A DNA stretch of 64,000 bases from Candidatus Terraquivivens ruidianensis (GTDB lineage: Archaea; Thermoproteota; Nitrososphaeria_A; Caldarchaeales; Wolframiiraptoraceae), in assembly GCA_023267975.1 (NCBI GenBank), contig JALNLA010000002.1:41053-105052 (forward strand), written 5' to 3'. This document shows positions 1 through 64,000 of the stretch, one piece after another (the stretch's first letter is position 1; each line of letters starts with the position of its first letter). The notes beneath the pieces are model-generated. The model was given only the letters and a program-made list of their open reading frames with translations. It searched no databases and was not told the origin of the DNA. The position numbers were made by a program, and so were the translations under genes.

Positions 1-1573
1 ACAGGTTCTTTGCGTACTCCGCGATAACCTCTGGCGCCAGCACCTCACCAACTGGATGGTAACCTCTACCGCCTAAACTTATAGCACAAACTAAGTGCGT
101 ATCCGTCGTTAACAGCTCACTGCTCGACGCGCCTTCCCTGTACAGGGTATCCTGCACTAGAGACCTTACTTGTGGTAAAGCGTTATTACCGTCTACGACA
201 ACGTAAACGAATTCCTCATCATCAACTCTTATTACCAAACAGGATATTCCGCCCGGACCTAGACCGTCGTTCAACCCATACTTGTTCGGGACAGCCCTTG
301 AAAAGCCTATGGAGAATTCTTTACAGCTCCCATCTAGGGGAAGGGATTCCACTTCCCTCATCAAATCCGTGACGTCCTGGATATTTGAATTGAATTGGTT
401 TTCGCTTTGGTCTGCAAAGGAGTTATGCGCATCTACGACCACTATTTTGTCCGATTCTTGTGGCATTATACTGGGCAACAGGTCCTCCATAGGGTTAGGG
501 TGTAGGCTCACTATGGCAACCTTTATCCCGTCAAATGCGAAGACGTTTGCAGACGCCTTACCTGATTTTATCGTCATGGGCTTCATGGTCATTTCGCTAA
601 AGCCGTCTTCCTCAAAGGCTTTGAGCGAGGAATCAACCACTTGCTTAGCTAACCTTAAGCCATCTTCACGTGATGCTATGTTCATCTCGTGTCCAGACAA
701 TCCTTTGAGGACGGCTACCTCCAAACCGGAGGCCGCAAACGTCCTTTCTATGATGTACGGTGTAATGCTACCGCCTATTGACCTTACAGGTCCCGGGTGA
801 AAGCGTGGGATGACGAGACACAAAAGACTAGTTTTTTTCTCCTTATCCCTGAAGAGTATCGTGTCGACAATTATGTCAGCCGCCTTACCGATTTTACACA
901 ATAGCCCCTCAAGGTAAGAGTTGTCTCCCTCTAACATGCTAAGGGCAAAGCCCCTGAGGAGCTTAAACGGCGATTGACTTAAAATTTTGCCAAAGGTCTC
1001 TATCATGAATAACGTGATTGTCGATGCCACAATACCGAGACCGTAAGAAGCTAAAATAATGGGTACCGCTACGCCAACGTCGAGTCCCAAAAGGAGCGCT
1101 ATGCCAGTTGCCTGTATGAACGTGGGTAAGAAGATGTACAACAAAGAAAAGCGCCTGAACTTAAGCGACAGAAAAGTCGAAAAGCTTAAGAAAGTTGAAA
1201 TGTGCAGTCCAACGTACATCACTATAATTAGATGCCAAGGGTTGTTCGTAACGAGCGATATCAAAAATCCTATGAATGTACCCGAAGATAAAAGTATTAG
1301 CTGAGCAAAGGATAACGCGTTGATTCTATTAAGCGAAAATATGTGCTCGTTTTTTAGGAGGGTTTTCTTGAATAAGACGTTTATGCCCAAGGACGATAAT
1401 AATAGCAACAGAAAGAGATACGGTAGCAAACTCGTTGCGCCCGTGCGCAAAGAGACGAGCGTAGCCGTTAACAAGGACAGCGACACCGTAGATGCTATAA
1501 CGACTTTCGGGCTAGGCATCCTAAACAGCAGTTTATACCTTGACGCCATAGCCGAAACCATGTCACTCGGCAA
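1..1573 (-). CDS. DUF2070 family membrane protein, 3' end cut by window edge
   Basis: The frame is open from about 1573 to the window edge, giving about 524 residues; DUF2070 proteins are usually near 580. The N-terminal half holds several hydrophobic segments with short basic loops. A soluble C-terminal domain follows, with the family-type motif PRFHPGPVR (around 810-780) and acidic stretches such as VVVDAHNSF and VIRVDDEEF. I chose the TTG at 1573 because a GGTGGG lies 7 nt upstream and an AT-rich TATA-like box lies near 1622; the ATG at 1561 is the alternative. The family is archaeal and of unknown function. It is divergent from the nuclease gene at 1705. Confidence 0.8.
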   Translation of the reverse strand, partial: MPSDMVSAMASRYKLLFRMPSPKVVIASTVSLSLLTATLVSLRTGATSLLPYLFLLLLLSSLGINVLFKKTLLKNEHIFSLNRINALSFAQLILLSSGTFIGFLISLVTNNPWHLIIVMYVGLHISTFLSFSTFLSLKFRRFSLLYIFLPTFIQATGIALLLGLDVGVAVPIILASYGLGIVASTITLFMIETFGKILSQSPFKLLRGFALSMLEGDNSYLEGLLCKIGKAADIIVDTILFRDKEKKTSLLCLVIPRFHPGPVRSIGGSITPYIIERTFAASGLEVAVLKGLSGHEMNIASREDGLRLAKQVVDSSLKAFEEDGFSEMTMKPMTIKSGKASANVFAFDGIKVAIVSLHPNPMEDLLPSIMPQESDKIVVVDAHNSFADQSENQFNSNIQDVTDLMREVESLPLDGSCKEFSIGFSRAVPNKYGLNDGLGPGGISCLVIRVDDEEFVYVVVDGNNALPQVRSLVQDTLYREGASSSELLTTDTHLVCAISLGGRGYHPVGEVLAPEVIAEYAKNL

Positions 1574-1704
1574 AGCTACACCCACCCTAACCCGACATCT
1601 ATTCCAAAAAATGAAATATTAAATTAAGCTATCTATTGACAGAACTATAAGGTTTTATACGTTCCTTGAATGTGTCTAGAAGGGCGGCGCTGAGGCCATT
1701 TGGC

Positions 1705-2706
1705 ATGAAGGTATACTATAAAAGTGGTGCGTTCGTTGCATATAAAGACACCATGCTGACGTTTGACGCGGCTGAGGATTGCTCTGGCAAATCCTTGAGG
1801 TGCATAACCCATGCGCATGCAGACCATACAACGAAAGTGAACGAATCCAATCTACTAATGACCGCTGAAACCCATGAGCTCCTGAGAGCTTTAAGATGTC
1901 TGGAATATCATGCAAGCATTTTAGAATTTGGGAAGGCGGTGGAGGTAGGGTCCGTTAGGATAAGGGCCGTGAACGCCGGTCATATACTAGGCTCATGTCA
2001 GTACGTAGTTGAATGCGATGATGGCGCGCTACTCTTCAGCGGAGACATAAATGTTCACGACACACTCGTTACCAAGGCGGCTGAGCCCGCTCATGCTGAT
2101 TTCATGATCGTAGAGGCAACATATGGTTCCCCTTTCTTTGTATTCCCTGACAGGGAAATAATTTATTCCAAAATCGTGAGGTGGATTTGTGATTGTCTAA
2201 GAGATGGCAATGTGCCGGCATTCAAGACATATCTTATTGGTAAGTCTCAAGAAGTTATAAAATTGGTTAACGAGTACTTGGGGATACCGGTCATAGTGAA
2301 TGAGAGCGTGGCCAAGGCATGCGAAGTTTACAAGAAATTTGGCTTAAACCTCTCATATTTTTGTAAGAATACGGCCGCTGGGAAAGAGCTACTGAGGTCT
2401 GGTGAGTGCGTGTACGTGAGCAATCATAGGACCGACATACCCGTTGACAGAAGGGTAAAATGGGCGATAGCGACTGGTTGGGCGCTTAGATACAGGTTCG
2501 ATTTTTACGACGCCGCATTTCCGCTCAGTAGTCACACCGATTTTAAGGGGCTCATAAACCATGTTGAGACATGCATGCCAAATACGGTTTACACAATGCA
2601 CGGCTATAGCGAGCTGCTTGCTAAGGTATTGGAAAGAAGGGGCTTCGTGGCGTCAGCTCTCGAGTCCGCCGAAACATTCATACCGTTCGTCTACGGGAGG
2701 GGTTAA
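1705..2706 (+). CDS. Metallo-beta-lactamase-fold exonuclease (COG1236-like)
   Basis: A 333-residue protein with the zinc-binding HAHADH motif near residue 35, followed by GHILGSCQ, FSGDINVHD and VEATYG, and a late HTDFKGL. These are the ordered motifs of beta-lactamase-fold RNA/DNA nucleases. It is short and lacks the KH domains of archaeal CPSF1, so it resembles the compact COG1236 exonuclease-like group. The start is uncertain. A TATA-like box at 1651-1658 predicts transcription from about 1680, and GCTGAGG precedes ATG 1705, so I prefer that over the longer TTG frame from 1666. Role in RNA or DNA processing is inferred from the family. Confidence 0.78.
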   Translation: MKVYYKSGAFVAYKDTMLTFDAAEDCSGKSLRCITHAHADHTTKVNESNLLMTAETHELLRALRCLEYHASILEFGKAVEVGSVRIRAVNAGHILGSCQYVVECDDGALLFSGDINVHDTLVTKAAEPAHADFMIVEATYGSPFFVFPDREIIYSKIVRWICDCLRDGNVPAFKTYLIGKSQEVIKLVNEYLGIPVIVNESVAKACEVYKKFGLNLSYFCKNTAAGKELLRSGECVYVSNHRTDIPVDRRVKWAIATGWALRYRFDFYDAAFPLSSHTDFKGLINHVETCMPNTVYTMHGYSELLAKVLERRGFVASALESAETFIPFVYGRG

Positions 2707-2751
2707 ACCCTCCTGACAAAATTAAAATATCCCCAAAACTCAAAATCTTAC

Positions 2752-2925
2752 ATGAGTTCTAGGAGAAAACGCAAAGAAGCTCCGATGCCTGCGACGATGG
2801 CAGGGTTATTGGCATTCTTTGGTGAGGAGTCTAAAGGTTTTAAGGTTAAGCCCGAAGTCGTGATGGTGGCGGCGATTGCATTAATCGTCGTAGTTTTAAT
2901 CGTGAGCAGGCTCTGGCCATTTTAA
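2752..2925 (+). CDS. secG: Preprotein translocase subunit Sec61-beta (SecG)
   Basis: A 57-residue protein. A basic N-terminus (MSSRRKRKEA) is followed by the PMPATMAGLLAFF segment and the FKVKPEVVMV stretch, then one C-terminal transmembrane helix (about residues 36-52) ending RLWPF. This is the classical archaeal Sec61-beta architecture. It is the small tail-anchored subunit of the SecYEbeta translocon and sits in the cytoplasmic membrane. Its stop codon overlaps, tail to tail, the end of the winged-helix gene on the other strand. Confidence 0.9.
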   Translation: MSSRRKRKEAPMPATMAGLLAFFGEESKGFKVKPEVVMVAAIALIVVVLIVSRLWPF

Positions 2926-3200
2926 GTTTCGTCTATGGCCTGTTGGCCCAAGCCCGTGAGCGTCCAGAGGGACTGTCCCCTTCCCCTCAGGTTTTTAACT
3001 ATACCCTCCGCACCCATGTTCTTAAGATGCCTCCTTATGGCCGAGGGTGTTAGGCCGACTTCGTCTGCGATTTGTGCTACCGACACGGCCTTGCGCTCCT
3101 TCAGTATTTTGATTATCATACTCCGTACCTTAACGCCCCTCAACGTGTTCTTTATTCTACTCAAGAAAGCTTTCGGGTTTATCTCCCGAGGGCCCTGCAT
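2922..3200 (-). CDS. Winged helix-turn-helix DNA-binding protein
   Basis: A 92-residue protein dominated by a winged helix: a recognition region around VSVAQIADEVGLTPSAIRRH (residues 38-57) and a wing near KNLRGRGQSLWTLT. No ligand or metal-binding domain is visible, so it is a minimal regulator or architectural protein. An AT-rich TATA region (about 3210-3225) lies close to the ATG, suggesting a leaderless transcript. It lies downstream of aroC and the zinc ribbon on the same strand, but with its own promoter. The target is unknown. Confidence 0.7.
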   Translation of the reverse strand: MQGPREINPKAFLSRIKNTLRGVKVRSMIIKILKERKAVSVAQIADEVGLTPSAIRRHLKNMGAEGIVKNLRGRGQSLWTLTGLGQQAIDET

Positions 3201-3253
3201 ATCTCAATAATATATTATAATGCGCTGCAATTAATTCTTTTCAAATCGGACGC

Positions 3254-3418
3254 TTAAGGCTCGTCGACCCTGAGGGGGTTTTTCAAAGCCCATACATGGC
3301 CGCATCGCGGGCACCAAACATCCCATACGTTGTTAACCCTGCTGTCCCTTGGCTTTAGAGGAATTACTAACTCGTACCCGCATCTAGGGCATTTAATCTG
3401 TACTCCTTCTTTAGACAT
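3254..3418 (-). CDS. Small zinc-ribbon protein
   Basis: A 54-residue protein with two CPRCG knuckles (CPRCGYELV and CPRCGHVWA) about 26 residues apart, a typical four-cysteine zinc ribbon. It starts 7 nt after the chorismate synthase stop codon, so it is almost certainly cotranscribed with aroC. Such ribbons occur in nucleic-acid-binding proteins and as protein-interaction modules; nothing here decides which. Function unknown. Confidence 0.72.
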   Translation of the reverse strand: MSKEGVQIKCPRCGYELVIPLKPRDSRVNNVWDVWCPRCGHVWALKNPLRVDEP

Positions 3419-3425
3419 TCTTTCC

Positions 3426-4532
3426 TCAGTCTCTTAGGACAGGCGGTATGAGGGCAGCCCTTATTGCATGGTCTGCTAAAATTATGGCAACGACCGCCTC
3501 CACGACCGGCACGGCTCTGGGAATGACTGTTGTGTCATGTCTGCCCCTCACTACAATCTCGGCCTCTTTCATACTGCTCAGGTCAACGGTCGTTTGTTTC
3601 TTAGCTATTGATGATGGTGGCTTGAAGGCAACCCTAAGGACCAAAGGCATGCCTGTGGATATTCCGCCGAGTATGCCGCCTGCGTTGTTCGTAGTGGTTA
3701 CGACCTTTCCATCTGTAATGGTGTAGGGGTCGTTATTCTGCGAGCCTAGCAACTTAGCTGCCGTAAAGCCGGCACCAAACTCTACGCCCTTGACCGCCGG
3801 TATTGCAAATAGTGCCCTACTCAGGTCAGAATCTAGCGAGGAGAAGATGGGCTCACCCAAACCAACTGGTAGCCCGAATACTTGGCACTCGACTATACCG
3901 CCAAGGCTATCGCCCTCGCTCTTAACCTCGTTTATTTTCCCAATCATTTCCTTAGCAGCAGCCTCGTCTGGACATCTGACCTCGTTACTATACCTCTTGT
4001 TTCTGATATCGTCTAACGTGAAGCCTCTAGCCCTTATGCCGCCTATCTCCAGAGCGTAGGCCATTATCTCAACGTTTAACGTCTTCGAGAGCAGCTTTTT
4101 GGCAACAGCTCCGGCCATGACTAAGCCAGCGGTCACCCTTCCCGAGAACCTTCCGCCACCCCGCCAGTCCGCGAACCCGCCGTACTTTATCCTAGCGACA
4201 TAGTCTGCATGTCCTGGCCTGGGTCTATTCACGAACGTTCTGTACGGCTCTGAATCGACATCCTTATTCCAGACTAGCATGCAGATGGGCGAGCCCGTTG
4301 TCCTGCCCTCGAATACCCCAGAAAGTATCTCCACTTTATCCTCTTCTACCCTAGGTGAGATAAGGCTGGACGTGCCTGGCTTCCTGAGGTCGAGCTCTCT
4401 CTGGATGTCAGCCTCCGAAAGCTCTAAGCCTGCTGGGCAGCCGTCAACTACCGCTCCGACGCATCTTCCGTGGCTCTCGCCAAAGCTTATGACGACAAAC
4501 CTTTCGCCTATAATATTCCCCGTCAAATCCAA
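3426..4532 (-). CDS. aroC: Chorismate synthase
   Basis: A 368-residue protein that converts 5-enolpyruvylshikimate-3-phosphate to chorismate, the last step of the common aromatic pathway, with reduced flavin. It contains the signature FGESHGRCVGAVVDGCPAG at the N-terminus, RPRPGHADYV, and GGGRFSGRVTAGLV. Length is normal for the family. The start is a TTG, placed as expected a few residues before the FGESHG motif. It lies about 41 kb from the operon carrying the other shikimate enzymes, followed by a zinc-ribbon gene. Confidence 0.96.
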   Translation of the reverse strand: MDLTGNIIGERFVVISFGESHGRCVGAVVDGCPAGLELSEADIQRELDLRKPGTSSLISPRVEEDKVEILSGVFEGRTTGSPICMLVWNKDVDSEPYRTFVNRPRPGHADYVARIKYGGFADWRGGGRFSGRVTAGLVMAGAVAKKLLSKTLNVEIMAYALEIGGIRARGFTLDDIRNKRYSNEVRCPDEAAAKEMIGKINEVKSEGDSLGGIVECQVFGLPVGLGEPIFSSLDSDLSRALFAIPAVKGVEFGAGFTAAKLLGSQNNDPYTITDGKVVTTTNNAGGILGGISTGMPLVLRVAFKPPSSIAKKQTTVDLSSMKEAEIVVRGRHDTTVIPRAVPVVEAVVAIILADHAIRAALIPPVLRD

Positions 4533-4619
4533 ATGCTACTTTACGCTTTAGATTTAAAGCTATTGTAATGGTCCTCGATAGCATTAAAATAGGCTCAGAT
4601 TCATGAAGGCTTCTCTATA

Positions 4620-5117
4620 TCACCAAGCTGGGGTCTCGTATCTAAACATTATTCTATCCCCGTCTTTCAGCTTGTAACTACCAGCACCAACCGGCGCGTA
4701 CTCCCATTCGGCCTTGTTCTCGTTCCAAATGTACCACATCCAGTACCTGCCTGCATCCGGATTATTCCTCAAGCCGTCGATGGACTCGATGAATTCTCCC
4801 AATCCGGCGAAGTACGTCGTTTCCACAGTGGCCGACCTCCTCAGAGCCTCAAGGGCCGTCGCTCCTTTAGTTAACCAGATAACATCTGTTTTTGTCGTAT
4901 TGCCGTTATCTACAGTGACCTCTACTCTGAGGATTAGCTCCTCAAGCTCGTTTAGACGTGCGACCAGCGCCTCAGCGAGCGCATCCGTCTTATTCCTCTG
5001 CTCGGCCAGCTGCGTCTCTAGGCCATAAACCTGATAACCCACGTATACCAGCGCAAGGCTCAGTACGACGAACGCAACTATAATCGCTTGGAACTCCTTT
5101 CTGACCAAAACGCTCAC
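4620..5117 (-). CDS. Membrane-anchored DUF4430 (transcobalamin-like) protein
   Basis: A 165-residue protein with one N-terminal transmembrane segment (about residues 10-29), a short coiled-coil-like linker rich in E/L/R, and a C-terminal DUF4430 domain containing GRYWMWYIWNE and the terminal LKDGDRIMFRYE. DUF4430 is related to the beta domain of transcobalamin/intrinsic factor and is usually extracellular. The GTG start at 5117 overlaps the upstream stop codon in a 4-nt GTGA, indicating translational coupling to the membrane protein gene. A role in ligand (perhaps cofactor) capture at the cell surface is inference only. Confidence 0.75.
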   Translation of the reverse strand: MSVLVRKEFQAIIVAFVVLSLALVYVGYQVYGLETQLAEQRNKTDALAEALVARLNELEELILRVEVTVDNGNTTKTDVIWLTKGATALEALRRSATVETTYFAGLGEFIESIDGLRNNPDAGRYWMWYIWNENKAEWEYAPVGAGSYKLKDGDRIMFRYETPAW

Positions 5118-5782
5118 CAACCCTCGCTCGACGCTACCCTTACGCCGGAACGGGCTGCGACGGTTATTGGGACCTTAACCTTCACCAGCAGCTTGGCAAG
5201 TGCGACGAGCGGCGGAACGAAGACTAGCGATGCGAGGTGGTAGAGGGTAAAGGGTATCTGGCCGATGAAGGAAAGCCAGAAAGACCCAATCCATAGCCCA
5301 CAGCCGATGACCCCTGTCCAAAAATCGAAAAGCAGGATAGCGATTGCCGTCGTGAGAAGGGTGCGGCCTAGCAGTCTCTTGTACTTGTCGAACATGGAAA
5401 GTCCGTTTCGCATACCGAGAAGCCAGGCGAAGATGAATCCCGACCACTTGAAGACCCAGACGTGCCAAAGCCCAGGGCCGAAAAGGAGCAGGTCAAAGGC
5501 TACTACGCCTGCAAGGGTCAGGACCCCGAAATACCGGTTGAGCGTCCTCCAAAACTTATTCCTTCCCAAAGGAAGCGAGAAGGAGCCGGCCGTCACGAGG
5601 GTAGGGATAACCCATTCCAAGTTAGGTAGCAACTCTATTCCAACCGCAGACCTGTACGCCCAGAACAACCCTGTAAAGACCACTCCCAGCAGGACGAACA
5701 GCCTGAACCTCTTCGATAAGACCTCATCGGTAGTCCTGCCGCCCCCTATTCTGTCCGGCAAGCGGGCTAATGCGCCGAGCAT
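5114..5782 (-). CDS. Polytopic membrane protein, possible ECF-type S component
   Basis: A 222-residue protein with about six hydrophobic segments, an N-terminal cytoplasmic arm, and a late LFDFWTGVIGCGLW ... IPFTLYHLASLVF region reminiscent of ECF-transporter substrate-binding (S) subunits. It is the first gene of a two-gene unit with the DUF4430 protein (GTGA overlap). Together they suggest capture and uptake of a small molecule, but no ECF A/T subunits are in the window and the assignment is weak. The start ATG lies 2 nt after a perfect palindrome and about 27 nt after a TATA box, so the mRNA is probably leaderless and repressor-controlled. Confidence 0.5.
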   Translation of the reverse strand: MLGALARLPDRIGGGRTTDEVLSKRFRLFVLLGVVFTGLFWAYRSAVGIELLPNLEWVIPTLVTAGSFSLPLGRNKFWRTLNRYFGVLTLAGVVAFDLLLFGPGLWHVWVFKWSGFIFAWLLGMRNGLSMFDKYKRLLGRTLLTTAIAILLFDFWTGVIGCGLWIGSFWLSFIGQIPFTLYHLASLVFVPPLVALAKLLVKVKVPITVAARSGVRVASSEGW

Positions 5783-5784
5783 AG

Positions 5785-5805
5785 ATGGATGGATATACCA
5801 TCCAT
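5785..5805 (-). promoter_or_regulatory. Palindromic operator between TATA box and start codon
   Basis: A perfect 8-bp inverted repeat, ATGGATGG and CCATCCAT with a 5-bp AT spacer, lies between a TATA box (minus-strand CTTAAATA, about 5806-5813) and the ATG at 5782. A protein bound here would cover the transcription start. The arrangement is typical of archaeal repressor sites; the cognate regulator is not identifiable. Confidence 0.55.
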
Positions 5806-5983
5806 ATTTAAGTATTATGTATGCTGAGCAGTATTGCTAGCGTGATTCTGAACACGTGATATCATGGGCAACTTTGCTACTTCCAAGACTGATTGATTAT
5901 GATACACGGAAAAATTTTCTTGCACCTCACATAATTATAATCATCTGGATGCCTTTAGAGGTTAGAGAAGATTGCGTTTGCGC

Positions 5984-7063
5984 TCAGAGGTATCCAGGCC
6001 TAGGGCTCTTGAGGATATCATAATCCATCTTTACCATGAGACGTCTCTCAGCAGCGGATATTATCATCCGGAGAAGCTCTGGGTACGATATATTAGCTAG
6101 GCTTGCCATCTTGTTGAGGTGACCATCCCACACCCATCCGGGGTTTGGGTTGACCTCCAATAACATAGGGGTGCCATCTTTACTGAGCCTCCAATCGAAC
6201 CTTGCATAATCTCTACACTCAAATCTCTCAAACAGCATCTTGCACCAATTTTGGATTAGCTCGTTCAGACCACTACTCAGCTCTGCCCTAACAGACTTGA
6301 CAACGTCGTAAGGTGTTCCCTTCATCCACTTCGCCTCGTAGCAGCATATTCTGGGAAGCCCATCAGGAAGTCCAGAATAGTCCTCTTTTATTATAGGCAG
6401 GAAGATGTAGTCGTTCGGTGGATTTCCAACAATCCCAACGGATATATCATCACCGTGGATGTACTCCTCTAACATTATCGGCCTCTTGTACTTCAGCACG
6501 CCCCTCATCCATCTTATCCTATCATTCAGCTCATACCATGTCCACACTATGCTATTATATGTTATACCGAAGCTGTTGTCACCGAAGTTGGGCTTAACGA
6601 TTAAGGGGAAGTCGACGTGGATGCTGTCCAAATCCTTCAAATCGTTAATAAGGACGGACTTAGGGACTGGTATACCCATGTCCTTCGCAACACTCTTGAC
6701 CAAAGACTTGTCATAGCAGTACGAAAGGCACCTGGGGCCAGCTCCTGTATATCTCATGTTAAGGACATCCAAGATGGCGGGAATATGCATCTCCATCAAA
6801 GGGTCGTTGTTGAACCCCTCATCGCATAGGTTCAGGACGATGTGATAGTAGGGCCGTAGTCTTATGAGCTCCTCAAGCATCTTATCGTGTTCATCTATAT
6901 AGTAAAACTCATAGTCGTTTATGCAGGAAAGCGCAGCCTTCAGTTCATCAACAGCAAGATAATCATCTTGGTCAAACCTTCTACCGGGCTTAACGAGGTC
7001 CGGCCTTCTCGGATCTCCTAACAGCACGGGAACTAGCTTCGTATTTTTATTATAGCCCGTCAT
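5984..7063 (-). CDS. D-Ala-D-Ala ligase-like ATP-grasp ligase
   Basis: A 359-residue ATP-grasp protein. Visible motifs are NLCDEGF in the N-terminal domain, LIVKPNFGDNSFGI (phosphate loop), MLEEYIHGDDISVGIVGN (adenine/metal region) and MLLEVNPNPGW (metal ligands E and N). The order matches the D-alanine-D-alanine ligase family, which activates a carboxylate as acyl phosphate and couples it to an amine. Archaea have no classical peptidoglycan, so the substrate must differ. Its start overlaps the methyltransferase gene by 14 nt, so the two probably act on one product. Confidence 0.8.
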   Translation of the reverse strand: MTGYNKNTKLVPVLLGDPRRPDLVKPGRRFDQDDYLAVDELKAALSCINDYEFYYIDEHDKMLEELIRLRPYYHIVLNLCDEGFNNDPLMEMHIPAILDVLNMRYTGAGPRCLSYCYDKSLVKSVAKDMGIPVPKSVLINDLKDLDSIHVDFPLIVKPNFGDNSFGITYNSIVWTWYELNDRIRWMRGVLKYKRPIMLEEYIHGDDISVGIVGNPPNDYIFLPIIKEDYSGLPDGLPRICCYEAKWMKGTPYDVVKSVRAELSSGLNELIQNWCKMLFERFECRDYARFDWRLSKDGTPMLLEVNPNPGWVWDGHLNKMASLANISYPELLRMIISAAERRLMVKMDYDILKSPRPGYL

Positions 7064-7943
7064 TTCCGTTACCCTTCATGGCCGTCGCTGATACCACTAA
7101 CCTGTTACTCATCATGCCCTTATCCCTACCGTCACCATGCTCCATGCACAGCTTATCGTGAAGTAAGATGTTCGAGAAGCCCGCCGTCTCCAAAAGGTTC
7201 CTAAGCTCTTCGTATGAGTAGAGCCTTACGGCGTAGAACTGGTCGACGATGACACCCTTATCCGTGCTCACTACGACCTCCCTCGTAATTAACCTCTTAC
7301 CATCCTTTGCCAAGCACCTTTCCCTGAAGGCAATGTGCCTTTTATCAATCCATTCCCATGTTCTCTTCTCATAATTATTCTTTATGTACTCACCATTCGT
7401 CAAATCTATCAGAACCCTGCCGTAAGGTCTCAATATCCTATAAACCTCCCTCAAAACCTTTAGGTCATCATCGATTCTCTCAAAGTATCCAAAGCTGTTA
7501 CCCAATATAAGTACGGCATCAAAGCAGTTATCGGGATACGTTAGCCTTCTGGCATCTCCTACCCTGAAAGAGATGCTAAGGCCTCTGCTCTTAGCCCATG
7601 CCCTTGCCCTTGATATCAAATACTTGGAAATGTCGACACCCTCGACATTCATGAACCCCCTCATGGCCAGCTCTATCGAGTGACGTCCATGACCGCAACA
7701 AAGGTCTAGAATCTTGTGCTCCGTTTTCAGGTCAAGGGCATTTGTTATTAGATCTATCTCCATCCTAGTTATCTCAGGATTGTTTACAACATCGCCGTCA
7801 GTCTTCAGATAAAAGGCATCGAAGATCTGCCTCCACCATTCATGATGAACGTAATGTTCCAGATCGTCGATGGGACCGAGACATCTTCTGTACCTTGTAC
7901 CCCTCTTGTATGAGTTTATCTTTGAATGGTTAGGCTTGACCAT
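7050..7943 (-). CDS. Class I SAM-dependent methyltransferase
   Basis: A 297-residue protein. Motif I is ILDLCCGHGRHS (about residues 98-109), followed by VEGVDIS (motif II) and DAVLILGNSFGYF (motif IV), then a beta-rich C-terminal part. These define a Rossmann-type methyltransferase using S-adenosylmethionine; the substrate is not readable. It is the first gene of a two-gene unit with the ATP-grasp ligase (14-nt overlap). A TATA-like CTTATAAC lies about 45 nt upstream of the ATG. Confidence 0.85.
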   Translation of the reverse strand: MVKPNHSKINSYKRGTRYRRCLGPIDDLEHYVHHEWWRQIFDAFYLKTDGDVVNNPEITRMEIDLITNALDLKTEHKILDLCCGHGRHSIELAMRGFMNVEGVDISKYLISRARAWAKSRGLSISFRVGDARRLTYPDNCFDAVLILGNSFGYFERIDDDLKVLREVYRILRPYGRVLIDLTNGEYIKNNYEKRTWEWIDKRHIAFRERCLAKDGKRLITREVVVSTDKGVIVDQFYAVRLYSYEELRNLLETAGFSNILLHDKLCMEHGDGRDKGMMSNRLVVSATAMKGNGNDGL

Positions 7944-8174
7944 TTGAGGTCAGCATACTCAGACGAGCCGTCTAGGAACGTTGTTATAAGACTTACTGTA
8001 GAATTTCGTTAAATAGTGAATTATTGGAGTATTTAAGGTAAGACGTAAGGCGTCTTATTGCTGCGATAGTCGGCTGCTCGGGCTGTAAGCCCATTGGCAT
8101 CCATCTTTCTATGGCCAACGTACGAAGGATTAGTTGTCTCGAATGCCTTTGATTAGACAGGCTCCATAAATAGG

Positions 8175-8248
8175 TGCCGCCGGTGGGATTCGAACCCACG
8201 CCAAGGGATTATGAGCCCCCCACTCTGACCAGGCTAAGTTACGGCGGC
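8175..8248 (-). tRNA. tRNA-Met (anticodon CAT)
   Basis: A 74-nt cloverleaf: acceptor GCCGCCG/CGGCGGC with discriminator A, T arm GTGGG-TTCGAAT-CCCAC, anticodon loop CTCATAA. CCA is not encoded. The anticodon stem has a G-U pair where initiator tRNAs carry a third G-C, so it is read as elongator Met. A CAT tRNA for Ile (modified C34) cannot be excluded. A TATA-like CTTATTAAAG lies about 27 nt upstream. Confidence 0.93.
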
Positions 8249-8332
8249 ACTGGTTACTTTAACTTACTTACCCTTTAATAAGCGATTCTTCCACTGGTGA
8301 ATAAATTTTATGTCCGTCCAGCTGGCTCGAAT

Positions 8333-9040
8333 CTATTTCCATTCTATCCTCTTCACGGTACCATCCTGCTGACCTACGTAGGTCATGTGGCAAACGTTTG
8401 CAAAGATCCCATTCTCGACGACGCCCGCTATCCGTTTAAGCTCAACCTCAAGCCTCGGCGGGTCTTTCAGCTCGCCAAAATCCACGTCGGCTATCATGTT
8501 ACCGTTATCGGAGAATACTGGCCCAAACTTTCCCGTACCGTGCCTAGGCTTAAGCTCGCCGCCAAGCTTCTTGACGGCGTTCTTAACGTGCGGTAGAGCG
8601 AAGGGCAGTACCTCGAGCGGTACGGGCATGCTTAGGGCTTTCTTCATCTTCGCATAGTCGGCGACATAAACCACGCGTTCGGCAGCATAGGCTATTATCT
8701 TCTCCCTAGTCAACGCCGCACCTCCACCTTTGATTACGTTGTTTTCTTCGTCTGACTCGTCAAAGCTGTCAATCGTTAAGTCTAAACTATCGTATTCGTA
8801 AAGCGTTGCCGTCCTCAGGCCTTCGGCGATGGCCAGCATATGCGAGCGGTACGAGGATGGAATGGTGACTATGTTTAGGCTCCTTTCTTCTACAAGTTTT
8901 CCCAGCTCCCGCAACAGCATCTCGACCGTCGACCCGCTCCCTATGCCGATAACCATGTCGTCAGATATCTCCTTGGTTAGGACGTCGACGATTGCTGCCA
9001 TTCTGGCCTTTAATATCCTATCATCGCTAACGCTCTGCAC
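8333..9040 (-). CDS. rpiA: Ribose-5-phosphate isomerase A
   Basis: A 235-residue protein interconverting ribose 5-phosphate and ribulose 5-phosphate in pentose metabolism. Family motifs seen are GIGSGSTVE (phosphate loop), DSFDESDEENNVIKGGGAALTRE (catalytic Asp/Glu region; shown as DGAD/KGGG in relatives) and ending MTYVG. The frame stays open upstream to 9139 but that part lies inside the neighbouring gene. The GTG at 9040 gives the usual family length and a 14-nt overlap with the upstream small membrane protein gene. Confidence 0.92.
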   Translation of the reverse strand: MQSVSDDRILKARMAAIVDVLTKEISDDMVIGIGSGSTVEMLLRELGKLVEERSLNIVTIPSSYRSHMLAIAEGLRTATLYEYDSLDLTIDSFDESDEENNVIKGGGAALTREKIIAYAAERVVYVADYAKMKKALSMPVPLEVLPFALPHVKNAVKKLGGELKPRHGTGKFGPVFSDNGNMIADVDFGELKDPPRLEVELKRIAGVVENGIFANVCHMTYVGQQDGTVKRIEWK

Positions 9041-9341
9041 CTTCCAGCTCCTCCATAAGCTTCTTGATGGATTCCTTAGCCGCGCTGAGCTTCTCGTACA
9101 GTTCATCAACCTCCGAGCTCTCCCTACCTTTGAACTCAAGTATAGCGGCCCGCAGCTCGTCGAGGCCCTTTAATTCTAGCTTGGGAAGCACGATCTCAAC
9201 GGCGTTAGAGCTGGACGGGAGGCTTTTCTCAACTTCCTGCTTAACTCCGTAACTCCAGCCTTTTATAAGGTAAAGGATGATGAGCGTAAACGTTGTGACA
9301 GTGAACGCAACGAGTATCGTTATCAGGTCAGGTTGTAACAT
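9027..9341 (-). CDS. Small membrane-anchored coiled-coil protein
   Basis: A 104-residue protein with one N-terminal transmembrane helix (about residues 6-28, LITILVAFTVTTFTLIILYL) and a charged, heptad-rich C-terminal region (about 60-104) likely to form a coiled coil. No recognised family. It is translationally coupled to rpiA by a 14-nt overlap, although a functional link to the pentose pathway is not evident. Confidence 0.55.
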   Translation of the reverse strand: MLQPDLITILVAFTVTTFTLIILYLIKGWSYGVKQEVEKSLPSSSNAVEIVLPKLELKGLDELRAAILEFKGRESSEVDELYEKLSAAKESIKKLMEELEGAER

Positions 9342-9390
9342 GGCCTTCAGACCATGAGTAAAACGCCGAGGGATTTATGCTTAGCCCCGC

Positions 9391-10023
9391 TCAGCCTAAT
9401 AATACGTTTATCAGCATGACCGCGCCCAAGATTATCAGCGTAAGACTTAGGGATAACATCAAGCCCCTCATCCGCTTCCCGGTAATAAACCTTGACGCTT
9501 TGCTAGCAAGGTGCGACACGAACGCGAGCCAGACGTAATCCATCCATACATGCGATACGTACATGATGCCGACGCCTACTAAGGATGCCAGCAACAGCGA
9601 GTCTAAGATGAGCTTCATGCCTACTGTAAGCCACCAAGCGATAAAGAGGGGATTCAAACCCGTGAAGAGCAAACCTATCAAAAATGCGTTGGCAGGAATC
9701 TTGAGATTCGTGTTGTTATTAAAAGATGCGCCCTGTCTAAGGGCACTTCTTAACTGTAGAACCCCAAAAACTACTATCGCCACCGAGCCTACGATTCCTA
9801 TAAAGAGCTTGCCCTGCGCTACGTTTACTGCCGATACCATGCCGAACGCCACGGCGAGAACGAGCGGAAACTCGAAGGCAGTGTGTCCCAAAGCGACCAT
9901 CAAGCCGGATCTTGCGCCACCCTTAACACCGTAGGCAACGGTTGCAAAGAAGAGCGGGCCGGGTGCCAGCGCACCAGAGGCTGAGACCACTATCACGGCA
10001 GGTATGAGGGACTCCCACCCCAT
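9391..10023 (-). CDS. LysE/RhtB-family amino acid exporter
   Basis: A 210-residue membrane protein with six hydrophobic segments and the family N-terminal signature ALAPGPLFFATVAYGVKGG followed by ALGHTAFEFPLV. LysE proteins export amino acids such as lysine, threonine or homoserine. I place the start at ATG 10023 because GGAGGA lies just upstream; a TTG at 10032 is less likely. It stands alone on its strand. The substrate cannot be read from sequence. Confidence 0.82.
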   Translation of the reverse strand: MGWESLIPAVIVVSASGALAPGPLFFATVAYGVKGGARSGLMVALGHTAFEFPLVLAVAFGMVSAVNVAQGKLFIGIVGSVAIVVFGVLQLRSALRQGASFNNNTNLKIPANAFLIGLLFTGLNPLFIAWWLTVGMKLILDSLLLASLVGVGIMYVSHVWMDYVWLAFVSHLASKASRFITGKRMRGLMLSLSLTLIILGAVMLINVLLG

Positions 10024-10178
10024 ATCCTCCAATAGTGTTAGAGTGTACGTAATAATCCTTTTTATTTTAGACGTTGCGATGGGTGCTTAGTGCTACGCAA
10101 AGACCAAAACCAGGATACGTAAAGCGTGTTCTCAACATTATGTGTGAGGGCTGCATACTAAAGAGCAGAATAAAGGAA

Positions 10179-11447
10179 TCATGATGAAGATTGGCTTACG
10201 TTCCTGCCTTTCAGGAAACCAGCCAACCCGCCGAATGCCCTCTTAAACATCTCACCCTCCTCATGCCCCCCAGATATTAACTCGACGTTCGTCCCGCTTT
10301 CCTCAGCCTCATCTACCAATACGTCTATCAAAGGAGTGACCTTCTTCGCCTGAAGCGTTTGGTTAAGACATGAGGGGCACTTTTGCGACAGTAAATTGGG
10401 TAAAATTACCTGAACCTCATCGTTATTTATTGTCTCCGTCTTGCTGTATCCGCAATTGCTGCACTCGATCTTTACCTCTACCCTATCCAAATCTTCGGAG
10501 ACAAGCAACGTCTCTAGCATTCCGTTTTTCAGGGCACCCCTCACAGCCTGCTCGCCATAAATTGCCCTACCGTTCTGGGACACGCTCTCGCTCATTAGGT
10601 GCTGAATGAGCTGCTTCTCCTCGACCAGCCTCGATTCCTTTAGTTGCTCTGAGGCCTTAGTGATGGCCTCCCTTATGCCGCTCTCTCCTGAGTACGATGT
10701 GTCAACGACGTACGTCTTGTCCCTAAAGCTGTAGTGGAGGTAGCCAGCGTTTAGAAACGCCTCCTTAGTCGGGCCAGGTCCCGCGACGATTATGCCCCGT
10801 ATATCAGGGTACGATAGGAATATCTCGTTCGCATGCTCCGCTACGCGCTTGTAATACTCGTTGAGGTTCTGCTCCCTCAACCTCTCAAACCTCCTTGCGG
10901 ACTGGCCGCCTGCCCTGTGCTTCCCCGGAACGCCCGATGTGAACGTCTTTGAAACCTCCAATCTTTTACCCTTGATGACGGCGACGGCAGCCTCCTCGTT
11001 GTCTATAACCAGTATCCCGTAAACGTCCTTTTCCTTAAGCTGCTCGAGGAGCGGTTCGAGCCTGAACTTGCTGTCGCAGCTATACAGGAAGGTGTTGATG
11101 GGCTCCGGAGGAATGACATGGTAGACCTCTATCTTCTCCGTTCCGGGCCCGTTCTGTGGAATCGCGCCGCTGAACACGGCTATGCCGTTGGGCTTGGCGT
11201 CGCTGAACAGCTTAAGCCTTTGTATGGCCCTCTCTATAGCATCCTGAACGTTCTTCCTTGTGGTCTTGGATTTAATGTTGGCGGCCGTTGCATACTCCTG
11301 CCTGAGGTAGTTGATAACGTCGAATATCTGTCTGTCGGGTGGCACATAAATCGAAACGAGTTCTGTACCTTTGCCCTCCTTACTCGCCAGCTCGTTTAAC
11401 AGCCTCTTAAACCTGTAAAGCTCTATAGAGCTCTTTTTCTGAACCAT
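10179..11447 (-). CDS. prf1: Peptide chain release factor aRF1
   Basis: A 422-residue protein that recognises all three stop codons in the ribosomal A site and triggers peptide release. It contains NIKSKTTRKNVQDAI (the NIKS stop-codon-recognition loop), the GGQ catalytic loop in KHRAGGQSARRFERL, and the C-terminal zinc-binding CSNCGY...CPSC region. The terminal ISGGHEEGEMFKRAFGG is typical of eRF1/aRF1. Full length. Confidence 0.97.
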   Translation of the reverse strand: MVQKKSSIELYRFKRLLNELASKEGKGTELVSIYVPPDRQIFDVINYLRQEYATAANIKSKTTRKNVQDAIERAIQRLKLFSDAKPNGIAVFSGAIPQNGPGTEKIEVYHVIPPEPINTFLYSCDSKFRLEPLLEQLKEKDVYGILVIDNEEAAVAVIKGKRLEVSKTFTSGVPGKHRAGGQSARRFERLREQNLNEYYKRVAEHANEIFLSYPDIRGIIVAGPGPTKEAFLNAGYLHYSFRDKTYVVDTSYSGESGIREAITKASEQLKESRLVEEKQLIQHLMSESVSQNGRAIYGEQAVRGALKNGMLETLLVSEDLDRVEVKIECSNCGYSKTETINNDEVQVILPNLLSQKCPSCLNQTLQAKKVTPLIDVLVDEAEESGTNVELISGGHEEGEMFKRAFGGLAGFLKGRNVSQSSS

Positions 11448-11479
11448 AGAGCTTATGTCCCCTCAACAACTACCGAATG

Positions 11480-11587
11480 TCAAGATTGCATGCCAGAATT
11501 TCTGCTCGACATATGAATACGGGTAACGTTATACTTGATGCCCGACACCCTTGAGGAATTAGGGCCTTTCGCCTTGGCACGACGCAT
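11480..11587 (-). CDS. Possible small basic protein in the aRF1 leader
   Basis: A 35-residue frame starting MRRAKAKGPNSSRVSG, rich in K, R and S, upstream of prf1 on the same strand. A minus-strand TATA-like TTTTAATAAG (about 11615-11624) lies the expected distance before its ATG, as for a leaderless mRNA. It has no recognisable family and could equally be untranslated leader of prf1. Confidence 0.22.
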   Translation of the reverse strand: MRRAKAKGPNSSRVSGIKYNVTRIHMSSRNSGMQS

Positions 11588-11639
11588 GTTTACCTGCTTA
11601 TTCAACCCATCTTCTTATTAAAATATCTTTAAACCGATA

Positions 11640-12833
11640 TCAGCTCGGCGGAGGTCTCTCGCCCAGCACCACGCTTACCTGTATTATCTGCTTAGCCCTA
11701 AAGACGGAGAATACTACAACGTCTCCTGGGCTTGTCCTCTCCTCGAGATACGTCAACATTTCCTCTATCGTTCTGATGGGTATGCCGTTTATTCCTACAA
11801 CGATGTCGCCGCCTACTTTAACCGTCTGACCTCCTATTCTTACGCTCCTATCACCGCCCCTAAGGCCTGCCCTATCGGCTGGGCCTTCTCGCACGACGTC
11901 CGTTATCAAGAAGCCTTTCGTTATGTTCACTCCCATGGCCTCAGCAATTTCCTCGTTCATGTTTACGCCCGTTATACCCATCCAGCTATGGGTGTAGCTT
12001 CCCTTCTCTATCAGGGCTGACACGACCCTTTTGACTATCGTGGACGGTATCGCATAACCAATACCCACGAAGCCACTGATAGGCGATTCTATGGCAGTAG
12101 TTACGCCGACGACTTCACCCTCCATGTTGATAAGGGGCCCACCCGAGTTTCCTGGGTTCACGGCAGCGTCAAACTGTATGACGCCTGGTATAGAATATCC
12201 GTAGGCTGTCTCCAAGAGCCTGCCCTTTTGACTCACGATACCCGTCGTCACACTTCCAGCTAAGCCGAATGGGCTTCCGACCACAAGGATTTGCTCGCCT
12301 ATCATCAGCTCCGATGAGTTCCCGAGCTTGAGCGGCCTTAGCACGGTACCGCTAGGCTCCACTCTTAGGACAGCTAAGTCGCTGTAAGGGTCCGTTCCGA
12401 TGACCGAGGCTACTAGGGACGTGCCGTCGAGGAAAGTTACGGTAATGCGGTAGCTATCCTCGACTACATGATTGTTCGTGACGATGTGACCGACTATGTC
12501 GTAAACAAAGCCTGAGCCGACGGAAGTACCGTACAAAGATGTCGCCCGGATTAAAACGACGGAGTCTTTAACCCGCTCGTAAACCTCCGTGACCGGGCTA
12601 GTAGCAATAACGGTCTTTGTGACTGTAGTATACGCAAAGCTCCTCTCTAAGCTTTCGAGTCTATTCAGTATTTCCTTATGGCTATTGTATAGCTTCCAGA
12701 GATTGTCAGAGAGTTCCGACACCTTAGCGTTAAGGCTCGTTAGCGTCGAGGCTGTGTTAAGAGCAAACCATGCTACCAACAAGGATGCAAGGATAACCAG
12801 CACAACCGCGGTGACCTTTCTTAAGCTGGACAT
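11640..12833 (-). CDS. HtrA/DegP-type serine protease with PDZ domain, membrane-anchored
   Basis: About 397 residues. A transmembrane helix near the N-terminus (LVILASLLVAWFAL) is followed by a coiled-coil-like stretch, a trypsin-fold protease and a PDZ domain. The triad is visible: His in NNHVVED, Asp in DPYSDLAVL and Ser in NPGNSGGPL. The PDZ domain covers the last 110 residues (GPADRAGLRGGD, GINGIPI). This fits an extracytoplasmic quality-control protease. I use ATG 12833, preceded by GAGGTCGGTGG. The longer TTG frame from 12899 lies at or upstream of the predicted transcription start. Confidence 0.9.
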   Translation of the reverse strand: MSSLRKVTAVVLVILASLLVAWFALNTASTLTSLNAKVSELSDNLWKLYNSHKEILNRLESLERSFAYTTVTKTVIATSPVTEVYERVKDSVVLIRATSLYGTSVGSGFVYDIVGHIVTNNHVVEDSYRITVTFLDGTSLVASVIGTDPYSDLAVLRVEPSGTVLRPLKLGNSSELMIGEQILVVGSPFGLAGSVTTGIVSQKGRLLETAYGYSIPGVIQFDAAVNPGNSGGPLINMEGEVVGVTTAIESPISGFVGIGYAIPSTIVKRVVSALIEKGSYTHSWMGITGVNMNEEIAEAMGVNITKGFLITDVVREGPADRAGLRGGDRSVRIGGQTVKVGGDIVVGINGIPIRTIEEMLTYLEERTSPGDVVVFSVFRAKQIIQVSVVLGERPPPS

Positions 12834-12944
12834 GGTAACTGAACCACCGACCTCTATTCTGCTTTTAAGCTTTTTTCCAAATTTTACAAAAATCCCCAAG
12901 CGCTTAATAACCGCTTACTCAAGCAGTATATGGGTGCGTAGAGT

Positions 12945-13628
12945 TTGAATTTGGTTCTTAAGCTAAGCGGACACCTAATATCAAGCAACGGTAGAATAGA
13001 CTACCAATTAATGGCTGAGTACGCGAAGCTTTTGGCAAAGTTGTATGAAGGTAAGGGGAAATGGATAGTGGTGGTCGGGGGCGGTGAGATTGCGAGGAGG
13101 TACGTCGATACGGCTAGGGCGCTGGGTGCAGACGAAGTGATGTGTGATGAGGTGGCAATACTGGTAACAAGGGCTAACGCAAGGTTAATGGCGGCATGCC
13201 TTGGCGATGTTGCGCAGCAACGCATACCTGCTTCAACAGAAGAGCTAAGGGAGCTTGCCGTTGACGGAAAGATAGTGGTGATGGGAGGGCTTCAGCCGGG
13301 CCAGTCAACAGTGGCCGTCGCCGCCCTAGCTGCATCGGTCATAAGGGCTGAAAGGCTTATAGTCACAACAGATGTGGGCGGCATCTACACGTCAGACCCG
13401 AAGGTTGACCCGAGCGCGAAGCCGTTACCACAAGTCTCGTTGTCTCAACTGTCTAAGATGGTAGCGGAGTTGCCACAGACCGCAGGCAAATACCCGCTGA
13501 TCGACAACTTAGCTATATCGATCTTGCAGAGGTCTAGAATAACGTGCGTGTACTTAAACGGCAGGAAATTGGATGATGTTAAGAAAGCAATAATGGGCGA
13601 AAGGGTTGGGACGTTAGTCATACCATAA
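12945..13628 (+). CDS. pyrH: Uridylate (UMP) kinase
   Basis: A 227-residue member of the amino-acid kinase fold. It phosphorylates UMP to UDP in pyrimidine nucleotide synthesis. Motifs are LVLKLSGHL (P-loop-like Lys-Gly), VVVGGGEIARRY, and TTDVGGIYTSDPK near residue 145. Size and N-terminus match the archaeal UMPK group. The start is TTG at 12945. It is divergent from htrA, sharing a short intergenic region. Confidence 0.92.
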   Translation: MNLVLKLSGHLISSNGRIDYQLMAEYAKLLAKLYEGKGKWIVVVGGGEIARRYVDTARALGADEVMCDEVAILVTRANARLMAACLGDVAQQRIPASTEELRELAVDGKIVVMGGLQPGQSTVAVAALAASVIRAERLIVTTDVGGIYTSDPKVDPSAKPLPQVSLSQLSKMVAELPQTAGKYPLIDNLAISILQRSRITCVYLNGRKLDDVKKAIMGERVGTLVIP

Positions 13629-13798
13629 CTCGACGGATGGTGTACAAACCGGTAAGCTTAGAAGGCATTTCGTGCTCCGAGCTGCCTCGTAGGATAATCG
13701 TATAGCTGAGAAACAATTTGTCCGTAAAAAATGTTTAAAGGTAATAAAGCATAAGAACGCGTTGATGGAACGTTAAGCGCTTTTAGATTCGTGGGTTG

Positions 13799-14893
13799 TT
13801 ACACTAAGTATCTTTTTACCCTCTCGCCGAGCTGGACGCCTAAACCAGGTCCTTTTGGTACGTATACGTAACCATCCCGAACCTCTAACGGCTCAGCGAG
13901 AAGCTCATCTATTACACCCGTGCCCGTGGTATCGAGCTCGAAGAGCTCAGTTCCAGGCGTGCTTGCCATCAAGTGTAAAGTCGCCGCTAGCAGTATGCCT
14001 GTTGAGAACACATGCGGCGAGCATACGACGTTAAAGGATTCTGCGAGCGCGCTGACCTTTTTCCCCTCAAGTATACCGCCTACCCTTGCTAGGTCCGGCA
14101 TAGCGTAATCCACCGCGCCTTTGACGAACATGTCCCTAAACCCGTACTTCGTGAACTCGTTCTCGCCAGCGGCTATCGGCAGGTCCGTGTAGTCCTTTAA
14201 CAACTTGTAACCTTCTAGGTCGAACGGAGGCAAGGGCTCCTCGTACCAGAAAACTTCATTCTCCTCGAACACTTCCGCAAATTTTATGGCTGTAGGCCTA
14301 TCGTAGCCACAGTTTATGTCAACCATGAGTTCGGCATCGTTCCCGATTGCCTTCCTCATAGCCCTGACCCTCACTTCATCATGCCCGAATCCCTTACCTA
14401 TGTGACACTTCACATATCTGAAGCCTTGGTTGACGAAGGAGGCTGCCCTCTTAGCCATCTCCTCGACATCGTCCCAAAATATGTCGCTCGCGTATGCTTC
14501 CAGCCTATCCCTATACAGCCCACCGATTAGCTTATACACTGGTACGTCGAGGGCCTTGCCGACTATGTCCCAGAGCGCCATCTCGACTGCGCTTATCGCA
14601 CAGACCCATGCTCCTTTCGGCTCCCAGTACAATCTCTGAAACATCTTTCTCCATAGCCTCTCGATATTGAATGGGTCTTCGCCGATTAGCATGGGTGTAA
14701 AGTTCCTCTCGACTATTTCCTTTATCACGTTTGGCACACCAACGCCCTCGCCCAACCCTTCAATACCGTCTTCGGTCTTTATTTGGACTATTGCCGTGCC
14801 TCTCTCCCTAAGCTCAGCCTTGGATGTTGCAAGAGGTTTATCGAGCGGTTTTTTCAGGATAAAAGCCCTGACGCTTTCTATTTTCATGCTCAT
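13799..14893 (-). CDS. Enolase-superfamily (mandelate racemase/MLE-like) enzyme
   Basis: A 364-residue protein with an N-terminal capping domain and a TIM barrel. Metal ligands are visible in VDINCGYD (Asp), WYEEPLPP (Glu) and AAGENEF (Glu). The second-strand catalytic element reads YVKCHIGKG, i.e. Lys-Cys-His rather than the common Lys-x-Lys, and a catalytic His lies in CSPHVFSTG. This suggests a mandelate-racemase-subgroup acid-sugar dehydratase or epimerase, substrate unknown. It stands alone with no sugar-pathway neighbours. Confidence 0.82.
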   Translation of the reverse strand: MSMKIESVRAFILKKPLDKPLATSKAELRERGTAIVQIKTEDGIEGLGEGVGVPNVIKEIVERNFTPMLIGEDPFNIERLWRKMFQRLYWEPKGAWVCAISAVEMALWDIVGKALDVPVYKLIGGLYRDRLEAYASDIFWDDVEEMAKRAASFVNQGFRYVKCHIGKGFGHDEVRVRAMRKAIGNDAELMVDINCGYDRPTAIKFAEVFEENEVFWYEEPLPPFDLEGYKLLKDYTDLPIAAGENEFTKYGFRDMFVKGAVDYAMPDLARVGGILEGKKVSALAESFNVVCSPHVFSTGILLAATLHLMASTPGTELFELDTTGTGVIDELLAEPLEVRDGYVYVPKGPGLGVQLGERVKRYLV

Positions 14894-15026
14894 GAGTTAC
14901 GCATCAGGTGAATAAATACATGTCGGAAGAAAGGCGTTACGGTAAGGATATCCTGCTCGGCTTGCCCCTATCGCCGTACATTTCTCTAACGGATAAATTT
15001 AAGCGAGGTAAACAAATCTGGTGGCA

Positions 15027-15110
15027 GCCGGGGTACCCGAGCCTGGTCAAGGGGGTGGGCTTAAGACCCACTGGCGTAGGCCATCCTGGGTTCGAATCCC
15101 AGCCCCGGCA
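15027..15110 (+). tRNA. tRNA-Leu (anticodon TAA)
   Basis: An 84-nt class II tRNA with a long variable arm. Acceptor GCCGGGG/CCCCGGC with discriminator A, anticodon stem GTGGG/CCCAC with loop CTTAAGA, and T arm CTGGG-TTCGAAT-CCCAG. CCA is not encoded. A TATA-like TAAATTTAAGC (about 14993-15003) lies about 27 nt upstream. Confidence 0.95.
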
Positions 15111-15420
15111 CTATTATCGAGCTTCGAGCCTAGGTCTTCAAATAGTCAGGCGAGGAATGGGTTTACGGAGATCGAGCCCCGCTGCTATGAGTTAGACTTG
15201 ATGGCTGTTCTGGAAAATCTTGAGAAAGCGATACTAGTAAGTAGAACTCAGCCATGCTCCGCTGCTCCAGCATAGACTTAGGGGCTCTCAAATTTGAGCG
15301 GCGAAAGGTCTTTCCAAAATATTTTCTTTTTTCTGAACAAGCTCGACCTTACTTTTCAATGGCCGAACTAGTACCGTAAGTTTAATTAATCTAATGATCC
15401 TTCGATATTAATGAGCGTTC
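15111..15420 (+). other. Intergenic region between tRNA-Leu and the CARF genes
   Basis: No convincing gene. Short open frames here are weakly supported. Near its right end an AT-rich GTTTAATTAATC (about 15379-15390) is a plausible TATA box about 35 nt before the first CARF gene. I looked for a repeat of the tRNA-Leu 3' end that would mark an integrated element and did not see one. Confidence 0.4.
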
Positions 15421-16188
15421 ATGAAGGTTTCCGTGATAGCTACACTCGGGACAAGTCCACCCGTCGTCACAGAGTTCATACAATACCTTGAGAAGGAGGA
15501 GAGGGTGTCGGACCTCACTCTGATAGTCACGGGTGAGAAAATGATCCAAGAGGGAGCCAAGCTCCTTGAGGCTGCTATCAAGAGCAGGTATCCTCATATC
15601 CACGTCCACATCAAGAATCTACCTTTTAACGATATAATCACCGACGAAGATAACATCAAATTCATGGGTATCTGCGCCGATATACTTAGGGAGCAACGGG
15701 AGAGATATAACGCCGATAAAATCTATGTATGTCTAGCGGGTGGGAGGAAGGAAATGGGCACATCGCTAGCTATGCTCGGCCAGATCCTAGATGTGGATGC
15801 TGTCTACCACGTTGTTGCTCCAAATATAAAGAGTATGAGCGTCGACTTAGAGCGGGCAAGGCACGATATATCCGAGTTGGCTGCCAGCCCAGACCCTATG
15901 GAATACTACACCAGGAAACGTGAGCTATTCGATGCTTTAATGTACCCGCCACCTTCAACTTACAACGTCATTCGAATACCAGTAATTCCTTATCCAAAGG
16001 AGGTATTATACCAGATAGCTTCCCTGCTCAGCGCCAATGTGATAGAGCGCAGCAAAGTCAGGATATCTCCAGACCTTATGAAGAGGCTATCCACAGCCGG
16101 ACTAATAAAGCTCACGAGAGAGAAGGTTTATGTCCTCGACGCCGGGCGAGCTTTCTATCAACAGATATTGCGTAAGGAAGGGTTTTAA
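15421..16188 (+). CDS. CARF-domain protein, ring-nuclease-like, with winged-helix tail
   Basis: A 255-residue protein opening with IATLGTSPPVVTEFIQYLE and carrying CLAGGRKEMGTSLAMLGQ. These are the two loops that form the cyclic-oligoadenylate pocket in CARF proteins, and they resemble the NE0113/Csx14-type ring nucleases of type III CRISPR systems. Residues about 190-250 look like a winged helix (LLSANVIERSKVRISPDLMK...LIKLTREK). Family knowledge suggests binding, and possibly cleavage, of cyclic oligoadenylate, or transcription control by it. No CRISPR array or Cas gene is visible nearby. It is followed after 49 nt by a second CARF gene. Confidence 0.75.
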   Translation: MKVSVIATLGTSPPVVTEFIQYLEKEERVSDLTLIVTGEKMIQEGAKLLEAAIKSRYPHIHVHIKNLPFNDIITDEDNIKFMGICADILREQRERYNADKIYVCLAGGRKEMGTSLAMLGQILDVDAVYHVVAPNIKSMSVDLERARHDISELAASPDPMEYYTRKRELFDALMYPPPSTYNVIRIPVIPYPKEVLYQIASLLSANVIERSKVRISPDLMKRLSTAGLIKLTREKVYVLDAGRAFYQQILRKEGF

Positions 16189-16237
16189 CAGATGAAAACC
16201 TTCAAAATCGTCAGATAGCTCATATCTGGGAGATTCT

Positions 16238-17143
16238 ATGGGGATAGTCCATTTCGCCGGTCTCGGTAGGTCGCCTGGGGCCGTCACTTCAGGTTTATGT
16301 TATCTGAAGGCAAACGAGGATAAACTAAGGGACGAGTTTAAAGGGAAGATCGTGGAGAGTGTTGTTATCTTCACTAGCCCTGAGATAGCTGAAGGGAGAG
16401 AGATGGCATACGATGTGGTGGATAATGAGTACATGCGGAGGGCTATGCGAAAGTCTTGGAAAAAGAATATGAGGAATTCCCTTAAAATCGTAAAGATGTT
16501 CCTTGATGAGGAGTTCGGCGAGCAGAAACACTTCTACATTAAAGTAAATGTTAACGATTTTAGCGAGTGCTTCAAGGTAATCGCAAAGGCTCTGCTCAAG
16601 TTTCATTCCCCTCATGAGGTAGGGAAGCACATATGGGCTAACATAACTGGCGGAACGAACGTATTGAATCTTGCACTAACGCAAGTTGCATATTTAAGCG
16701 GATTCATCCCTGTCCTTTACTATACCTTCGTAGCAGATCCAAGTAAGGACGGGAAGTATCTGAGACCATTTAGCCAGAAAGAGGATGAGTTTGATTTTAG
16801 AAGGATTTGGGTTCCAAAGACAAAGTTTGATGAAAGGTCTATCTACATCTATGAGGAGTTAAAGAACTATGACCGGATTAAAGATTGTGAACTTCTTAGT
16901 AGACTTAAAAATAAATATCCTGAGTTATTTGGCGGAATGGAAGTGTCAACATTTCGACGCGACTTTCTTAACGTCATGCCTGGTATAGGGTATGAAGAAA
17001 ACTGTAATTACCTTACTCCGAATGGAAAGGATATACTAAGAGTATTAAGCTCGCAATTAGTTAAAGCGCTCATAAGATTGGAGGAGTATCCTAAGGCTGA
17101 GATAGAGAGGTTATTCAGCGACTTAGAGCTACAGGAGTTGTGA
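16238..17143 (+). CDS. Second CARF-like protein with winged-helix C-terminus
   Basis: A 301-residue protein. N-terminal HFAGLGRSPGAVTSG and internal WANITGGTNVLNLALTQVAYL are the loop 1 and loop 4 patterns of a Rossmann-like CARF domain (about residues 1-170). Residues about 200-300 are helical and charged, with a likely winged helix; no HEPN (RxxxxH) or PD-(D/E)xK effector motif is evident. It is probably a sensor or regulator paired with the gene before it (49-nt gap, same strand). A 42-codon frame begins 4 nt after the stop. Confidence 0.62.
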   Translation: MGIVHFAGLGRSPGAVTSGLCYLKANEDKLRDEFKGKIVESVVIFTSPEIAEGREMAYDVVDNEYMRRAMRKSWKKNMRNSLKIVKMFLDEEFGEQKHFYIKVNVNDFSECFKVIAKALLKFHSPHEVGKHIWANITGGTNVLNLALTQVAYLSGFIPVLYYTFVADPSKDGKYLRPFSQKEDEFDFRRIWVPKTKFDERSIYIYEELKNYDRIKDCELLSRLKNKYPELFGGMEVSTFRRDFLNVMPGIGYEENCNYLTPNGKDILRVLSSQLVKALIRLEEYPKAEIERLFSDLELQEL

Positions 17144-17147
17144 CGAA

Positions 17148-17276
17148 ATGAACATATGGTTTGAGATTAAGAAGGATAATCGCGCAGCAGTCGCTAAGCC
17201 AGAGCAGGCTAAACGCGCTTATGAGAGAGAACCGAAGGTGAATTTCAAATCCCACACTTCCACCTTACAGAAATAA
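17148..17276 (+). CDS. Small hypothetical protein following the CARF genes
   Basis: A 42-residue frame (MNIWFEIKKDNRAAVAKPEQ...) starting 4 nt after the CARF gene's stop, so it would be cotranscribed. It is hydrophilic, rich in K, R and A, with no recognised domain. It could be a small partner protein or the decayed start of a larger gene. A TCCCAT/ATGGGA hairpin lies 13 nt downstream. Confidence 0.35.
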   Translation: MNIWFEIKKDNRAAVAKPEQAKRAYEREPKVNFKSHTSTLQK

Positions 17277-17289
17277 AAATATAAGAAAA

Positions 17290-17306
17290 TCCCATCAAAA
17301 ATGGGA
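17290..17306 (+). terminator. Hairpin downstream of the CARF operon
   Basis: A 6-bp perfect stem TCCCAT/ATGGGA with a 5-nt A-rich loop, just after the last small frame. It may mark the 3' end of the CARF transcript. There is no T-run, so termination is not certain. Confidence 0.3.
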
Positions 17307-17376
17307 GCTGAAGTTAAGTTTATATGCCGGCCCCGGTAACCTTTAAGGCAATCTGCTAGGTCCTAGGGAAAATAAC

Positions 17377-17427
17377 GATTAGTTACGAACGCCGGAATTA
17401 TTTTTTCTCTCGGTAGCGTAACTAATC
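17377..17427. repeat. 51-bp inverted-repeat element, copy A
   Basis: Perfect 11-bp arms GATTAGTTACG (17377-17387) and CGTAACTAATC (17417-17427) separated by 29 bp, which contain a T-run and a smaller CCG/CGG pair. A second element with the same arms and exactly the same 29-bp spacing lies at 61784-61834. The role is unknown: hairpin RNA, paired protein sites about 40 bp apart, or mobile-element remnant. Confidence 0.55.
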
Positions 17428-17688
17428 CAAGGAAGGTCCTTATGGCCATGAGGTAGACCATGGTCCCATGGGACCAGAGATCCATGACGTCGCGAGCTAG
17501 GAGACCTAGATCGGTTCCTAGGGTTGCCGGGAAACAAACTAAACCCGTTTAGAAATTTTGAGGGTAGCTCCATAAATTGACAGCTAACAATCTATGATGC
17601 GAAGAAGCACGGACCCTCACGCAAAATGGCATTACTGCGGTAAAACTCGTACTTTCAGAAACCGAAGGTCAGCATTCGAGCGCGCTCA
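17428..17688. other. Palindrome-rich non-coding stretch
   Basis: Part of a 469-bp gap (17277-17745) without a credible gene. It contains a perfect 16-bp palindrome TGGTCCCATGGGACCA (17461-17476), ATGGCCAT, CTAGG-AGA-CCTAG and several repeats of TCCTAGGG/GACCTAG-like words that can pair with one another. It could be a folded RNA or a protein-binding region; no RNA family is recognised. Confidence 0.35.
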
Positions 17689-17712
17689 ATAGTTATATTT
17701 AAATATAGCTAT
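17689..17712 (+). promoter_or_regulatory. Near-perfect 24-bp palindrome over the ACR3 promoter
   Basis: An AT-rich imperfect palindrome, symmetrical at all but one base pair, centred on the TATA-like TATTTAAATA. It sits about 35 bp before the arsenite-exporter start. ArsR-type repressors bind AT-rich palindromes of this kind, so metalloid-responsive repression is plausible, but no arsR gene is adjacent. Confidence 0.45.
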
Positions 17713-17745
17713 ATTCGTTTTCTCGATAAAAACTGGGAAGTCAGT

Positions 17746-18825
17746 TTGGTGCATAATATGACCGAACAAAAAGTCGGCCTACCAATCTTGAGCAAGTTTT
17801 TAACGCTTTGGATCTTCTTAGCCATGATAATCGGTGTAGGCTTGGGCTACATCTTCCCAAGCATCGCCGATATGCTGGGACAGTTGAGCATAGGTACGAC
17901 TTCCATCCCTATAGCGATAGGTCTAATCTGGATGATGTACCCGCCCCTTGCCAAGGTAAGGTATGAGGAGCTTAGGAAGATAGTCACAGCTAGAGGGTCG
18001 AAGATCATGCTTACGGAGTCGCTTATACTCAACTATTTGTTAGGCCCACTCCTTATGTTCGTTCTTGCATGGATATTCCTCGCAGAGTATCCTGAATTCC
18101 GAAATGGCATAATCCTAGTGGGCTTGGCGAGGTGCATAGCGATGGTCATCGTCTGGAACGACCTTGCTGATGGTGATAGGGAATGGGCTGCAATCCTTGT
18201 AGCCCTGAACTCTGTCTTCCAGATTGCGTTTTATTCTATCTACGCCTATTTCTACATCACCCTCGTAAGCTCTTGGATTGCTGGGACTAGCACGGTAGTC
18301 GAAATATCTCTTGTAGAAGTCGCCGCATCTGTTCTCATATACCTCGGCATACCGTTCTTTGGTGGAATGATTACGCGCTTCTATTTCCTTAAAAAGAAAG
18401 GAAGGGAATGGTACGATAAGGTTCTCATGCCAAAACTTGGACCAACATCCCTTTTCGCTTTGCTATTCACCATAATCGTGATGTTCTCCTTAAAAGGCGA
18501 GTACATCGTCACCCTCCCGGTGGACGTTGCGAGAATAGCCATGCCGCTACTTTCTTATTTCGTTATAATGTTCCTTCTGTCCTTCTTGGTTGGGTATCGG
18601 TCAGGCCTTGACTACAGTAGGGTTACCTCCCTGGCTTTTACGGCCGCGAGCAACAACTTTGAGCTTGCGATAGCCGTAGCGGTGTCCGTTTTTGGTCTAG
18701 CTTCCAAGGAAGCCTTCGCGACCGTAATCGGTCCGTTGATAGAGGTTCCTGTGATGATCTCGTTGGTAAACGTAGCATTATGGTTTAGAAAGCGCCTTTA
18801 CGAAAAAATAAAGATAGTGGCATAA
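17746..18825 (+). CDS. acr3: ACR3-family arsenite efflux transporter
   Basis: A 359-residue membrane protein with about ten hydrophobic segments. Motifs [16 protein letters not shown] (with the family's conserved Cys) and [12 protein letters not shown], plus late [19 protein letters not shown], are characteristic of ACR3 arsenite/proton antiporters of the cytoplasmic membrane. TTG 17746 follows GGGA at a suitable distance; GTG 17749 and ATG 17758 are alternatives. It stands alone, downstream of a palindromic promoter. No arsenate reductase gene is seen. Confidence 0.93.
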
Positions 18826-19054
18826 ACCTTTAGCATACATGACCTCGGTCTATCCGGTAATTCAGGAAGAATTTCGGCGTATTTCTCAAAAAGGAGGAAA
18901 GGCTGGATATAGCGCAGCAAGGCTTTATGCCTTTGGCTAATTTAGAATTTAGATTGAGCTTTAAGGTTTTCTTGACCGTTGTTTTTGTACAAATTCCAAA
19001 AATTTTTTCCGCGTTATAACTATGAAGTAATGCTTTTACTATTTTAGAGTGAAA

Positions 19055-19063
19055 CGTATAAAT
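19055..19063 (+). promoter_or_regulatory. TATA box of the 19.1-kb non-coding RNA
   Basis: CGTATAAAT lies 18-26 bp before the first base of the terminal helix at 19081, the spacing expected for an archaeal TATA-driven RNA gene. Together with the T8 run at the other end it fixes the plus strand as the transcribed one. Confidence 0.55.
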
Positions 19064-19080
19064 CAGTGTGGTTTATTATC

Positions 19081-19315
19081 TTAGGTTGCGTCGTCCGGAA
19101 AAGGAGAGGCCTACGCTGAGCAACGTTTGGGGGAAGCCTCAGACGTTGTAGGCGTTGACCCGTACTCAGCGCTCCAGGGGCTGCTTCGGCAGTGCCCTCA
19201 AGCTGAGTAGGGGTGGGAGGTGCCCGTAGGGCATCAAGGGGATTAAACCCAAGGAGGGGTGCCTTAACAGGGAGGCCCGCTTTCTCCGAAAGACGACGCG
19301 ACTAAGATTTTTTTT
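19081..19315 (+). ncRNA. Structured non-coding RNA, possibly a divergent RNase P RNA
   Basis: No open frame, GC-rich against AT-rich flanks, a TATA box before it and a T8 run (19308-19315) after it. The ends pair: 19081-19095 with 19292-19305 form a 14-bp helix with one bulged G. Inside are a TACTCAGC/GCTGAGTA stem capped by GGGGCTGC-TTCG-GCAGTGCCC, a CAACGT/ACGTTG hairpin and GGTGCCC/GGGCATC. GGAAAAG near the 5' end and ACAGGGAGGCCCGCTTT near the 3' end are laid out like the two strands of RNase P helix P4, with GATTAAAC before them like conserved region IV. But the canonical GAGGAAAGTC and helices P2/P3 are missing. SRP RNA is less likely because the helix 8 GGTCAG and GGAGCAG signatures are absent. 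Strand and existence are well supported; identity is not. Confidence 0.65.
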
Positions 19316-19362
19316 ATCAAGTATCCTGAAGCTATTTTTCTACGAGGAATGTAAAACGTCAC

Positions 19363-20049
19363 CTACAAGGGCTCTCTATTCTCACCAAGACCATGCATGA
19401 AAGAAGATACGTTCATGATTTTTACTACCCGGTCCACGATTTCGTGGTATTCTTGCGGCGATAATTCGTTGACGGCTACGTCGTCAACGTCTATCACGTA
19501 GATCATGTAAAGCCTTGCGTTGAGTATTTCTTCAAAGCTGATGGGGGGTTTCGCGTAGTAAAGGTCACAGACTCTCTTGATGTAAAGTACCTCTTCTTTG
19601 CTCCTATCCCTCGGCGGCTTTAAGAATACGTATGGTATTTGGACAATGTTATGTGGCGGTGTTCCGATACCGAACTTTTTCGCGAACGTGCTGTACCTTG
19701 CTATCTTACTGGCGACTCTAGCCAATAGGTATGTGTTGGGGTCGAGTGCGTGTTCAGGAGGTACGAAGCCTGTCTCTATCTCTACTATGAGACCACCATC
19801 GCCCTTTACGCCGTATACGTCGCACGTAAGTATGTCGTTAAGCCTGTATTCAACATCCACGTCGTAACCCTTAGCGATTAAGTCGGCAGCGCAGACAACC
19901 TCCATCACGGAATGGTTTATCTTAACCATGTTAGCCTCGTATAGTTTGCATAGTTTCTTATACATGCCATCGAGCTTACTTGCTACTTCTTTGCCGCACT
20001 TATCGCCTATATGCGCAATGATTTTCGATAGGTCTTCTTCGAACTTATT
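19363..20049 (-). CDS. Putative PD-(D/E)xK-type nuclease, unassigned
   Basis: About 228 residues. The core DILTCDVYGVKGDGGLIVEIETG has the Asp ... Glu-x-Glu spacing of a restriction-endonuclease-like fold, but a clear catalytic Lys is not seen, so activity is uncertain. The rest is mixed and charged. A minus-strand TATA box (about 20071-20085) predicts a leaderless mRNA at ATG 20049, which I prefer over the TTG at 20094. It lies next to the non-coding RNA, convergent with it. Confidence 0.5.
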   Translation of the reverse strand, partial: NKFEEDLSKIIAHIGDKCGKEVASKLDGMYKKLCKLYEANMVKINHSVMEVVCAADLIAKGYDVDVEYRLNDILTCDVYGVKGDGGLIVEIETGFVPPEHALDPNTYLLARVASKIARYSTFAKKFGIGTPPHNIVQIPYVFLKPPRDRSKEEVLYIKRVCDLYYAKPPISFEEILNARLYMIYVIDVDDVAVNELSPQEYHEIVDRVVKIMNVSSFMHGLGENREPL

Positions 20050-20253
20050 CATCAAAACCTTCAAAACGTTCAGATAAAAATAAACTTTTGACAAGCGTCC
20101 AGAGTCGTTATAGGCTTAGGTAGATTGATTTTAAATTCTGGCCATTGTTGTAAAGTTTGTTCTGCGAACGCTATTATTTAACAAGGAGTCGTCAGTTAAG
20201 ATGGTTGTGCTGAAAACACTTAAATTTGGGGTAACGACGTTATATAATAAAAT

Positions 20254-22302
20254 ATGGCAAAAGACCCTGTATGCGGAATGTTCGTGGAGGAGACGGAGGA
20301 GGCCCTAAAAGCTACGGTGAGGGGCAGAACGTACTATTTCTGTAGCGAAACCTGCCTCAAAACGTTCTTGATGCCCGAGGTTGAGGTTAGGAACCTGAAA
20401 AGGATGTCCGTCCTTAGCTTTGCGCTGGGAATACCTGCGCTTATACTAACATGGTTTTTGAATCCGTCTTTGCCCATACCTAACAGCCTCCTGTTATTCT
20501 TTTTGGCAACGCCGGTGCAGTTTGTCGCAGGCTGGTCTTTCTACAAGGGCATGTGGCACGCGATTAGAGCTAAGTCGGCAAACATGGATACGCTCATAGC
20601 CATAGGGACCTCCGCAGCGTGGTTTTACAGCACACTCGTGACATTCATGCCTTCCGTATTTCCCGAGGGCTTATACTATGAAGTATCAGCGTTGATAATA
20701 GCGTTCGTGCTCCTAGGAAGGCTACTCGAGCATGTTGTAAGGAGGAAGGCATCGGATGCTGTGAGGAAGCTTATGGAACTCCAGCCAACCACCGCAAGAG
20801 TGATACAGGATGGTGTTGAGACAATAGTCCCCGTCGAGAAAGTAAAGGTTGGCGACCTATTGTTGGTTAAACCGGGCGAGAAGATACCGATAGATGGTGT
20901 GGTCGTCGATGGTCATTCTGCGGTTGACGAGAAGGTCATCACCGGCGAGAGCATTCCTGTAGAGAAGGAATCGGGCAGCGAGGTCATAGGTGGCACTATG
21001 AACAAGAGCGGAATCCTCTTGGTTAGGGCAACTAAGGTTGGAGCTGACACCACGCTATCCCAGATAGTAAGGCTTGTCGAAGAAGCTCAAGCGGCACAGG
21101 CTCCGATAGAACGCTTGGCGGATAGGGCCGCCTCATACTTCGTTCCTGCGGTCATGAGCATTAGCATCGCTACATTCTTAACATGGTATCTCCTCTTCGG
21201 CAACCCGCTCCCCGGTCTTACAGCATTCATAGCAGTTTTGATAATAGCTTGCCCCTGTGCCTTGGGTTTAGCAACACCAGCAGCTATAGTCGTTGGTGTG
21301 GGAAAGGGCGCTGAAAACGGTATATTGATAAAAGGCGGCGAAAACCTTGAAAAGGCGTATAAAATAACGACCGTGGTCTTTGATAAAACGGGCACACTTA
21401 CAAAAGGTGAACCAACGGTAACGGGCATCATCCCGTTGGATGAAATGAATGAAAAAGAGATCATGAGAGTGGCCGCATCCGCAGAGTTCGGCTCGGAGCA
21501 CCCTTTAGGAGAGGCCGTAATTAAGAAGGCGAAAGAACTCGGAGTAGAACCCGTCAGACCGGAAAATTTCGAGGCGGTTCCCGGCAAAGGTGTTGTGGCA
21601 ACCGTGAAAGGAAAGCGTGTAGTAATAGGCAACAGGAAGCTATTCTTTTCGATGGGCCTCGGATTATCTGAATTAGAGGAAACTTTGAGGGGGCTTGAGC
21701 AGGAAGGCAAGACAGTCCTGATAGTTTCGGTCGATGAAAGGCCGGTTGCCCTGATAAGCGTGGAGGACGTTCTGAAGGAGCATGCAGCCGAGACCGTGAG
21801 CCAGCTGAAGTCCATGGGCCTCGAAGTCATAATGCTTACGGGTGATAACGAAAGGACGGCGAAGGCTATAGCAAAGCAGCTGGGGATAGAACACGTGGTA
21901 GCAGAGGTCCTGCCTTCCGAAAAGCTCGAAATCATAAAGAAGCTTCAGGCAGAAGGAAAGATTGTGGCGATGGTTGGCGATGGTGTGAACGATGCCCCGG
22001 CGCTGGCTCAAGCCGACGTAGGCATCGCCATAGGTAGTGGAACGGACGTTGCAGTAGAGACTGGTGGCATAGTCCTGATAAAAGAGGATTTGAGGAATGT
22101 CGTGGCAGCAATAAGGCTTAGCAGGAGCACGATGCGCAAGATAAAGCAGAACCTTTTTTGGGCCTTCGCTTACAACACAACGCTCATACCAGTAGCCGCC
22201 ATGGGTTACCTTAACCCCATACTGGCCGGTATAGCCATGGCACTGAGCTCGGTCAGCGTGGTCACGAATTCTCTGACGTTAAAAAGACTGAAGCTAAGAT
22301 AA
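20254..22302 (+). CDS. copA: Copper-exporting P1B-type ATPase with N-terminal YHS domain
   Basis: A 682-residue protein. Residues 1-45 form a YHS metal-binding domain (KDPVCGMFVEE ... FCSETCLKTF) in place of the usual CxxC heavy-metal domain. Then come the transmembrane helices, TGES-loop actuator (ITGESIPV), membrane CPCALGLATP, phosphorylation site DKTGTLTKG, and GDGVNDAPAL hinge. The last helices carry MALSSVSVVTN, the MxxSS signature of Cu(I) pumps. It exports copper from the cytoplasm. A TATA-like CACTTAAAT lies about 30 nt upstream. Confidence 0.95.
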   Translation: MAKDPVCGMFVEETEEALKATVRGRTYYFCSETCLKTFLMPEVEVRNLKRMSVLSFALGIPALILTWFLNPSLPIPNSLLLFFLATPVQFVAGWSFYKGMWHAIRAKSANMDTLIAIGTSAAWFYSTLVTFMPSVFPEGLYYEVSALIIAFVLLGRLLEHVVRRKASDAVRKLMELQPTTARVIQDGVETIVPVEKVKVGDLLLVKPGEKIPIDGVVVDGHSAVDEKVITGESIPVEKESGSEVIGGTMNKSGILLVRATKVGADTTLSQIVRLVEEAQAAQAPIERLADRAASYFVPAVMSISIATFLTWYLLFGNPLPGLTAFIAVLIIACPCALGLATPAAIVVGVGKGAENGILIKGGENLEKAYKITTVVFDKTGTLTKGEPTVTGIIPLDEMNEKEIMRVAASAEFGSEHPLGEAVIKKAKELGVEPVRPENFEAVPGKGVVATVKGKRVVIGNRKLFFSMGLGLSELEETLRGLEQEGKTVLIVSVDERPVALISVEDVLKEHAAETVSQLKSMGLEVIMLTGDNERTAKAIAKQLGIEHVVAEVLPSEKLEIIKKLQAEGKIVAMVGDGVNDAPALAQADVGIAIGSGTDVAVETGGIVLIKEDLRNVVAAIRLSRSTMRKIKQNLFWAFAYNTTLIPVAAMGYLNPILAGIAMALSSVSVVTNSLTLKRLKLR

Positions 22303-22357
22303 AGAGGTAGCAAACAAGATTTTTATCCTAAAGACTGGAACTTTAGTCGAATAAAAT

Positions 22358-23125
22358 ATGAGTGTAGCCAGGAGCTTGTTAAACATCATATACAATAGAA
22401 GGACTGTCAGGAAGTTTAAACCCGTCGATATACCGGAGGAAGTAATCAACATGATAGTTGAGGCAGGCCAGAGGGCACCATCATACAACCAAGCTTACTC
22501 ATTCATTCTTGTAAGTGACAAAGAAAAGAGGAAGGCTCTCGAAGAGATTTGCGATGCAAAGTACATCTCGAATGCTTCCACTATGATAGTCATATGCAGC
22601 GACCTTAATCGGGTTAAGAAAATGTTCGACTATCTTAGTCGCAACCATGTTTTGACGTCCGATGAATACCCTGTCGAGACGATATACAGCATATTCGAGA
22701 CAGGGCTTGCGACGCAGAACATGGTCATAGCCGCTGAAGTTCTCGGCTTCGGTACTGCTCTACTTGACTGCGCACTCGTTGAGGCAGAGCGCGTGGCAAC
22801 CTTACTAGAGCTCCCGAAGGGAGTAGTCCCTATCGGCCTCCTTTGCATAGGCGAGAAGGATGAGCTACCGCCCAAGAGACCTAGGTGGCCGTTACACACG
22901 GTATTCCACAAGAATAAATACCGGGAGCCGAATCCCTACGAAATTGCCAACTACGTTGAAGAATCCTCAGAGATGTACGACCAAGAGGGCTACTTGATGA
23001 AGTATGCGGGCATTCCTATGAAGTATAAGGATTATCTGGTCGTGAAGACTGAGCGAACGAAAGAGGTAGAAAAGAGGTACGAAAAGTTGTCAAAGTTTCT
23101 CAAGAAAGCAGGCTTCAAAATCTAG
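22358..23125 (+). CDS. Nitroreductase-family flavoprotein
   Basis: A 255-residue protein with the family's N-terminal RRTVRKFKPVDIPEE and RAPSYNQAYSF (FMN-binding Arg and Ser/Asn), and GLATQNMVIAAEVLGFGTALLD in the middle. Such enzymes use FMN and NAD(P)H to reduce nitro groups, quinones or related compounds. The C-terminal 60 residues are extended and charged, beyond the core fold. Gap to the prenyl synthase gene is 57 nt, on the same strand. Substrate unknown. Confidence 0.85.
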   Translation: MSVARSLLNIIYNRRTVRKFKPVDIPEEVINMIVEAGQRAPSYNQAYSFILVSDKEKRKALEEICDAKYISNASTMIVICSDLNRVKKMFDYLSRNHVLTSDEYPVETIYSIFETGLATQNMVIAAEVLGFGTALLDCALVEAERVATLLELPKGVVPIGLLCIGEKDELPPKRPRWPLHTVFHKNKYREPNPYEIANYVEESSEMYDQEGYLMKYAGIPMKYKDYLVVKTERTKEVEKRYEKLSKFLKKAGFKI

Positions 23126-23182
23126 TCGTGGATAATTGGTCCTAAGCTTTTTATACCATTAATATGAGAGCGTGCTTGAAAC

Positions 23183-24256
23183 ATGACGGAAGCAGAACAG
23201 CAAGTATTGAGTATGTTAAAGGAATACTCTCGACTTGTCGAGAAGGCTATAGAGCGTTACGTGCCGAGAAAGTTCACGCAGGAAGAAGCCGTCAGGTTGT
23301 TCGGTGTGCCAAGGTTCTCGTATGAGCCTGAGTCGTTGACTAAGGCCGTATCCGAGCCGTTCTGGGATTTGATGGACAGGGGCGGAAAGAGGTGGAGGCC
23401 CGCCTTACTTCTGCTGACTTATGAGGCGCTAGGCGGTAAGACTGAAGATATCGTGGACATAGCGATAATACCCGAAATAGTTCATAACGGCACGTTGATA
23501 GTCGACGACGTAGAGGATAGCGGAGATTTCAGGCGTGGCAAGGAATGCATCCACAAAATCTACGGCATTGACATAGCCGTTAACGTCGGTAACACGATGT
23601 ACTACCTCCCGCTCATAGGTTTGCTGAAGGATAAAAAAATTTCTCCTGAAAAAATGCTGGCAATTGTGCAATGCTACGTCGAGGAAATGCTTAGGCTGAG
23701 CCTAGGTCAGGCCATGGACATAGCTTGGCACAAGGGTCTGGTCAACGACGTCGATGAAGAACACTACATGCAAATGTGTGCATTCAAAACTGGCTCGCTA
23801 TCACGCATGGCAGTTGGAATAGCTGGCATAATGGCGGACGCTAACTATGAACTTTTAAAGGGGTTGAAGGACTTTGCGGAGTCTCTCAGCATAGCCTTCC
23901 AGATACAGGATGACGTCTTAAACATCGTAGGTGACGTGAAGAAGTACGGCAAGGAGATAGGCGGCGACATAAAGGAGGGAAAGAGGACGTTGATGGTAAT
24001 TTATGCAATGAAACATCTACCAAAGGAAGAGGCAAATAGGCTTAAAAAAATCCTTTCATTACACACGAGTGAGCCTAGCCTGATAGAGGAGGCCATCACT
24101 TTGATAAAGAAGAGCGGTGCGGTAGAGTATGCGAGTGAGGTCGCCAGGAAGCTAGTTAGGGAGTCTTGGGAAGCGTTGGATAGGCTCTTACCGGAGACTC
24201 CTGCAAAGAAGAAGCTTAAATCCTTGGCGGATTTTTTAATCACCCGTGAATTCTAA
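23183..24256 (+). CDS. idsA: Isoprenyl diphosphate synthase (geranylgeranyl-type)
   Basis: A 357-residue trans-prenyltransferase. GGKRWRPALLLL precedes the first Asp-rich motif (DDVED, in LIVDDVEDSGDFRRG); the second lies in FQIQDDVLNIVGD. These bind Mg2+ and the allylic diphosphate. In archaea this enzyme makes the C20 (sometimes C25) chains of membrane ether lipids; product length cannot be read with confidence. Its 3' end overlaps the convergent DUF763 gene by 21 nt. Confidence 0.9.
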   Translation: MTEAEQQVLSMLKEYSRLVEKAIERYVPRKFTQEEAVRLFGVPRFSYEPESLTKAVSEPFWDLMDRGGKRWRPALLLLTYEALGGKTEDIVDIAIIPEIVHNGTLIVDDVEDSGDFRRGKECIHKIYGIDIAVNVGNTMYYLPLIGLLKDKKISPEKMLAIVQCYVEEMLRLSLGQAMDIAWHKGLVNDVDEEHYMQMCAFKTGSLSRMAVGIAGIMADANYELLKGLKDFAESLSIAFQIQDDVLNIVGDVKKYGKEIGGDIKEGKRTLMVIYAMKHLPKEEANRLKKILSLHTSEPSLIEEAITLIKKSGAVEYASEVARKLVRESWEALDRLLPETPAKKKLKSLADFLITREF

Positions 24257-25384
24257 CACCGAGGCTTGTTTGGCGCGCGCAAGCCTTCTAAGAGCCTCGA
24301 TTTTGGTCTCCTTCTCCAGCTCAGCCGCCTCGAGCATCTCCTTTAAGAAATTCGTAGCCTCGTCCATTGTTCTTCTCGACACAGGATACGGCACACCGTC
24401 CTTTCCACCCACGGCGAAGCTGTACTTTACAGGGTCCCTCCAGTCAATCTTTGCGCCAAACACGAGAGCGGCAATCAGAGCCAGCGCCCTGATAGTAGAA
24501 GGCCCGACTCCCCTTATCTCGGCCAGCTCCTCGTAGCTCCTTGGCTGTAGCTCGTACACCTTTCTTAACAAATCCCAATTCATCTTTTTGGGCATACGGA
24601 GATAGGCTGGAACACCTTCTATCCTACTCACGCCTACCTCATCGCCCAACCACCTCGTTAAACTCTCCTGTTTATTAAGAAGGTTAACAATACGCACCAA
24701 CTTCGACGGTGGCTCGCACGCAAGGTCGACGGAAGCTTTCCTAGAATCCTCGCACTTTCTTGAGGTCATGTTAAGAACGAGGGATGAAACGCCATCGCTT
24801 ACTATGGAAGAGTGTGGCTCGACGACGAAGCTCTTCACAGCATCGCCGAGCCAGTGATACCTTCTGGCGTATCCTTCTAACACGTTCATGCCTTGTTGAA
24901 CCACTGCCCACTTTCCTTTTTCATCTACTAGCATAGCATGGTGATAAAGGTCGTAGCCGTCTTGAACGAGCGCGTTGTCGACCTTTGCGGATAATCTGCT
25001 TGCGCGTAGTAAATAATCTATCCGTTTCTCATCAAATCCGTACGAAGCGAGCGTCGATTTCAGCTTCTCCGGCGTCTTCTTGCTTTCCAGACCTTTTCCA
25101 CCGGCCACTATGACACCATGTTTATCGAAACTCAAGCTTTCCCTAAGAACCCCAGTTACTACCGTCGTCAGACCACTTGAGTGCCAGTCGAAACCGAGGA
25201 CGCAACCGAATGACTGGAACCAGAAAGGGTCCGATACCCTTCTGAGAAACTCTTCCGTATTGTAACTCTCGACGATAACGGCGACTATAGCGTCTGCGAG
25301 CTTTCTCATCCTTTCTATGAGCCAGCTTGGTGCATGGCCAGAATGCAGTGGTAGCTCGGCGATACCCGTCTTGGTAGGTACCAT
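24236..25384 (-). CDS. DUF763 family protein
   Basis: A 382-residue protein beginning TGIAELPLHSGHAPSWL, the characteristic start of DUF763 (COG1415). It has conserved blocks FQSFGCVLGFDWHSSG and DGYDLYHHAMLVDEKGKW. Residues about 275-300 (SYEELAEIRGVGPSTIRAL) look like a helix-hairpin-helix, suggesting nucleic-acid binding. Biochemical function is unknown. It is convergent with the prenyl synthase gene (21-nt overlap). Confidence 0.85.
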   Translation of the reverse strand: MVPTKTGIAELPLHSGHAPSWLIERMRKLADAIVAVIVESYNTEEFLRRVSDPFWFQSFGCVLGFDWHSSGLTTVVTGVLRESLSFDKHGVIVAGGKGLESKKTPEKLKSTLASYGFDEKRIDYLLRASRLSAKVDNALVQDGYDLYHHAMLVDEKGKWAVVQQGMNVLEGYARRYHWLGDAVKSFVVEPHSSIVSDGVSSLVLNMTSRKCEDSRKASVDLACEPPSKLVRIVNLLNKQESLTRWLGDEVGVSRIEGVPAYLRMPKKMNWDLLRKVYELQPRSYEELAEIRGVGPSTIRALALIAALVFGAKIDWRDPVKYSFAVGGKDGVPYPVSRRTMDEATNFLKEMLEAAELEKETKIEALRRLARAKQASVLEFTGD

Positions 25385-25525
25385 CTATACGAATTAAGGA
25401 GTAAGATAATAATAAATGTAGTGCCGCTTAACGGTGGATAACAAAATACGCCTTGACCAAAATTTTAAATGAATGTTTTTATCAAGCTATGCGCTCTCGG
25501 TTTTGCTGGTGCATACAAGTTGAAG

Positions 25526-26002
25526 ATGGAGATAGTTGACGTAAAGGTGCCCGAAGGTTGTAATGTCATATTCGGTATAACGCACTTCATAAAGAGTGTT
25601 GAGGATATCTACGAGGCGATAATGAATTCCGTACCAGGAGCGAAGTTTGGTTTGGCGTTTGCCGAGGCCAGTGGACCTTGTCTTATCAGGCACGAAGGTA
25701 CGGACGAGACGTTAAGGAAGCTCGCCGCCGAAACGTTGCTCAAGATTGGATGCGGCCATACATTCATGGTATTTATAAAGGACATGTACCCTATAAACGT
25801 GCTGAACAGGTTGAAAGAAGTGCCCGAAGTTTGCACCATCCTTGCCGCCACCGCAAACCCGCTCCAGATCGTTATAGTTGAGTCCGAGCAGGGCAGGGGC
25901 GTGCTTGGCGTGATCGACGGTTACAAATCAAAGGGAATAGAGGGAGAAGACGACATAAAGAAGAGGAAGGAATTCCTCAGGAAGATAGGATACAAACTAT
26001 AG
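25526..26002 (+). CDS. Adenosine-specific kinase family protein (DUF355)
   Basis: A 158-residue protein. The sequence MEIVDVKVPEGCNVIFG, FGLAFAEASGPCLIR, and the basic tail match COG1839, one thermophilic member of which was described as an adenosine-specific kinase. Length fits the family from ATG 25526. An upstream TTG frame (25469) would begin at the TATA-like TTTTAAATG, so I rejected it. Probable role in nucleoside salvage or signalling; assignment rests on family resemblance. Confidence 0.82.
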   Translation: MEIVDVKVPEGCNVIFGITHFIKSVEDIYEAIMNSVPGAKFGLAFAEASGPCLIRHEGTDETLRKLAAETLLKIGCGHTFMVFIKDMYPINVLNRLKEVPEVCTILAATANPLQIVIVESEQGRGVLGVIDGYKSKGIEGEDDIKKRKEFLRKIGYKL

Positions 26003-26011
26003 CGGAATGTT

Positions 26012-27355
26012 TCAAAGCGTACTCTTCGTGAATTCGACGTCAGCAATGAGCGCCCAAGGGGCATAGACAGGCGTATCCACTTCCCACCACTTAATCCAAC
26101 GCCTTTCCACGCTTAAAGCAACAACGGAGCTTAGGAGCTTTATCATGTTACCGGCGAGTCTAAGACCTTTGATAGGCATCTCTATGCTACCGTTCTTTAT
26201 CGTGAATAGACCATCCCTTGGCACCGTGGAGAAGTCACCCTCTCGATAGTTTGAATACCTTAGGTACCAATCGTTCGTTATATATATACCCCTGTCAACC
26301 CCAGAAAGCAACTTCCCAAAGTTCCTATCGCCTGCATCTACAACCAAGTTAAACGGCATAGGAACTACTATCCCAGCGTTTGCAGTGCTGACTGTGCCAT
26401 ATCTCTTCGCTGTCGTGCTGTTATGGAGATAGGTTTTCAGAATGCCGTTCTCCACTATGACGTTTTTCCTAGTCGGTAGCCCCTCATCGTCAAACGGCTC
26501 GGTACCATAAGTGTTACTCAGCGTGGGGTCATCGGTCAGTGTGAATATCGGTGAAGCGACCTTTTTCTCTAGCATGTCGACTAAAAAGGATGCTCCGACA
26601 TCAACGTTGAAAGCAGAGGCTGCCGAGCCAAGCTCATCAACGATGTGGGCAAATGTCATGGGCCCGAGGATAGCATCATACCTACCCGGTTTACCTTCAA
26701 CAGGGTTAAGGGCCATTCTCGCTATTTCGCCGGCCATAGAGCCAACTTCTTCTGGCTTAAACTCTGAATCGTCAGCCGCAACTGTAGCAAACTGTCCCGT
26801 AGCTTCATCTGCCGCAAACGCTCTGACGGAAAGGGCAATGGTGCTTTTCGTGGAAGATGCCTCTACATTTCCGCTTGTGTAAAGGATAGTTTTGCTTCTC
26901 GTAGATTTAAGAGAGCCAGCAACCCTTTTAGCACCAGCGGATATGGCAGAGTTTATGGCAACATTCACGTGCTCAACGAGCACCTCGGGCTCCATCGTGA
27001 CCTTGCCGACCTTTAAGAGATGCTTGCCATACTTAAACGGCCCTCTCGGGAGGGGCGCGTAAACATCCGAAGGCTGGACAGTCTTAGCCGTGGATACCAA
27101 GCGCTCGACCGTTTGCTCAATCGAAGGTGGCGAAAGGTCCGTTATGGCACCTGTAGCTCTTCTTTCTTTAAATGCTACGTATATTTCCAGAACAGTATCT
27201 CTAAAAAAATTTGAGACCGTGATATTGTTGTTCGAGAACCTTATCATCATCGAATTCGATACATCCAACCTTACCGCCGCATCGGACGCGCCTAACCTTA
27301 AAATCTTTCTAACGAGCCTCATCGGAAGTGCCCGAATCTCTGAGCTAGTTAGCAT
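26012..27355 (-). CDS. PmbA/TldE-type protein of the TldD/PmbA family
   Basis: A 447-residue protein with the family pattern: N-terminal DAAVRLDVSNSMMIRFSNN, central NPVEGKPGRYDAILGP, and the C-terminal GREGDFS-like NYREGDFSTVPRDGLF and GLRLAGNMIKLL. I see no HExxxH zinc motif, so it corresponds to the non-catalytic TldE/PmbA partner rather than TldD. The two act together in processing of small peptides in other organisms. No tldD lies in the window. Divergent from the next gene. Confidence 0.85.
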   Translation of the reverse strand: MLTSSEIRALPMRLVRKILRLGASDAAVRLDVSNSMMIRFSNNNITVSNFFRDTVLEIYVAFKERRATGAITDLSPPSIEQTVERLVSTAKTVQPSDVYAPLPRGPFKYGKHLLKVGKVTMEPEVLVEHVNVAINSAISAGAKRVAGSLKSTRSKTILYTSGNVEASSTKSTIALSVRAFAADEATGQFATVAADDSEFKPEEVGSMAGEIARMALNPVEGKPGRYDAILGPMTFAHIVDELGSAASAFNVDVGASFLVDMLEKKVASPIFTLTDDPTLSNTYGTEPFDDEGLPTRKNVIVENGILKTYLHNSTTAKRYGTVSTANAGIVVPMPFNLVVDAGDRNFGKLLSGVDRGIYITNDWYLRYSNYREGDFSTVPRDGLFTIKNGSIEMPIKGLRLAGNMIKLLSSVVALSVERRWIKWWEVDTPVYAPWALIADVEFTKSTL

Positions 27356-27415
27356 ATCAACCTCGCTATATTGAACGAAAATAAAAGTTTAAACCTAGTG
27401 CCTAATTGGTTTATA

Positions 27416-29083
27416 ATGAACATGTACGCCATCCCGGAAGAGAGGTTGAACCTACTCACGCAGACCGCACTCGAGGCCTCGAGAAGTATCTTCATTAACG
27501 AGGACGATGTATCGTGCGTTTGCATCTACGGCTCTCAGCTTTCCGGCTATTCTTCCAAGGGTAGTGACCTAGACGTATTGTGCGTCGTGAGAGACTTTAA
27601 GGAAGAGATAAAGTACTACTACCTGAGGAATTTCGAGCCTACCGTTGCCCTTTTGGCTGTCGATGAAAATACCATGAGAGGTGACGTGACGAGGGGCACT
27701 CTGGGCGAGTTCGTGGCGGGAAGGCTTCTAACACCATTTTATCCCGTAGCAGGTGCTACGCTCTTGGAGGAATTTGACAAGACTTATAAGAAGAATGTGG
27801 TGCTTGAGCTATGCGATAACCTCATACTGGAACATAGGATGGCGGCGAGCGAGCTCCTGATACAACCCGAGTACTTTCTCTTCGAGAAGTTAAGGAGAAG
27901 GGCCCTGATGTATCCGCCGGCGCGCTATAGCTACTCGAAAATATTCTCCGGCCCTCATATGAGGACGAACATGAATGTATGCATGAAAGGATTCCATGCG
28001 GCTTTCGCGGAGCTGGAATCTAAAGGTTTGTTAGTCAGGGATGGCGATTACTATCGTCTATCGAACAAGCTAGTCCTTTCAATATTAAACCAAACGAGCA
28101 CATTTAACAGGAGACTCTACGACTTCGAAAGAATGTTTAAAATGTATCTAGTGCATGGTTATGCTGGACGCTTTAACCCGCGTATCATAGCGGAGGAGTT
28201 ATACTCAAAAATCCGAAGGTCACTCTTTTACAAAGCTGAGTATGACCTTCCCGACCCAGAGGAATATGTATTCATTGAGACGGCTATAGGAAAGCAGCCG
28301 CTGAAAGAGCGATTTGACATCGTGGACTTCGTCAAACAGGTTTATGACGTGGACAGAGACCAGATATCCATAAGAAAGATAGGTCGAACGCTTAACTCGA
28401 CGTACGTGGTCACGATTCACGTAAGAGGCTCGGAAGAAAAGATTTTCGTGAAGAAATACCTCAACTGGACGGACCTCAAGTGGGTAGTGGCGAGGATTTG
28501 GACTATTGGTGTGAAGAATTTTTCAGTCGTAGCCGAGGACAGGCTTTCCAACGAAGTTTACTTCGTTAACAAGCTTGCACAACTGGGCTTTAACACGGCC
28601 GACATCTATCACGTAAACTGGAAGAAGAAGACGCTGTTTCAGAAGTTCATCGAAGGGCAAGACATCATGCAGATATGGATGTCGGGAGGCGAGCAGAACT
28701 TACTACAGAGGGCTGCATTTATGGCAGGAAGGGAGTTAGCAAAAATTCATCAACATAACATTACATTGGGTGATTGCAAGCCTGAAAACTTCATAATCTC
28801 CAGAGATAAGGTCTACGTAACGGACTTAGAGCAAGCTTCGTTCAACGGCGACAAGGCATGGGACCTGACAGAGGTCATGCTTTACATAGGACATTATCTT
28901 GATGTTAATAAATCGATAGAGTATGCACGTTCGCTTTTAGCTGGATACCTGTCCATCGGAAGCAAGGATGTTCTGAAGAAGGTCCTTGAAAGCAAATATG
29001 CCTCGCTCCTAACGCCTTGGACGCCAGTATGGATACAGAAGAGGGTTCTCATGGAGGCGGATGTGCTTCTTCGATCGGGATAA
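27416..29083 (+). CDS. Nucleotidyltransferase - winged helix - Bud32-like kinase fusion
   Basis: About 555 residues with three parts. Residues about 5-130 are a nucleotidyltransferase domain with IYGSQLSGYSSKGSDLDVL (GS ... DxD). Residues about 170-235 read as a winged helix (MNVCMKGFHAAFAELESKGL). Residues about 330-540 are a small kinase: FVKKY (ATP Lys), NEVYFVNKL (helix C Glu), LGDCKPENFI (catalytic loop) and VTDLEQ (metal Asp, DLE instead of DFG, as in Bud32/piD261). A TATA-like AAGTTTAAACC (about 27385-27394) predicts a leaderless start at ATG 27416, so the TTG frame from 27371 is rejected. Function unknown; it may modify RNA or protein with nucleotides and phosphate. Confidence 0.72.
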   Translation: MNMYAIPEERLNLLTQTALEASRSIFINEDDVSCVCIYGSQLSGYSSKGSDLDVLCVVRDFKEEIKYYYLRNFEPTVALLAVDENTMRGDVTRGTLGEFVAGRLLTPFYPVAGATLLEEFDKTYKKNVVLELCDNLILEHRMAASELLIQPEYFLFEKLRRRALMYPPARYSYSKIFSGPHMRTNMNVCMKGFHAAFAELESKGLLVRDGDYYRLSNKLVLSILNQTSTFNRRLYDFERMFKMYLVHGYAGRFNPRIIAEELYSKIRRSLFYKAEYDLPDPEEYVFIETAIGKQPLKERFDIVDFVKQVYDVDRDQISIRKIGRTLNSTYVVTIHVRGSEEKIFVKKYLNWTDLKWVVARIWTIGVKNFSVVAEDRLSNEVYFVNKLAQLGFNTADIYHVNWKKKTLFQKFIEGQDIMQIWMSGGEQNLLQRAAFMAGRELAKIHQHNITLGDCKPENFIISRDKVYVTDLEQASFNGDKAWDLTEVMLYIGHYLDVNKSIEYARSLLAGYLSIGSKDVLKKVLESKYASLLTPWTPVWIQKRVLMEADVLLRSG

Positions 29084-30086
29084 CGTATTCTTTATTCATC
29101 CCCTCAAACGTCCCGATAACTAACCATTTGATGGAACGTCCGCTCTTTAAATCCATTACAGCCTCAACCTTTCCAAAAGCCTCTATATGGGTACCCCTAT
29201 CAAACATCGCAGTAAACGTCCCATCGAAGCACGCCAACATCTCCACGTCCGTAGCGTACTCTTGCTTTGTCTCTACGTCAGATAGCCCATAAATGGCTGG
29301 CATGAAACAGGACTCCGAAGCCTCAGTAACCGTAGCTCTTATCTTAGCAAGGCCTATCGCCCGGTAAACAACCTCACCGTAACTTCTTGTCACTTCATCA
29401 TCTAACCTGACGCCGTGAATCGAGAAGGGCGTTCCCTTATAAACACGTTTGTTCTTTAACAATTTCGCCAGCTTTGATAGCTCGTCCATTGAAAGAGGAT
29501 ATCTCGCCCTCTTAACCCACTCGGCCAGCCTTAACCCGTCAAGGCGCTCAACACCATCTATCGAATCCAAGCTTTGCATCACTCTCCAGAAGTTTTCCTT
29601 TCCATATACGACGAGGTCTATATCCGAGTTTTTATGGTGGATTTTCAAGAGTATAGAACCGGTGACGCCTAGGTTTTCAGCACCTACATCAGAAACATCG
29701 ATTATCGATTTCACTAATTTCTTAGTTTTGTCCTCAAGGTCGTCTAAATCATGTTGTTCAAATATATCACGCAATCTTTCGTCGCACCTGTAATGTTTCG
29801 ATATCCTGTTAAGTGGAACACATGACATCTCAGCACCTACGGTTTCATCGTAAAAAACATACTCGGGCTTGTTCTTTTTAAGAAATTTTATAGTATCCAT
29901 TAACTCTTGCATCGAATAAATGCCTATGGCCCTTCTGAAACTTTTTCCATGCCTCGACCATGGCCCATCGCCTGGCAAGTATTTCAAATAAGCAACGAGT
30001 CTATCGTAAGGGTGGCTCTCACCCACTACACAAAAGAACCATTCTTCGCACGTCTCAACGTAATCCTTATCTCTGAACCTTCTCAA
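29049..30086 (-). CDS. Predicted nucleotidyltransferase (COG1665-like), copy 1
   Basis: A 345-residue protein. The central GVTGSILLKIHHKNSDIDLVVYG is a polymerase-beta-type nucleotidyltransferase motif (GS ... DxD). The N-terminal 110 residues and the C-terminal half, with a beta-rich end, are shared in layout with the neighbouring gene, so the two are paralogues. It overlaps the upstream paralogue by 4 nt (ATGA) and the convergent kinase-fusion gene by 35 nt. Substrate unknown. Confidence 0.72.
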   Translation of the reverse strand: MRRFRDKDYVETCEEWFFCVVGESHPYDRLVAYLKYLPGDGPWSRHGKSFRRAIGIYSMQELMDTIKFLKKNKPEYVFYDETVGAEMSCVPLNRISKHYRCDERLRDIFEQHDLDDLEDKTKKLVKSIIDVSDVGAENLGVTGSILLKIHHKNSDIDLVVYGKENFWRVMQSLDSIDGVERLDGLRLAEWVKRARYPLSMDELSKLAKLLKNKRVYKGTPFSIHGVRLDDEVTRSYGEVVYRAIGLAKIRATVTEASESCFMPAIYGLSDVETKQEYATDVEMLACFDGTFTAMFDRGTHIEAFGKVEAVMDLKSGRSIKWLVIGTFEGMNKEYVIPIEEAHPPP

Positions 30087-31078
30087 GGTAAGTCGACCAT
30101 CAAAAAATCTTTCGTCCCGTTTCCGACGAACAATCTGAACTCTTTATCGCTTGATACCTCAAGCCTTCCCGAAGCTATGCCGTCTTCTCCATCGTGAAGC
30201 TGCTCAGCAAACCTACTTCTGAAAGAGACTATTGATGATATTCTCGTTGAAATGTCCGGGCCTTCGATTACACTTTCTACCCTAATACCGTAATGACAAG
30301 GCGTAAATATGCTCTTTGATGCGTCGTTTATTCGGAAGCGTATCGTGGCCCTACCGATTTCCTTAAAACGTCGCTCTCCGTACCTGTCCCAAAACTCCTC
30401 TGGAAGAGGGACGAGCTTCAGCGTATACGGCCTTCCCATGAACACACCGTTTGTGAGTTTTCTCTTCTCGTGCCTCGTCCATGCCATAGGTTCCATACAT
30501 GTATCCGACCTCGATTCTAAAACCTTCTCCAACGCCCGTCCAGAAAGGCACTCGGTTATGTTATTATCGCGCATAAACTTCAGGGTATCGTAAACTTTTA
30601 AACAACTTCTCATACCGTAAATTACGATGTCGATGTCGGAATATTCGTTATGAAGACCCAAGAGAATTGAGCCGGTTATGCCGACAGCATTGCTTTCTAT
30701 TCCGGACTTTTCAACAAGCAGGCTTACCATCTTAAGGGCAACGCTCGATATTACGTCCTCTTTTAAACAATTCTTCCCATCAATTGGATCATAGACTCGT
30801 GAAATTTCCTTCAAAGGTATAAGCGGTATCTCTTGTCCCAAGTACTCGTCATGGACCAGAAACTCTGGACGATTCTTCCTGAGAAAATCCATGGAGGACC
30901 CAAAGTCGCCCAGCTTAACCGTTGAACCTTCAGCCCTCACATACTTTGGCACGGCTATGATACCTCCAGGCGGATGCGATACGCCCTTTACCGCAAACGT
31001 CACACGGTCTTCCGTCTCGACGTAGCTGCCTTCTATCAGGGTCGGTCTTTTAGCGTCCAAAAACCGTCCTATCTTCAT
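30083..31078 (-). CDS. Predicted nucleotidyltransferase (COG1665-like), copy 2
   Basis: A 331-residue paralogue of the gene after it, with GITGSILLGLHNEYSDIDIVIYG around residues 140-160. An N-terminal ~120 residues containing DFLRKNRPEFLVHDE matches FLKKNKPEYVFYDE in the other copy. First gene of a two-gene unit coupled by an ATGA overlap. A TATA-like run lies about 20-25 nt upstream, and SRP54 is divergent on the other side. Confidence 0.72.
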   Translation of the reverse strand: MKIGRFLDAKRPTLIEGSYVETEDRVTFAVKGVSHPPGGIIAVPKYVRAEGSTVKLGDFGSSMDFLRKNRPEFLVHDEYLGQEIPLIPLKEISRVYDPIDGKNCLKEDVISSVALKMVSLLVEKSGIESNAVGITGSILLGLHNEYSDIDIVIYGMRSCLKVYDTLKFMRDNNITECLSGRALEKVLESRSDTCMEPMAWTRHEKRKLTNGVFMGRPYTLKLVPLPEEFWDRYGERRFKEIGRATIRFRINDASKSIFTPCHYGIRVESVIEGPDISTRISSIVSFRSRFAEQLHDGEDGIASGRLEVSSDKEFRLFVGNGTKDFLMVDLP

Positions 31079-31147
31079 ACGTGCTCATAAAGAATAAACG
31101 TTTCCCGAGCAACCTTTATTATAGGATTACAATCCCTTAATTCAGCC

Positions 31148-32497
31148 TTGAACCCGATAACTTCGCTTGGCGAACTCATAAGGCAGGCCATAAGCAAGTT
31201 CGTGTCGGCACCAGGGGTAGATAAAAACGTCGTCGAGGAACTCATAAGGGGCATACAAAGGGCCCTACTTGTTTCGGACGTCAGTGTTGAGCTCGTAATG
31301 AAGCTATCGGAAAGGATAAGGGATAGGGCGTTAACGGAAAAAGTTCCACCAGGAGTTTCCAAGAAAGACCAGATGATAAAGATTGTCTACGAAGAGCTTG
31401 TCGCGCTACTTGGTGAGAAGCCCCATAAGATTGCTATAGATAAATCCAAACAATACACGATCATGGTCGTCGGAATACAGGGACACGGGAAGACGACGAC
31501 CGTCGCGAAGTTGGCGAATTATCTCAAAAAATTGAGCTACTCCGTCGGTGTGGTCTGCGCCGATACGTTCAGGACCGGCGCCTATGAGCAATTGAGGCAA
31601 CTCCTTGACGGAAAGGATATACCCGTCTACGGCTTACCCGAGGAACGGGATGCTGTTGCTATAGCACTAAAGGGCGTTGATTATATGTATAGGCAGCAAA
31701 AGTGTAACGTTGTACTGTTAGACACGGCTGGGAGACACAAAGACCAACAATCTCTAATGTTAGAGATGAAGATGTTGGAGGAAAAGATTAAACCTAACGA
31801 GATAATGTTGGTTTTGGACGGAACAATAGGTCAGCAGGCAGGTGCACACGCCGAGGCATTTCATAAAGCAACACCAATAGGCTCTATAATCATCACAAAA
31901 ATGGACACGTCTGCAAAAGGTGGTGGTGCACTGTCGGCCGTAGTGGCTACTGGAGCGAAGATAAAGTTCATCGGTACTGGCGAGAAGCTTGAGGATATCG
32001 AGGTGTTTAACCCGCAGGGTTTCATCGGCAGACTTTTGGGCATAGGCGATATAGAAGGCCTATTGGAAAAAATAAGGATTGCCGAGCTGGAGTTTAGCAA
32101 GGAGAAGTTTAAGAGCTTTACGAGCGGTACGTTTACCCTAGAAGATTTTGTGAAACAATTCAAAGAAATGAGAAAGTTGGGTCCCCTAAAAAAGATAATA
32201 TCAAAACTACCTTTACCCGGAATCCCTAACCTACCAGAAGAAGAGCTCGAAAAGGTTGAGACACAGATTGATAAATGGTCGGCAATTATATCATCTATGA
32301 CGGTCGAGGAGAGGAAAAATCCCCATATCATAGATTCGTCAAGAATAAGACGCATAGCCAGAGGTTCAGGTGTCATGGAGAGGGATGTCAAGAACCTTCT
32401 CCAACAATACAATTTATCAAAACGGATGGTAAAGTCTATGAAAAGGGCTCCGTGGAAATTACCCAGACATATGCTTGACAAGGAATTAGAGGAATAA
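31148..32497 (+). CDS. srp54: Signal recognition particle protein SRP54
   Basis: A 449-residue GTPase that binds signal sequences and SRP RNA and targets ribosomes to the membrane. N domain (residues 1-90), G domain with GIQGHGKTTTVAKLA, DTFRTGAYEQL, LLDTAGRHK and ITKMDTSAKGGGALS, then a Met-rich helical M domain ending MLDKELEE. Start is TTG 31148, about 30 nt after a TATA-like TTTATTATAG. It leads the cluster pus10-rpl21e-rpoF-DUF655. Confidence 0.97.
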   Translation: MNPITSLGELIRQAISKFVSAPGVDKNVVEELIRGIQRALLVSDVSVELVMKLSERIRDRALTEKVPPGVSKKDQMIKIVYEELVALLGEKPHKIAIDKSKQYTIMVVGIQGHGKTTTVAKLANYLKKLSYSVGVVCADTFRTGAYEQLRQLLDGKDIPVYGLPEERDAVAIALKGVDYMYRQQKCNVVLLDTAGRHKDQQSLMLEMKMLEEKIKPNEIMLVLDGTIGQQAGAHAEAFHKATPIGSIIITKMDTSAKGGGALSAVVATGAKIKFIGTGEKLEDIEVFNPQGFIGRLLGIGDIEGLLEKIRIAELEFSKEKFKSFTSGTFTLEDFVKQFKEMRKLGPLKKIISKLPLPGIPNLPEEELEKVETQIDKWSAIISSMTVEERKNPHIIDSSRIRRIARGSGVMERDVKNLLQQYNLSKRMVKSMKRAPWKLPRHMLDKELEE

Positions 32498-32513
32498 ACG
32501 TCAGGAAAAGCCA

Positions 32514-33854
32514 GTGGGTGTGAAAATGGGAGGGATACTCGACTTAGTCTATAGGATGTTGCAGAAATATACGCTCTGCGATTACTGTCTAGGGAGGCAG
32601 TTTGCCAGGCTACTTTCCGGTGTAGGCAATAAGGCGAGGGGTGAGGCCCTTAAGGTTGCGTTAGCGATGGAGGCGAATATGAGGCTGCTGATGGATGATA
32701 AGGATGCTGTGAACGTTTTAAAAGTTGTCGCTGAAAATGGCATGAACAGGCATGCAAGGAAGCTTGCTAAGTCGCTCAATTATCAAATCGACGAAAATAA
32801 AACATGTGACATATGTGAAGGTAAATTAACTGAAGAGAACTTTCGTCGTATCGCTGATAGCATAATAGGAGAGTTGGGACAGTATGAATTCTCGAACTTT
32901 CTAATCGGTACATCAGTTCCCGTTCATATAAAAGAAAGAGACGACCAGATAAAGGCCGAGTTTGCCTTAACCTTCGGTGAAGAAATAAAGAGCGACATAA
33001 CAAGAGAGTTGGGGAAAATAATTGAAGGGACTACGAAAAAACCTGTCGAGTTCGCTACGCCAGATATAACGATACTCCTGGATATTTTTTCAGGAACGTT
33101 TACGGTTAAGTCAAACCCTGTATTCGTTAAGGGTTATTATAAAAAGTTACAACCGAGCATACCCCAAACACCGTGGATATGCAGAAAGTGTCGAGGTAAG
33201 GGATGCGAAGCATGCGGTCAGAGTGGAAGGGAGTATCCGGATTCTGTCAGCGAGCTTATAGGAGAACCAGCCCTGAACTTATTTGAGGCACTCGATTATA
33301 GGTTTCATGCCGCGGGAAGGGAGGATGTGAACGTAACAGTCCTTGGAACTGGGAGGCCTTTCGTGCTCGAGCTAAAATCTCCGAGGAAAAGATTCATTCA
33401 ACCTGACAAGCTTCAAAATGCTATAAACGAGTATGCAAAAGACAAGGTCGAGGTTCTGGATCTCTCTTACACAACAAAGAAGGATGTGAGGGACATGAAA
33501 GCAAAATCGGTGGTTGCCTCAAAAACCTATCTTGCGCTCGTTGAGTTCGATTCCAACGTAGATGAGAACAAATTAAGAGAGGTCTGCGAGAAGTTCAGGA
33601 ATGTATTAGTACATCAGAGAACACCAAGCAGGATTCTTCGTAGAAGCGATAGGGTCAGGAAAAAGTACCTGTACTCCATAGAGGCGGAAAAGAAGGGTAA
33701 TAGGCTCGTCGAGTTCAGGATAAAGGCACAGGGAGGACTCTACATAAAAGAGGTGATAAACGGGGACGGCGGTAGAACGGTGCCTAATATAGCCGACGTT
33801 TTAGGAACTGCACCGATAAATATTACCCTTTCAGTCGTAGAGGTAGAGAGGTAA
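32514..33854 (+). CDS. pus10: tRNA pseudouridine synthase Pus10
   Basis: A 446-residue protein making pseudouridine 54 (and 55) in the archaeal tRNA T-loop. The N-terminal THUMP-like region has zinc-type pairs CDYC and CDIC, and a second CRKCRGKGCEACG. The catalytic half contains ALDYRFHAAGREDVNV and FVLELKSPRKRF. GTG 32514 or ATG 32526 could be the start. It begins 16 nt after SRP54 and ends 8 nt before rpl21e, an order common in archaea. Confidence 0.94.
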   Translation: MGVKMGGILDLVYRMLQKYTLCDYCLGRQFARLLSGVGNKARGEALKVALAMEANMRLLMDDKDAVNVLKVVAENGMNRHARKLAKSLNYQIDENKTCDICEGKLTEENFRRIADSIIGELGQYEFSNFLIGTSVPVHIKERDDQIKAEFALTFGEEIKSDITRELGKIIEGTTKKPVEFATPDITILLDIFSGTFTVKSNPVFVKGYYKKLQPSIPQTPWICRKCRGKGCEACGQSGREYPDSVSELIGEPALNLFEALDYRFHAAGREDVNVTVLGTGRPFVLELKSPRKRFIQPDKLQNAINEYAKDKVEVLDLSYTTKKDVRDMKAKSVVASKTYLALVEFDSNVDENKLREVCEKFRNVLVHQRTPSRILRRSDRVRKKYLYSIEAEKKGNRLVEFRIKAQGGLYIKEVINGDGGRTVPNIADVLGTAPINITLSVVEVER

Positions 33855-33862
33855 AGGCTGAT

Positions 33863-34159
33863 ATGCCCACCTCGCACGGTTACAGGGTAAAAACTAGGCA
33901 GCTTCTTAAGAAGAAGTACGGCTCACGAAGCGGCCCAAGGCCAGACATATATCTCAAGGAGTATAAGCCAGGTGATAAGGTCTTGATAGTGGTAGATCCG
34001 GCTGTCCAAAAGGGGATGCCGCATAAAAGGTTTTATGGCAAAGTAGGTACGGTGATATCAAAGAGGGGTAATGCGTACGAGGTCTCGGTCATGCTGGGGA
34101 ATAAATTAAAGAAGCTGTTGCTCCTATCAGACCACATTAGGCCTTGGGAAGGTGGCTAA
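33863..34159 (+). CDS. rpl21e: Ribosomal protein L21e
   Basis: A 98-residue large-subunit protein: SHGYRVKTRQLLKKKYGSRS, then KPGDKVLIVVDPAVQKGMPH and YGKVGTVISKRGNAYEV, an SH3-like fold. Full length. Its end overlaps the GTG start of rpoF by 8 nt. Confidence 0.97.
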   Translation: MPTSHGYRVKTRQLLKKKYGSRSGPRPDIYLKEYKPGDKVLIVVDPAVQKGMPHKRFYGKVGTVISKRGNAYEVSVMLGNKLKKLLLLSDHIRPWEGG

Positions 34160-34523
34160 GTTGCCAAGGAGGATAGTAAACTCTAGGCCGATACCCATTT
34201 CTGAAGTCAAGAGAATCTTAGAGGAAAGGGAACAGTCTTTAAATTCACTTCAACTAAGGACGCTAAGCTACGCAAAGAAGTATTCAAAATTAACGCCTGA
34301 GCAGGCTGATGCGCTCATCAATAGGCTTATGAGTGAGTATGGGCTTGAAAGGGAAGAGGCAGTCCAAGTTGCTGATATATGCCCTGAGACCATCGATGAG
34401 CTTAGAACAGTCCTAAGCGGTTACCGTCGCCTCGTATCATTTTTACTCTTTTCTGAAGAGAAGATGCGGGGCATATTGGGCCTTGTTAAGCATGCGTTGG
34501 AGGCAAGCAAACAACAAATCTGA
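34152..34523 (+). CDS. rpoF: RNA polymerase subunit Rpb4 (RpoF)
   Basis: A 123-residue protein with the Rpb4 pattern: ISEVKRILEERE, then an HRDC-like helical part LTPEQADALINRLMSEYGL and CPETIDELRTVLSGY. It forms the stalk of archaeal RNA polymerase with Rpb7. Position between rpl21e and DUF655 is the conserved archaeal order. GTG 34152 overlaps rpl21e; TTG 34161 is an alternative. Confidence 0.92.
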   Translation: MAKLPRRIVNSRPIPISEVKRILEEREQSLNSLQLRTLSYAKKYSKLTPEQADALINRLMSEYGLEREEAVQVADICPETIDELRTVLSGYRRLVSFLLFSEEKMRGILGLVKHALEASKQQI

Positions 34524-34553
34524 ACTCGTATAATGGAGCGTTAAAAGGGGGAT

Positions 34554-35183
34554 TTGCATCTGCAAAAGCAGAAAAAATATGAGGATTATGCTTACGTACT
34601 GGATGTTGTTGAGGCAACGTTACTCAGGGGCTCAGGTCGGCATATAAATCTACACAAAGGCGAGTTGCTCATTCAACTACTGGGTGAAGAATATCTCACT
34701 CTCCTAGAGGCTGCAATAAACGAGAATTACAGACCACGTGTAGGCATGAGGCTCTACATAGGTAAAGACGTTCCGAGGGACATATTAAGAATACTTGGAC
34801 GCATAGGCTACGATGAGCTTACGGAGAATGCTAAAATTGAATTGGAGAATGCTGTCCAAAAGATAGTTCAGATGAATGAGCAAAAATTCGTAAGCTTCTT
34901 TAATACATGCACTCCCATATCGCCAAGACTTCATGCACTCGAGCTGATACCGAGCATCGGTAAAAAATCCATGCAAAAGATTCTGGAAGAAAGAGAGAGG
35001 AAACCTTTTGAATCCTTTAAGGACTTACATGAAAGGGGTGGACTTGTAGACCCTGTAAAGGCGATTACCAAAAGGATAATGGATGAACTGACTGGTCGGG
35101 ACAGTAGGTATTTCCTGTTAGTTCGAGAACCCTCTACTATTACGTCAGAGAGGTTCCCGAAAAAAGAATGGCCGCCCACTTAG
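34554..35183 (+). CDS. DUF655 family RNA-binding protein
   Basis: A 209-residue protein beginning YEDYAYVLDVVEATL, with an OB-like N-terminal region and a C-terminal helix-hairpin-helix (LELIPSIGKKSMQKILEERE). This is the DUF655/COG1491 protein usually found between rpoF and the rRNA dimethylase KsgA; ksgA is absent here. The TTG start follows GGGGG. Probably involved in rRNA or translation, by context. Confidence 0.9.
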   Translation: MHLQKQKKYEDYAYVLDVVEATLLRGSGRHINLHKGELLIQLLGEEYLTLLEAAINENYRPRVGMRLYIGKDVPRDILRILGRIGYDELTENAKIELENAVQKIVQMNEQKFVSFFNTCTPISPRLHALELIPSIGKKSMQKILEERERKPFESFKDLHERGGLVDPVKAITKRIMDELTGRDSRYFLLVREPSTITSERFPKKEWPPT

Positions 35184-35350
35184 AGCGAGATGTTAATTTA
35201 TAGAAAGATGGAGTGTTTAATCGTCTATTATTAAGTTACATCAGCCGATTAGATAAAAGGGTTAGGGGTTCTATAAACTAAAGCGTTAAGACAGTCTTTG
35301 GCGAAGGTTAATTAGCGAGCGAAGTTTTAATATGAGCGTAGAGACAGGCG

Positions 35351-35866
35351 ATGAAAGCCAGAAATTACCGTAGAACAGAGGGCATGCCGTACACAAGGGA
35401 GGAATACATCCACGGCGCACCTGAGCCGAGGGTAACTAAGTACACGATGGGTGTTTATAGGGAAGACTATACGCATGAGCTTGAGCTTGTGACACTCGAG
35501 GAGCTTCAGATTAGAGATACGGCGCTGGAGTCCGCCAGGGTAGCCATAGGAAAGGCTCTTAGCGCCAAATTAGGGGAGAACTATTTCTTGGAACTCAGGT
35601 CCCATCCACACATCGTCCTAAGGGAGAACAAGATGATCTTTGGCGCACATGCAGATAGGCTACAGGAGGGAATGAGAAGGGCATTCGGAAAGCCCATAGG
35701 GAGGGCGGCAAGGCTAGAGCCCGGAAAACCTGTCTTCAGGGTACTCGTGTACGAAAACGGCGTTAACGCGGCCAAGGATGCCCTCGAGCTTGCATCAAAA
35801 AAGCTTCCTAAGAGTTACAGAATATTCGTCAAGAAATTAGGGGAATTAAAAACGGCCTCAACCTAA
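35351..35866 (+). CDS. rpl10e: Ribosomal protein L10e
   Basis: A 171-residue large-subunit protein (L16 family): MKARNYRRTEGMPYTREEY, ALESARVAIGKALSAKLG, RSHPHIVLRENKM, GKPIGRAARLEPG. Full length. It is preceded by a 167-bp intergenic region and followed by ppsA on the same strand. Confidence 0.96.
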   Translation: MKARNYRRTEGMPYTREEYIHGAPEPRVTKYTMGVYREDYTHELELVTLEELQIRDTALESARVAIGKALSAKLGENYFLELRSHPHIVLRENKMIFGAHADRLQEGMRRAFGKPIGRAARLEPGKPVFRVLVYENGVNAAKDALELASKKLPKSYRIFVKKLGELKTAST

Positions 35867-35919
35867 ACGCTTAAAAATTAATTAAGAATATATCTTTTAT
35901 TACCTTTTTGGGGGAGAAA

Positions 35920-38298
35920 ATGAGAGAGAACATACTCACGCTCGAACTGGAAGCAGTAACTAAGGAGGACGTGCCTATCGTTGGAGGTAAGGGTGCAAAC
36001 TTAGGTGAAATGCTAAGGCTAGGTATACCAGTGCCGCCTGGCTTTACGGTAACCGCATACGCATATAAGTACTTCATAGAGAAGGTCGGTATTGTTGAAC
36101 AAATCCGTAAGATCCTCAATGAGATAAACTATTCAAACCCTGGGTCGGTAGAGGAGAAGACCAAAGAAATAAGGGAGCTTATATTAAAGCAAGAAATCCC
36201 TAAGGAGCTGGAAGCAGAGGTAATAATAGCGTACAGAAAGCTGGCTGAGAAAATCGGCATGGTAGACCCTCCAGTGGCCGTAAGGTCGAGCGCGACTGCT
36301 GAAGATCTATCGTCGGCCAGCTTTGCGGGACAGCAAGAGACCTACCTAAACGTTAGGGGTGAGAGGCAGCTGCTGGAGAGTATCAAGAAGTGCTGGGCGA
36401 GCTTGTTCACGGCTAGGGCAACTTTTTACAGACACGAAAAAGGGTTTGAGCACATGAATGTATACTTATCCGTGGTCATTCAGAAGATGGTTAACGCAAA
36501 GGCTTCTGGTGTAATGTTTACGCTACATCCAGTCACGGGCGACAGGTCGAAGATATTGATAGAGGCCAACTGGGGGCTTGGGGAATCTGTCGTGAGCGGG
36601 GAGGCCACACCAGACGTATATGTAGTTGACAAAAAGACGCTGAAGATAATCGAGAAGAAAGTGGCAAGGAAAACGATCGAAGTCGCCTACAGTACAAGAG
36701 GGGGTACGGAGAAACGTGAGGTACCGCTCTCGAAACAAAACGTACCGTGCTTAACCGATGAGGAGATATACAAGCTTGCAGAACTCGCTGTCCGTATCGA
36801 GGAGCACTATGGCACACCACAAGACATAGAGTGGAGCATAGATATGGACGTACCGTTTCCATATAACGTGTTCATAGTTCAATCTAGACCTGAGACTGTG
36901 TGGACCCAGAGGGCGATTGCAGAAGTTCCTGCTGCCTCAGGAAGCATGACGACAGTCGCTAGGAAAGTGGTCACGAAGGGATTGCCCGCAAGTCCTGGCA
37001 TTGTCATCGGAACCGCTAGGGTGATCTTAGACGTGAAGGACATAGGGCGGATGAAGAAGGGCGATGTATTGGTTACACGGATGACGTCACCAGACTGGGT
37101 GCCAGCGATGCGGATAGCGTCGGCGATAGTGACTTCCGAAGGTGGGATGACGTGCCATGCAGCCATAGTCTCGAGGGAATTGGGTATACCTTGTATAGTG
37201 GGGACTGGTGATGCAACTGAGAGCATGCTCGACGGACAGATTTACACCGTTGATGCTAAATCGGGTGTGGTATACGAAGGTGCCGTAGAGGAGTTGGTGG
37301 CTAAACAGCCAGCTCCTACAGCCACTCCTTCTGGCATCCCGACACCCTCGGTTAACATCCCCGTCACGGCTACGAAGATTATGATGAACCTTGGTGTTCC
37401 AGAAAAGATAGACGACTACGTAGAGCTACCCTTCGAGGGAATAGGCTTGATGCGTATAGAGTTCATATTGGCCTCCTACATAGGCGAGCATCCAAACTAC
37501 CTCATTGAAATAGGACAGCCTGAAAAGTTCGTAGAGAAATTGGCAGAGGGTATCGCGAAGGTTGCTAGGGCGATACAGCCCAGACCGGTCGTGGTCAGGT
37601 TCTCGGACTTCAAGACGAACGAGTATAGGCAGCTGAAGGGCGGAGAGAAGTATGAGGTTGAAGAGGCTAACCCGATGATGGGATGGAGAGGTGCGGCTAG
37701 ATATATAAGCAAAGAATACGAAAATGCGTTCAGGCTTGAATGCAAGGCTATCAAAAAGGTTAGGGACGAATGGGGACTGAAGAACGCTTGGGTCATGATA
37801 CCGATGGCGAGGACTATATGGGAGATAAAGAGGGTCTTAGAAATAATGAAGGAAGAGGGTCTTGAGAGAGGTAGAGATTTCAAAGTATGGCTGATGGCGG
37901 AGGTCCCGAGTACCGTACTCATGGCAGACGAGTTCAGTAAGCTGTGCGACGGTTTTAGCATAGGCTCTAACGACCTTACCCAGTTCATTTTAGCAACCGA
38001 TAGGGATTCCGCCATACTGCCCAACATAGACAATAGGTACTTTGATGAGAGGGACCCAGCCATCCTAAGAGCCATAGAACATCTAATAAAGGTCGCGCAT
38101 GAAAACGGCGTCACGGTCTCGATTTGCGGACAGGCACCTAGCGTTTACCCAGAATTCACAGAATTCTTAGTTAGGTGCGGCATCGACTCGATAAGCGTTA
38201 ACCCGGACATGGTAATAAAGACAAAGCAGCTCGTCGCCAGTATAGAGCAGAAGATAATCTTAGAAAAGCTTAACGAACTGACAAAATCCAAAAATTAA
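35920..38298 (+). CDS. ppsA: Phosphoenolpyruvate synthase
   Basis: A 792-residue protein that converts pyruvate, ATP and water to PEP, AMP and phosphate for gluconeogenesis. The N-terminal ATP-binding domain has GGKGANLGEML and RSSATAEDLSSASFAGQQET. The phosphohistidine is in SEGGMTCHAAIVSRELGIPC. The C-terminal PEP/pyruvate barrel has GSNDLTQF and ends with CGQAPSVYPEF. GGGGGAG (35910-35916) sits right before ATG 35920, so I reject the longer TTG frame from 35908. Confidence 0.96.
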   Translation: MRENILTLELEAVTKEDVPIVGGKGANLGEMLRLGIPVPPGFTVTAYAYKYFIEKVGIVEQIRKILNEINYSNPGSVEEKTKEIRELILKQEIPKELEAEVIIAYRKLAEKIGMVDPPVAVRSSATAEDLSSASFAGQQETYLNVRGERQLLESIKKCWASLFTARATFYRHEKGFEHMNVYLSVVIQKMVNAKASGVMFTLHPVTGDRSKILIEANWGLGESVVSGEATPDVYVVDKKTLKIIEKKVARKTIEVAYSTRGGTEKREVPLSKQNVPCLTDEEIYKLAELAVRIEEHYGTPQDIEWSIDMDVPFPYNVFIVQSRPETVWTQRAIAEVPAASGSMTTVARKVVTKGLPASPGIVIGTARVILDVKDIGRMKKGDVLVTRMTSPDWVPAMRIASAIVTSEGGMTCHAAIVSRELGIPCIVGTGDATESMLDGQIYTVDAKSGVVYEGAVEELVAKQPAPTATPSGIPTPSVNIPVTATKIMMNLGVPEKIDDYVELPFEGIGLMRIEFILASYIGEHPNYLIEIGQPEKFVEKLAEGIAKVARAIQPRPVVVRFSDFKTNEYRQLKGGEKYEVEEANPMMGWRGAARYISKEYENAFRLECKAIKKVRDEWGLKNAWVMIPMARTIWEIKRVLEIMKEEGLERGRDFKVWLMAEVPSTVLMADEFSKLCDGFSIGSNDLTQFILATDRDSAILPNIDNRYFDERDPAILRAIEHLIKVAHENGVTVSICGQAPSVYPEFTEFLVRCGIDSISVNPDMVIKTKQLVASIEQKIILEKLNELTKSKN

Positions 38299-38316
38299 TT
38301 TTAGGGTAAAAATTAT

Positions 38317-38739
38317 TTGTTATCAAACCACGACATTCAAGGACCTACTGAGGTCGAGGTTTACGTTGACGGCGCGTCTAGGGGCAACCCTGGGCCCGCT
38401 GGCATTGGCGTCGTTCTCAAGTTTGACTCCAAGAGGATTTGTCTCAAGAAGTTTATCGGCAATAAAACAAACAACGAGGCCGAGTATTTAGCGCTCTTGG
38501 AAGGGCTAAAGCTAGCCATAAAGATTAACGCAAAGAAGGTAAGGATTTTCTCTGATAGCGAGCTGATAATAAAGCAACTCAAGGGCGAATTCTCCGTTAA
38601 GGAAATAAGACTTAGCAAACTTTACTCTGAGGTAAAGGGGCTGGAGAGTTTGCTTGACGTCGAGTATTCTTACATTTCCAGAGAATCAAACAAGTTAGCC
38701 GACGAGCTTGCTAACGAAGCCATAGATGAAAGCCGTTAA
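38317..38739 (+). CDS. rnhA: Ribonuclease HI
   Basis: A 140-residue type 1 RNase H cleaving RNA in RNA/DNA hybrids. Catalytic acids are visible: Asp in VYVDGASRGNPG, Glu in NNEAEYLALLEGL, Asp in FSDSELII and the final Asp in SNKLADELANEA. It starts with TTG 18 nt after ppsA and is followed 33 nt later by pdo. Confidence 0.93.
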   Translation: MLSNHDIQGPTEVEVYVDGASRGNPGPAGIGVVLKFDSKRICLKKFIGNKTNNEAEYLALLEGLKLAIKINAKKVRIFSDSELIIKQLKGEFSVKEIRLSKLYSEVKGLESLLDVEYSYISRESNKLADELANEAIDESR

Positions 38740-38772
38740 CTTTATAAATTTGATTCACATCATGTATAGTTA

Positions 38773-39441
38773 ATGTCTATCTTGAAAGAAAAAGAGAAAA
38801 AGTTCATTATAGAAAAGTTCAGCAGAAATATGGAAAAAGATGTAAAGCTTGTTGTATTTACGCAGGATTTTGAGTGCGAGTATTGTGCAACAAACAGAGA
38901 GCTAATGGAGGATTTAGCATCTCTCTCGGATAAGATAAGGCTTGAGGTATTTGATTTCGAAAAAGATTACGAGAAAGCGCAAAGATGGGGAATAGATAAG
39001 ATACCGGCAACAGCAATATTTGGTACCCGTGAATACGGTATAAGGTTCTTCGGTCTACCAATGGGTTACGAGTTTCCAGCCTTCATTGATACCATAATTG
39101 ACGTGTCGAAAGGAGCTACGAAACTTCAACCTACGACAAAAGAAAAGATTAAGAGCGTGAGGGAGCCTGTACATATTCAGGTATTCGTAACGCCCACCTG
39201 TCCATACTGTCCCAGAGTCGTAAGGGTCGCGCATCAATTGGCGATTGAAAGCGAGTTCATCAGGGCAGATATGATAGACGCCATAGAATTCCCTCAACTA
39301 GCAAATAAATACGACATCATGGCAGTTCCTAAGATTGTCATAAACGATGTTCTCTCTTTTGAGGGCGCCTTACCAGAGCCACACTTTGTTGAGCATATAC
39401 TTTTGGCGATTAAACCGGATAGGACCATAAGCTATAGGTGA
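38773..39441 (+). CDS. pdo: Protein disulfide oxidoreductase (double thioredoxin fold)
   Basis: A 222-residue protein with two fused thioredoxin-like units, each with a CxxC site: DFECEYCATN near residue 33 and TPTCPYCPRV near residue 138, with cis-Pro regions KIPATAIFG and AVPKIVIND. PDO maintains intracellular disulfides and is typical of thermophiles. The end overlaps the convergent ctaB gene by 10 nt. Confidence 0.92.
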   Translation: MSILKEKEKKFIIEKFSRNMEKDVKLVVFTQDFECEYCATNRELMEDLASLSDKIRLEVFDFEKDYEKAQRWGIDKIPATAIFGTREYGIRFFGLPMGYEFPAFIDTIIDVSKGATKLQPTTKEKIKSVREPVHIQVFVTPTCPYCPRVVRVAHQLAIESEFIRADMIDAIEFPQLANKYDIMAVPKIVINDVLSFEGALPEPHFVEHILLAIKPDRTISYR

Positions 39442-40322
39442 ATTGGAAAGAAAACATCAAGCACCATGCTCACGAATAGGACAGCTAAGTAAGGGCTTGA
39501 CATCTTGAATACTAACCACGTCTTCTTAGCATCTGGTCGGACGACGAGTGAGAAATTAAGGACCAGGATCGCTATGCCAAAAACGAGCGCAGTCGTCATA
39601 TATATTGCTCGGAAAAGGCCCATAAAAGCTGGTACAAGGCTGAATATGACCATTAACACGCTGGTAGATGCTATGCATCTTATAGCAACCTTCTCGGGCA
39701 CGACTACGGGTAGCATGGGAACCCTGACCTTTGAGTAATCCTCCTTATATCTAAGCGCGAGACTCCAAATATGCGTAGGTATCCACAGAACGACGAGTGC
39801 CGCAATTAGCAGGCCTAGCGCAAGGTTTTCGGTTGTAGCCGCCGAGTAGCCAATCATAGCAGGCGCACCGCCGGAGAAACCGCCAGCTATTATATTGATG
39901 GGATTTCGGCGCTTTAACCACTTGCTGTAAATTAAGATGTTGTCTAGCAGCCCAAAGACCATTAGACCGAAGCATAAGAGGTTGAGTGACAAAGACATTG
40001 TAAGAGCTATCGCTGAAAGCGCAAGACCAAGGTACAGTGCCCTTTCGGCCGGCCTTATCTTACCAGAGGGCAGAGGCCGCCTTTTAGTCCTATCCATCAA
40101 CGCATCGATGTCCCTGTCTATGTAGCACGTGATTGCGTTGGCTCCAGCCGAGCCGAAGGTAATGGCCAAGGTAGCCAACATGACCGTGTACCACTCTATG
40201 CTCTTCCCGAATATTCCGAAACCGACTATGGCGCTGCAGAATCCGGTGAAGGTTAGAAGAAACCAGGTGCGTGGCTTTGTAACTTGCCAGTAACTTGCTA
40301 GAGCGGACCGCGGTCCCTCCAA
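39432..40322 (-). CDS. ctaB: Protohaem IX farnesyltransferase (haem O synthase)
   Basis: A 296-residue UbiA-superfamily membrane prenyltransferase with about nine transmembrane segments. The first Asp-rich motif is in NAITCYIDRDIDALMDRT followed by RRPLPSGKI; the second region is WIPTHIWSLALRYKEDY. These, with the conserved His, distinguish haem O synthases from other UbiA enzymes. It makes haem O, the precursor of haem A for terminal oxidases, but no cytochrome oxidase genes lie in the window. Confidence 0.92.
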   Translation of the reverse strand: MEGPRSALASYWQVTKPRTWFLLTFTGFCSAIVGFGIFGKSIEWYTVMLATLAITFGSAGANAITCYIDRDIDALMDRTKRRPLPSGKIRPAERALYLGLALSAIALTMSLSLNLLCFGLMVFGLLDNILIYSKWLKRRNPINIIAGGFSGGAPAMIGYSAATTENLALGLLIAALVVLWIPTHIWSLALRYKEDYSKVRVPMLPVVVPEKVAIRCIASTSVLMVIFSLVPAFMGLFRAIYMTTALVFGIAILVLNFSLVVRPDAKKTWLVFKMSSPYLAVLFVSMVLDVFFPIHL

Positions 40323-40448
40323 CCGATTCCACCTAAGCTTTGACTATAGTTTCTTTCTTATTTTATCTTATGTTCGTAATAAATTTATAAAGATAAACGG
40401 AAAGCGTGTTCAAAAAGCTTTTTAAATTGACCTGCCAATTCTAAAAAT

Positions 40449-42245
40449 ATGACCGCTTTACGTGTCAAGGAACCGACATCAGGTCATAAAGACGGGGTTG
40501 TTTCCATTAACGTTGACGGCACAACCATAGAAGGTTTTACGTCAGAATCCATAAGTGTGACGTTGTACGCTAACGGCATGAAATCTTTTGATAGAAGCAA
40601 AAAGCTCTATAGACCCCGTGGATTCTTCAGCCTACATCCGCAAGCTAGAACAGCCGTAGTTAGCGTAAACGGCATACCTGCTGTGAACCCATCTGAAATC
40701 TATCTAACAGAGGGGCTTAAAGTTCGCACTCAACAGAAAAGACCTCTCTCGATGCGTTTTTTCGAGTCTATGGTAGACACGAGTCTGCTCCATAAGCCTA
40801 TCGTGAAGAACAGACTAATCTGGCCCATAGCTCTCAGATTCATCGCAAATAGCATTAACAATCCAGAACCAGCCGAATACGAAATACCGCACGGTGCTTC
40901 CACAATCGTAGAAAAGGCCGATTTAGTAGTGGTTGGCGGAGGTGTGGCGGGACTTTCGGCGGCCGTCGAAGCCAGAAAGCACGGCCTCGAAGTTCTACAA
41001 ATAAATGACGGTATTGAACTCGGTGGAGAGATGCTATGCGACAAATTGGAACCACCGGGCATGTCAGAACCTGGTTGCGTATTCGCAAGAAATCTGATGA
41101 AAAAAGCAGTCGAGCTTGGCGTGAAGGTCCTCCCAAAAACCACGCTTGTTGGTTTCTTCGAGGATGCCGTGCTTGCATTCTCACCTTATCCAATCGGTGG
41201 CGGAACGCCCTACATAATATCGGCTGAGGCGTACGTTGTAGCCACGGGCGTCGTAGATTTACCATGCATATTCGCCAACAACGACGTACCAGGAATAATG
41301 GATGCTTCATCAGCCCTTAAGATGTTAAGTATGCATGGTGTCATTACGGGAAAGAACGTTGCTATATTAGGAGCCACAGAGCGTGGCTTAAGGTTAGCAG
41401 AGCATCTGAAGAAGCATGCTGTCAGCGTAGTCATCCTTGAAAAGTCAAAAGATGGTGTTGGTAAGAGCAATGTCATACATGGTGTGAAGGAAGTTATCGC
41501 CATAGGAAAAGACCAAGTCGAAGCTCTTGAGGTAAAATGCAATGGTGAGAATTTTAGGTTAAACGTTGATTGTGTAATCTGTGCAGCCTCTGTAAACCCT
41601 GACATAAAGATTTCTGCCCAAGCCGGTGCCAAAATAGCTTACTTCAAAGAGTTTGGCTTTGTGCCAATCCATGATTCTTTCATGAGAACATCAAAGAGCA
41701 ATCTTTTCGTAGCGGGAGGTGCCTCTGGCTCACCTTACGGAGTACTACACGTAATCGAAGGGAGAATTGCGGGGCTTTCCGCTGCTGTCGCATTAAATAA
41801 AACCGGCGCTAAGGCCGAACGGGAGGCGCTAGTGAAAGAATATAGGTCGTTGCTCCAAAAGTTTGGCATAAGCGACTCTAAAGAGAAGGTATTCAGGTCT
41901 TTTGAGATGAACGTTATGCCGGACGACAAGATAGCCGAGCCACCCACGCTGTTCTGCTCAAAGCCCAGAAGGGATGCGTTCGTTTGTTTCTGTGAAGATA
42001 TCAGGTTATGGGACCTACACCGCGCCGTATCCGTTTACGGTTTCACGAACCTTGAGAAGGTAAAGCGCAGTACCGGAATCGGCACGGCAAGATGCCAGGG
42101 TAGGCTATGCCTTGTTAATTCTGCGCTGTATATGGCGTACATTGCAGGCCTGAGTCCTAACTCGGTCGGCATATCGAGGCAAAGGCCACTTGCCATATCG
42201 ATACCTATTAACACGTTGGCAGCAATGGAGGTGGACAGAACGTGA
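40449..42245 (+). CDS. Sarcosine-oxidase-alpha/HcnB-like FAD oxidoreductase subunit
   Basis: A 598-residue protein. Residues about 15-100 are a ferredoxin-like (Fer2_4) domain with LYRPRGFFSLHPQAR, where the cysteines of the [2Fe-2S] site are absent. Residues about 155-460 are a pyridine-nucleotide-disulfide-type flavoprotein with DLVVVGGGVAGLSAAVEARK. The C-terminal part has CFCEDIRLWDL and RCQGRLC, a four-cysteine BFD-like [2Fe-2S] site. It is coupled to the next gene by a 4-nt GTGA overlap, and the two form a heteromeric dehydrogenase of the sarcosine / D-proline / opine type. Substrate unknown. Confidence 0.85.
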   Translation: MTALRVKEPTSGHKDGVVSINVDGTTIEGFTSESISVTLYANGMKSFDRSKKLYRPRGFFSLHPQARTAVVSVNGIPAVNPSEIYLTEGLKVRTQQKRPLSMRFFESMVDTSLLHKPIVKNRLIWPIALRFIANSINNPEPAEYEIPHGASTIVEKADLVVVGGGVAGLSAAVEARKHGLEVLQINDGIELGGEMLCDKLEPPGMSEPGCVFARNLMKKAVELGVKVLPKTTLVGFFEDAVLAFSPYPIGGGTPYIISAEAYVVATGVVDLPCIFANNDVPGIMDASSALKMLSMHGVITGKNVAILGATERGLRLAEHLKKHAVSVVILEKSKDGVGKSNVIHGVKEVIAIGKDQVEALEVKCNGENFRLNVDCVICAASVNPDIKISAQAGAKIAYFKEFGFVPIHDSFMRTSKSNLFVAGGASGSPYGVLHVIEGRIAGLSAAVALNKTGAKAEREALVKEYRSLLQKFGISDSKEKVFRSFEMNVMPDDKIAEPPTLFCSKPRRDAFVCFCEDIRLWDLHRAVSVYGFTNLEKVKRSTGIGTARCQGRLCLVNSALYMAYIAGLSPNSVGISRQRPLAISIPINTLAAMEVDRT

Positions 42246-43378
42246 GGGTTGCGATAGTAGGCTCAGGCGTCATAGGGCTATCGTCGGCATACAACTTGGC
42301 AAAGTTGGGAGCTAAGGAGGTAGTTATTTTTGAAAAGGAGTATCTATCGTACGGCTCCACCGTAAGGTCTGCCAGCAGGTTTAGGGTTCACTTCTGGGCT
42401 GAAGAAAACTCTAGGTTCGCTTTGGAGTCAAAGAAAATTATGGTCAGGCTACCCTCGATTACGGGCTGGAACACCATAGTAACGACGGGCGGTTACCTTT
42501 GGTTGCTATTTAACGAGGAGCAGGTTAAAGCGTTTCGTGAGAAGAACAGGATGTGGGAGCGGCTCGGTATAGCTGGAAAATTTCTCTCACAATCAGAAAT
42601 TAAAGAAATGTATCCGTACATATATGCGGACGACGTTCTCGAGGGCTTCTTCGGTCCCCAGAACGGAAGTTGCTTCCACAATTACGTTGCGTTCGGCTAC
42701 TACAAAGCAGCCGCTAAGCTTGGTGCCAAGCTCTTCGAGATGTCACCCGTTAAAAGGGTACTCGTTGAGGACAACAAGGTCGTGGGCGTTGAGCTCCCTA
42801 ATGGTAAGTTAGAGGCTGATGTCGTTTTGTTGGCCGCTGGTGCTTGGACCGATGGGCTCCTAAACACTCTAGGTATTAAGCTGCCGACGGAGCCTGAAAG
42901 GAAGGAGATTGCTCTAACGGAGGCTTACAGGTACTTCATTGAACCTCTGATCATAGATTTTGGAACCTCGGCCTACGTTGGTCAGGCGCTCAAGGGTGAG
43001 ATACTTGGAAGCATAGAAGTTCCGGTAAAGAGCGGGCTGTTACCGTTAGAAAACACGCTCGACTTCTTAGTAAAGTGGGCAAGGGCAGTATACAAGAGGT
43101 TTCCTATACTGAGGGGTGCTAAGGTCATGAGATGCTGGAGTGGATACTACTCAATGTCTGCAGACTCGAGCCATATAATGGGAAGGGACCCCGAGTGGCC
43201 GGAAGGGCTTTACGTGGCTTATGGCGACAGCGGCCATGGCTTTATGATGGCACCCCTTATCGGCAAGCTACTCGCTAAGAACGTCCTATACGGTGAAGTA
43301 GATGAGCTTATGAGACCGTTCTTGCCCACTAGGTTTAAAGAGGGAAAGCTGATACCCGAAAAGTTGGTTATAGGTTAG
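42242..43378 (+). CDS. DAO-family FAD oxidoreductase, sarcosine-oxidase-beta-like
   Basis: A 378-residue protein with N-terminal MRVAIVGSGVIGLSSAYNLA (Rossmann FAD site), the STVRSASRFRVHFW segment near the covalent or close flavin-contact region, and C-terminal GDSGHGFMMAPLIGKLLA. It oxidises an amine or amino acid and passes electrons to the partner subunit encoded upstream (4-nt overlap). Converges with feoB (4-nt overlap). Confidence 0.87.
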   Translation: MRVAIVGSGVIGLSSAYNLAKLGAKEVVIFEKEYLSYGSTVRSASRFRVHFWAEENSRFALESKKIMVRLPSITGWNTIVTTGGYLWLLFNEEQVKAFREKNRMWERLGIAGKFLSQSEIKEMYPYIYADDVLEGFFGPQNGSCFHNYVAFGYYKAAAKLGAKLFEMSPVKRVLVEDNKVVGVELPNGKLEADVVLLAAGAWTDGLLNTLGIKLPTEPERKEIALTEAYRYFIEPLIIDFGTSAYVGQALKGEILGSIEVPVKSGLLPLENTLDFLVKWARAVYKRFPILRGAKVMRCWSGYYSMSADSSHIMGRDPEWPEGLYVAYGDSGHGFMMAPLIGKLLAKNVLYGEVDELMRPFLPTRFKEGKLIPEKLVIG

Positions 43379-45324
43379 AATAACGCATCAAGAGACCTAT
43401 AAAATAGCCCCCCCAATAATATAGCAAACGCAACCTCGAAGGCCGTAATGTAGCAAGCTGTCTTCCATCCAAATTCCTTCTTTAACATCGCGAACGTAGC
43501 AGCGCATGGTATGTAATACATGGCTACGAACGCCAAGGTTAACATCTGGAGGGGCGTAAACATGGATACAAAGTCTGTCGTTCCGAAAAGTATGGCCGGC
43601 ATGATTATAACCATCTCCTTTCTTACCACACCGAAGAGCAGCGGGATGCCCGCATAAGTCGGCAAACCTAGCCACTCTACCGTTAACGGAGTCAACAACT
43701 CTTCCACTGGTTGCAAAACGTTGAATGAATACAACGCTGCTAAGATTCCGCCCCCTATAATATAGATGGGAAACACGACGTACATGATTGATTTAATGCT
43801 ATTCCATGTCTGCGTCAAGACGACTCTCATCGTAGGCAACCTTAACGGTGGGACTTCTATTATAAGACCCATGGACTCTCCTGGACAGACTTTAAAAGCC
43901 AACCTTGCCATGCCCATGATGATTGCCAAGTTTATCAACAACAATGCGTATGCCCATTCTATACCAACGAACGCTCCCACCAACCCATATACCACGATGA
44001 TACGTGCGGCGCAAGGAATGAATGTAACGGCGAATGCCGATATCAGTCGCTCCCTCTGAGTATCCATTATTCTACACGCATAACATGCAGGAACGTTACA
44101 GGCGTAGCCCATGATGAGCGGTATAATCGCCTTTCCATGAAGCCCTACTTTATGCATAACGTTATCGAGAAGGAAAGCGACCCTCGGAAGATATCCAGTA
44201 TCCTCTAATATCGAGAGAAGCAAGTAGAACGGAAGGACGAAAGGAAGCAGGAGAGTGACGCCGGCTACGAATCCACCGAAGAAGCCCTCCCACAATATCT
44301 CGCCCGTTATATTAACTATCGATGGTTTAAGAGTCTCGAACGCAGCTGAGAGTATGGTAGAGACGTAATCGCCAAAGGTAAATATGGCATAAAAAGAAGA
44401 GAAGAAGACGATCGTCATTATCAAATAGCCTAGGATTTTATGCGTGAGCAGCTGGTCGACCTTCTCTACCAGACCAATTTTAGAAGGCGCTAAAATTTTC
44501 CGGGATTCTTTAATGATTCTGCTTATAATTGCATACCTTTCAGAAGCTATAACAATTGGGACTGGTATGCCCCTTATCTCTTCAATCTCTTTTGCAAACT
44601 TCTCAGCAGCTTCAACAACTTTTTTGTCAACCTTTTTCTTAATGTCCTCGTCCCCTTCAAGGAGCTTTACGGCAACGAAGCGAGGCGGATAGTGTAAGTC
44701 GCCGTTCTTAATAAGCTCCGTTAACTTTTCTATCCTTTCTTCGACATCCTTACCATATTTAACGTTCATAGGTCTTAATTTTGTCTTGCGTTCAGCTACG
44801 TTGATGGCCTGTCGAATTAGCTCGTAAACACCTATGCCTTTGCTCGCAATCGTAGGAACAATAGGTACGCCTAGTATCTCGCTTAGCTTTTTTTCGTCCA
44901 CGCTTAACCCTCTATCCTCGGCCAAGTCAACCATATTCAGAGCGATGACGATTGGTGTCTGAAGCTCTAGAAGTTGAAGCGTAAAAAACAGGTTTCTTTC
45001 CAACACAGATGCATCTACAACGTTTATCACTACGTCTGGCTTCTCAAGCACTATGTGCTCACGAGATATGAGCTCCTCTATCGAGAAGGTTGATAAAGAA
45101 TATATGCCCGGTAAGTCTATGACGTCTATCTTATAACCATCCACTACCAAGCTACCCTCAAACTTCTCGACAGTCTTACCGGGCCAGTTGCCCACGTGCT
45201 GGTGCAATCCTGTCAGCTGGTTAAAAAGCGTGCTCTTACCGACGTTTGCATTACCAGCTAATGCAACAACCAAGTCAGCCTTATCGTCCCTTTTGGCGCT
45301 TGACGGTACATGACATGAACTCAT
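43375..45324 (-). CDS. feoB: Ferrous iron transporter FeoB
   Basis: A 649-residue protein: an N-terminal GTPase with [16 protein letters not shown] (G1), [10 protein letters not shown] (G3) and [10 protein letters not shown] (G4), a GDI helical region, then a two-times-repeated Gate membrane domain with the conserved CNVPA and PCAATFAML-type segments. It imports Fe(II) across the cytoplasmic membrane. It overlaps feoA by 4 nt and shares its iron-box promoter. Confidence 0.96.
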
Positions 45325-45626
45325 TTCCCATCTTCTTCTACGCGTAAGAGTATTCCCTTGGCAACGTCCCTTCCTATGGCTAGCCTGCTCCCTCTTACGA
45401 GGACCTCGACGGGCCCACCGAAGGGTATGGAATTTATGACCTCTACAACGGTGTTGGGCACTATGCCCAGCTCCGAAAGCCTATGGATGACTTTTTTGTT
45501 CCCTTGGAGGAGAGTCACTACGCCTTTTTGACCGTTTTTGAGTTCTAGCAAAGAAACTAAGCCCCTAAACCGTTGACGGTGCCTATGTCTATGAGGTTCG
45601 CTGTACCCCGCGCCGCTATTGTCCAT
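45321..45626 (-). CDS. feoA: FeoA domain protein
   Basis: About 101 residues: a His/Arg-rich N-terminal tail (PHRHRHRQRFR), then the SH3-like FeoA domain with GQKGVVTLLQGNKKVIHRLSELGI and the terminal GRDVAKGILLR. FeoA interacts with FeoB in iron uptake. ATG 45626 is preferred over TTG 45635, which lies too close to GGTG. The His-rich tail may bind metal; that is inference. Confidence 0.92.
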   Translation of the reverse strand: MDNSGAGYSEPHRHRHRQRFRGLVSLLELKNGQKGVVTLLQGNKKVIHRLSELGIVPNTVVEVINSIPFGGPVEVLVRGSRLAIGRDVAKGILLRVEEDGK

Positions 45627-45656
45627 AATCTTCAAACACCGTTTTCAGTCCAAAAA

Positions 45657-45673
45657 TTAGGTTAGCCTAACTA
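45657..45673 (-). promoter_or_regulatory. DtxR/IdeR-type iron box in the feoAB promoter
   Basis: TTAGGTTAGCCTAACTA on the plus strand matches the well-known DtxR/IdeR operator core (TTAGGTTAGSCTAACCTAA) through its first 15 bases. It sits directly between a minus-strand TATA box (TATTTAAG, about 45677-45684) and the expected transcription start near 45653, so an iron-loaded DtxR-family repressor would block feoAB. Confidence 0.75.
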
Positions 45674-45707
45674 CTACTTAAATATTTTTAGAGAAGCCGG
45701 CTTTACT

Positions 45708-47006
45708 TTATCTTAGCTCAAATTTTGCGCCTAGGCTACCAAAATCTTTGAAGAAGTTTGGGTAGGATACGTTCGTAGATTCTGCTCCCAACACGACACA
45801 TCCATCCCTTAGGACAAGCCCCAGAAGACAGTAGGCCATGAAAAGCCTATGGTCTCCCTTTGGGTTGAGTACGGCATGCTTGACCAACTTGCCCTGTGTT
45901 ATGCTCAATCCACCCGCCATCTCCTTCACGTCCATACCTATCTCAGAAAGGGCATAAGCAAGGGCGCTAACCCTGTCACTCTCTTTAACCCTTGCATGCT
46001 CCACGCCGGTTATCTCGACCGGCCCGTCGCATTTTGTGGCCAATATTGCCAAAACTGGCAAAAGATCTGGAGAATCAGATAGGTTAAAGCTACCACCTTT
46101 GAGTCTACCACTACCGCTCACGGTTACGCGTCCAGAACCGTAATCCAGCTTAACGTTAGCTCCCATCCTGATAAGTATGTCGATTATGGTGGCATCAGCT
46201 TGCGGTAAATCCTGAGTAAGCCCTTCAACCGTAACCGAGCCATCCGTCATGAGCGCCGCAGCCATCATAAAGGAGGCAAGCCCGAAATCTCCTGGTACGA
46301 TGAAACGCGTGGACTTAAAATTCTGCTGTGAAGGAACACGAAAGACCTTGTACCCCTCGTTTTCTATACGAACGCCAAACCGCTCCAGCACGCTTATAGT
46401 TGCGTCAACATAGGGTCTCGAGACAAGGTCTCCTCGTATTCTGAGCGTCGTATCGCCTAAGGCTTTTGGTGATGAGAAAAGTATGGACGAGACAAACTGT
46501 GAGGATATGCTACCGGTCATCCAAGCCTCACCGCCCCTTAACCCGCCGCCTTTAACGACTATGGGCGCGCAACCGTTAAGCCTCGTAGACCAACACTCTC
46601 CCCCGAGCATATTAAGAGCATCGAGGAGTGGCTGCATCGGCCTTCTCCTTATGCTCTCGTCACCCGTGAGAACCGCGTATCCAGCTTGGATTAAACAGCA
46701 TACGCCAGTCATTATCCTCAATGTCGTTCCTGAGTTCTGAACGTTCACGATATCGTCCGGTGCCTTGGGTGTCGAGAAGCCGTTGATGATAAGCTTGCTG
46801 CCTTCTTCGACGATAGACGCACCGAGTTTTCTGCACGCATCCACCGTAGCAAGAACATCATCGGATTTTGAAACGTTTTCTATGATACATTCATCGTCCG
46901 TCATAGAAGCGGCTATGATCGCCCTATGACTGTAGCTTTTACTGGGAGATGCCTGCACCCTGCCCGATATTACCGACGGCCTAACCGAGACCTGCAACGG
47001 AACCAC
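45708..47006 (-). CDS. aroA: 3-phosphoshikimate 1-carboxyvinyltransferase (EPSP synthase)
   Basis: A 432-residue enzyme joining PEP to shikimate 3-phosphate. QASPSKSYSHRAIIAASM at the N-terminus, VQNSGTTLRIMTGV, SSQFVSSILFSSP, and DHRLFMAYCLLGL are the family's substrate-binding blocks. Last gene of the aromatic operon. GTG 47006 overlaps the end of the shikimate kinase gene by 26 nt. Confidence 0.95.
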   Translation of the reverse strand: MVPLQVSVRPSVISGRVQASPSKSYSHRAIIAASMTDDECIIENVSKSDDVLATVDACRKLGASIVEEGSKLIINGFSTPKAPDDIVNVQNSGTTLRIMTGVCCLIQAGYAVLTGDESIRRRPMQPLLDALNMLGGECWSTRLNGCAPIVVKGGGLRGGEAWMTGSISSQFVSSILFSSPKALGDTTLRIRGDLVSRPYVDATISVLERFGVRIENEGYKVFRVPSQQNFKSTRFIVPGDFGLASFMMAAALMTDGSVTVEGLTQDLPQADATIIDILIRMGANVKLDYGSGRVTVSGSGRLKGGSFNLSDSPDLLPVLAILATKCDGPVEITGVEHARVKESDRVSALAYALSEIGMDVKEMAGGLSITQGKLVKHAVLNPKGDHRLFMAYCLLGLVLRDGCVVLGAESTNVSYPNFFKDFGSLGAKFELR

Positions 47007-47859
47007 CGGCCCATGAGTAGGCCTTCTTATTGTTTGGCTTGGTTATTATAAGTTCACACCCTTTTTCATCCAGCGCATTAACAACTTCGCTCACTACGTC
47101 TTTTTTACACACGGCAGCGATTGCTGGTCCCGTGCCGGACAGGCCAGCGGCCAAAGCTCCTGCCTTTATAGCGTCTAGGGCCTTCTTTGCACTGAGGTTT
47201 AACGCCGTTGCATGAAGTATGCCATTAAGCGTTAGGGCTTTCCAATATTCTCCGTCCACAGACATCCTATAAGCATCCTCGACAAACGATGCGATGGGCT
47301 TGAGTGCGTCTTTATCAAAAAATTTAGTATAACTCTTCCATCCTGGGACAAGTATAACGACGGCAAGGTCATCTGGAGCATCGACTCTTTTCACCAATTG
47401 CCTCTTAAGGTTGTTCGTGATGACTATGCCACCATAGTAGCTAGCGCATGCGTCGTCGTATGCGCCGGTTATCGTAACACCAGCCTCGAGGGCAGCGTCG
47501 ACTGCTACGTTTAACGCATCAACGTCGCTTAAGCTCAAATTTGCAGCCCTTGTCGTAGCTAGGACTACGGCGTTAGCGGCTACGCTGGAACTCTTTAACC
47601 CTCTAGCGATAGGTATGTTGGAGTTAACTTCAACATACGCTCCGCAATCCATCCCTGCAAGTTTTAAGACTTTACTCACAGCGACCCTTGCCAACGATGT
47701 ATCCTCGTCCGGGTTTTCTTTTATCACCACGTCTATGCTCCTGCCACCTATTTCTACGGTAGCCTCCGTGTAAAGCTCGATACCCATGGCTACTCCTTTG
47801 CCAATCGATATCGCGTTAACAATCGTTATAGCACCATGCGCTCTGGCAGTTGCTTTCAT
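46981..47859 (-). CDS. aroK: Shikimate kinase, archaeal GHMP type
   Basis: A 292-residue kinase phosphorylating shikimate at the 3-hydroxyl. It belongs to the GHMP superfamily (ARGLKSSSVAANAVVLA is the glycine/Ser-rich ATP loop; GLSGTGPAIAAV the C-terminal motif) and is unrelated to bacterial AroK. The frame is open to 47982, but ATG 47859 forms an ATGA overlap with the aroE stop and gives normal family length (starting MKATARAHGAITIVNAI), so I use that. Confidence 0.94.
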   Translation of the reverse strand: MKATARAHGAITIVNAISIGKGVAMGIELYTEATVEIGGRSIDVVIKENPDEDTSLARVAVSKVLKLAGMDCGAYVEVNSNIPIARGLKSSSVAANAVVLATTRAANLSLSDVDALNVAVDAALEAGVTITGAYDDACASYYGGIVITNNLKRQLVKRVDAPDDLAVVILVPGWKSYTKFFDKDALKPIASFVEDAYRMSVDGEYWKALTLNGILHATALNLSAKKALDAIKAGALAAGLSGTGPAIAAVCKKDVVSEVVNALDEKGCELIITKPNNKKAYSWAGGSVAGLG

Positions 47860-48740
47860 GAGAAACGCCCCAATGCCTCGATGGCTGCCCTCTTCATAAC
47901 CTCTATAGGTGGCTCCAACGATGTCCATAGCCTGAAGGATTCTGCGGCCTGGAAGACCAGCATATCCAGCCCAGAAACGCAAAAGGCACCGGCAAGCCTC
48001 GCTTCCTTTAGGAGCACCGTTTCAATAGGGTTATACACCATGTCCATTACGATGGACCCGCTTCTTATGTGCTCCCTCCTAAGCAAAGAGCTGTCGCTAT
48101 TCGGCCACATACCGACCGGTGTTGCGTTGATGATAATGCCATAAGGTTTAGCGATATTGGACAGGTTGCTGGCCGAGAGACCTAAGCTGTCCGTAGAAAT
48201 TTTAATCCTTTGCTTGAAGAAGTCCGCAAGCCTACGGGCCTTTGAAGGTGTCCGACTAACGAACGTTATACGATTGCAACCGAGTTTAGCCAACGCCAAA
48301 GCGGCAGCCGAGGCCCCTCCACCTGCGCCGAGTATTAGCGCATCGCAACCGCTAAGCATGTCTTTGTAGGGTATGAGGGCGTTTATCACACCCGGAACGT
48401 CCGTGTTGTATCCAATCATCTTGCCCTTTTTAATTACAACAGTGTTCACTGCCTTTATGGTTCTCGCATCGTCCACAAGCTTATCCAAAAATTTCACGAC
48501 CTTCTGCTTGTACGGTATCGTTACGTTAAAGCCTGTTGCTTCTAGAGCTTTAAGACCTATGACGGCAGACCTAAGGGCGTCCTCTTTTACTTCAAAGGCA
48601 ATATAGAAATACTCAAGGTTTAGATAGTTAAACGCAGCATTGTGGACGTCCGAAGATACTGAATGCTTTACAGGCCGTCCTATTAGACCTACAAGCTTTT
48701 TTTTGTTGTCAGGGCCTTTTTGCGTCATGTTCAACGACAT
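47856..48740 (-). CDS. aroE: Shikimate dehydrogenase
   Basis: A 294-residue NADP-dependent enzyme reducing 3-dehydroshikimate. LIGRPVKHSVSSDVHNAAF is the shikimate-binding start; NVTIPYKQKV carries the catalytic Lys; ILGAGGGASAAALALAKLG is the nucleotide loop. It overlaps aroD by 10 nt and aroK by 4 nt. Confidence 0.95.
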   Translation of the reverse strand: MSLNMTQKGPDNKKKLVGLIGRPVKHSVSSDVHNAAFNYLNLEYFYIAFEVKEDALRSAVIGLKALEATGFNVTIPYKQKVVKFLDKLVDDARTIKAVNTVVIKKGKMIGYNTDVPGVINALIPYKDMLSGCDALILGAGGGASAAALALAKLGCNRITFVSRTPSKARRLADFFKQRIKISTDSLGLSASNLSNIAKPYGIIINATPVGMWPNSDSSLLRREHIRSGSIVMDMVYNPIETVLLKEARLAGAFCVSGLDMLVFQAAESFRLWTSLEPPIEVMKRAAIEALGRFS

Positions 48741-49447
48741 CCAGAGTAGTTTGAAGAAAGCACTCGAATAATCTCCTTCGCCTCAAGTATGTTAGGTTGA
48801 CCGGGCGCCGTAGGTGCTCCAGGTAAGGAGACGTACATAAAAGGAGCTCCTAACATCATCGATAGAAACCTTGACAAGGTTCCCTCCGACCCCATGCAGA
48901 AAGCGATAAGCCTATCCTTAGTGTTCATATCGTAAAGTGGGAGAATCTTGAGACTATCGCTGAATGAATTTGCCATGGTTACGACTTTGGCGACATTCCC
49001 GCTCTTCATGGCCAGGTTAGCTATCCGTCGAAGCTCCTCCGTTTCGGGTGTCTTCTTAAAGTCATGCCACGAAATTATGACAGTTATGCCCATCTCCATT
49101 AATTCTTTTGATAAATCTTGGGACAAAGGGGATCGTAGCTCTATGTCTACGTATGCTGGACCTTCTTGGCTTAACTCCTTGAGTATCTCTGCCCTCTCTT
49201 TTTCATCGCCTTTGAAAAATCCTTTCTCGTAATGCGGCCTGAGCGTTAGCACTAGCTTGCCCATGTAGGGTCTTAGCGCTGAGCTTATAGTCCTAGTGTC
49301 TAAATCCTCTAGGTAATCGAGCCTGACCTCTACGAGGTCTGCACCACTCTCGATTGCTTTAACTACTGAATCTTTTAGAAAGTTTACCTTACTTCCGAAT
49401 GTAGACACACATAACCTGAATCGTTCCTTCTTCAACGGTTTCACCAA
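48731..49447 (-). CDS. aroD: 3-dehydroquinate dehydratase, type I
   Basis: A 238-residue class I aldolase-fold enzyme using a Schiff base. DLVEVRLDYLED is the N-terminal motif, VIISWHDFKKTP carries the catalytic His, and VAKVVTMANSFSD contains the Lys that forms the imine. TTG 49447 or GTG 49444 could be the start. 19 nt follow the DHQ synthase stop. Confidence 0.93.
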   Translation of the reverse strand: MVKPLKKERFRLCVSTFGSKVNFLKDSVVKAIESGADLVEVRLDYLEDLDTRTISSALRPYMGKLVLTLRPHYEKGFFKGDEKERAEILKELSQEGPAYVDIELRSPLSQDLSKELMEMGITVIISWHDFKKTPETEELRRIANLAMKSGNVAKVVTMANSFSDSLKILPLYDMNTKDRLIAFCMGSEGTLSRFLSMMLGAPFMYVSLPGAPTAPGQPNILEAKEIIRVLSSNYSGCR

Positions 49448-49466
49448 TGTTGGTTTTTGACGAACG

Positions 49467-50558
49467 TTATTTCTCTATTATGAACTCATCAACGGCCACT
49501 CCGAAATGTCTAGCCCTCTCTTTGGCTATATGCGCTAACACCTTATCGCCTGGCTTAATGTCGGTTACAGAGATTGTCCTGCCGTCTAGCGTCACGAGCC
49601 TTATGGTCTCGGCATTTTGTACAATAATAGACCCATCTTCACCGTCAACCTTAGCCTTAATGAGTCTCAAGGGTCTCCTCTCTATCTTCGCCCTGCCGAC
49701 GGCTGTCGGTCTCGCTGAACCTTGTGTGTTTACAACCAAGACTCTATCACCCGCGCTTATTTCCGATAGATACTTTGTTCTACCATCAGGCATTAACACA
49801 TAGCTGTGGATGGCGCCCGCGTTCACTCTGAAGGGTCTCGGTTCCGTGAACGAAGAACCTAAAGATTCGTTATGGACAAGGAAGAGAAAGCTTGCCTTGT
49901 TCCCAACTAGCATACCTTCTCCCGTCAAGAGAATGGAGATTGTATCAATGCAAACCCTTTCCCCCATTCCCACGTCCTTAACCTCGGTAACCTCTACCGG
50001 AGAAAGCTGGACTTTCGTAATGTAATTAACCGCCTCAAAGATTCTTCTGACATCCTCTTTACTCCTTGGCTTAAACAGAACGGCATCGACGCCTTTCTCT
50101 AAAATACCATACATGGTCTCAACTTCTTCGGGACTACTAACCTTCGCTATGAGTTTCGTCAACGTTTTTTGTAAACATGCAATTATATTTTCTAACGGTA
50201 TTATCTTCCAATCCTTAGTATCGACTATCAAAGCCTCAGCACCAAGCTTTGCTACAGAGAGGAGTTTCTTAACGTCGCTAGAGTTTAATATGACAGCGTA
50301 TATAGCAAACCTTTTCGCTTGTGGCGTCTCTTTATCAAAAGGAACGATTAAAACGTCACCAACCGGTGAATCTGAGTAGATTGTCAACTTTTGTCTAAAT
50401 TCTAAAGGAATGTTAGTGGGGTCACAATAATACGAGGTAATTCCCCTCGATAGTGCTTCTTTGAAAATTTCACCGTCCCAGTCCCTTAGGTCTATGCAAA
50501 CCTCTTTCTTATTTTTATTCAGCAGAGGCGTCTTTGAGCACCTCCAGCGCCTCGTCAA
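49467..50558 (-). CDS. aroB': 3-dehydroquinate synthase II (archaeal type)
   Basis: A 363-residue protein converting the ADH synthase product to 3-dehydroquinate with NAD, the archaeal route that bypasses DAHP synthase. The C-terminal part carries RPFRVNAGAIHSYVLMPDGR, TKYLSEISAGDRVLVVNTQG and RAKIERRPLRLIKA, diagnostic of the family. The start is unclear. The only conventional codon is a TTG at 50558, 44 nt inside the ADH synthase gene; family-like sequence begins after the overlap, around VCIDLRDWD, with no ATG/GTG/TTG there. Confidence 0.9.
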   Translation of the reverse strand: MTRRWRCSKTPLLNKNKKEVCIDLRDWDGEIFKEALSRGITSYYCDPTNIPLEFRQKLTIYSDSPVGDVLIVPFDKETPQAKRFAIYAVILNSSDVKKLLSVAKLGAEALIVDTKDWKIIPLENIIACLQKTLTKLIAKVSSPEEVETMYGILEKGVDAVLFKPRSKEDVRRIFEAVNYITKVQLSPVEVTEVKDVGMGERVCIDTISILLTGEGMLVGNKASFLFLVHNESLGSSFTEPRPFRVNAGAIHSYVLMPDGRTKYLSEISAGDRVLVVNTQGSARPTAVGRAKIERRPLRLIKAKVDGEDGSIIVQNAETIRLVTLDGRTISVTDIKPGDKVLAHIAKERARHFGVAVDEFIIEK

Positions 50559-51312
50559 CCGTGTAGTCTTCGACTATGATGGCCCTGAGTGCCTTAGTTA
50601 TCGCAAAAGGATTATCATGCTGAAACACGTTTCTACCTATCGCTGCACCGATGGCGCCTGCGTCCATAGCCTCTCTTACCATCTTTAGGACTTCTAAGTC
50701 GCTCTCAGCCTTTGGCCCGCCGGCGATGACTATAGGAACGGGACAACCATCCACGACCTTCCTGAAAGTCTCTGGACTTCCTGTGTAGGGCGTCTTTACT
50801 ATGTCAGCCCCAAGCTCAGCACCTATCCTCGCGACATGTGCAGCAACATCTGGATCGTTAGGGTTTTTTATGTTCTCACCCCTCGGGTACATCATGGCTA
50901 TGAATGGGACGTGCCACCTATCGCACTCATCAGCAAGCATTCCAAGCTTCCTGAGCATCCTCGGCTCGTCGCTACAACCTATGTTAACATGAACAGAGAC
51001 AGCATCCGCTCCAAGCCTCAGAGCCTCTTCTACACTCGAAACCCTCACCTTGAAGTTGGGTGAAGGTCCCAGAGATGTGCTTGCGGAGACGTGCATTATA
51101 GTACCGACTTTCAGAGGCTTGGGCATCATCCTTAATATGCCCTTTTGCATTAGGACGGCGGTTGCTCCTCCCATGCTGACTTTCTCGATCGTGTAAAATA
51201 TCTTGTCTAAACCCTTGACCGGGCCTATTGTAATCCCATGGTCCATCGGTATGCAAAGCATCTTACCTCTTTCTGTTATCCTGTTTAGCCTAACTTGCTT
51301 CCCGAATACCAA
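50515..51312 (-). CDS. aroA': 2-amino-3,7-dideoxy-D-threo-hept-6-ulosonate (ADH) synthase
   Basis: A 265-residue class I aldolase-fold enzyme of the DeoC/LacD superfamily. CIPMDHGITIGPVKGL, ADAVSVHVNIG, DIVKTPYTGSPETF (catalytic Lys) and GAAIGRNVFQHD match the archaeal enzyme that condenses aspartate semialdehyde with a deoxy-ketofructose phosphate. Its place after lysC-asd supports this role rather than glycolytic aldolase. It begins 2 nt after asd. Confidence 0.93.
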   Translation of the reverse strand: MVFGKQVRLNRITERGKMLCIPMDHGITIGPVKGLDKIFYTIEKVSMGGATAVLMQKGILRMMPKPLKVGTIMHVSASTSLGPSPNFKVRVSSVEEALRLGADAVSVHVNIGCSDEPRMLRKLGMLADECDRWHVPFIAMMYPRGENIKNPNDPDVAAHVARIGAELGADIVKTPYTGSPETFRKVVDGCPVPIVIAGGPKAESDLEVLKMVREAMDAGAIGAAIGRNVFQHDNPFAITKALRAIIVEDYTVDEALEVLKDASAE

Positions 51313-51314
51313 GC

Positions 51315-52370
51315 TTAATCTATCCTCCCCGTTGCATGCAGGAGTTCGGCTGTCAGTATCGCTATGCCAGCAGCACCCCTTACCGTGTTATGGCTAAGAA
51401 CAAAGAGCTTCAAAGCTTTCTCATCCTTTGCAGACCTTATCCTTCCAACAACTGCGCTCATGCCTGGGACGCTTCCGGCGTATATGTCGAGCCTAGGTTG
51501 CGGCCTGTCCTCTTCCTCCATGACGATTATCGGTCTCTCGGGAGCTGTGGGAAGGTTTAACTCCTGCGGAAGGCCCTTGAACTCCGCCAGAGTCTTCTTC
51601 ACACCATCCACACCTACAGCTTTCTCGGTCTCGACATAAACGGATTCTAAATGTCCATCTATCGTGGGAACCCTAGTACAGCTGGCCTCGATGGTTATAT
51701 GAGCTGGCTCGATGAGTCCGTCTTTAAACCTTCCCAATATCTTAAGCGTTTCTTTCTCCACCTTGCCCTCCTCGCCCGATATGTACGGTATTACATTTCC
51801 GAGTATGGAGAGCGATGGTACGCCGGGGAAACCCGCTCCCGAGACTGCCTGCATCGTAGTTACGACAACTTTCTTGAGGACGTAAGCATCGTGTAGGGGT
51901 TTAAGGGGCATGACTAAGCCTATGGTCGTGCAGTTCGGTGTAGTTACGATGTATCCATCCCACTTCCTATTTCTTCTTTGCACATCTATCAGCTCGATAT
52001 GCCCGGGATTTATCTCCGGCACAATGAGCGGTACATCCTTTTCCATCCTATGAGCGGATGCGTCGCTCACGACATTAAAGCCTTCTTTGGCAAAGAGCGG
52101 CTCTGATTCATGGGCAGCCTCCGTCGGTAACGGAGAGAACACCAAATCTGCATCAACGTACTTAGGCTCAGTCGGTAAGACTTCCATGTCTGCTACGCTA
52201 GATGGGATGTCAACGGGGTTACCCCTTACGGCCTCGCCATACTTCTTACCGATTGATTCCTTTCCAGTGAGGCATGATAGTTTGAACCATGGATGTCTCG
52301 AAAGCATGCTTACGTACCGCTGGCCGACCATTCCCGTAGCTCCTAGCACTGCAACCCTAATTTGTTTCAT
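51315..52370 (-). CDS. asd: Aspartate-semialdehyde dehydrogenase
   Basis: A 351-residue enzyme reducing aspartyl phosphate to aspartate semialdehyde. VAVLGATGMVGQRYVSMLS is the NADP loop, VTTPNCTTIGLVMPLKPL carries the catalytic Cys, and AVSGAGFPGVPSL follows. It is the archaeal/fungal-like subgroup. The start overlaps the end of lysC by 14 nt. Its product feeds both lysine/threonine/methionine synthesis and, here, the aromatic pathway. Confidence 0.95.
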   Translation of the reverse strand: MKQIRVAVLGATGMVGQRYVSMLSRHPWFKLSCLTGKESIGKKYGEAVRGNPVDIPSSVADMEVLPTEPKYVDADLVFSPLPTEAAHESEPLFAKEGFNVVSDASAHRMEKDVPLIVPEINPGHIELIDVQRRNRKWDGYIVTTPNCTTIGLVMPLKPLHDAYVLKKVVVTTMQAVSGAGFPGVPSLSILGNVIPYISGEEGKVEKETLKILGRFKDGLIEPAHITIEASCTRVPTIDGHLESVYVETEKAVGVDGVKKTLAEFKGLPQELNLPTAPERPIIVMEEEDRPQPRLDIYAGSVPGMSAVVGRIRSAKDEKALKLFVLSHNTVRGAAGIAILTAELLHATGRID

Positions 52371-53580
52371 TCAACTCCACCTCCAGATTCGACTTTACAA
52401 GAGAGGCGGCCTTATCCGCATCCTTTGCGGACACGAATATTCTGATAGACGAGCTTATCGTCACCAAACCGTAGATGTTTATGCTGTGAGATGCAAGTGG
52501 TGCTACAACTTTATGTATCACGCCCGGACTCGTCTCGAGTAGTCTGCCACTTATGCTTATCGCGGATAGGCCTTCAAAGAAGCTTATGGCCTTACCCATG
52601 CCCGACTCCACGAACTCCTTATGCAACTCATCCATCAACTTGGCGCCTAAGTCAGTGTAAACGATGATGGACTTTTCGCCGGTCGTAACGTTAAGAATTT
52701 CTCCTCCATGCTTTTGGATGAATTCCACGATGGGCTTGACCATCGACGCTCCATCCGAGTTTCTCGAGAGTATCGTTATCATAGTTACCTTAGCCGGATG
52801 TTTACTGACTTCGAGTTTTGGAAGGGTACCAATTATAACGGTTCCTGACCTCCCGAGACCTTCCATGCTGGATATTCTCAGCCTGAGGCCTTCCGATAAG
52901 TATCTTAATGCCTTCGAGTGAACGACCTTCGCACCGCCCTCCGTCAGCAGCCTAACCTCGTCTACGTTAAGCGTCTCGAGCATCTCGGCTTTACTGACTT
53001 TATCTGGGTCTCCTGAGTATATGCCCTCAACATCCTTGACCAAGATAACCTCTGCAGCGTTTAGACAGCTACCGAGAAGTATGGCAGTCGTGTCGCTGCC
53101 ACCCCTGCCCAGCGTAGTTATCTTGCCGGAGATAGTAACGCCGATGTACCCGCACACAACGGGAACCTTGCCGGCCTCGATTAGGGGTAAGAGTTTCTCT
53201 TTACATCTTCTCTCCGTTTCTTGGTAGATAGGGTTTGCATCGAGATGTACATCGTCCGTTACTACAGGCCAGTATTCAGTGGCTGGGTCTACTAAGACCG
53301 CATCAACACCGAATCTATTTAACGCGGCCGTGAAAAGTCTAGCGCTAGTCCTTTCGCCCATTGCCAGGACCTCGTCGAGCATGTCCGGCCGGATATCCGG
53401 GTTCACTTCCTTGGCAGTCTTTAACAGCTCGTCTGTCATGCCCTTCAGCGCCGAGACGACTACCAATAGCCCATGCTCCTTCAGCAGACCTTTTACCCAA
53501 GATGCCGCCTTTTCAAGAGTCTTAGAGTCTTGAAGGACGGAGCCACCAAGCTTTACTACCATTATATCTTTCATAGACAT
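52357..53580 (-). CDS. lysC: Aspartate kinase
   Basis: A 407-residue enzyme making aspartyl phosphate. VVKLGGSVLQD, TTLGRGGSDTTAILLG and KDVEGIYSGDPDKV are the kinase motifs; two C-terminal ACT domains (about residues 265-405) allow feedback control by amino acids. It is the first gene of the aromatic operon. GGAGGGAGG just upstream could serve either ATG 53580 or ATG 53574. The leader RNA before it can hide that ribosome-binding site. Confidence 0.95.
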   Translation of the reverse strand: MSMKDIMVVKLGGSVLQDSKTLEKAASWVKGLLKEHGLLVVVSALKGMTDELLKTAKEVNPDIRPDMLDEVLAMGERTSARLFTAALNRFGVDAVLVDPATEYWPVVTDDVHLDANPIYQETERRCKEKLLPLIEAGKVPVVCGYIGVTISGKITTLGRGGSDTTAILLGSCLNAAEVILVKDVEGIYSGDPDKVSKAEMLETLNVDEVRLLTEGGAKVVHSKALRYLSEGLRLRISSMEGLGRSGTVIIGTLPKLEVSKHPAKVTMITILSRNSDGASMVKPIVEFIQKHGGEILNVTTGEKSIIVYTDLGAKLMDELHKEFVESGMGKAISFFEGLSAISISGRLLETSPGVIHKVVAPLASHSINIYGLVTISSSIRIFVSAKDADKAASLVKSNLEVELNETN

Positions 53581-53582
53581 GA

Positions 53583-53714
53583 CCTCCCTCCAAAGCTGGT
53601 AAAACCATCAAAGAAAAGATGGCTTCAGAGAGAGGCGTCCAGCTCGCTATAGCGATAATAGCTATAGCCGTTTGTGAGGAAAAGGCAATCCCTCACGTTC
53701 GCCGCCTCTCTTTG
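53583..53714 (-). promoter_or_regulatory. Structured 5' leader of lysC, candidate riboswitch/attenuator
   Basis: The minus-strand RNA folds into a perfect three-way junction. P1 is AGAGAGGCG/CGCCTCTCT (53711-53703 with 53637-53629), P2 is GTGAGG/CCTCAC (53696-53691 with 53679-53674), and P3 is GCTATAGC/GCTATAGC (53668-53661 with 53653-53646). A hairpin AAGCCATC/GATGGTTT (53625-53618 with 53609-53602) follows. The 3' strand of P1 contains CCTCTCTC (53635-53628), which can instead pair over 8 bp (one G-U) with GAGGGAGG (53590-53583), the lysC ribosome-binding site. P1 and exposure of the start site are therefore linked. It does not match lysine-, TPP- or purine-riboswitch consensus that I know. 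Confidence 0.68.
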
Positions 53715-53736
53715 GATTAACTGCATGCACGTTTGT

Positions 53737-53744
53737 TATTTAAG
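53737..53744 (-). promoter_or_regulatory. TATA box of the lysC-aro operon
   Basis: The minus strand reads CTTAAATA within GCTTAAATAAC. About 26 bp downstream is position 53714, so the transcript would begin almost exactly at the first strand of the P1 helix. Confidence 0.6.
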
Positions 53745-53939
53745 CATTTCGAGTACATGAGAAGTTGTGCTAAGGTCCCATGCATGCGCTAAAACTAAAC
53801 GTTTTTTGCATATTCGCATCGTTTAATGGCAAAGGTTGATCGAAACTTCTTAAGTATTTATATAAGGACGCAATTAGATGTAAGTGGTTTTTAAGCTAAG
53901 CCATGAACGTTTTTCAAAAAAGGGGTGTCATTAGCGTTC

Positions 53940-54572
53940 ATGTCTAAGAGTAGAACGAGAAGTTGTGCTTGCGTCATTCTCGTAAACGGAAGGGGTTACA
54001 TGGGTGATAAAAAAGGCCTAACGAAGATAGCGGGAAGACCTATGATCGAATACGTCCTCGATAGCGTACCCGACGAGGTCACGGAGCTTTTCGTATCCGT
54101 CGAGAACGAAACGCAGGCCGCCGCTTACGAGCCCATATGCGAAAAGTATTTTGCATCGGTCATGAAAATGGAAAAAACACAGTACCCAAATGAGTCTGAA
54201 AAGGTAAGGGAAGTTTTGGGGAATACTCCAGGCTCTAACATACTCATCCTTCCATGCGACATGCCGTGCCTTACCTTAGAATTTACTCAATTTTTGTTGG
54301 AAGCCTCCAAAAAGTTCACGGCCGTGCTACCGAGGATGCTGGACAATAACGTCAACTTCAGCTTAGCGTCTTACCAAGTCGAGCCCTTTATTGAAGCCTT
54401 TAAAAAATATCCTGAGACGCAAATGCCCGAGCTTATCAAGAAACTTCGGAACGTCCTTTACATGTCAACCAACTCTCTTAGGATGTTTGATAATAAACTT
54501 AGCATTCTATACAGGGTATCCTCTGTAGCGGACATACCCAAAGTGGAAAACGTGCTTCGCAACAAGTTATGA
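53940..54572 (+). CDS. MobA-like nucleotidyltransferase
   Basis: A 210-residue protein with CVILVNGRGYMGDKKGLTKI, the NTP-binding loop of MobA/GlmU-type transferases, and later ILILPCDMPCLT (metal-binding Asp). MobA adds GMP or CMP to molybdopterin; other family members activate sugars or polyols. No molybdenum genes are nearby, so the substrate is open. GTG 53925 is an alternative start preceded by GGGG. It is divergent from lysC; the 358-bp gap between them also holds the leader RNA. Confidence 0.72.
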   Translation: MSKSRTRSCACVILVNGRGYMGDKKGLTKIAGRPMIEYVLDSVPDEVTELFVSVENETQAAAYEPICEKYFASVMKMEKTQYPNESEKVREVLGNTPGSNILILPCDMPCLTLEFTQFLLEASKKFTAVLPRMLDNNVNFSLASYQVEPFIEAFKKYPETQMPELIKKLRNVLYMSTNSLRMFDNKLSILYRVSSVADIPKVENVLRNKL

Positions 54573-54609
54573 AGTCTTGTACACTCAAGACGCATATCAG
54601 GGTTATGGT

Positions 54610-55617
54610 ATGAAAATAAGGTTTGGTAAATTGCCCAAAGAGGTATTAGAGAAAACTGTCTTTAAGTGGTTAGGGGCAAAGAGAAAGGACGTCCTCTTAT
54701 GGCCGGCTTACGGCGAGGATGCCGCCATCGTTAACGTACCCAATAGGCGCTTAGTCGTAGCCTGCGACCCTATCACGGGTTCAAGGAAGTTAGTCGGATG
54801 GTTGTCTGTTCACATAAACGCCAACGACGTAGCAGTCTGTGGTGCAAAACCTGCTTGGTTCTCATCCTGCATCTTGTTACCTGAAGGCGATGAGAAGGTT
54901 TTCAAATCTATAGTTAAACAGATTCATAAAGCGGCATCCGAGCTTCACGTCTCTGTCATTACAGGCCACTCAGAAGTTGCGCTTTACGTTTCCGAACCGA
55001 TTATAATTGGTACCATGATAGGTATGCTTGAAGGAAAGAAATACTATAAAACCGGAGGTGCAAAACCGGGCGACAAAATAATAATGACGAAGACAGCTGC
55101 TATAGAGGGAACTGCAATACTTGCGACGGACTTGTCAGAGATGCTCAGCTCAAGGATAGATACGTCCCTGCTCAAAAGGGCCTCTGCATTTTACAGGAGG
55201 ATAAGCGTCGTAGACGATGCTCTAAGGATAGCGTCAACGGGTCTTGCCACGGCGATGCATGACCCTACGGAAGGTGGTCTGCTGGGCGGACTTTACGAGC
55301 TGGCTGAGGCATCCAAGACCGGTTTTGTGGTCTATGAGGATGCCATACCGGTTGCGAGGGAGACCAAAGTGCTTTGTGAAGCGCTTAATTGTGATCCTCT
55401 GAAACTAATCAGCTCGGGCACGTTGATAGCGTCCGTTAAGGGTAGCAGCCACGAAAGGCTCGTTAGAGCTCTTAAAAGGGCAGGCGTAAAGGCTGCAGTC
55501 ATAGGCGAAGTGTTACGTAAAAAGGAAGGTAGAAAATTGATAAGGTCTGGAGGGGCTGTAGAGAGTATCAATTCAGCAGTTACAGATGAACTATGGCGAA
55601 TCTTATCTGAGAGATGA
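54610..55617 (+). CDS. AIR-synthase-related (HypE/ThiL-like) protein
   Basis: A 335-residue protein of the PurM superfamily: YGEDAAIVNVPNRRL (ATP/Mg loop), CDPITGS, VHINANDVAVCGAKPAWF and AMHDPTEGGLLGGLYELAE follow the HypE/AIR synthase pattern. It lacks the C-terminal PRIC of hydrogenase-maturation HypE, and no other hyp gene is present, so the substrate is unknown. ATG 54610 is chosen over the TTG frame from 54577. It lies 37 nt after the MobA-like gene on the same strand. Confidence 0.8.
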   Translation: MKIRFGKLPKEVLEKTVFKWLGAKRKDVLLWPAYGEDAAIVNVPNRRLVVACDPITGSRKLVGWLSVHINANDVAVCGAKPAWFSSCILLPEGDEKVFKSIVKQIHKAASELHVSVITGHSEVALYVSEPIIIGTMIGMLEGKKYYKTGGAKPGDKIIMTKTAAIEGTAILATDLSEMLSSRIDTSLLKRASAFYRRISVVDDALRIASTGLATAMHDPTEGGLLGGLYELAEASKTGFVVYEDAIPVARETKVLCEALNCDPLKLISSGTLIASVKGSSHERLVRALKRAGVKAAVIGEVLRKKEGRKLIRSGGAVESINSAVTDELWRILSER

Positions 55618-55678
55618 ATTAAATATCCCGTTTGAGCGCCAATAGTTTAAATATATCGGTAGCTAAATAGGGTTTGAC

Positions 55679-57136
55679 ATGAACGTCGTACCACTAAAGA
55701 AGTTGGACGAAAACGTCTGGGTTATAGAGAAGAATTTCAAACAAGGAATGAGAGTGCCAGTTACGATATTCGCATCTCAGAAGCTACTTCAAAAGATGAC
55801 GCAGGACAGAACGCTTGAGCAGGGTGCGAACGTCGCCATGCTCCCAGGCATATACAAGACTAGCATAGTGCTTCCCGATGCACACGAAGGTTACGGATTT
55901 CCTATAGGAGGCGTAGCCGCCATGGACGCAACTGAAGGCGTTATATCGCCGGGGGGTGTGGGATACGACATCAACTGTGGCGTCAGGCTTATGGTAACAA
56001 ACCTTGCCGTAAAGGATGTCATGCCCAAGCTAAGGGAGCTCATAGATTCGATTTTCAAGAACGTTCCTGCGGGTCTTGGAAGTAGGCGAAAAGATTTCAG
56101 GGTAAGTTCTTCGGACCTCGATAGGATAGCGGTAGAGGGTGCACGTTACATTATAGAAAAGTACGGGCTTGGATGGAGCGAGGACATAAAACATATAGAG
56201 GAAGAGGGGACTTTAGAAGGAGCAGACCCTTCGAAAGTATCACCGACGGCTAAGAGCAGGGGCGAGCCACAGATAGGCACGCTCGGCAGCGGCAACCACT
56301 TTCTCGAAATACAGAGGGTTGACAAAATATTTGACCGCGAGGCCGCAAAGCTCATGGGAATAACCCACGAGAATCAGATAACGGTCTTAGTTCACACGGG
56401 CAGCAGAGGTTATGGCCACCAAATATGCAGCGACTACCTGAAGGTTATGGAGAGGGCGGCCCACAAATACGGAATCAGACTACCCGATAGAGAGCTTGCT
56501 TGCGCACCCGCCAACACACCTGAGGCTGACCAGTATCTTAAGGCATTCGCCTGCGCCGTCAACTTTGCGTTCGCAAACAGACAAGCGATTAGCCACTGGG
56601 TCAGGCAGAGCTTCGAGGAAGTATTCAAACAACCAGCAGAATCGCTCGGAATGAAGCTTGTGTACGATGTGGCCCATAATATAGTGAAGCTCGAGAAGCA
56701 CAAAGTAAACGGTGAGACGAAGGACGTTTACGTTCACAGAAAGGGAGCGACGAGGAGCTTTCCCGCTGGACATCCGCTCATACCCAGCGACTATGGGAGC
56801 ATAGGACAGCCCGTGATAATCCCGGGCTCTATGGGAACAGCCAGCTGGCTTTTGTTAGGAAACCCAAGGGCCATGGAGCTGAGCTTCGGTAGCACGGCCC
56901 ACGGAGCCGGAAGGGAAATGAGCAGGGCAGGAGCAAAGAGGCGCTATACTGGTCTGACGGTCATAAAAGAGATGGAGAGTAAGGGCATATTCGTCAGGAG
57001 CGATAGCACCGAGACTTTGGTGGAAGAGGCCGACGAGGCTTATAAGAATGTTGACGATGTGGTAGAGGTAAGCCACGCGGTAGGGATAGCGACAAAAGTC
57101 GCCAGGATGGTCCCTATAGGGGTAATTAAGGGTTAA
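55679..57136 (+). CDS. rtcB: tRNA-splicing ligase RtcB
   Basis: A 485-residue 3'-phosphate RNA ligase joining tRNA exons after splicing, using GTP and Mn2+. LPDAHEGYGFPIGGVAA, VGYDINCGVRLM (Cys/Asp metal ligands), GSGNHFLEIQ, HTGSRGYGHQI, PGSMGTASWLL and the His of FGSTAHGAGREMSR (guanylylation) are all present. No intein interrupts it. Confidence 0.96.
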   Translation: MNVVPLKKLDENVWVIEKNFKQGMRVPVTIFASQKLLQKMTQDRTLEQGANVAMLPGIYKTSIVLPDAHEGYGFPIGGVAAMDATEGVISPGGVGYDINCGVRLMVTNLAVKDVMPKLRELIDSIFKNVPAGLGSRRKDFRVSSSDLDRIAVEGARYIIEKYGLGWSEDIKHIEEEGTLEGADPSKVSPTAKSRGEPQIGTLGSGNHFLEIQRVDKIFDREAAKLMGITHENQITVLVHTGSRGYGHQICSDYLKVMERAAHKYGIRLPDRELACAPANTPEADQYLKAFACAVNFAFANRQAISHWVRQSFEEVFKQPAESLGMKLVYDVAHNIVKLEKHKVNGETKDVYVHRKGATRSFPAGHPLIPSDYGSIGQPVIIPGSMGTASWLLLGNPRAMELSFGSTAHGAGREMSRAGAKRRYTGLTVIKEMESKGIFVRSDSTETLVEEADEAYKNVDDVVEVSHAVGIATKVARMVPIGVIKG

Positions 57137-57289
57137 ATGGGCAAAGAACTTGAATGCCTATAAGGGCTTGAAACTTATCAACTTTAAGAAAGTCCTAGCT
57201 AATAAAAAGAGGCGGATTAAACAAAACCTCAAACGCATTAACCTTTAACATGAAAAACCTTATCACAGGTACTTGACCAATCCCTTCCT

Positions 57290-57919
57290 GTGTTAGCGAA
57301 GGTCGTAGGCATAGACTTAGCCGGCTCTGAGAGCAGGCCCACGGGTTTCTGCGCTATGACGGAAGATCTCGTAGCCAATACCTCCGTAGTTTACAAAGAC
57401 CATGAAATCCTTGGCCTAGTCAGGAGCACGATGCCAAGAATCGTCGCCATAGACGCGCCGCTCAGCCTGCCGCGCGGAAGGACATCCCTCGAAGTGAGGG
57501 AACCGTACCATCTGAGGGAGTGCGACCATGAGCTTGCGAGGATGGGAATCAAATTCTTCCCGGTTACGCTAGGGCCGATGAGGAAGCTGACGGAAAGGGG
57601 CATGAGGCTTAAGCCCATCATCGAAGAGGTCGGCGTTGAGGTCATCGAAGTATATCCCGGAGGTGCTCAGGATGTTCTACGGATACCGAGAAAGCATGCC
57701 AGCCTTGAGGGCTTGCTCCGAGGGCTTAGGAGGCTCGGCATTAAAGGATTAAGGCGTGAGATGAGCGGTGATGAGTTGGATGCGGTTACATGCGCGCTGG
57801 TGGGCTATCTTTACCTAAAAGGAGAGTACGTAGCCTTGGGCGATAGAGAGGAAGGAACGATAATAATGCCCAAGCCTTATGGGAAGCGAGCCGCTCGTAA
57901 AGGATTGTCAGACCTTTAA
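57290..57919 (+). CDS. DUF429 family, RNase H-like fold protein
   Basis: A 209-residue protein opening VVGIDLAGSESRPTGFCAM with VAIDAPLSLPRG next and GDELDAVTCALVGYLY near the end. These three blocks place acidic residues as in the RNase H fold and are characteristic of DUF429. Enzymatic role unknown. The GTG start lies about 25 nt after a possible TATA (CCTTATCAC). Confidence 0.8.
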   Translation: MLAKVVGIDLAGSESRPTGFCAMTEDLVANTSVVYKDHEILGLVRSTMPRIVAIDAPLSLPRGRTSLEVREPYHLRECDHELARMGIKFFPVTLGPMRKLTERGMRLKPIIEEVGVEVIEVYPGGAQDVLRIPRKHASLEGLLRGLRRLGIKGLRREMSGDELDAVTCALVGYLYLKGEYVALGDREEGTIIMPKPYGKRAARKGLSDL

Positions 57920-57956
57920 ATGGATAATAGGTCGGATTTCCATACGTTAGAATGTC

Positions 57957-58874
57957 TTGGAGGCCCTATCTGCCGAGCGTCTGGTGAAGGTCTACAGAGG
58001 TGGTTTCCATGCCCTAAAGGGCATTACGCTCAGCGTGAAGTCTGGAGCGGTATTCAGCCTCCTTGGCAAAAACGGCGCAGGAAAGACGACCTTCTTAAGA
58101 ATAATGACGACCCAGCTTTTGCCGACGAGCGGAACTGGAAGGGTCTTGGGATACGACATCGTCGAGGAGGCAGCCGAGGTAAGGAAGAGGATAGCCGTCG
58201 TACCCCAGGAGTCTAAGCCCATGTACCTTCTCACCGTCAATGAACACGTGAAATACTACTTGATGATGAGGGGCTTCTCGATGCTTGAGGCATCCGAAAG
58301 GGCACGTAAGGTTATAGACGACCTAGACCTTAAAGAGTATGCCAACACGCTTTGCATGAAGCTCTCGGGCGGGCTGAAGAGAAAAGTGCTCGTGGCGATG
58401 GCCGTCGCGACAGAGGCCGATGCGATATTCCTAGACGAGCCGACAACAGGCCTTGACCCAATTGCTAGGAGGCTTGTTTGGGATGTCATAAATAGGGCTG
58501 CAAGGTCGGGCAGAACGATCTTTTTAACGACCCACAACATGGGCGAGGCTGAGGCCGTCGCAGACGGGTTCGCGCTGATTAACGACGGCGAGCTTGTAGC
58601 CCAGGGTGACGTAGGCGATGTGCAGCGCATGCTTCCGTACAGAATGAGGGCAGAGGTTCAGGTTACAGCCTCTAACCCAGAAGAGCTCACGGAGTTCGGC
58701 GAGGTCATCGTGGTAGGTAGAAGGCTAATCGTCTATCCGAGGAACGAGGACGATTCTAAAAGGCTTTACGAGTACTGCACGGCGATGGGTCTGAAAGTAT
58801 CCTTCTCGCCAGTTGGGATAGAGGACGTATTCATCAGGCAGGTGGTTGCTCGTGGAGCTGATGAAAAGCGTTAG
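57957..58874 (+). CDS. ABC exporter ATP-binding protein
   Basis: A 305-residue ATPase: GKNGAGKTTFLRI (Walker A), VVPQESKPMY (Q loop), LSGGLKRKVLVAMA (signature), DAIFLDEPTTGLD (Walker B) and TTHNMGEAEAV (H loop). The C-terminal VGIEDVFIRQV extension is typical of drug/lipid exporters of the daunorubicin-resistance type. The TTG start is at 57957. It partners the overlapping permease. Confidence 0.92.
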   Translation: MEALSAERLVKVYRGGFHALKGITLSVKSGAVFSLLGKNGAGKTTFLRIMTTQLLPTSGTGRVLGYDIVEEAAEVRKRIAVVPQESKPMYLLTVNEHVKYYLMMRGFSMLEASERARKVIDDLDLKEYANTLCMKLSGGLKRKVLVAMAVATEADAIFLDEPTTGLDPIARRLVWDVINRAARSGRTIFLTTHNMGEAEAVADGFALINDGELVAQGDVGDVQRMLPYRMRAEVQVTASNPEELTEFGEVIVVGRRLIVYPRNEDDSKRLYEYCTAMGLKVSFSPVGIEDVFIRQVVARGADEKR

Positions 58875-59595
58875 AGCCATAATGGCGCTCGTCATACTTA
58901 ACGGTATTAAACCGGTCATGAGAAGTCCGCTCTGGCTTATCGTAATGCTCACGTATCCGTTGATACTCATCTTCTTCATCTATATCTTCGCTGAGTATGC
59001 GATATCGGAGGCTCTGGTAGGTGGGTTAGTATCGCTCGTCGTAATGAGCGGCGTATCCATCCAAGCAGACATAGTTTGGTACAGGGTGGAGCTGAAGTTC
59101 CAAGACATGGCCGTGGCATCGCCCGTTTCACCAACCGTTTACATGATCGGCATGGCTATCTCCGAGCTTGCGTATAGCTCTCCGGCGATGGCTCTCTTCT
59201 TAATACTCATGACCCTCAGGGGTATGATGAACATCCCAAGCGTTCCGATACTTATGCTGTCCATGATGCTGTGCTGGCTCTCGGCGCTCTCCCTCGGTTT
59301 CTACCTCTCGACACGTATATCCGACATCAGGCACATATGGGCACTAGAGGGTTTGATCTCAATAGTGCTCAGCATGCTTCCGCCGATATACTACCCCATA
59401 AGCCTCCTGCCGGAATGGGCCCAAACGATGTCCATGCTAATCCCGACGACGCACGCCGCGCTGCTTGCAAAAGAAGCCGTCGGAATAGTATCGCTCACGG
59501 AGTATCAGGGGTTGATGAGCTTGGCAATTCTCCTCCTGTGGACAATCGCCCTCCTATTGTTGGCAAGAAGAAAGTCCGTCTGGAGGGAACCATGA
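58852..59595 (+). CDS. ABC-2 type permease
   Basis: A 247-residue membrane protein with six hydrophobic segments and the ABC-2 LPEWAQTMSMLIPTTHAALLA block near the C-terminus. It forms the exporter with the ATPase encoded just upstream, whose 3' end it overlaps. GTG 58852 is preceded by GGTGG at a good distance; TTG 58846 and ATG 58861 are alternatives. Cargo unknown. Confidence 0.87.
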   Translation: MELMKSVRAIMALVILNGIKPVMRSPLWLIVMLTYPLILIFFIYIFAEYAISEALVGGLVSLVVMSGVSIQADIVWYRVELKFQDMAVASPVSPTVYMIGMAISELAYSSPAMALFLILMTLRGMMNIPSVPILMLSMMLCWLSALSLGFYLSTRISDIRHIWALEGLISIVLSMLPPIYYPISLLPEWAQTMSMLIPTTHAALLAKEAVGIVSLTEYQGLMSLAILLLWTIALLLLARRKSVWREP

Positions 59596-59659
59596 TTTAC
59601 TTTGAATACAAAACTCTTGAGCTCTAGCTAACGTATGCTACAATTTAAATCAGTCTTTA

Positions 59660-59708
59660 GAATCTTCGCTGACGGAGGGGTTTTCAGCCTAAGGCTCGGC
59701 GGAATCTC
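59660..59708. other. GC-rich motif with short inverted repeats between permease and hydrolase
   Basis: Within a 178-bp gap, a compact stretch holds GCTGA/TCAGC and AGCC-TA-GGCT inverted repeats on the minus strand, in otherwise AT-rich DNA. It does not belong to either neighbour. On the minus strand it also reads as IPPSLRLKTPPSAKIL, which looks protein-like but lacks a credible start. It could be a small RNA or DNA element; no family is assigned. Confidence 0.25.
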
Positions 59709-59773
59709 AGGAAAATATAAGAACGCAAAATCTTATATAGACAACGCGGCTTAAAAAATTTCGAGGAGAATTT

Positions 59774-60373
59774 ATGGTGTTTAAGGCGAAAGAAACGGCA
59801 GTAGTTATGATAGAGTTCCAGAACGATTTTTGCAAACCTGGCTTTCCGCTTTATCCTGCCGTTGAGCAAATACTAAAAGAGTACAAGGTAATCGAGAACG
59901 CTGTAGAGCTTGCTAAGGGTGCGAAGGGTAAGGGAGTCCTTGTCATAGGTTGTCCGATAACCTTCGAGCCGGATTATAAGGACCTTGGGCAGGAATTTGG
60001 TATAAAAGCTGGCGTTAAGAAGGGTGGAACGTTTAGGAAAGGAACAAAGGGTGCGGAGTTCATAGATGAGTTGAAACCGTACGTAAACATCTACGTCGAG
60101 GGAAAGAGGGGTTTGGATGGTTTCCACGGAACCAACCTCGATGCGATACTCAGGTATAATGGAATCAAGAACGTTGCCATATGCGGGTTCTTGACGAACG
60201 TCTGCGTCGAGTCTACGGCGAGGACAGCATACGACCTGAACTACCACGTGATAATAATCAAGAATTGCACTGCGGCTACATCTTGGGATGAACAGAGGTA
60301 CGTAGAGACAAAACTCTTTCCCTTAATAGCAGAGGTAATGACGCACAAAGAATTTCTAGAAAAAATCGAATAA
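59774..60373 (+). CDS. Isochorismatase-family cysteine hydrolase
   Basis: A 199-residue protein: VVMIEFQNDFCKPG carries the catalytic Asp, the middle a Lys, and GFLTNVCVESTARTAYDLNY the catalytic Cys. Such enzymes include nicotinamidases and N-carbamoylsarcosine amidases. Substrate unknown. A TATA (CTTATATAG, 59731-59739) and GAGGAG before the ATG support the start. Confidence 0.88.
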   Translation: MVFKAKETAVVMIEFQNDFCKPGFPLYPAVEQILKEYKVIENAVELAKGAKGKGVLVIGCPITFEPDYKDLGQEFGIKAGVKKGGTFRKGTKGAEFIDELKPYVNIYVEGKRGLDGFHGTNLDAILRYNGIKNVAICGFLTNVCVESTARTAYDLNYHVIIIKNCTAATSWDEQRYVETKLFPLIAEVMTHKEFLEKIE

Positions 60374-60482
60374 CTTCCCTTTTATTTTTTTTGATAATCA
60401 TGGGTCGTCTACCAGATGGTTCTTCACACTCATCTATAGCGGTAATTGCAACTCTGCGACCCGACGAACTCCACTTTTTAGG

Positions 60483-61178
60483 TTAAACAAAGTACATCAT
60501 GGAGAATCCTATAACATCGCCGAGCCAGTGGCTCACCATTATGGGCACAAGTCTCCTTATTTTAGCATAAACTAATCCACATACGAAGCCGAAAACCGCC
60601 GTGAAAAGTGTGTGAACCGATATGCTGTGCCAAAAACCGAACAGCACCGCCTGAAGCAGCACAGCGGCCAAAATCTTTCCGCCAAATAAGCGTTCAAACC
60701 TTGTTTGGAGGTAACCCCTCCACACTATTTCTTCGCAAATTCCAGCCGTTAGGGATGTTACGAGTATGCCGTAAACAACTAAAGCTAATGGAATCCTCTT
60801 GTATTCGCTTAAAAACTGTTTCCACGTGTCTGGGCCGTAAACCAAGTTACTCACGTGGGGTTCAATTATTTGAAAGAGCATTATGGACAACCCAAGTAGC
60901 AAAGCAACTGTAAGAATCGTAAACCAAAGCCTACCCTTTACAGGTCCTATTATTTCCTTGAGGTTTTGCCCCTCGCTCTTGAAGAACCTAAGCGCAAGTC
61001 CTGCGAGAAAAACATGGTAAACAGACCAGAGAACCAAACCATAAGCATAGATGTAATAGGTGGGGTTTTCAAAAAATTCCGGCAAGGAGACTGCAGAAAT
61101 TATTATTGTGGGAGTGACTAAAATGTTAAGTATTAGGGGTAAAATGCTGAGAACTAAAACATGGGAACGAATAGACAT
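60483..61178 (-). CDS. CPBP (CAAX/Abi) family intramembrane metalloprotease
   Basis: A 231-residue membrane protein with six or seven hydrophobic segments. CEEIVWRGYLQTRFE is the EExxxR motif, LFGFWHSIS carries the second His motif and VSHWLGDVIGF the third. These are the metal ligands and catalytic acids of the CPBP family, which cleaves prenylated or membrane peptides. No prenylated substrate is recognisable nearby. Confidence 0.88.
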   Translation of the reverse strand: MSIRSHVLVLSILPLILNILVTPTIIISAVSLPEFFENPTYYIYAYGLVLWSVYHVFLAGLALRFFKSEGQNLKEIIGPVKGRLWFTILTVALLLGLSIMLFQIIEPHVSNLVYGPDTWKQFLSEYKRIPLALVVYGILVTSLTAGICEEIVWRGYLQTRFERLFGGKILAAVLLQAVLFGFWHSISVHTLFTAVFGFVCGLVYAKIRRLVPIMVSHWLGDVIGFSMMYFV

Positions 61179-61292
61179 TTCAAGTCCCCCTCAACGCAAT
61201 TACATCTTTTTAATTTTCTGTTTTAATAAAAATGTTATATGGAAAAAGCACAATAAGTGGAGGAAAAAAAGACGTTTTAACATCATGATAAA

Positions 61293-61421
61293 GTGAACAA
61301 TATACTTGCTATCGCAAGAAGGTTAGGTTATGCCACGCCCTATGCGGAGGAGTGGGTCAAGAGATTTCCAGAAAGAGCTGAATCGATGACCAGGTTTAAG
61401 CATTTTCTTATGCTTAGTTAA
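61293..61421 (+). CDS. Possible small protein, 42 residues
   Basis: A GTG-initiated frame, VNNILAIARRLGYATPYAEE..., with alternating charged and aromatic residues. It is one of the few protein-like stretches in the 480-bp gap between the CPBP gene and tRNA-Thr. No ribosome-binding site is evident. It could be a remnant of a longer gene. Confidence 0.25.
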   Translation: MNNILAIARRLGYATPYAEEWVKRFPERAESMTRFKHFLMLS

Positions 61422-61660
61422 GCTATAGCTTTGGGGCAGGAGAACGCAAAAAAGTAAAGTCAAGTTTAACATTTATAGGGGTCTGGTAAAGTATGTTATA
61501 GTTATGGCTAAGCATTTGGTCGAAGGTGTTGGGTTTTATGGGCTGGGAAGCTGAGGTCGAAAGCAAGCCCCACCATTACCCTCTGAAAAACATTGAAGAA
61601 AAAAGGAAGCGATCTTGACAGTAAATTAGATTCTTTTTGTCGAGTTTAATGGTGCTAATG
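61422..61660 (+). other. Intergenic region before tRNA-Thr, with a possible tiny gene
   Basis: A TATA-like ACATTTATAGGG (about 61467-61478) precedes two very short overlapping frames: 16 codons from ATG 61504 and 26 codons from ATG 61538 (MGWEAEVESKPHHYPL...). They are offset by one frame, so either a micro-protein or a short transcript is possible. Nothing else is recognisable. Confidence 0.2.
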
Positions 61661-61734
61661 AGCCCCGGGCGGGATTCGAACCCGCGGCCTGCGGCTTACA
61701 AGGCCGCCGCTATACCGGGCTAAGCTACCGGGGC
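61661..61734 (-). tRNA. tRNA-Thr (anticodon TGT)
   Basis: A 74-nt cloverleaf: acceptor GCCCCGG/CCGGGGC with discriminator T, anticodon stem GCGGC/GCCGC with loop CTTGTAA, and T arm GCGGG-TTCGAAT-CCCGC. CCA is not encoded. Discriminator U is usual for archaeal tRNA-Thr. Confidence 0.95.
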
Positions 61735-61783
61735 TCTTTCCTCAAGCCCGAGCTGCAGAATCCTAAGATAAACTTTGCTAGTT

Positions 61784-61834
61784 TATTAGTTACGCTAAAA
61801 CGGAAAAAATTTTTCCATTTTTTCGTAACTAATC
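61784..61834. repeat. 51-bp inverted-repeat element, copy B
   Basis: Arms ATTAGTTACG (61785-61794) and CGTAACTAAT (61824-61833) with 29 bp between them, exactly as in copy A at 17377-17427. The interior differs, holding GGAAAAAATTTTTCC, so only the arms and spacing are conserved. It lies between rimI and tRNA-Thr. Confidence 0.55.
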
Positions 61835-61901
61835 CCAATAAGGTGGGGCTGGCCAGCATTCTAAAACCTTTTGACCACGAGTATCCTGCCAGGAGGTTCG
61901 T

Positions 61902-62363
61902 TTAAGAGGTCCCTACGTCTCTGTACATGACGATTGCGTCCTCACCACGGTAGTAGCGACGTATCCTTCCCTTCTCGACGAAACCCATTCTCGAATAAAA
62001 TTTCCTAGCGGCGACGTTCGACTCCCTGACTTCCAGCCAAACCTCTCCTGCTCCTGCCTCCTTTACGTAGGATATTACCGCCTCCATTAACGCCTTGCCT
62101 ATTCCGATATGCCTGAAGCCCTGCTCTACCGCGAGGTTTAAAATGTGACCGACCTTCTTACCGTGTCGCTCCTCGATGTCTACGACGACATAACCTACGA
62201 GCCTTTCGTTTACTGTCGCTACCCTGATGCCCTTAGGGTTTTTCAGATAAATATACATGAAAGCGTGGCAGGGCCATGGGTCTTCGAAGGAGTCGTTTTC
62301 AATCCTGCAGACGTCTTTTATGTCGGATAATCTGAACGCTCTTATCGTCGGTTCCAAGGTCAC
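61902..62363 (-). CDS. rimI: RimI-like GNAT N-acetyltransferase
   Basis: A 153-residue GNAT protein: IKDVCRIENDSFEDPWP, VGHILNLAVEQGFRHIGIGKALME (acetyl-CoA loop R/Q-x-x-G-x-G/A) and RESNVAARKFYSRMGFVEKG. RimI/ArdA-type enzymes acetylate protein N-termini or Lys. A minus-strand TATA box (about 62386-62396) predicts transcription from near 62363, so GTG 62363 is a leaderless start and the TTG frame from 62420 is rejected. Confidence 0.88.
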   Translation of the reverse strand: MTLEPTIRAFRLSDIKDVCRIENDSFEDPWPCHAFMYIYLKNPKGIRVATVNERLVGYVVVDIEERHGKKVGHILNLAVEQGFRHIGIGKALMEAVISYVKEAGAGEVWLEVRESNVAARKFYSRMGFVEKGRIRRYYRGEDAIVMYRDVGTS

Positions 62364-62512
62364 GATGCGACCTTTGCGCCGAAGAATTAAATATTTCCGA
62401 TCATTGACTTTGTACACCAAGATGGTCTCTCGTCGCGGACAATACTAAGCAGCGATGAAATTCGTCAATTTGAGAAATCTTTATATATAATATAAAGATG
62501 TTATATTTAATC

Positions 62513-62938
62513 ATGGTCAGACCAGTCGACTTTAGGTCAAAACCTATAGACCCAGACTTCATGGCAAAATACCCTGTAACCGGAAAGCACCACGACCATG
62601 AGGTCAGGGCTGAGGGTATGCAGAGGTTCGACGCAGACGGGAAACCCTACCCCACGAAGCTGGGAATACATGGCACGCAGGTTGCGGTCGACTGGGACGC
62701 ATGCATAGCGGATGGAATATGCATGGACGTCTGTCCGGTGAACGTATATGAGTGGTTTTTAAACCCGGGCAAGAAGGGCACCAACAACGACAGGATAATA
62801 GACCGTGAGAAAGATAAAGAGCTATGGGGAAACTATAGGACGGACAAGTCGGACCCCGTTAGGGAGAAGGATTGCATCTTTTGCATGGCTTGCGAGGCAG
62901 CCTGTCCGGTACAGGCCATCAAAATAACGCCGCCGTAA
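62513..62938 (+). CDS. Archaeal-type (zinc-containing, dicluster) ferredoxin
   Basis: A 141-residue ferredoxin with a long His-bearing N-terminal extension (GKHHDHE), typical of archaeal zinc ferredoxins. Cluster I is CIADGICMDVCP, with Asp replacing one Cys, as in [3Fe-4S] sites; cluster II is CIFCMACEAACP. It carries electrons for 2-oxoacid:ferredoxin oxidoreductases in relatives. A TATA box (62480-62492) places the start at ATG 62513, leaderless; the frame opening at 62498 is rejected. Confidence 0.93.
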   Translation: MVRPVDFRSKPIDPDFMAKYPVTGKHHDHEVRAEGMQRFDADGKPYPTKLGIHGTQVAVDWDACIADGICMDVCPVNVYEWFLNPGKKGTNNDRIIDREKDKELWGNYRTDKSDPVREKDCIFCMACEAACPVQAIKITPP

Positions 62939-63163
62939 AACCCGAGGCACCTCGGTGCTACGGTATTCTATCAAATAGGACAGGAAATTTTCTTTATTCT
63001 CTTTTTGTAATTCTACATGTTACAATCTCTTTCTGTCCTATATCATTCTAATAATCTGGTTCGGAGTGACGAAACTTCACTGCGCAATAATTTAGCAGAG
63101 CCTAAAACCCCCACGAAAGTATTATTAAAGGTAAGAGGCTTTTAAGTAGCATGATCGTAGTCC

Positions 63164-64000
63164 GTGAAGAAGGAAAAAAAAGTCAACCTTAAGCCTAAGG
63201 GGTTCACCGAGGAAAAGGATCTTAGAAGACTGCTACTAGAAAACCTCAATATCATTCCGGTGGAGGATATTAGCGATGGCGAAGATGAGAATATCATCAC
63301 TTTAAGGGATGAATTTCCTATCACAGAAGGTTCTATAGATGTGCTAGCCTTAGGTGATGGAGGCGGTATATACATACTCGAGACTAAACTGTACAAAAAT
63401 CCTGATAAAAGGAAGGTTATTGCTCAAGTGTTAGACTATGCAACGGCCCTCTGGAAAGAATATGCCCAGAACTCAGAAAAATTCCTTGAAAAACTCCAAG
63501 AAAAGGAAGAAAGCGGACAGATATCTGAAGAAGAGTATGAAGAACTTTTAGAGAACGTAGAGCGCAACCTTAGCGAAGCTAGATACAACATTTTGATAGT
63601 CATAGATAGCGTTACGCCGCAAATGAAGGACTTAATAGAGTTCCTAAACAAACATACGAGCTTCAAGGTCTTAGCTTTACAAGTTAAACGCTATGTGGAC
63701 GACAAACTGGAGATAATAGTTCCGGAGGTGTACGGGACTGAGATATCTAAAGAAATCTCACCTTCTTCAGCGCCTTATTGGCACCCGGAAGAGCTGCGAG
63801 CTGTCTTTCAAAAAGTCACGAACCATGTATTACGGGACAGGTTGTTTAGGGTTCTGGAATGGTCGCTTGAGAAAAACCTGTTTGCAGTGTCTAAGGGTAA
63901 AGAACCTTTATTCGCTATAACAGGATCCCCAAATAAGGGAAGGATATTCGGATTCCGTATGGGCGGAGGCATATTCTGCGTGTTTGGATACAATGAGTCC
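63164..64000 (+). CDS. PD-(D/E)xK-type nuclease domain protein, 3' end cut by window edge
   Basis: The frame is open from GTG 63164 to the window edge (279 residues seen). ITEGSIDVLALGDGGGIYIL followed by ETKLYKNPDKRKVIAQVLDY gives the Asp ... Glu-x-Lys pattern of a restriction-endonuclease-like core with a downstream Gln/Tyr. A charged coiled-coil-like segment (about residues 95-135) follows. A TATA-like CTTTTAAG (about 63139-63146) lies before it. The overlapping ATG at 63151 is in another frame with an early stop. Function unknown; a DNA-repair, restriction or defence role is possible. Confidence 0.6.
   Translation, partial: MKKEKKVNLKPKGFTEEKDLRRLLLENLNIIPVEDISDGEDENIITLRDEFPITEGSIDVLALGDGGGIYILETKLYKNPDKRKVIAQVLDYATALWKEYAQNSEKFLEKLQEKEESGQISEEEYEELLENVERNLSEARYNILIVIDSVTPQMKDLIEFLNKHTSFKVLALQVKRYVDDKLEIIVPEVYGTEISKEISPSSAPYWHPEELRAVFQKVTNHVLRDRLFRVLEWSLEKNLFAVSKGKEPLFAITGSPNKGRIFGFRMGGGIFCVFGYNES

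Follow-up and report, generated by a model that had tools for sequence, protein, structure and literature searches.

What controls the operon that begins with lysC in the window analysed here, a 64,000-nt stretch of a contig from Candidatus Terraquivivens ruidianensis? By Pfam domains, this minus-strand operon runs lysC-asd-ADH synthase-DHQ synthase II-aroD-aroE-shikimate kinase-EPSP synthase, a gene content that identifies aromatics as its product. Directly before lysC, the initial annotation had described a folded leader and proposed a riboswitch or attenuator; it overlooked an open reading frame inside the structure. The attenuator part of that proposal fits, in the sense of a leader that acts in cis, through pairings that exclude one another, on an aspartate-to-aromatic operon. 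We consider it quite probable that the leader is a ribosome-mediated attenuator, which senses the supply of Phe, Tyr and Trp at the head of an archaeal shikimate operon.

The folded leader of Terraquivivens and its reading frame

The 117-nt leader folds on the minus strand at -50.4 kcal/mol, and none of 200 shuffles was as stable (z -5.9). All three stems described initially are present, including P1, in which AGAGAGGCG and CGCCTCTCT form 9 bp. Given the position of a BRE/TATA-like element (Table 1), the expected transcript start lies close to 53713, at the base of P1, in line with the earlier proposal. A portion of P1 (CCUCUCUC) is complementary to GGAGGGAGGU in the lysC Shine-Dalgarno (SD) sequence, so the P1 3' strand may indeed pair with this site. 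The fourth hairpin (P4) is part of the leader as it was described, but it is unconserved and often broken in relatives (67% of cells paired over six genomes).

Within the structure lies a short upstream ORF (uORF), whose SD, AGAGAGG, is found about 8 nt before the GTG in all six genomes. This SD is the 5' strand of P1, and the P1 3' strand ends at the uORF stop. Since the uORF spans P2, P3 and the P1 3' strand, the stems coincide with its SD, start, Tyr codons and end. The same uORF occurs in public record NDWU01000010.1 (L008), a contig of the relative Candidatus Terraquivivens tikiterensis with 92% identity in lysC; the contig search gave one other, unrelated match.

The leader is present in six genomes of the genus, counting that of the window, and we aligned these in the sense direction. 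Conservation extends from the TATA box to lysC, and the sequence upstream of the TATA box is not conserved. P1 shows zero variation; P2 shows G-U variation at two pairs, one outer pair broken in one genome and a nearly invariant loop; the inner P3 stem is 94% paired with no covariation. The hope that covarying pairs would support the stems was borne out only in lower P3, where two pairs show both-sided changes with weak shuffle support (84/500). With no variation in P1 and very little in P2, covariation is unable to test these two stems, and the fold cannot be proven in this way from six similar genomes. Rfam searches of the leader at gathering and relaxed thresholds returned chance matches only, and the T-box covariance model gave no match, in agreement with the view that no known family corresponds to this fold.

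Across the six genomes, the uORF peptide reads MRDCLFLTxGYSYYRYSELDASL or a close variant; five of the ORFs end in TGA and one in TAA. A Tyr TAT is replaced by Trp TGG in two of the six, and the aromatic codons are otherwise kept. The remaining two frames contain no aromatic-to-aromatic change, and one of them shows stop mismatches. Counting against the attenuator reading, non-synonymous changes in the uORF outnumber synonymous ones (75 vs 16). All the Tyr codons of the regulatory run are TAT; 15 genes of the window favour TAC (101 v 59).

Table 1. Features of the lysC leader and operon in the window, and uORF peptides in other lineages
Feature	Position	Strand	Basis or detail
BRE/TATA-like promoter element CGAAATGCTTAAATAAC	53735-53751	-	sequence; kept in six genus members (CGAAAYGYTTAAATAA)
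P1 5' strand AGAGAGGCG, holding putative uORF SD AGAGAGG	53703-53711	-	invariant in six genomes
uORF MRDCLFLTNGYSYYRYSELDASL, GTG start, 23 codons, TGA stop	53625-53696	-	frame and length kept in 6/6 genomes
P2 hairpin, beginning at uORF start codon	53674-53697	-	paired in 97.6% of cells; one-sided G-U changes at two pairs
P3, lower stem CCRGCU/AGCYGG and inner hairpin over Tyr codons	53639-53671	-	lower stem with two both-sided compensatory pairs
Tyr-rich run TAT AGC TAT TAT CGC TAT, uORF codons 11-16, proposed regulatory codons	53649-53666	-	sequence
P1 3' strand CGCCTCTCT, final uORF codons; candidate anti-SD for uORF SD or lysC SD	53629-53637	-	invariant
CCAGCT, alternative partner of P3 AGCYGG in place of P3 5' strand	53594-53599	-	sequence
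lysC SD GGAGGGAGGT	53582-53591	-	sequence
lysC, aspartokinase, first gene of operon	52357-53580	-	Pfam AA_kinase and ACT
asd, aspartate-semialdehyde dehydrogenase	51315-52370	-	Pfam
ADH synthase-like aldolase (aroA')	50515-51312	-	Pfam DeoC/LacD; name from operon context
3-dehydroquinate synthase II (aroB')	49467-50558	-	Pfam DHQS
aroD, aroE, GHMP-type shikimate kinase, EPSP synthase	45708-49447	-	Pfam
lysC uORF peptide, f1 g5			MELTKNACIVFFFSFWSYYYFALA
lysC uORF peptide, f1 g3			MAGFSLTGWRFFFGFWSYGYFALA
lysC uORF peptide, f4 g10			VRATGLTYTGFSTFTTFSYYYRW
lysC uORF peptide, f4 g11			MKAAHFYRFSGYTYYRI
lysC uORF peptide, f4 g12			AKAFTYYWPFGYTTFSFFYYRG, no ATG, GTG or TTG start
lysC uORF peptide, f59			..AAYSWPLYGYSW
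lysC uORF peptides, f20			..FNPYYYYYYYCFF and ..YAFKAYRYYYRFF
lysC uORF peptide, f5			..FYSFEYSFYYYFN
lysC uORF peptide, f48			..TFHYPYFYFFYCYYFFEG
lysC uORF peptide, f69			MSRMLPVIAFRSYAAFFFSYR
uORF before ADH synthase, f1 g2			..LWSYWYFGFYYFALA
uORFs before asd, f2			..TTYAYFFGP, ..FTTYAYFYAWKS

Aromatic uORFs in other genera and families

Relatives were found by an aspartokinase search, and their upstream regions were then read for ORFs. We use f labels for families without taxonomic names and g labels for genera, g1 being Terraquivivens; f1 is probably Wolframiiraptoraceae, because Terraquivivens belongs to this family of the Caldarchaeales (PMC9246946). Beyond the genus, the sequence changes and the three-way junction is not kept, yet the leading gene of this operon is repeatedly preceded by an aromatic-rich uORF, with peptides such as FFFSFWSYYYFALA, FNPYYYYYYYCFF, SFEYSFYYYFN and HYPYFYFFYCYYFFEG, each followed by a stop codon. 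Counting both the cases called by the statistic described below and those accepted by resemblance to them, 47 genomes from eight archaeal families carry an aromatic uORF, whether lysC, asd or ADH synthase leads (6 g1, 5 g5, 1 g3, 4 g2, 2 g10, 1 g11, 1 g12, 9 f2, 13 f5, 2 f20, and 1 each in f48, f59 and f69); a weak case in f17 stands outside this number. The sequences themselves show the uORF with its conservation and aromatic codons, its link to the operon head in eight families, and alternative pairings open to the uORF end. The f2 uORFs may be leaderless. In g12 (L061), the aromatic uORF AFTYYWPFGYTTFSFFYYRG before lysC is without ATG, GTG or TTG, suggesting either ATA or another start, or an assembly error.

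As a chance test, we scored short ORFs by the largest number of aromatic codons in a 12-codon stretch, taking 200 nt upstream for lysC and its paralog and 240 nt for the other genes. A locus was called when it held ≥4 aromatic codons and ≤5% of dinucleotide shuffles reached its score, a threshold set after the first lysC results were known. On this basis 21/30 lysC orthologs, 4/4 ADHS-headed operons and six of the nine asd-headed ones were called, compared with 1/57 pooled controls. The latter comprised the second aspartokinase (0/16) and hisG (0/30), both imperfect as controls because many may lie inside operons, a second ADHS-like gene (1/8) and g8 asd (0/3). Terraquivivens leaders score modestly (10/300 shuffles for the window genome, one relative below the cut), and three of the window's 59 long ORFs, the uORF included, reach the raw score of the uORF; the case for these leaders is one of sequence conservation, not of the statistic alone. 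A profile of f5 peptides searched against 398 genomes gave 13 matches at E≤1e-4, seven in genomes that had supplied the profile and six new, all of them directly before lysC.

In g5 and g3, pairwise in-frame changes comprised 41 synonymous and 61 non-synonymous ones, 16 of the latter being aromatic-to-aromatic; stop mismatches were absent, and all three stop codons are used at one position. ADH-synthase/shikimate genes come after lysC at ten leader-bearing loci. In G024, lysC stands alone and the leader is absent, and in g11 the leader heads lysC-asd with the aro genes not adjoining. As a further point against the attenuator reading, one f3 locus (L086) has the full operon with no visible leader upstream. 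Families f39 and f58 have no aromatic leader upstream of lysC. No His-codon leaders were found upstream of hisG, nor a convincing set of Trp leaders upstream of trpE. We regard it as probable that archaea use codon-sensing leader-peptide attenuation, in at least eight families of one phylum, at an aspartokinase/ADH-synthase/shikimate operon and through a Tyr/Phe/Trp uORF whose peptide and RNA structure change fast.

Other short ORFs were seen at some of these loci. In f3 (L063/L086, L064), lysC shows no obvious ATG, GTG or TTG where the start is conserved, and a short ORF such as MRGDCVYNCQ overlaps it. A strongly conserved block around GGGGATGGGTGGTCATCTTTACTGGCAT, not aromatic-rich, precedes lysC in f58 (L203-L214, L216), and in most of these it encodes MGGHLYWHKPAPETLIQV or a near variant in one frame. 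In f39 (L196, L198, L199, L201, L202), a GDxVFGDGVY-like motif recurs in short ORFs that precede or overlap lysC, and lysC may have an N-terminal extension in this family. In one f14 genome (L136), the short ORF MRDIIWHYWFNR ends in a stop codon and lies 55 nt before the trpE ORF, a possible Trp leader.

Pairing choices, ribosome position and alternative readings

The P1 3' strand has two mutually exclusive partners, the uORF SD and the lysC SD. Pairing of the uORF end with the lysC ribosome-binding site (RBS) beats shuffles in the six g1 genomes (z -1.3 to -4.5), and the corresponding pairing with the main RBS is above shuffles in g1, g10-g12, f20 and f5, but not in most g5/g3 genomes nor in f59. 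This pairing would block expression. Pairing of the uORF start with the uORF end has strong energies, yet it is not above shuffles in most lineages. In f20, the uORF stop marks the beginning of a hairpin with a U-tract behind it, an arrangement that resembles a terminator. Beside the lysC SD in g1, the AGCYGG:CCAGCU pairing is good in L001, L002 and L005, and partial with compensation in L006, but in L003 and L004 it is weak or disrupted. Where it forms, the leader would have a choice of 2:3 versus 3:4 pairing like that of trp, which applies to part of the six-genome set only.

In the attenuator that we propose, ribosomes would load at the uORF SD within P1 and translate the short peptide, whose key Tyr, Phe and Trp codons correspond to the end products of the operon and lie near the uORF end in most lineages. 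A short supply of aromatic aminoacyl-tRNA would hold the ribosome on these codons; with an ample supply, the ribosome would reach the stop and leave. Depending on where the ribosome stands, RNA around the uORF stop would or would not pair with the main RBS, and operon expression would follow; in f20, the terminator-like hairpin would form or not form instead. We infer that the uORF is translated, that ribosomes stall on it and that starvation raises expression; the output step would be translation initiation in most lineages and possibly transcription termination in f20.

Ribosome occlusion was modelled by masking a footprint stepwise along each uORF and computing exposure of the main SD by naive folding, which handles footprint size, co-transcriptional folding, pseudoknots and temperature poorly. 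A guessed-pattern search for the 16S 3' end gave no match, and the anti-SD sequence was therefore assumed. In g10, g11 and f20, the main SD is exposed when the modelled ribosome covers the last aromatic codons; in most f5 genomes this happens with the ribosome on the final codons. In g1, a modelled ribosome over the Tyr codons leaves the lysC SD mostly closed, and the site opens only once the ribosome lies between roughly codon 17 and the stop. In g5/g3, a modelled stall on the Tyr codons mostly reduces exposure. A uniform rule, by which stalling on the aromatic codons opens the main RBS, is unsupported in g1, and the modelled effect in g5/g3 is mostly the opposite. Because g1 opens late and g5/g3 are reversed, no single simple RBS-occlusion scheme fits all lineages, and the sign of the effect is unproven.

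Some of these predictions bear on nascent-peptide arrest, in which the uORF peptide would stall the ribosome at high free aromatic amino acid, as TnaC does, and the main RBS would be kept closed. With a ribosome on the last Tyr/Phe codons of a g5/g3 uORF, predicted SD exposure falls (0.02 in L021 versus 0.40 at the stop), and residues besides the aromatics are conserved in these peptides (FWSYxYFALA). Between families, however, the peptide sequences are wholly different and share aromatic content alone, and Y, F and W swap at one position, as suits codon sensing; we therefore regard arrest as unlikely. The metabolite-binding riboswitch suggested initially, a three-way junction that recognises an aromatic or aspartate-family compound, draws on the strong fold, on the near invariance of P1, P2 and the P2 loop within the genus and on the anti-SD layout. 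These invariant parts double as the uORF SD, start and codons, though, P4 is not conserved, Rfam gives no match, and relatives lose the fold while keeping the aromatic uORF. The conserved element is the aromatic-codon uORF, and we regard a riboswitch as very improbable. We give the least credence to a uORF that is translated into a small functional protein, or merely boosts lysC reinitiation, without sensing. The short uORF-to-gene spacing, about 40-60 nt in most lysC-headed loci, would suit such a role, but what the families share is the aromatic run and not the peptide sequence, and aromatic uORFs are rare in control upstream regions (1/57).

Known systems and implications

Amino-acid leader peptides are a textbook form of bacterial regulation. 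Like the trpL and pheL type of ribosome-mediated attenuation (PMC1183508), the archaeal leader has a short ORF of end-product codons, overlapping alternative pairings and a place at the head of a biosynthetic operon. Unlike it, the archaeal leader would sense Phe, Tyr and Trp jointly, at the lysC/ADH-synthase head of a shikimate operon, and in most lineages its competing pairing reaches the main RBS and not a classical terminator; no sequence similarity between the two was noted. With ermC-type translational attenuation (PMC10219788) it shares the combination of a leader ORF with an alternative structure that sequesters an SD, but its inducer would be uncharged aromatic tRNA instead of a drug, and in g1 the uORF SD itself belongs to the switch helix. 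The tnaC leader peptide, arrested by free Trp, also senses aromatics, but it governs breakdown, and the archaeal families share no conserved arrest motif. Translational riboswitches show the same anti-SD/SD competition, whereas the archaeal leader has neither an aptamer conserved across relatives nor an Rfam match.

According to a 2010 survey, leader-peptide systems had until then been known in Proteobacteria and Actinobacteria alone, and the survey extended them to Firmicutes (PMC2965389). Regulation by uORFs in archaea is mentioned in one general sentence (PMC10219788). In the open-access literature that was searched, we found no archaeal amino-acid leader peptide; given this scope, priority is uncertain. 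If the attenuator reading is true, translation-based sensing of amino-acid supply extends to a second domain, close coupling of the ribosome with mRNA folding or termination in archaea would be implied, and one of the two aspartokinases in these genomes would be assigned to aromatic synthesis. Testable leaders are available in several lineages, probably including the family of the cultivated Wolframiiraptor gerlachensis.

We also noted a direct repeat, GAGAAGTTGTGCT, at about 53763-53776 and 53957-53969 of the window, ahead of and at the start of a divergent MobA-like gene.
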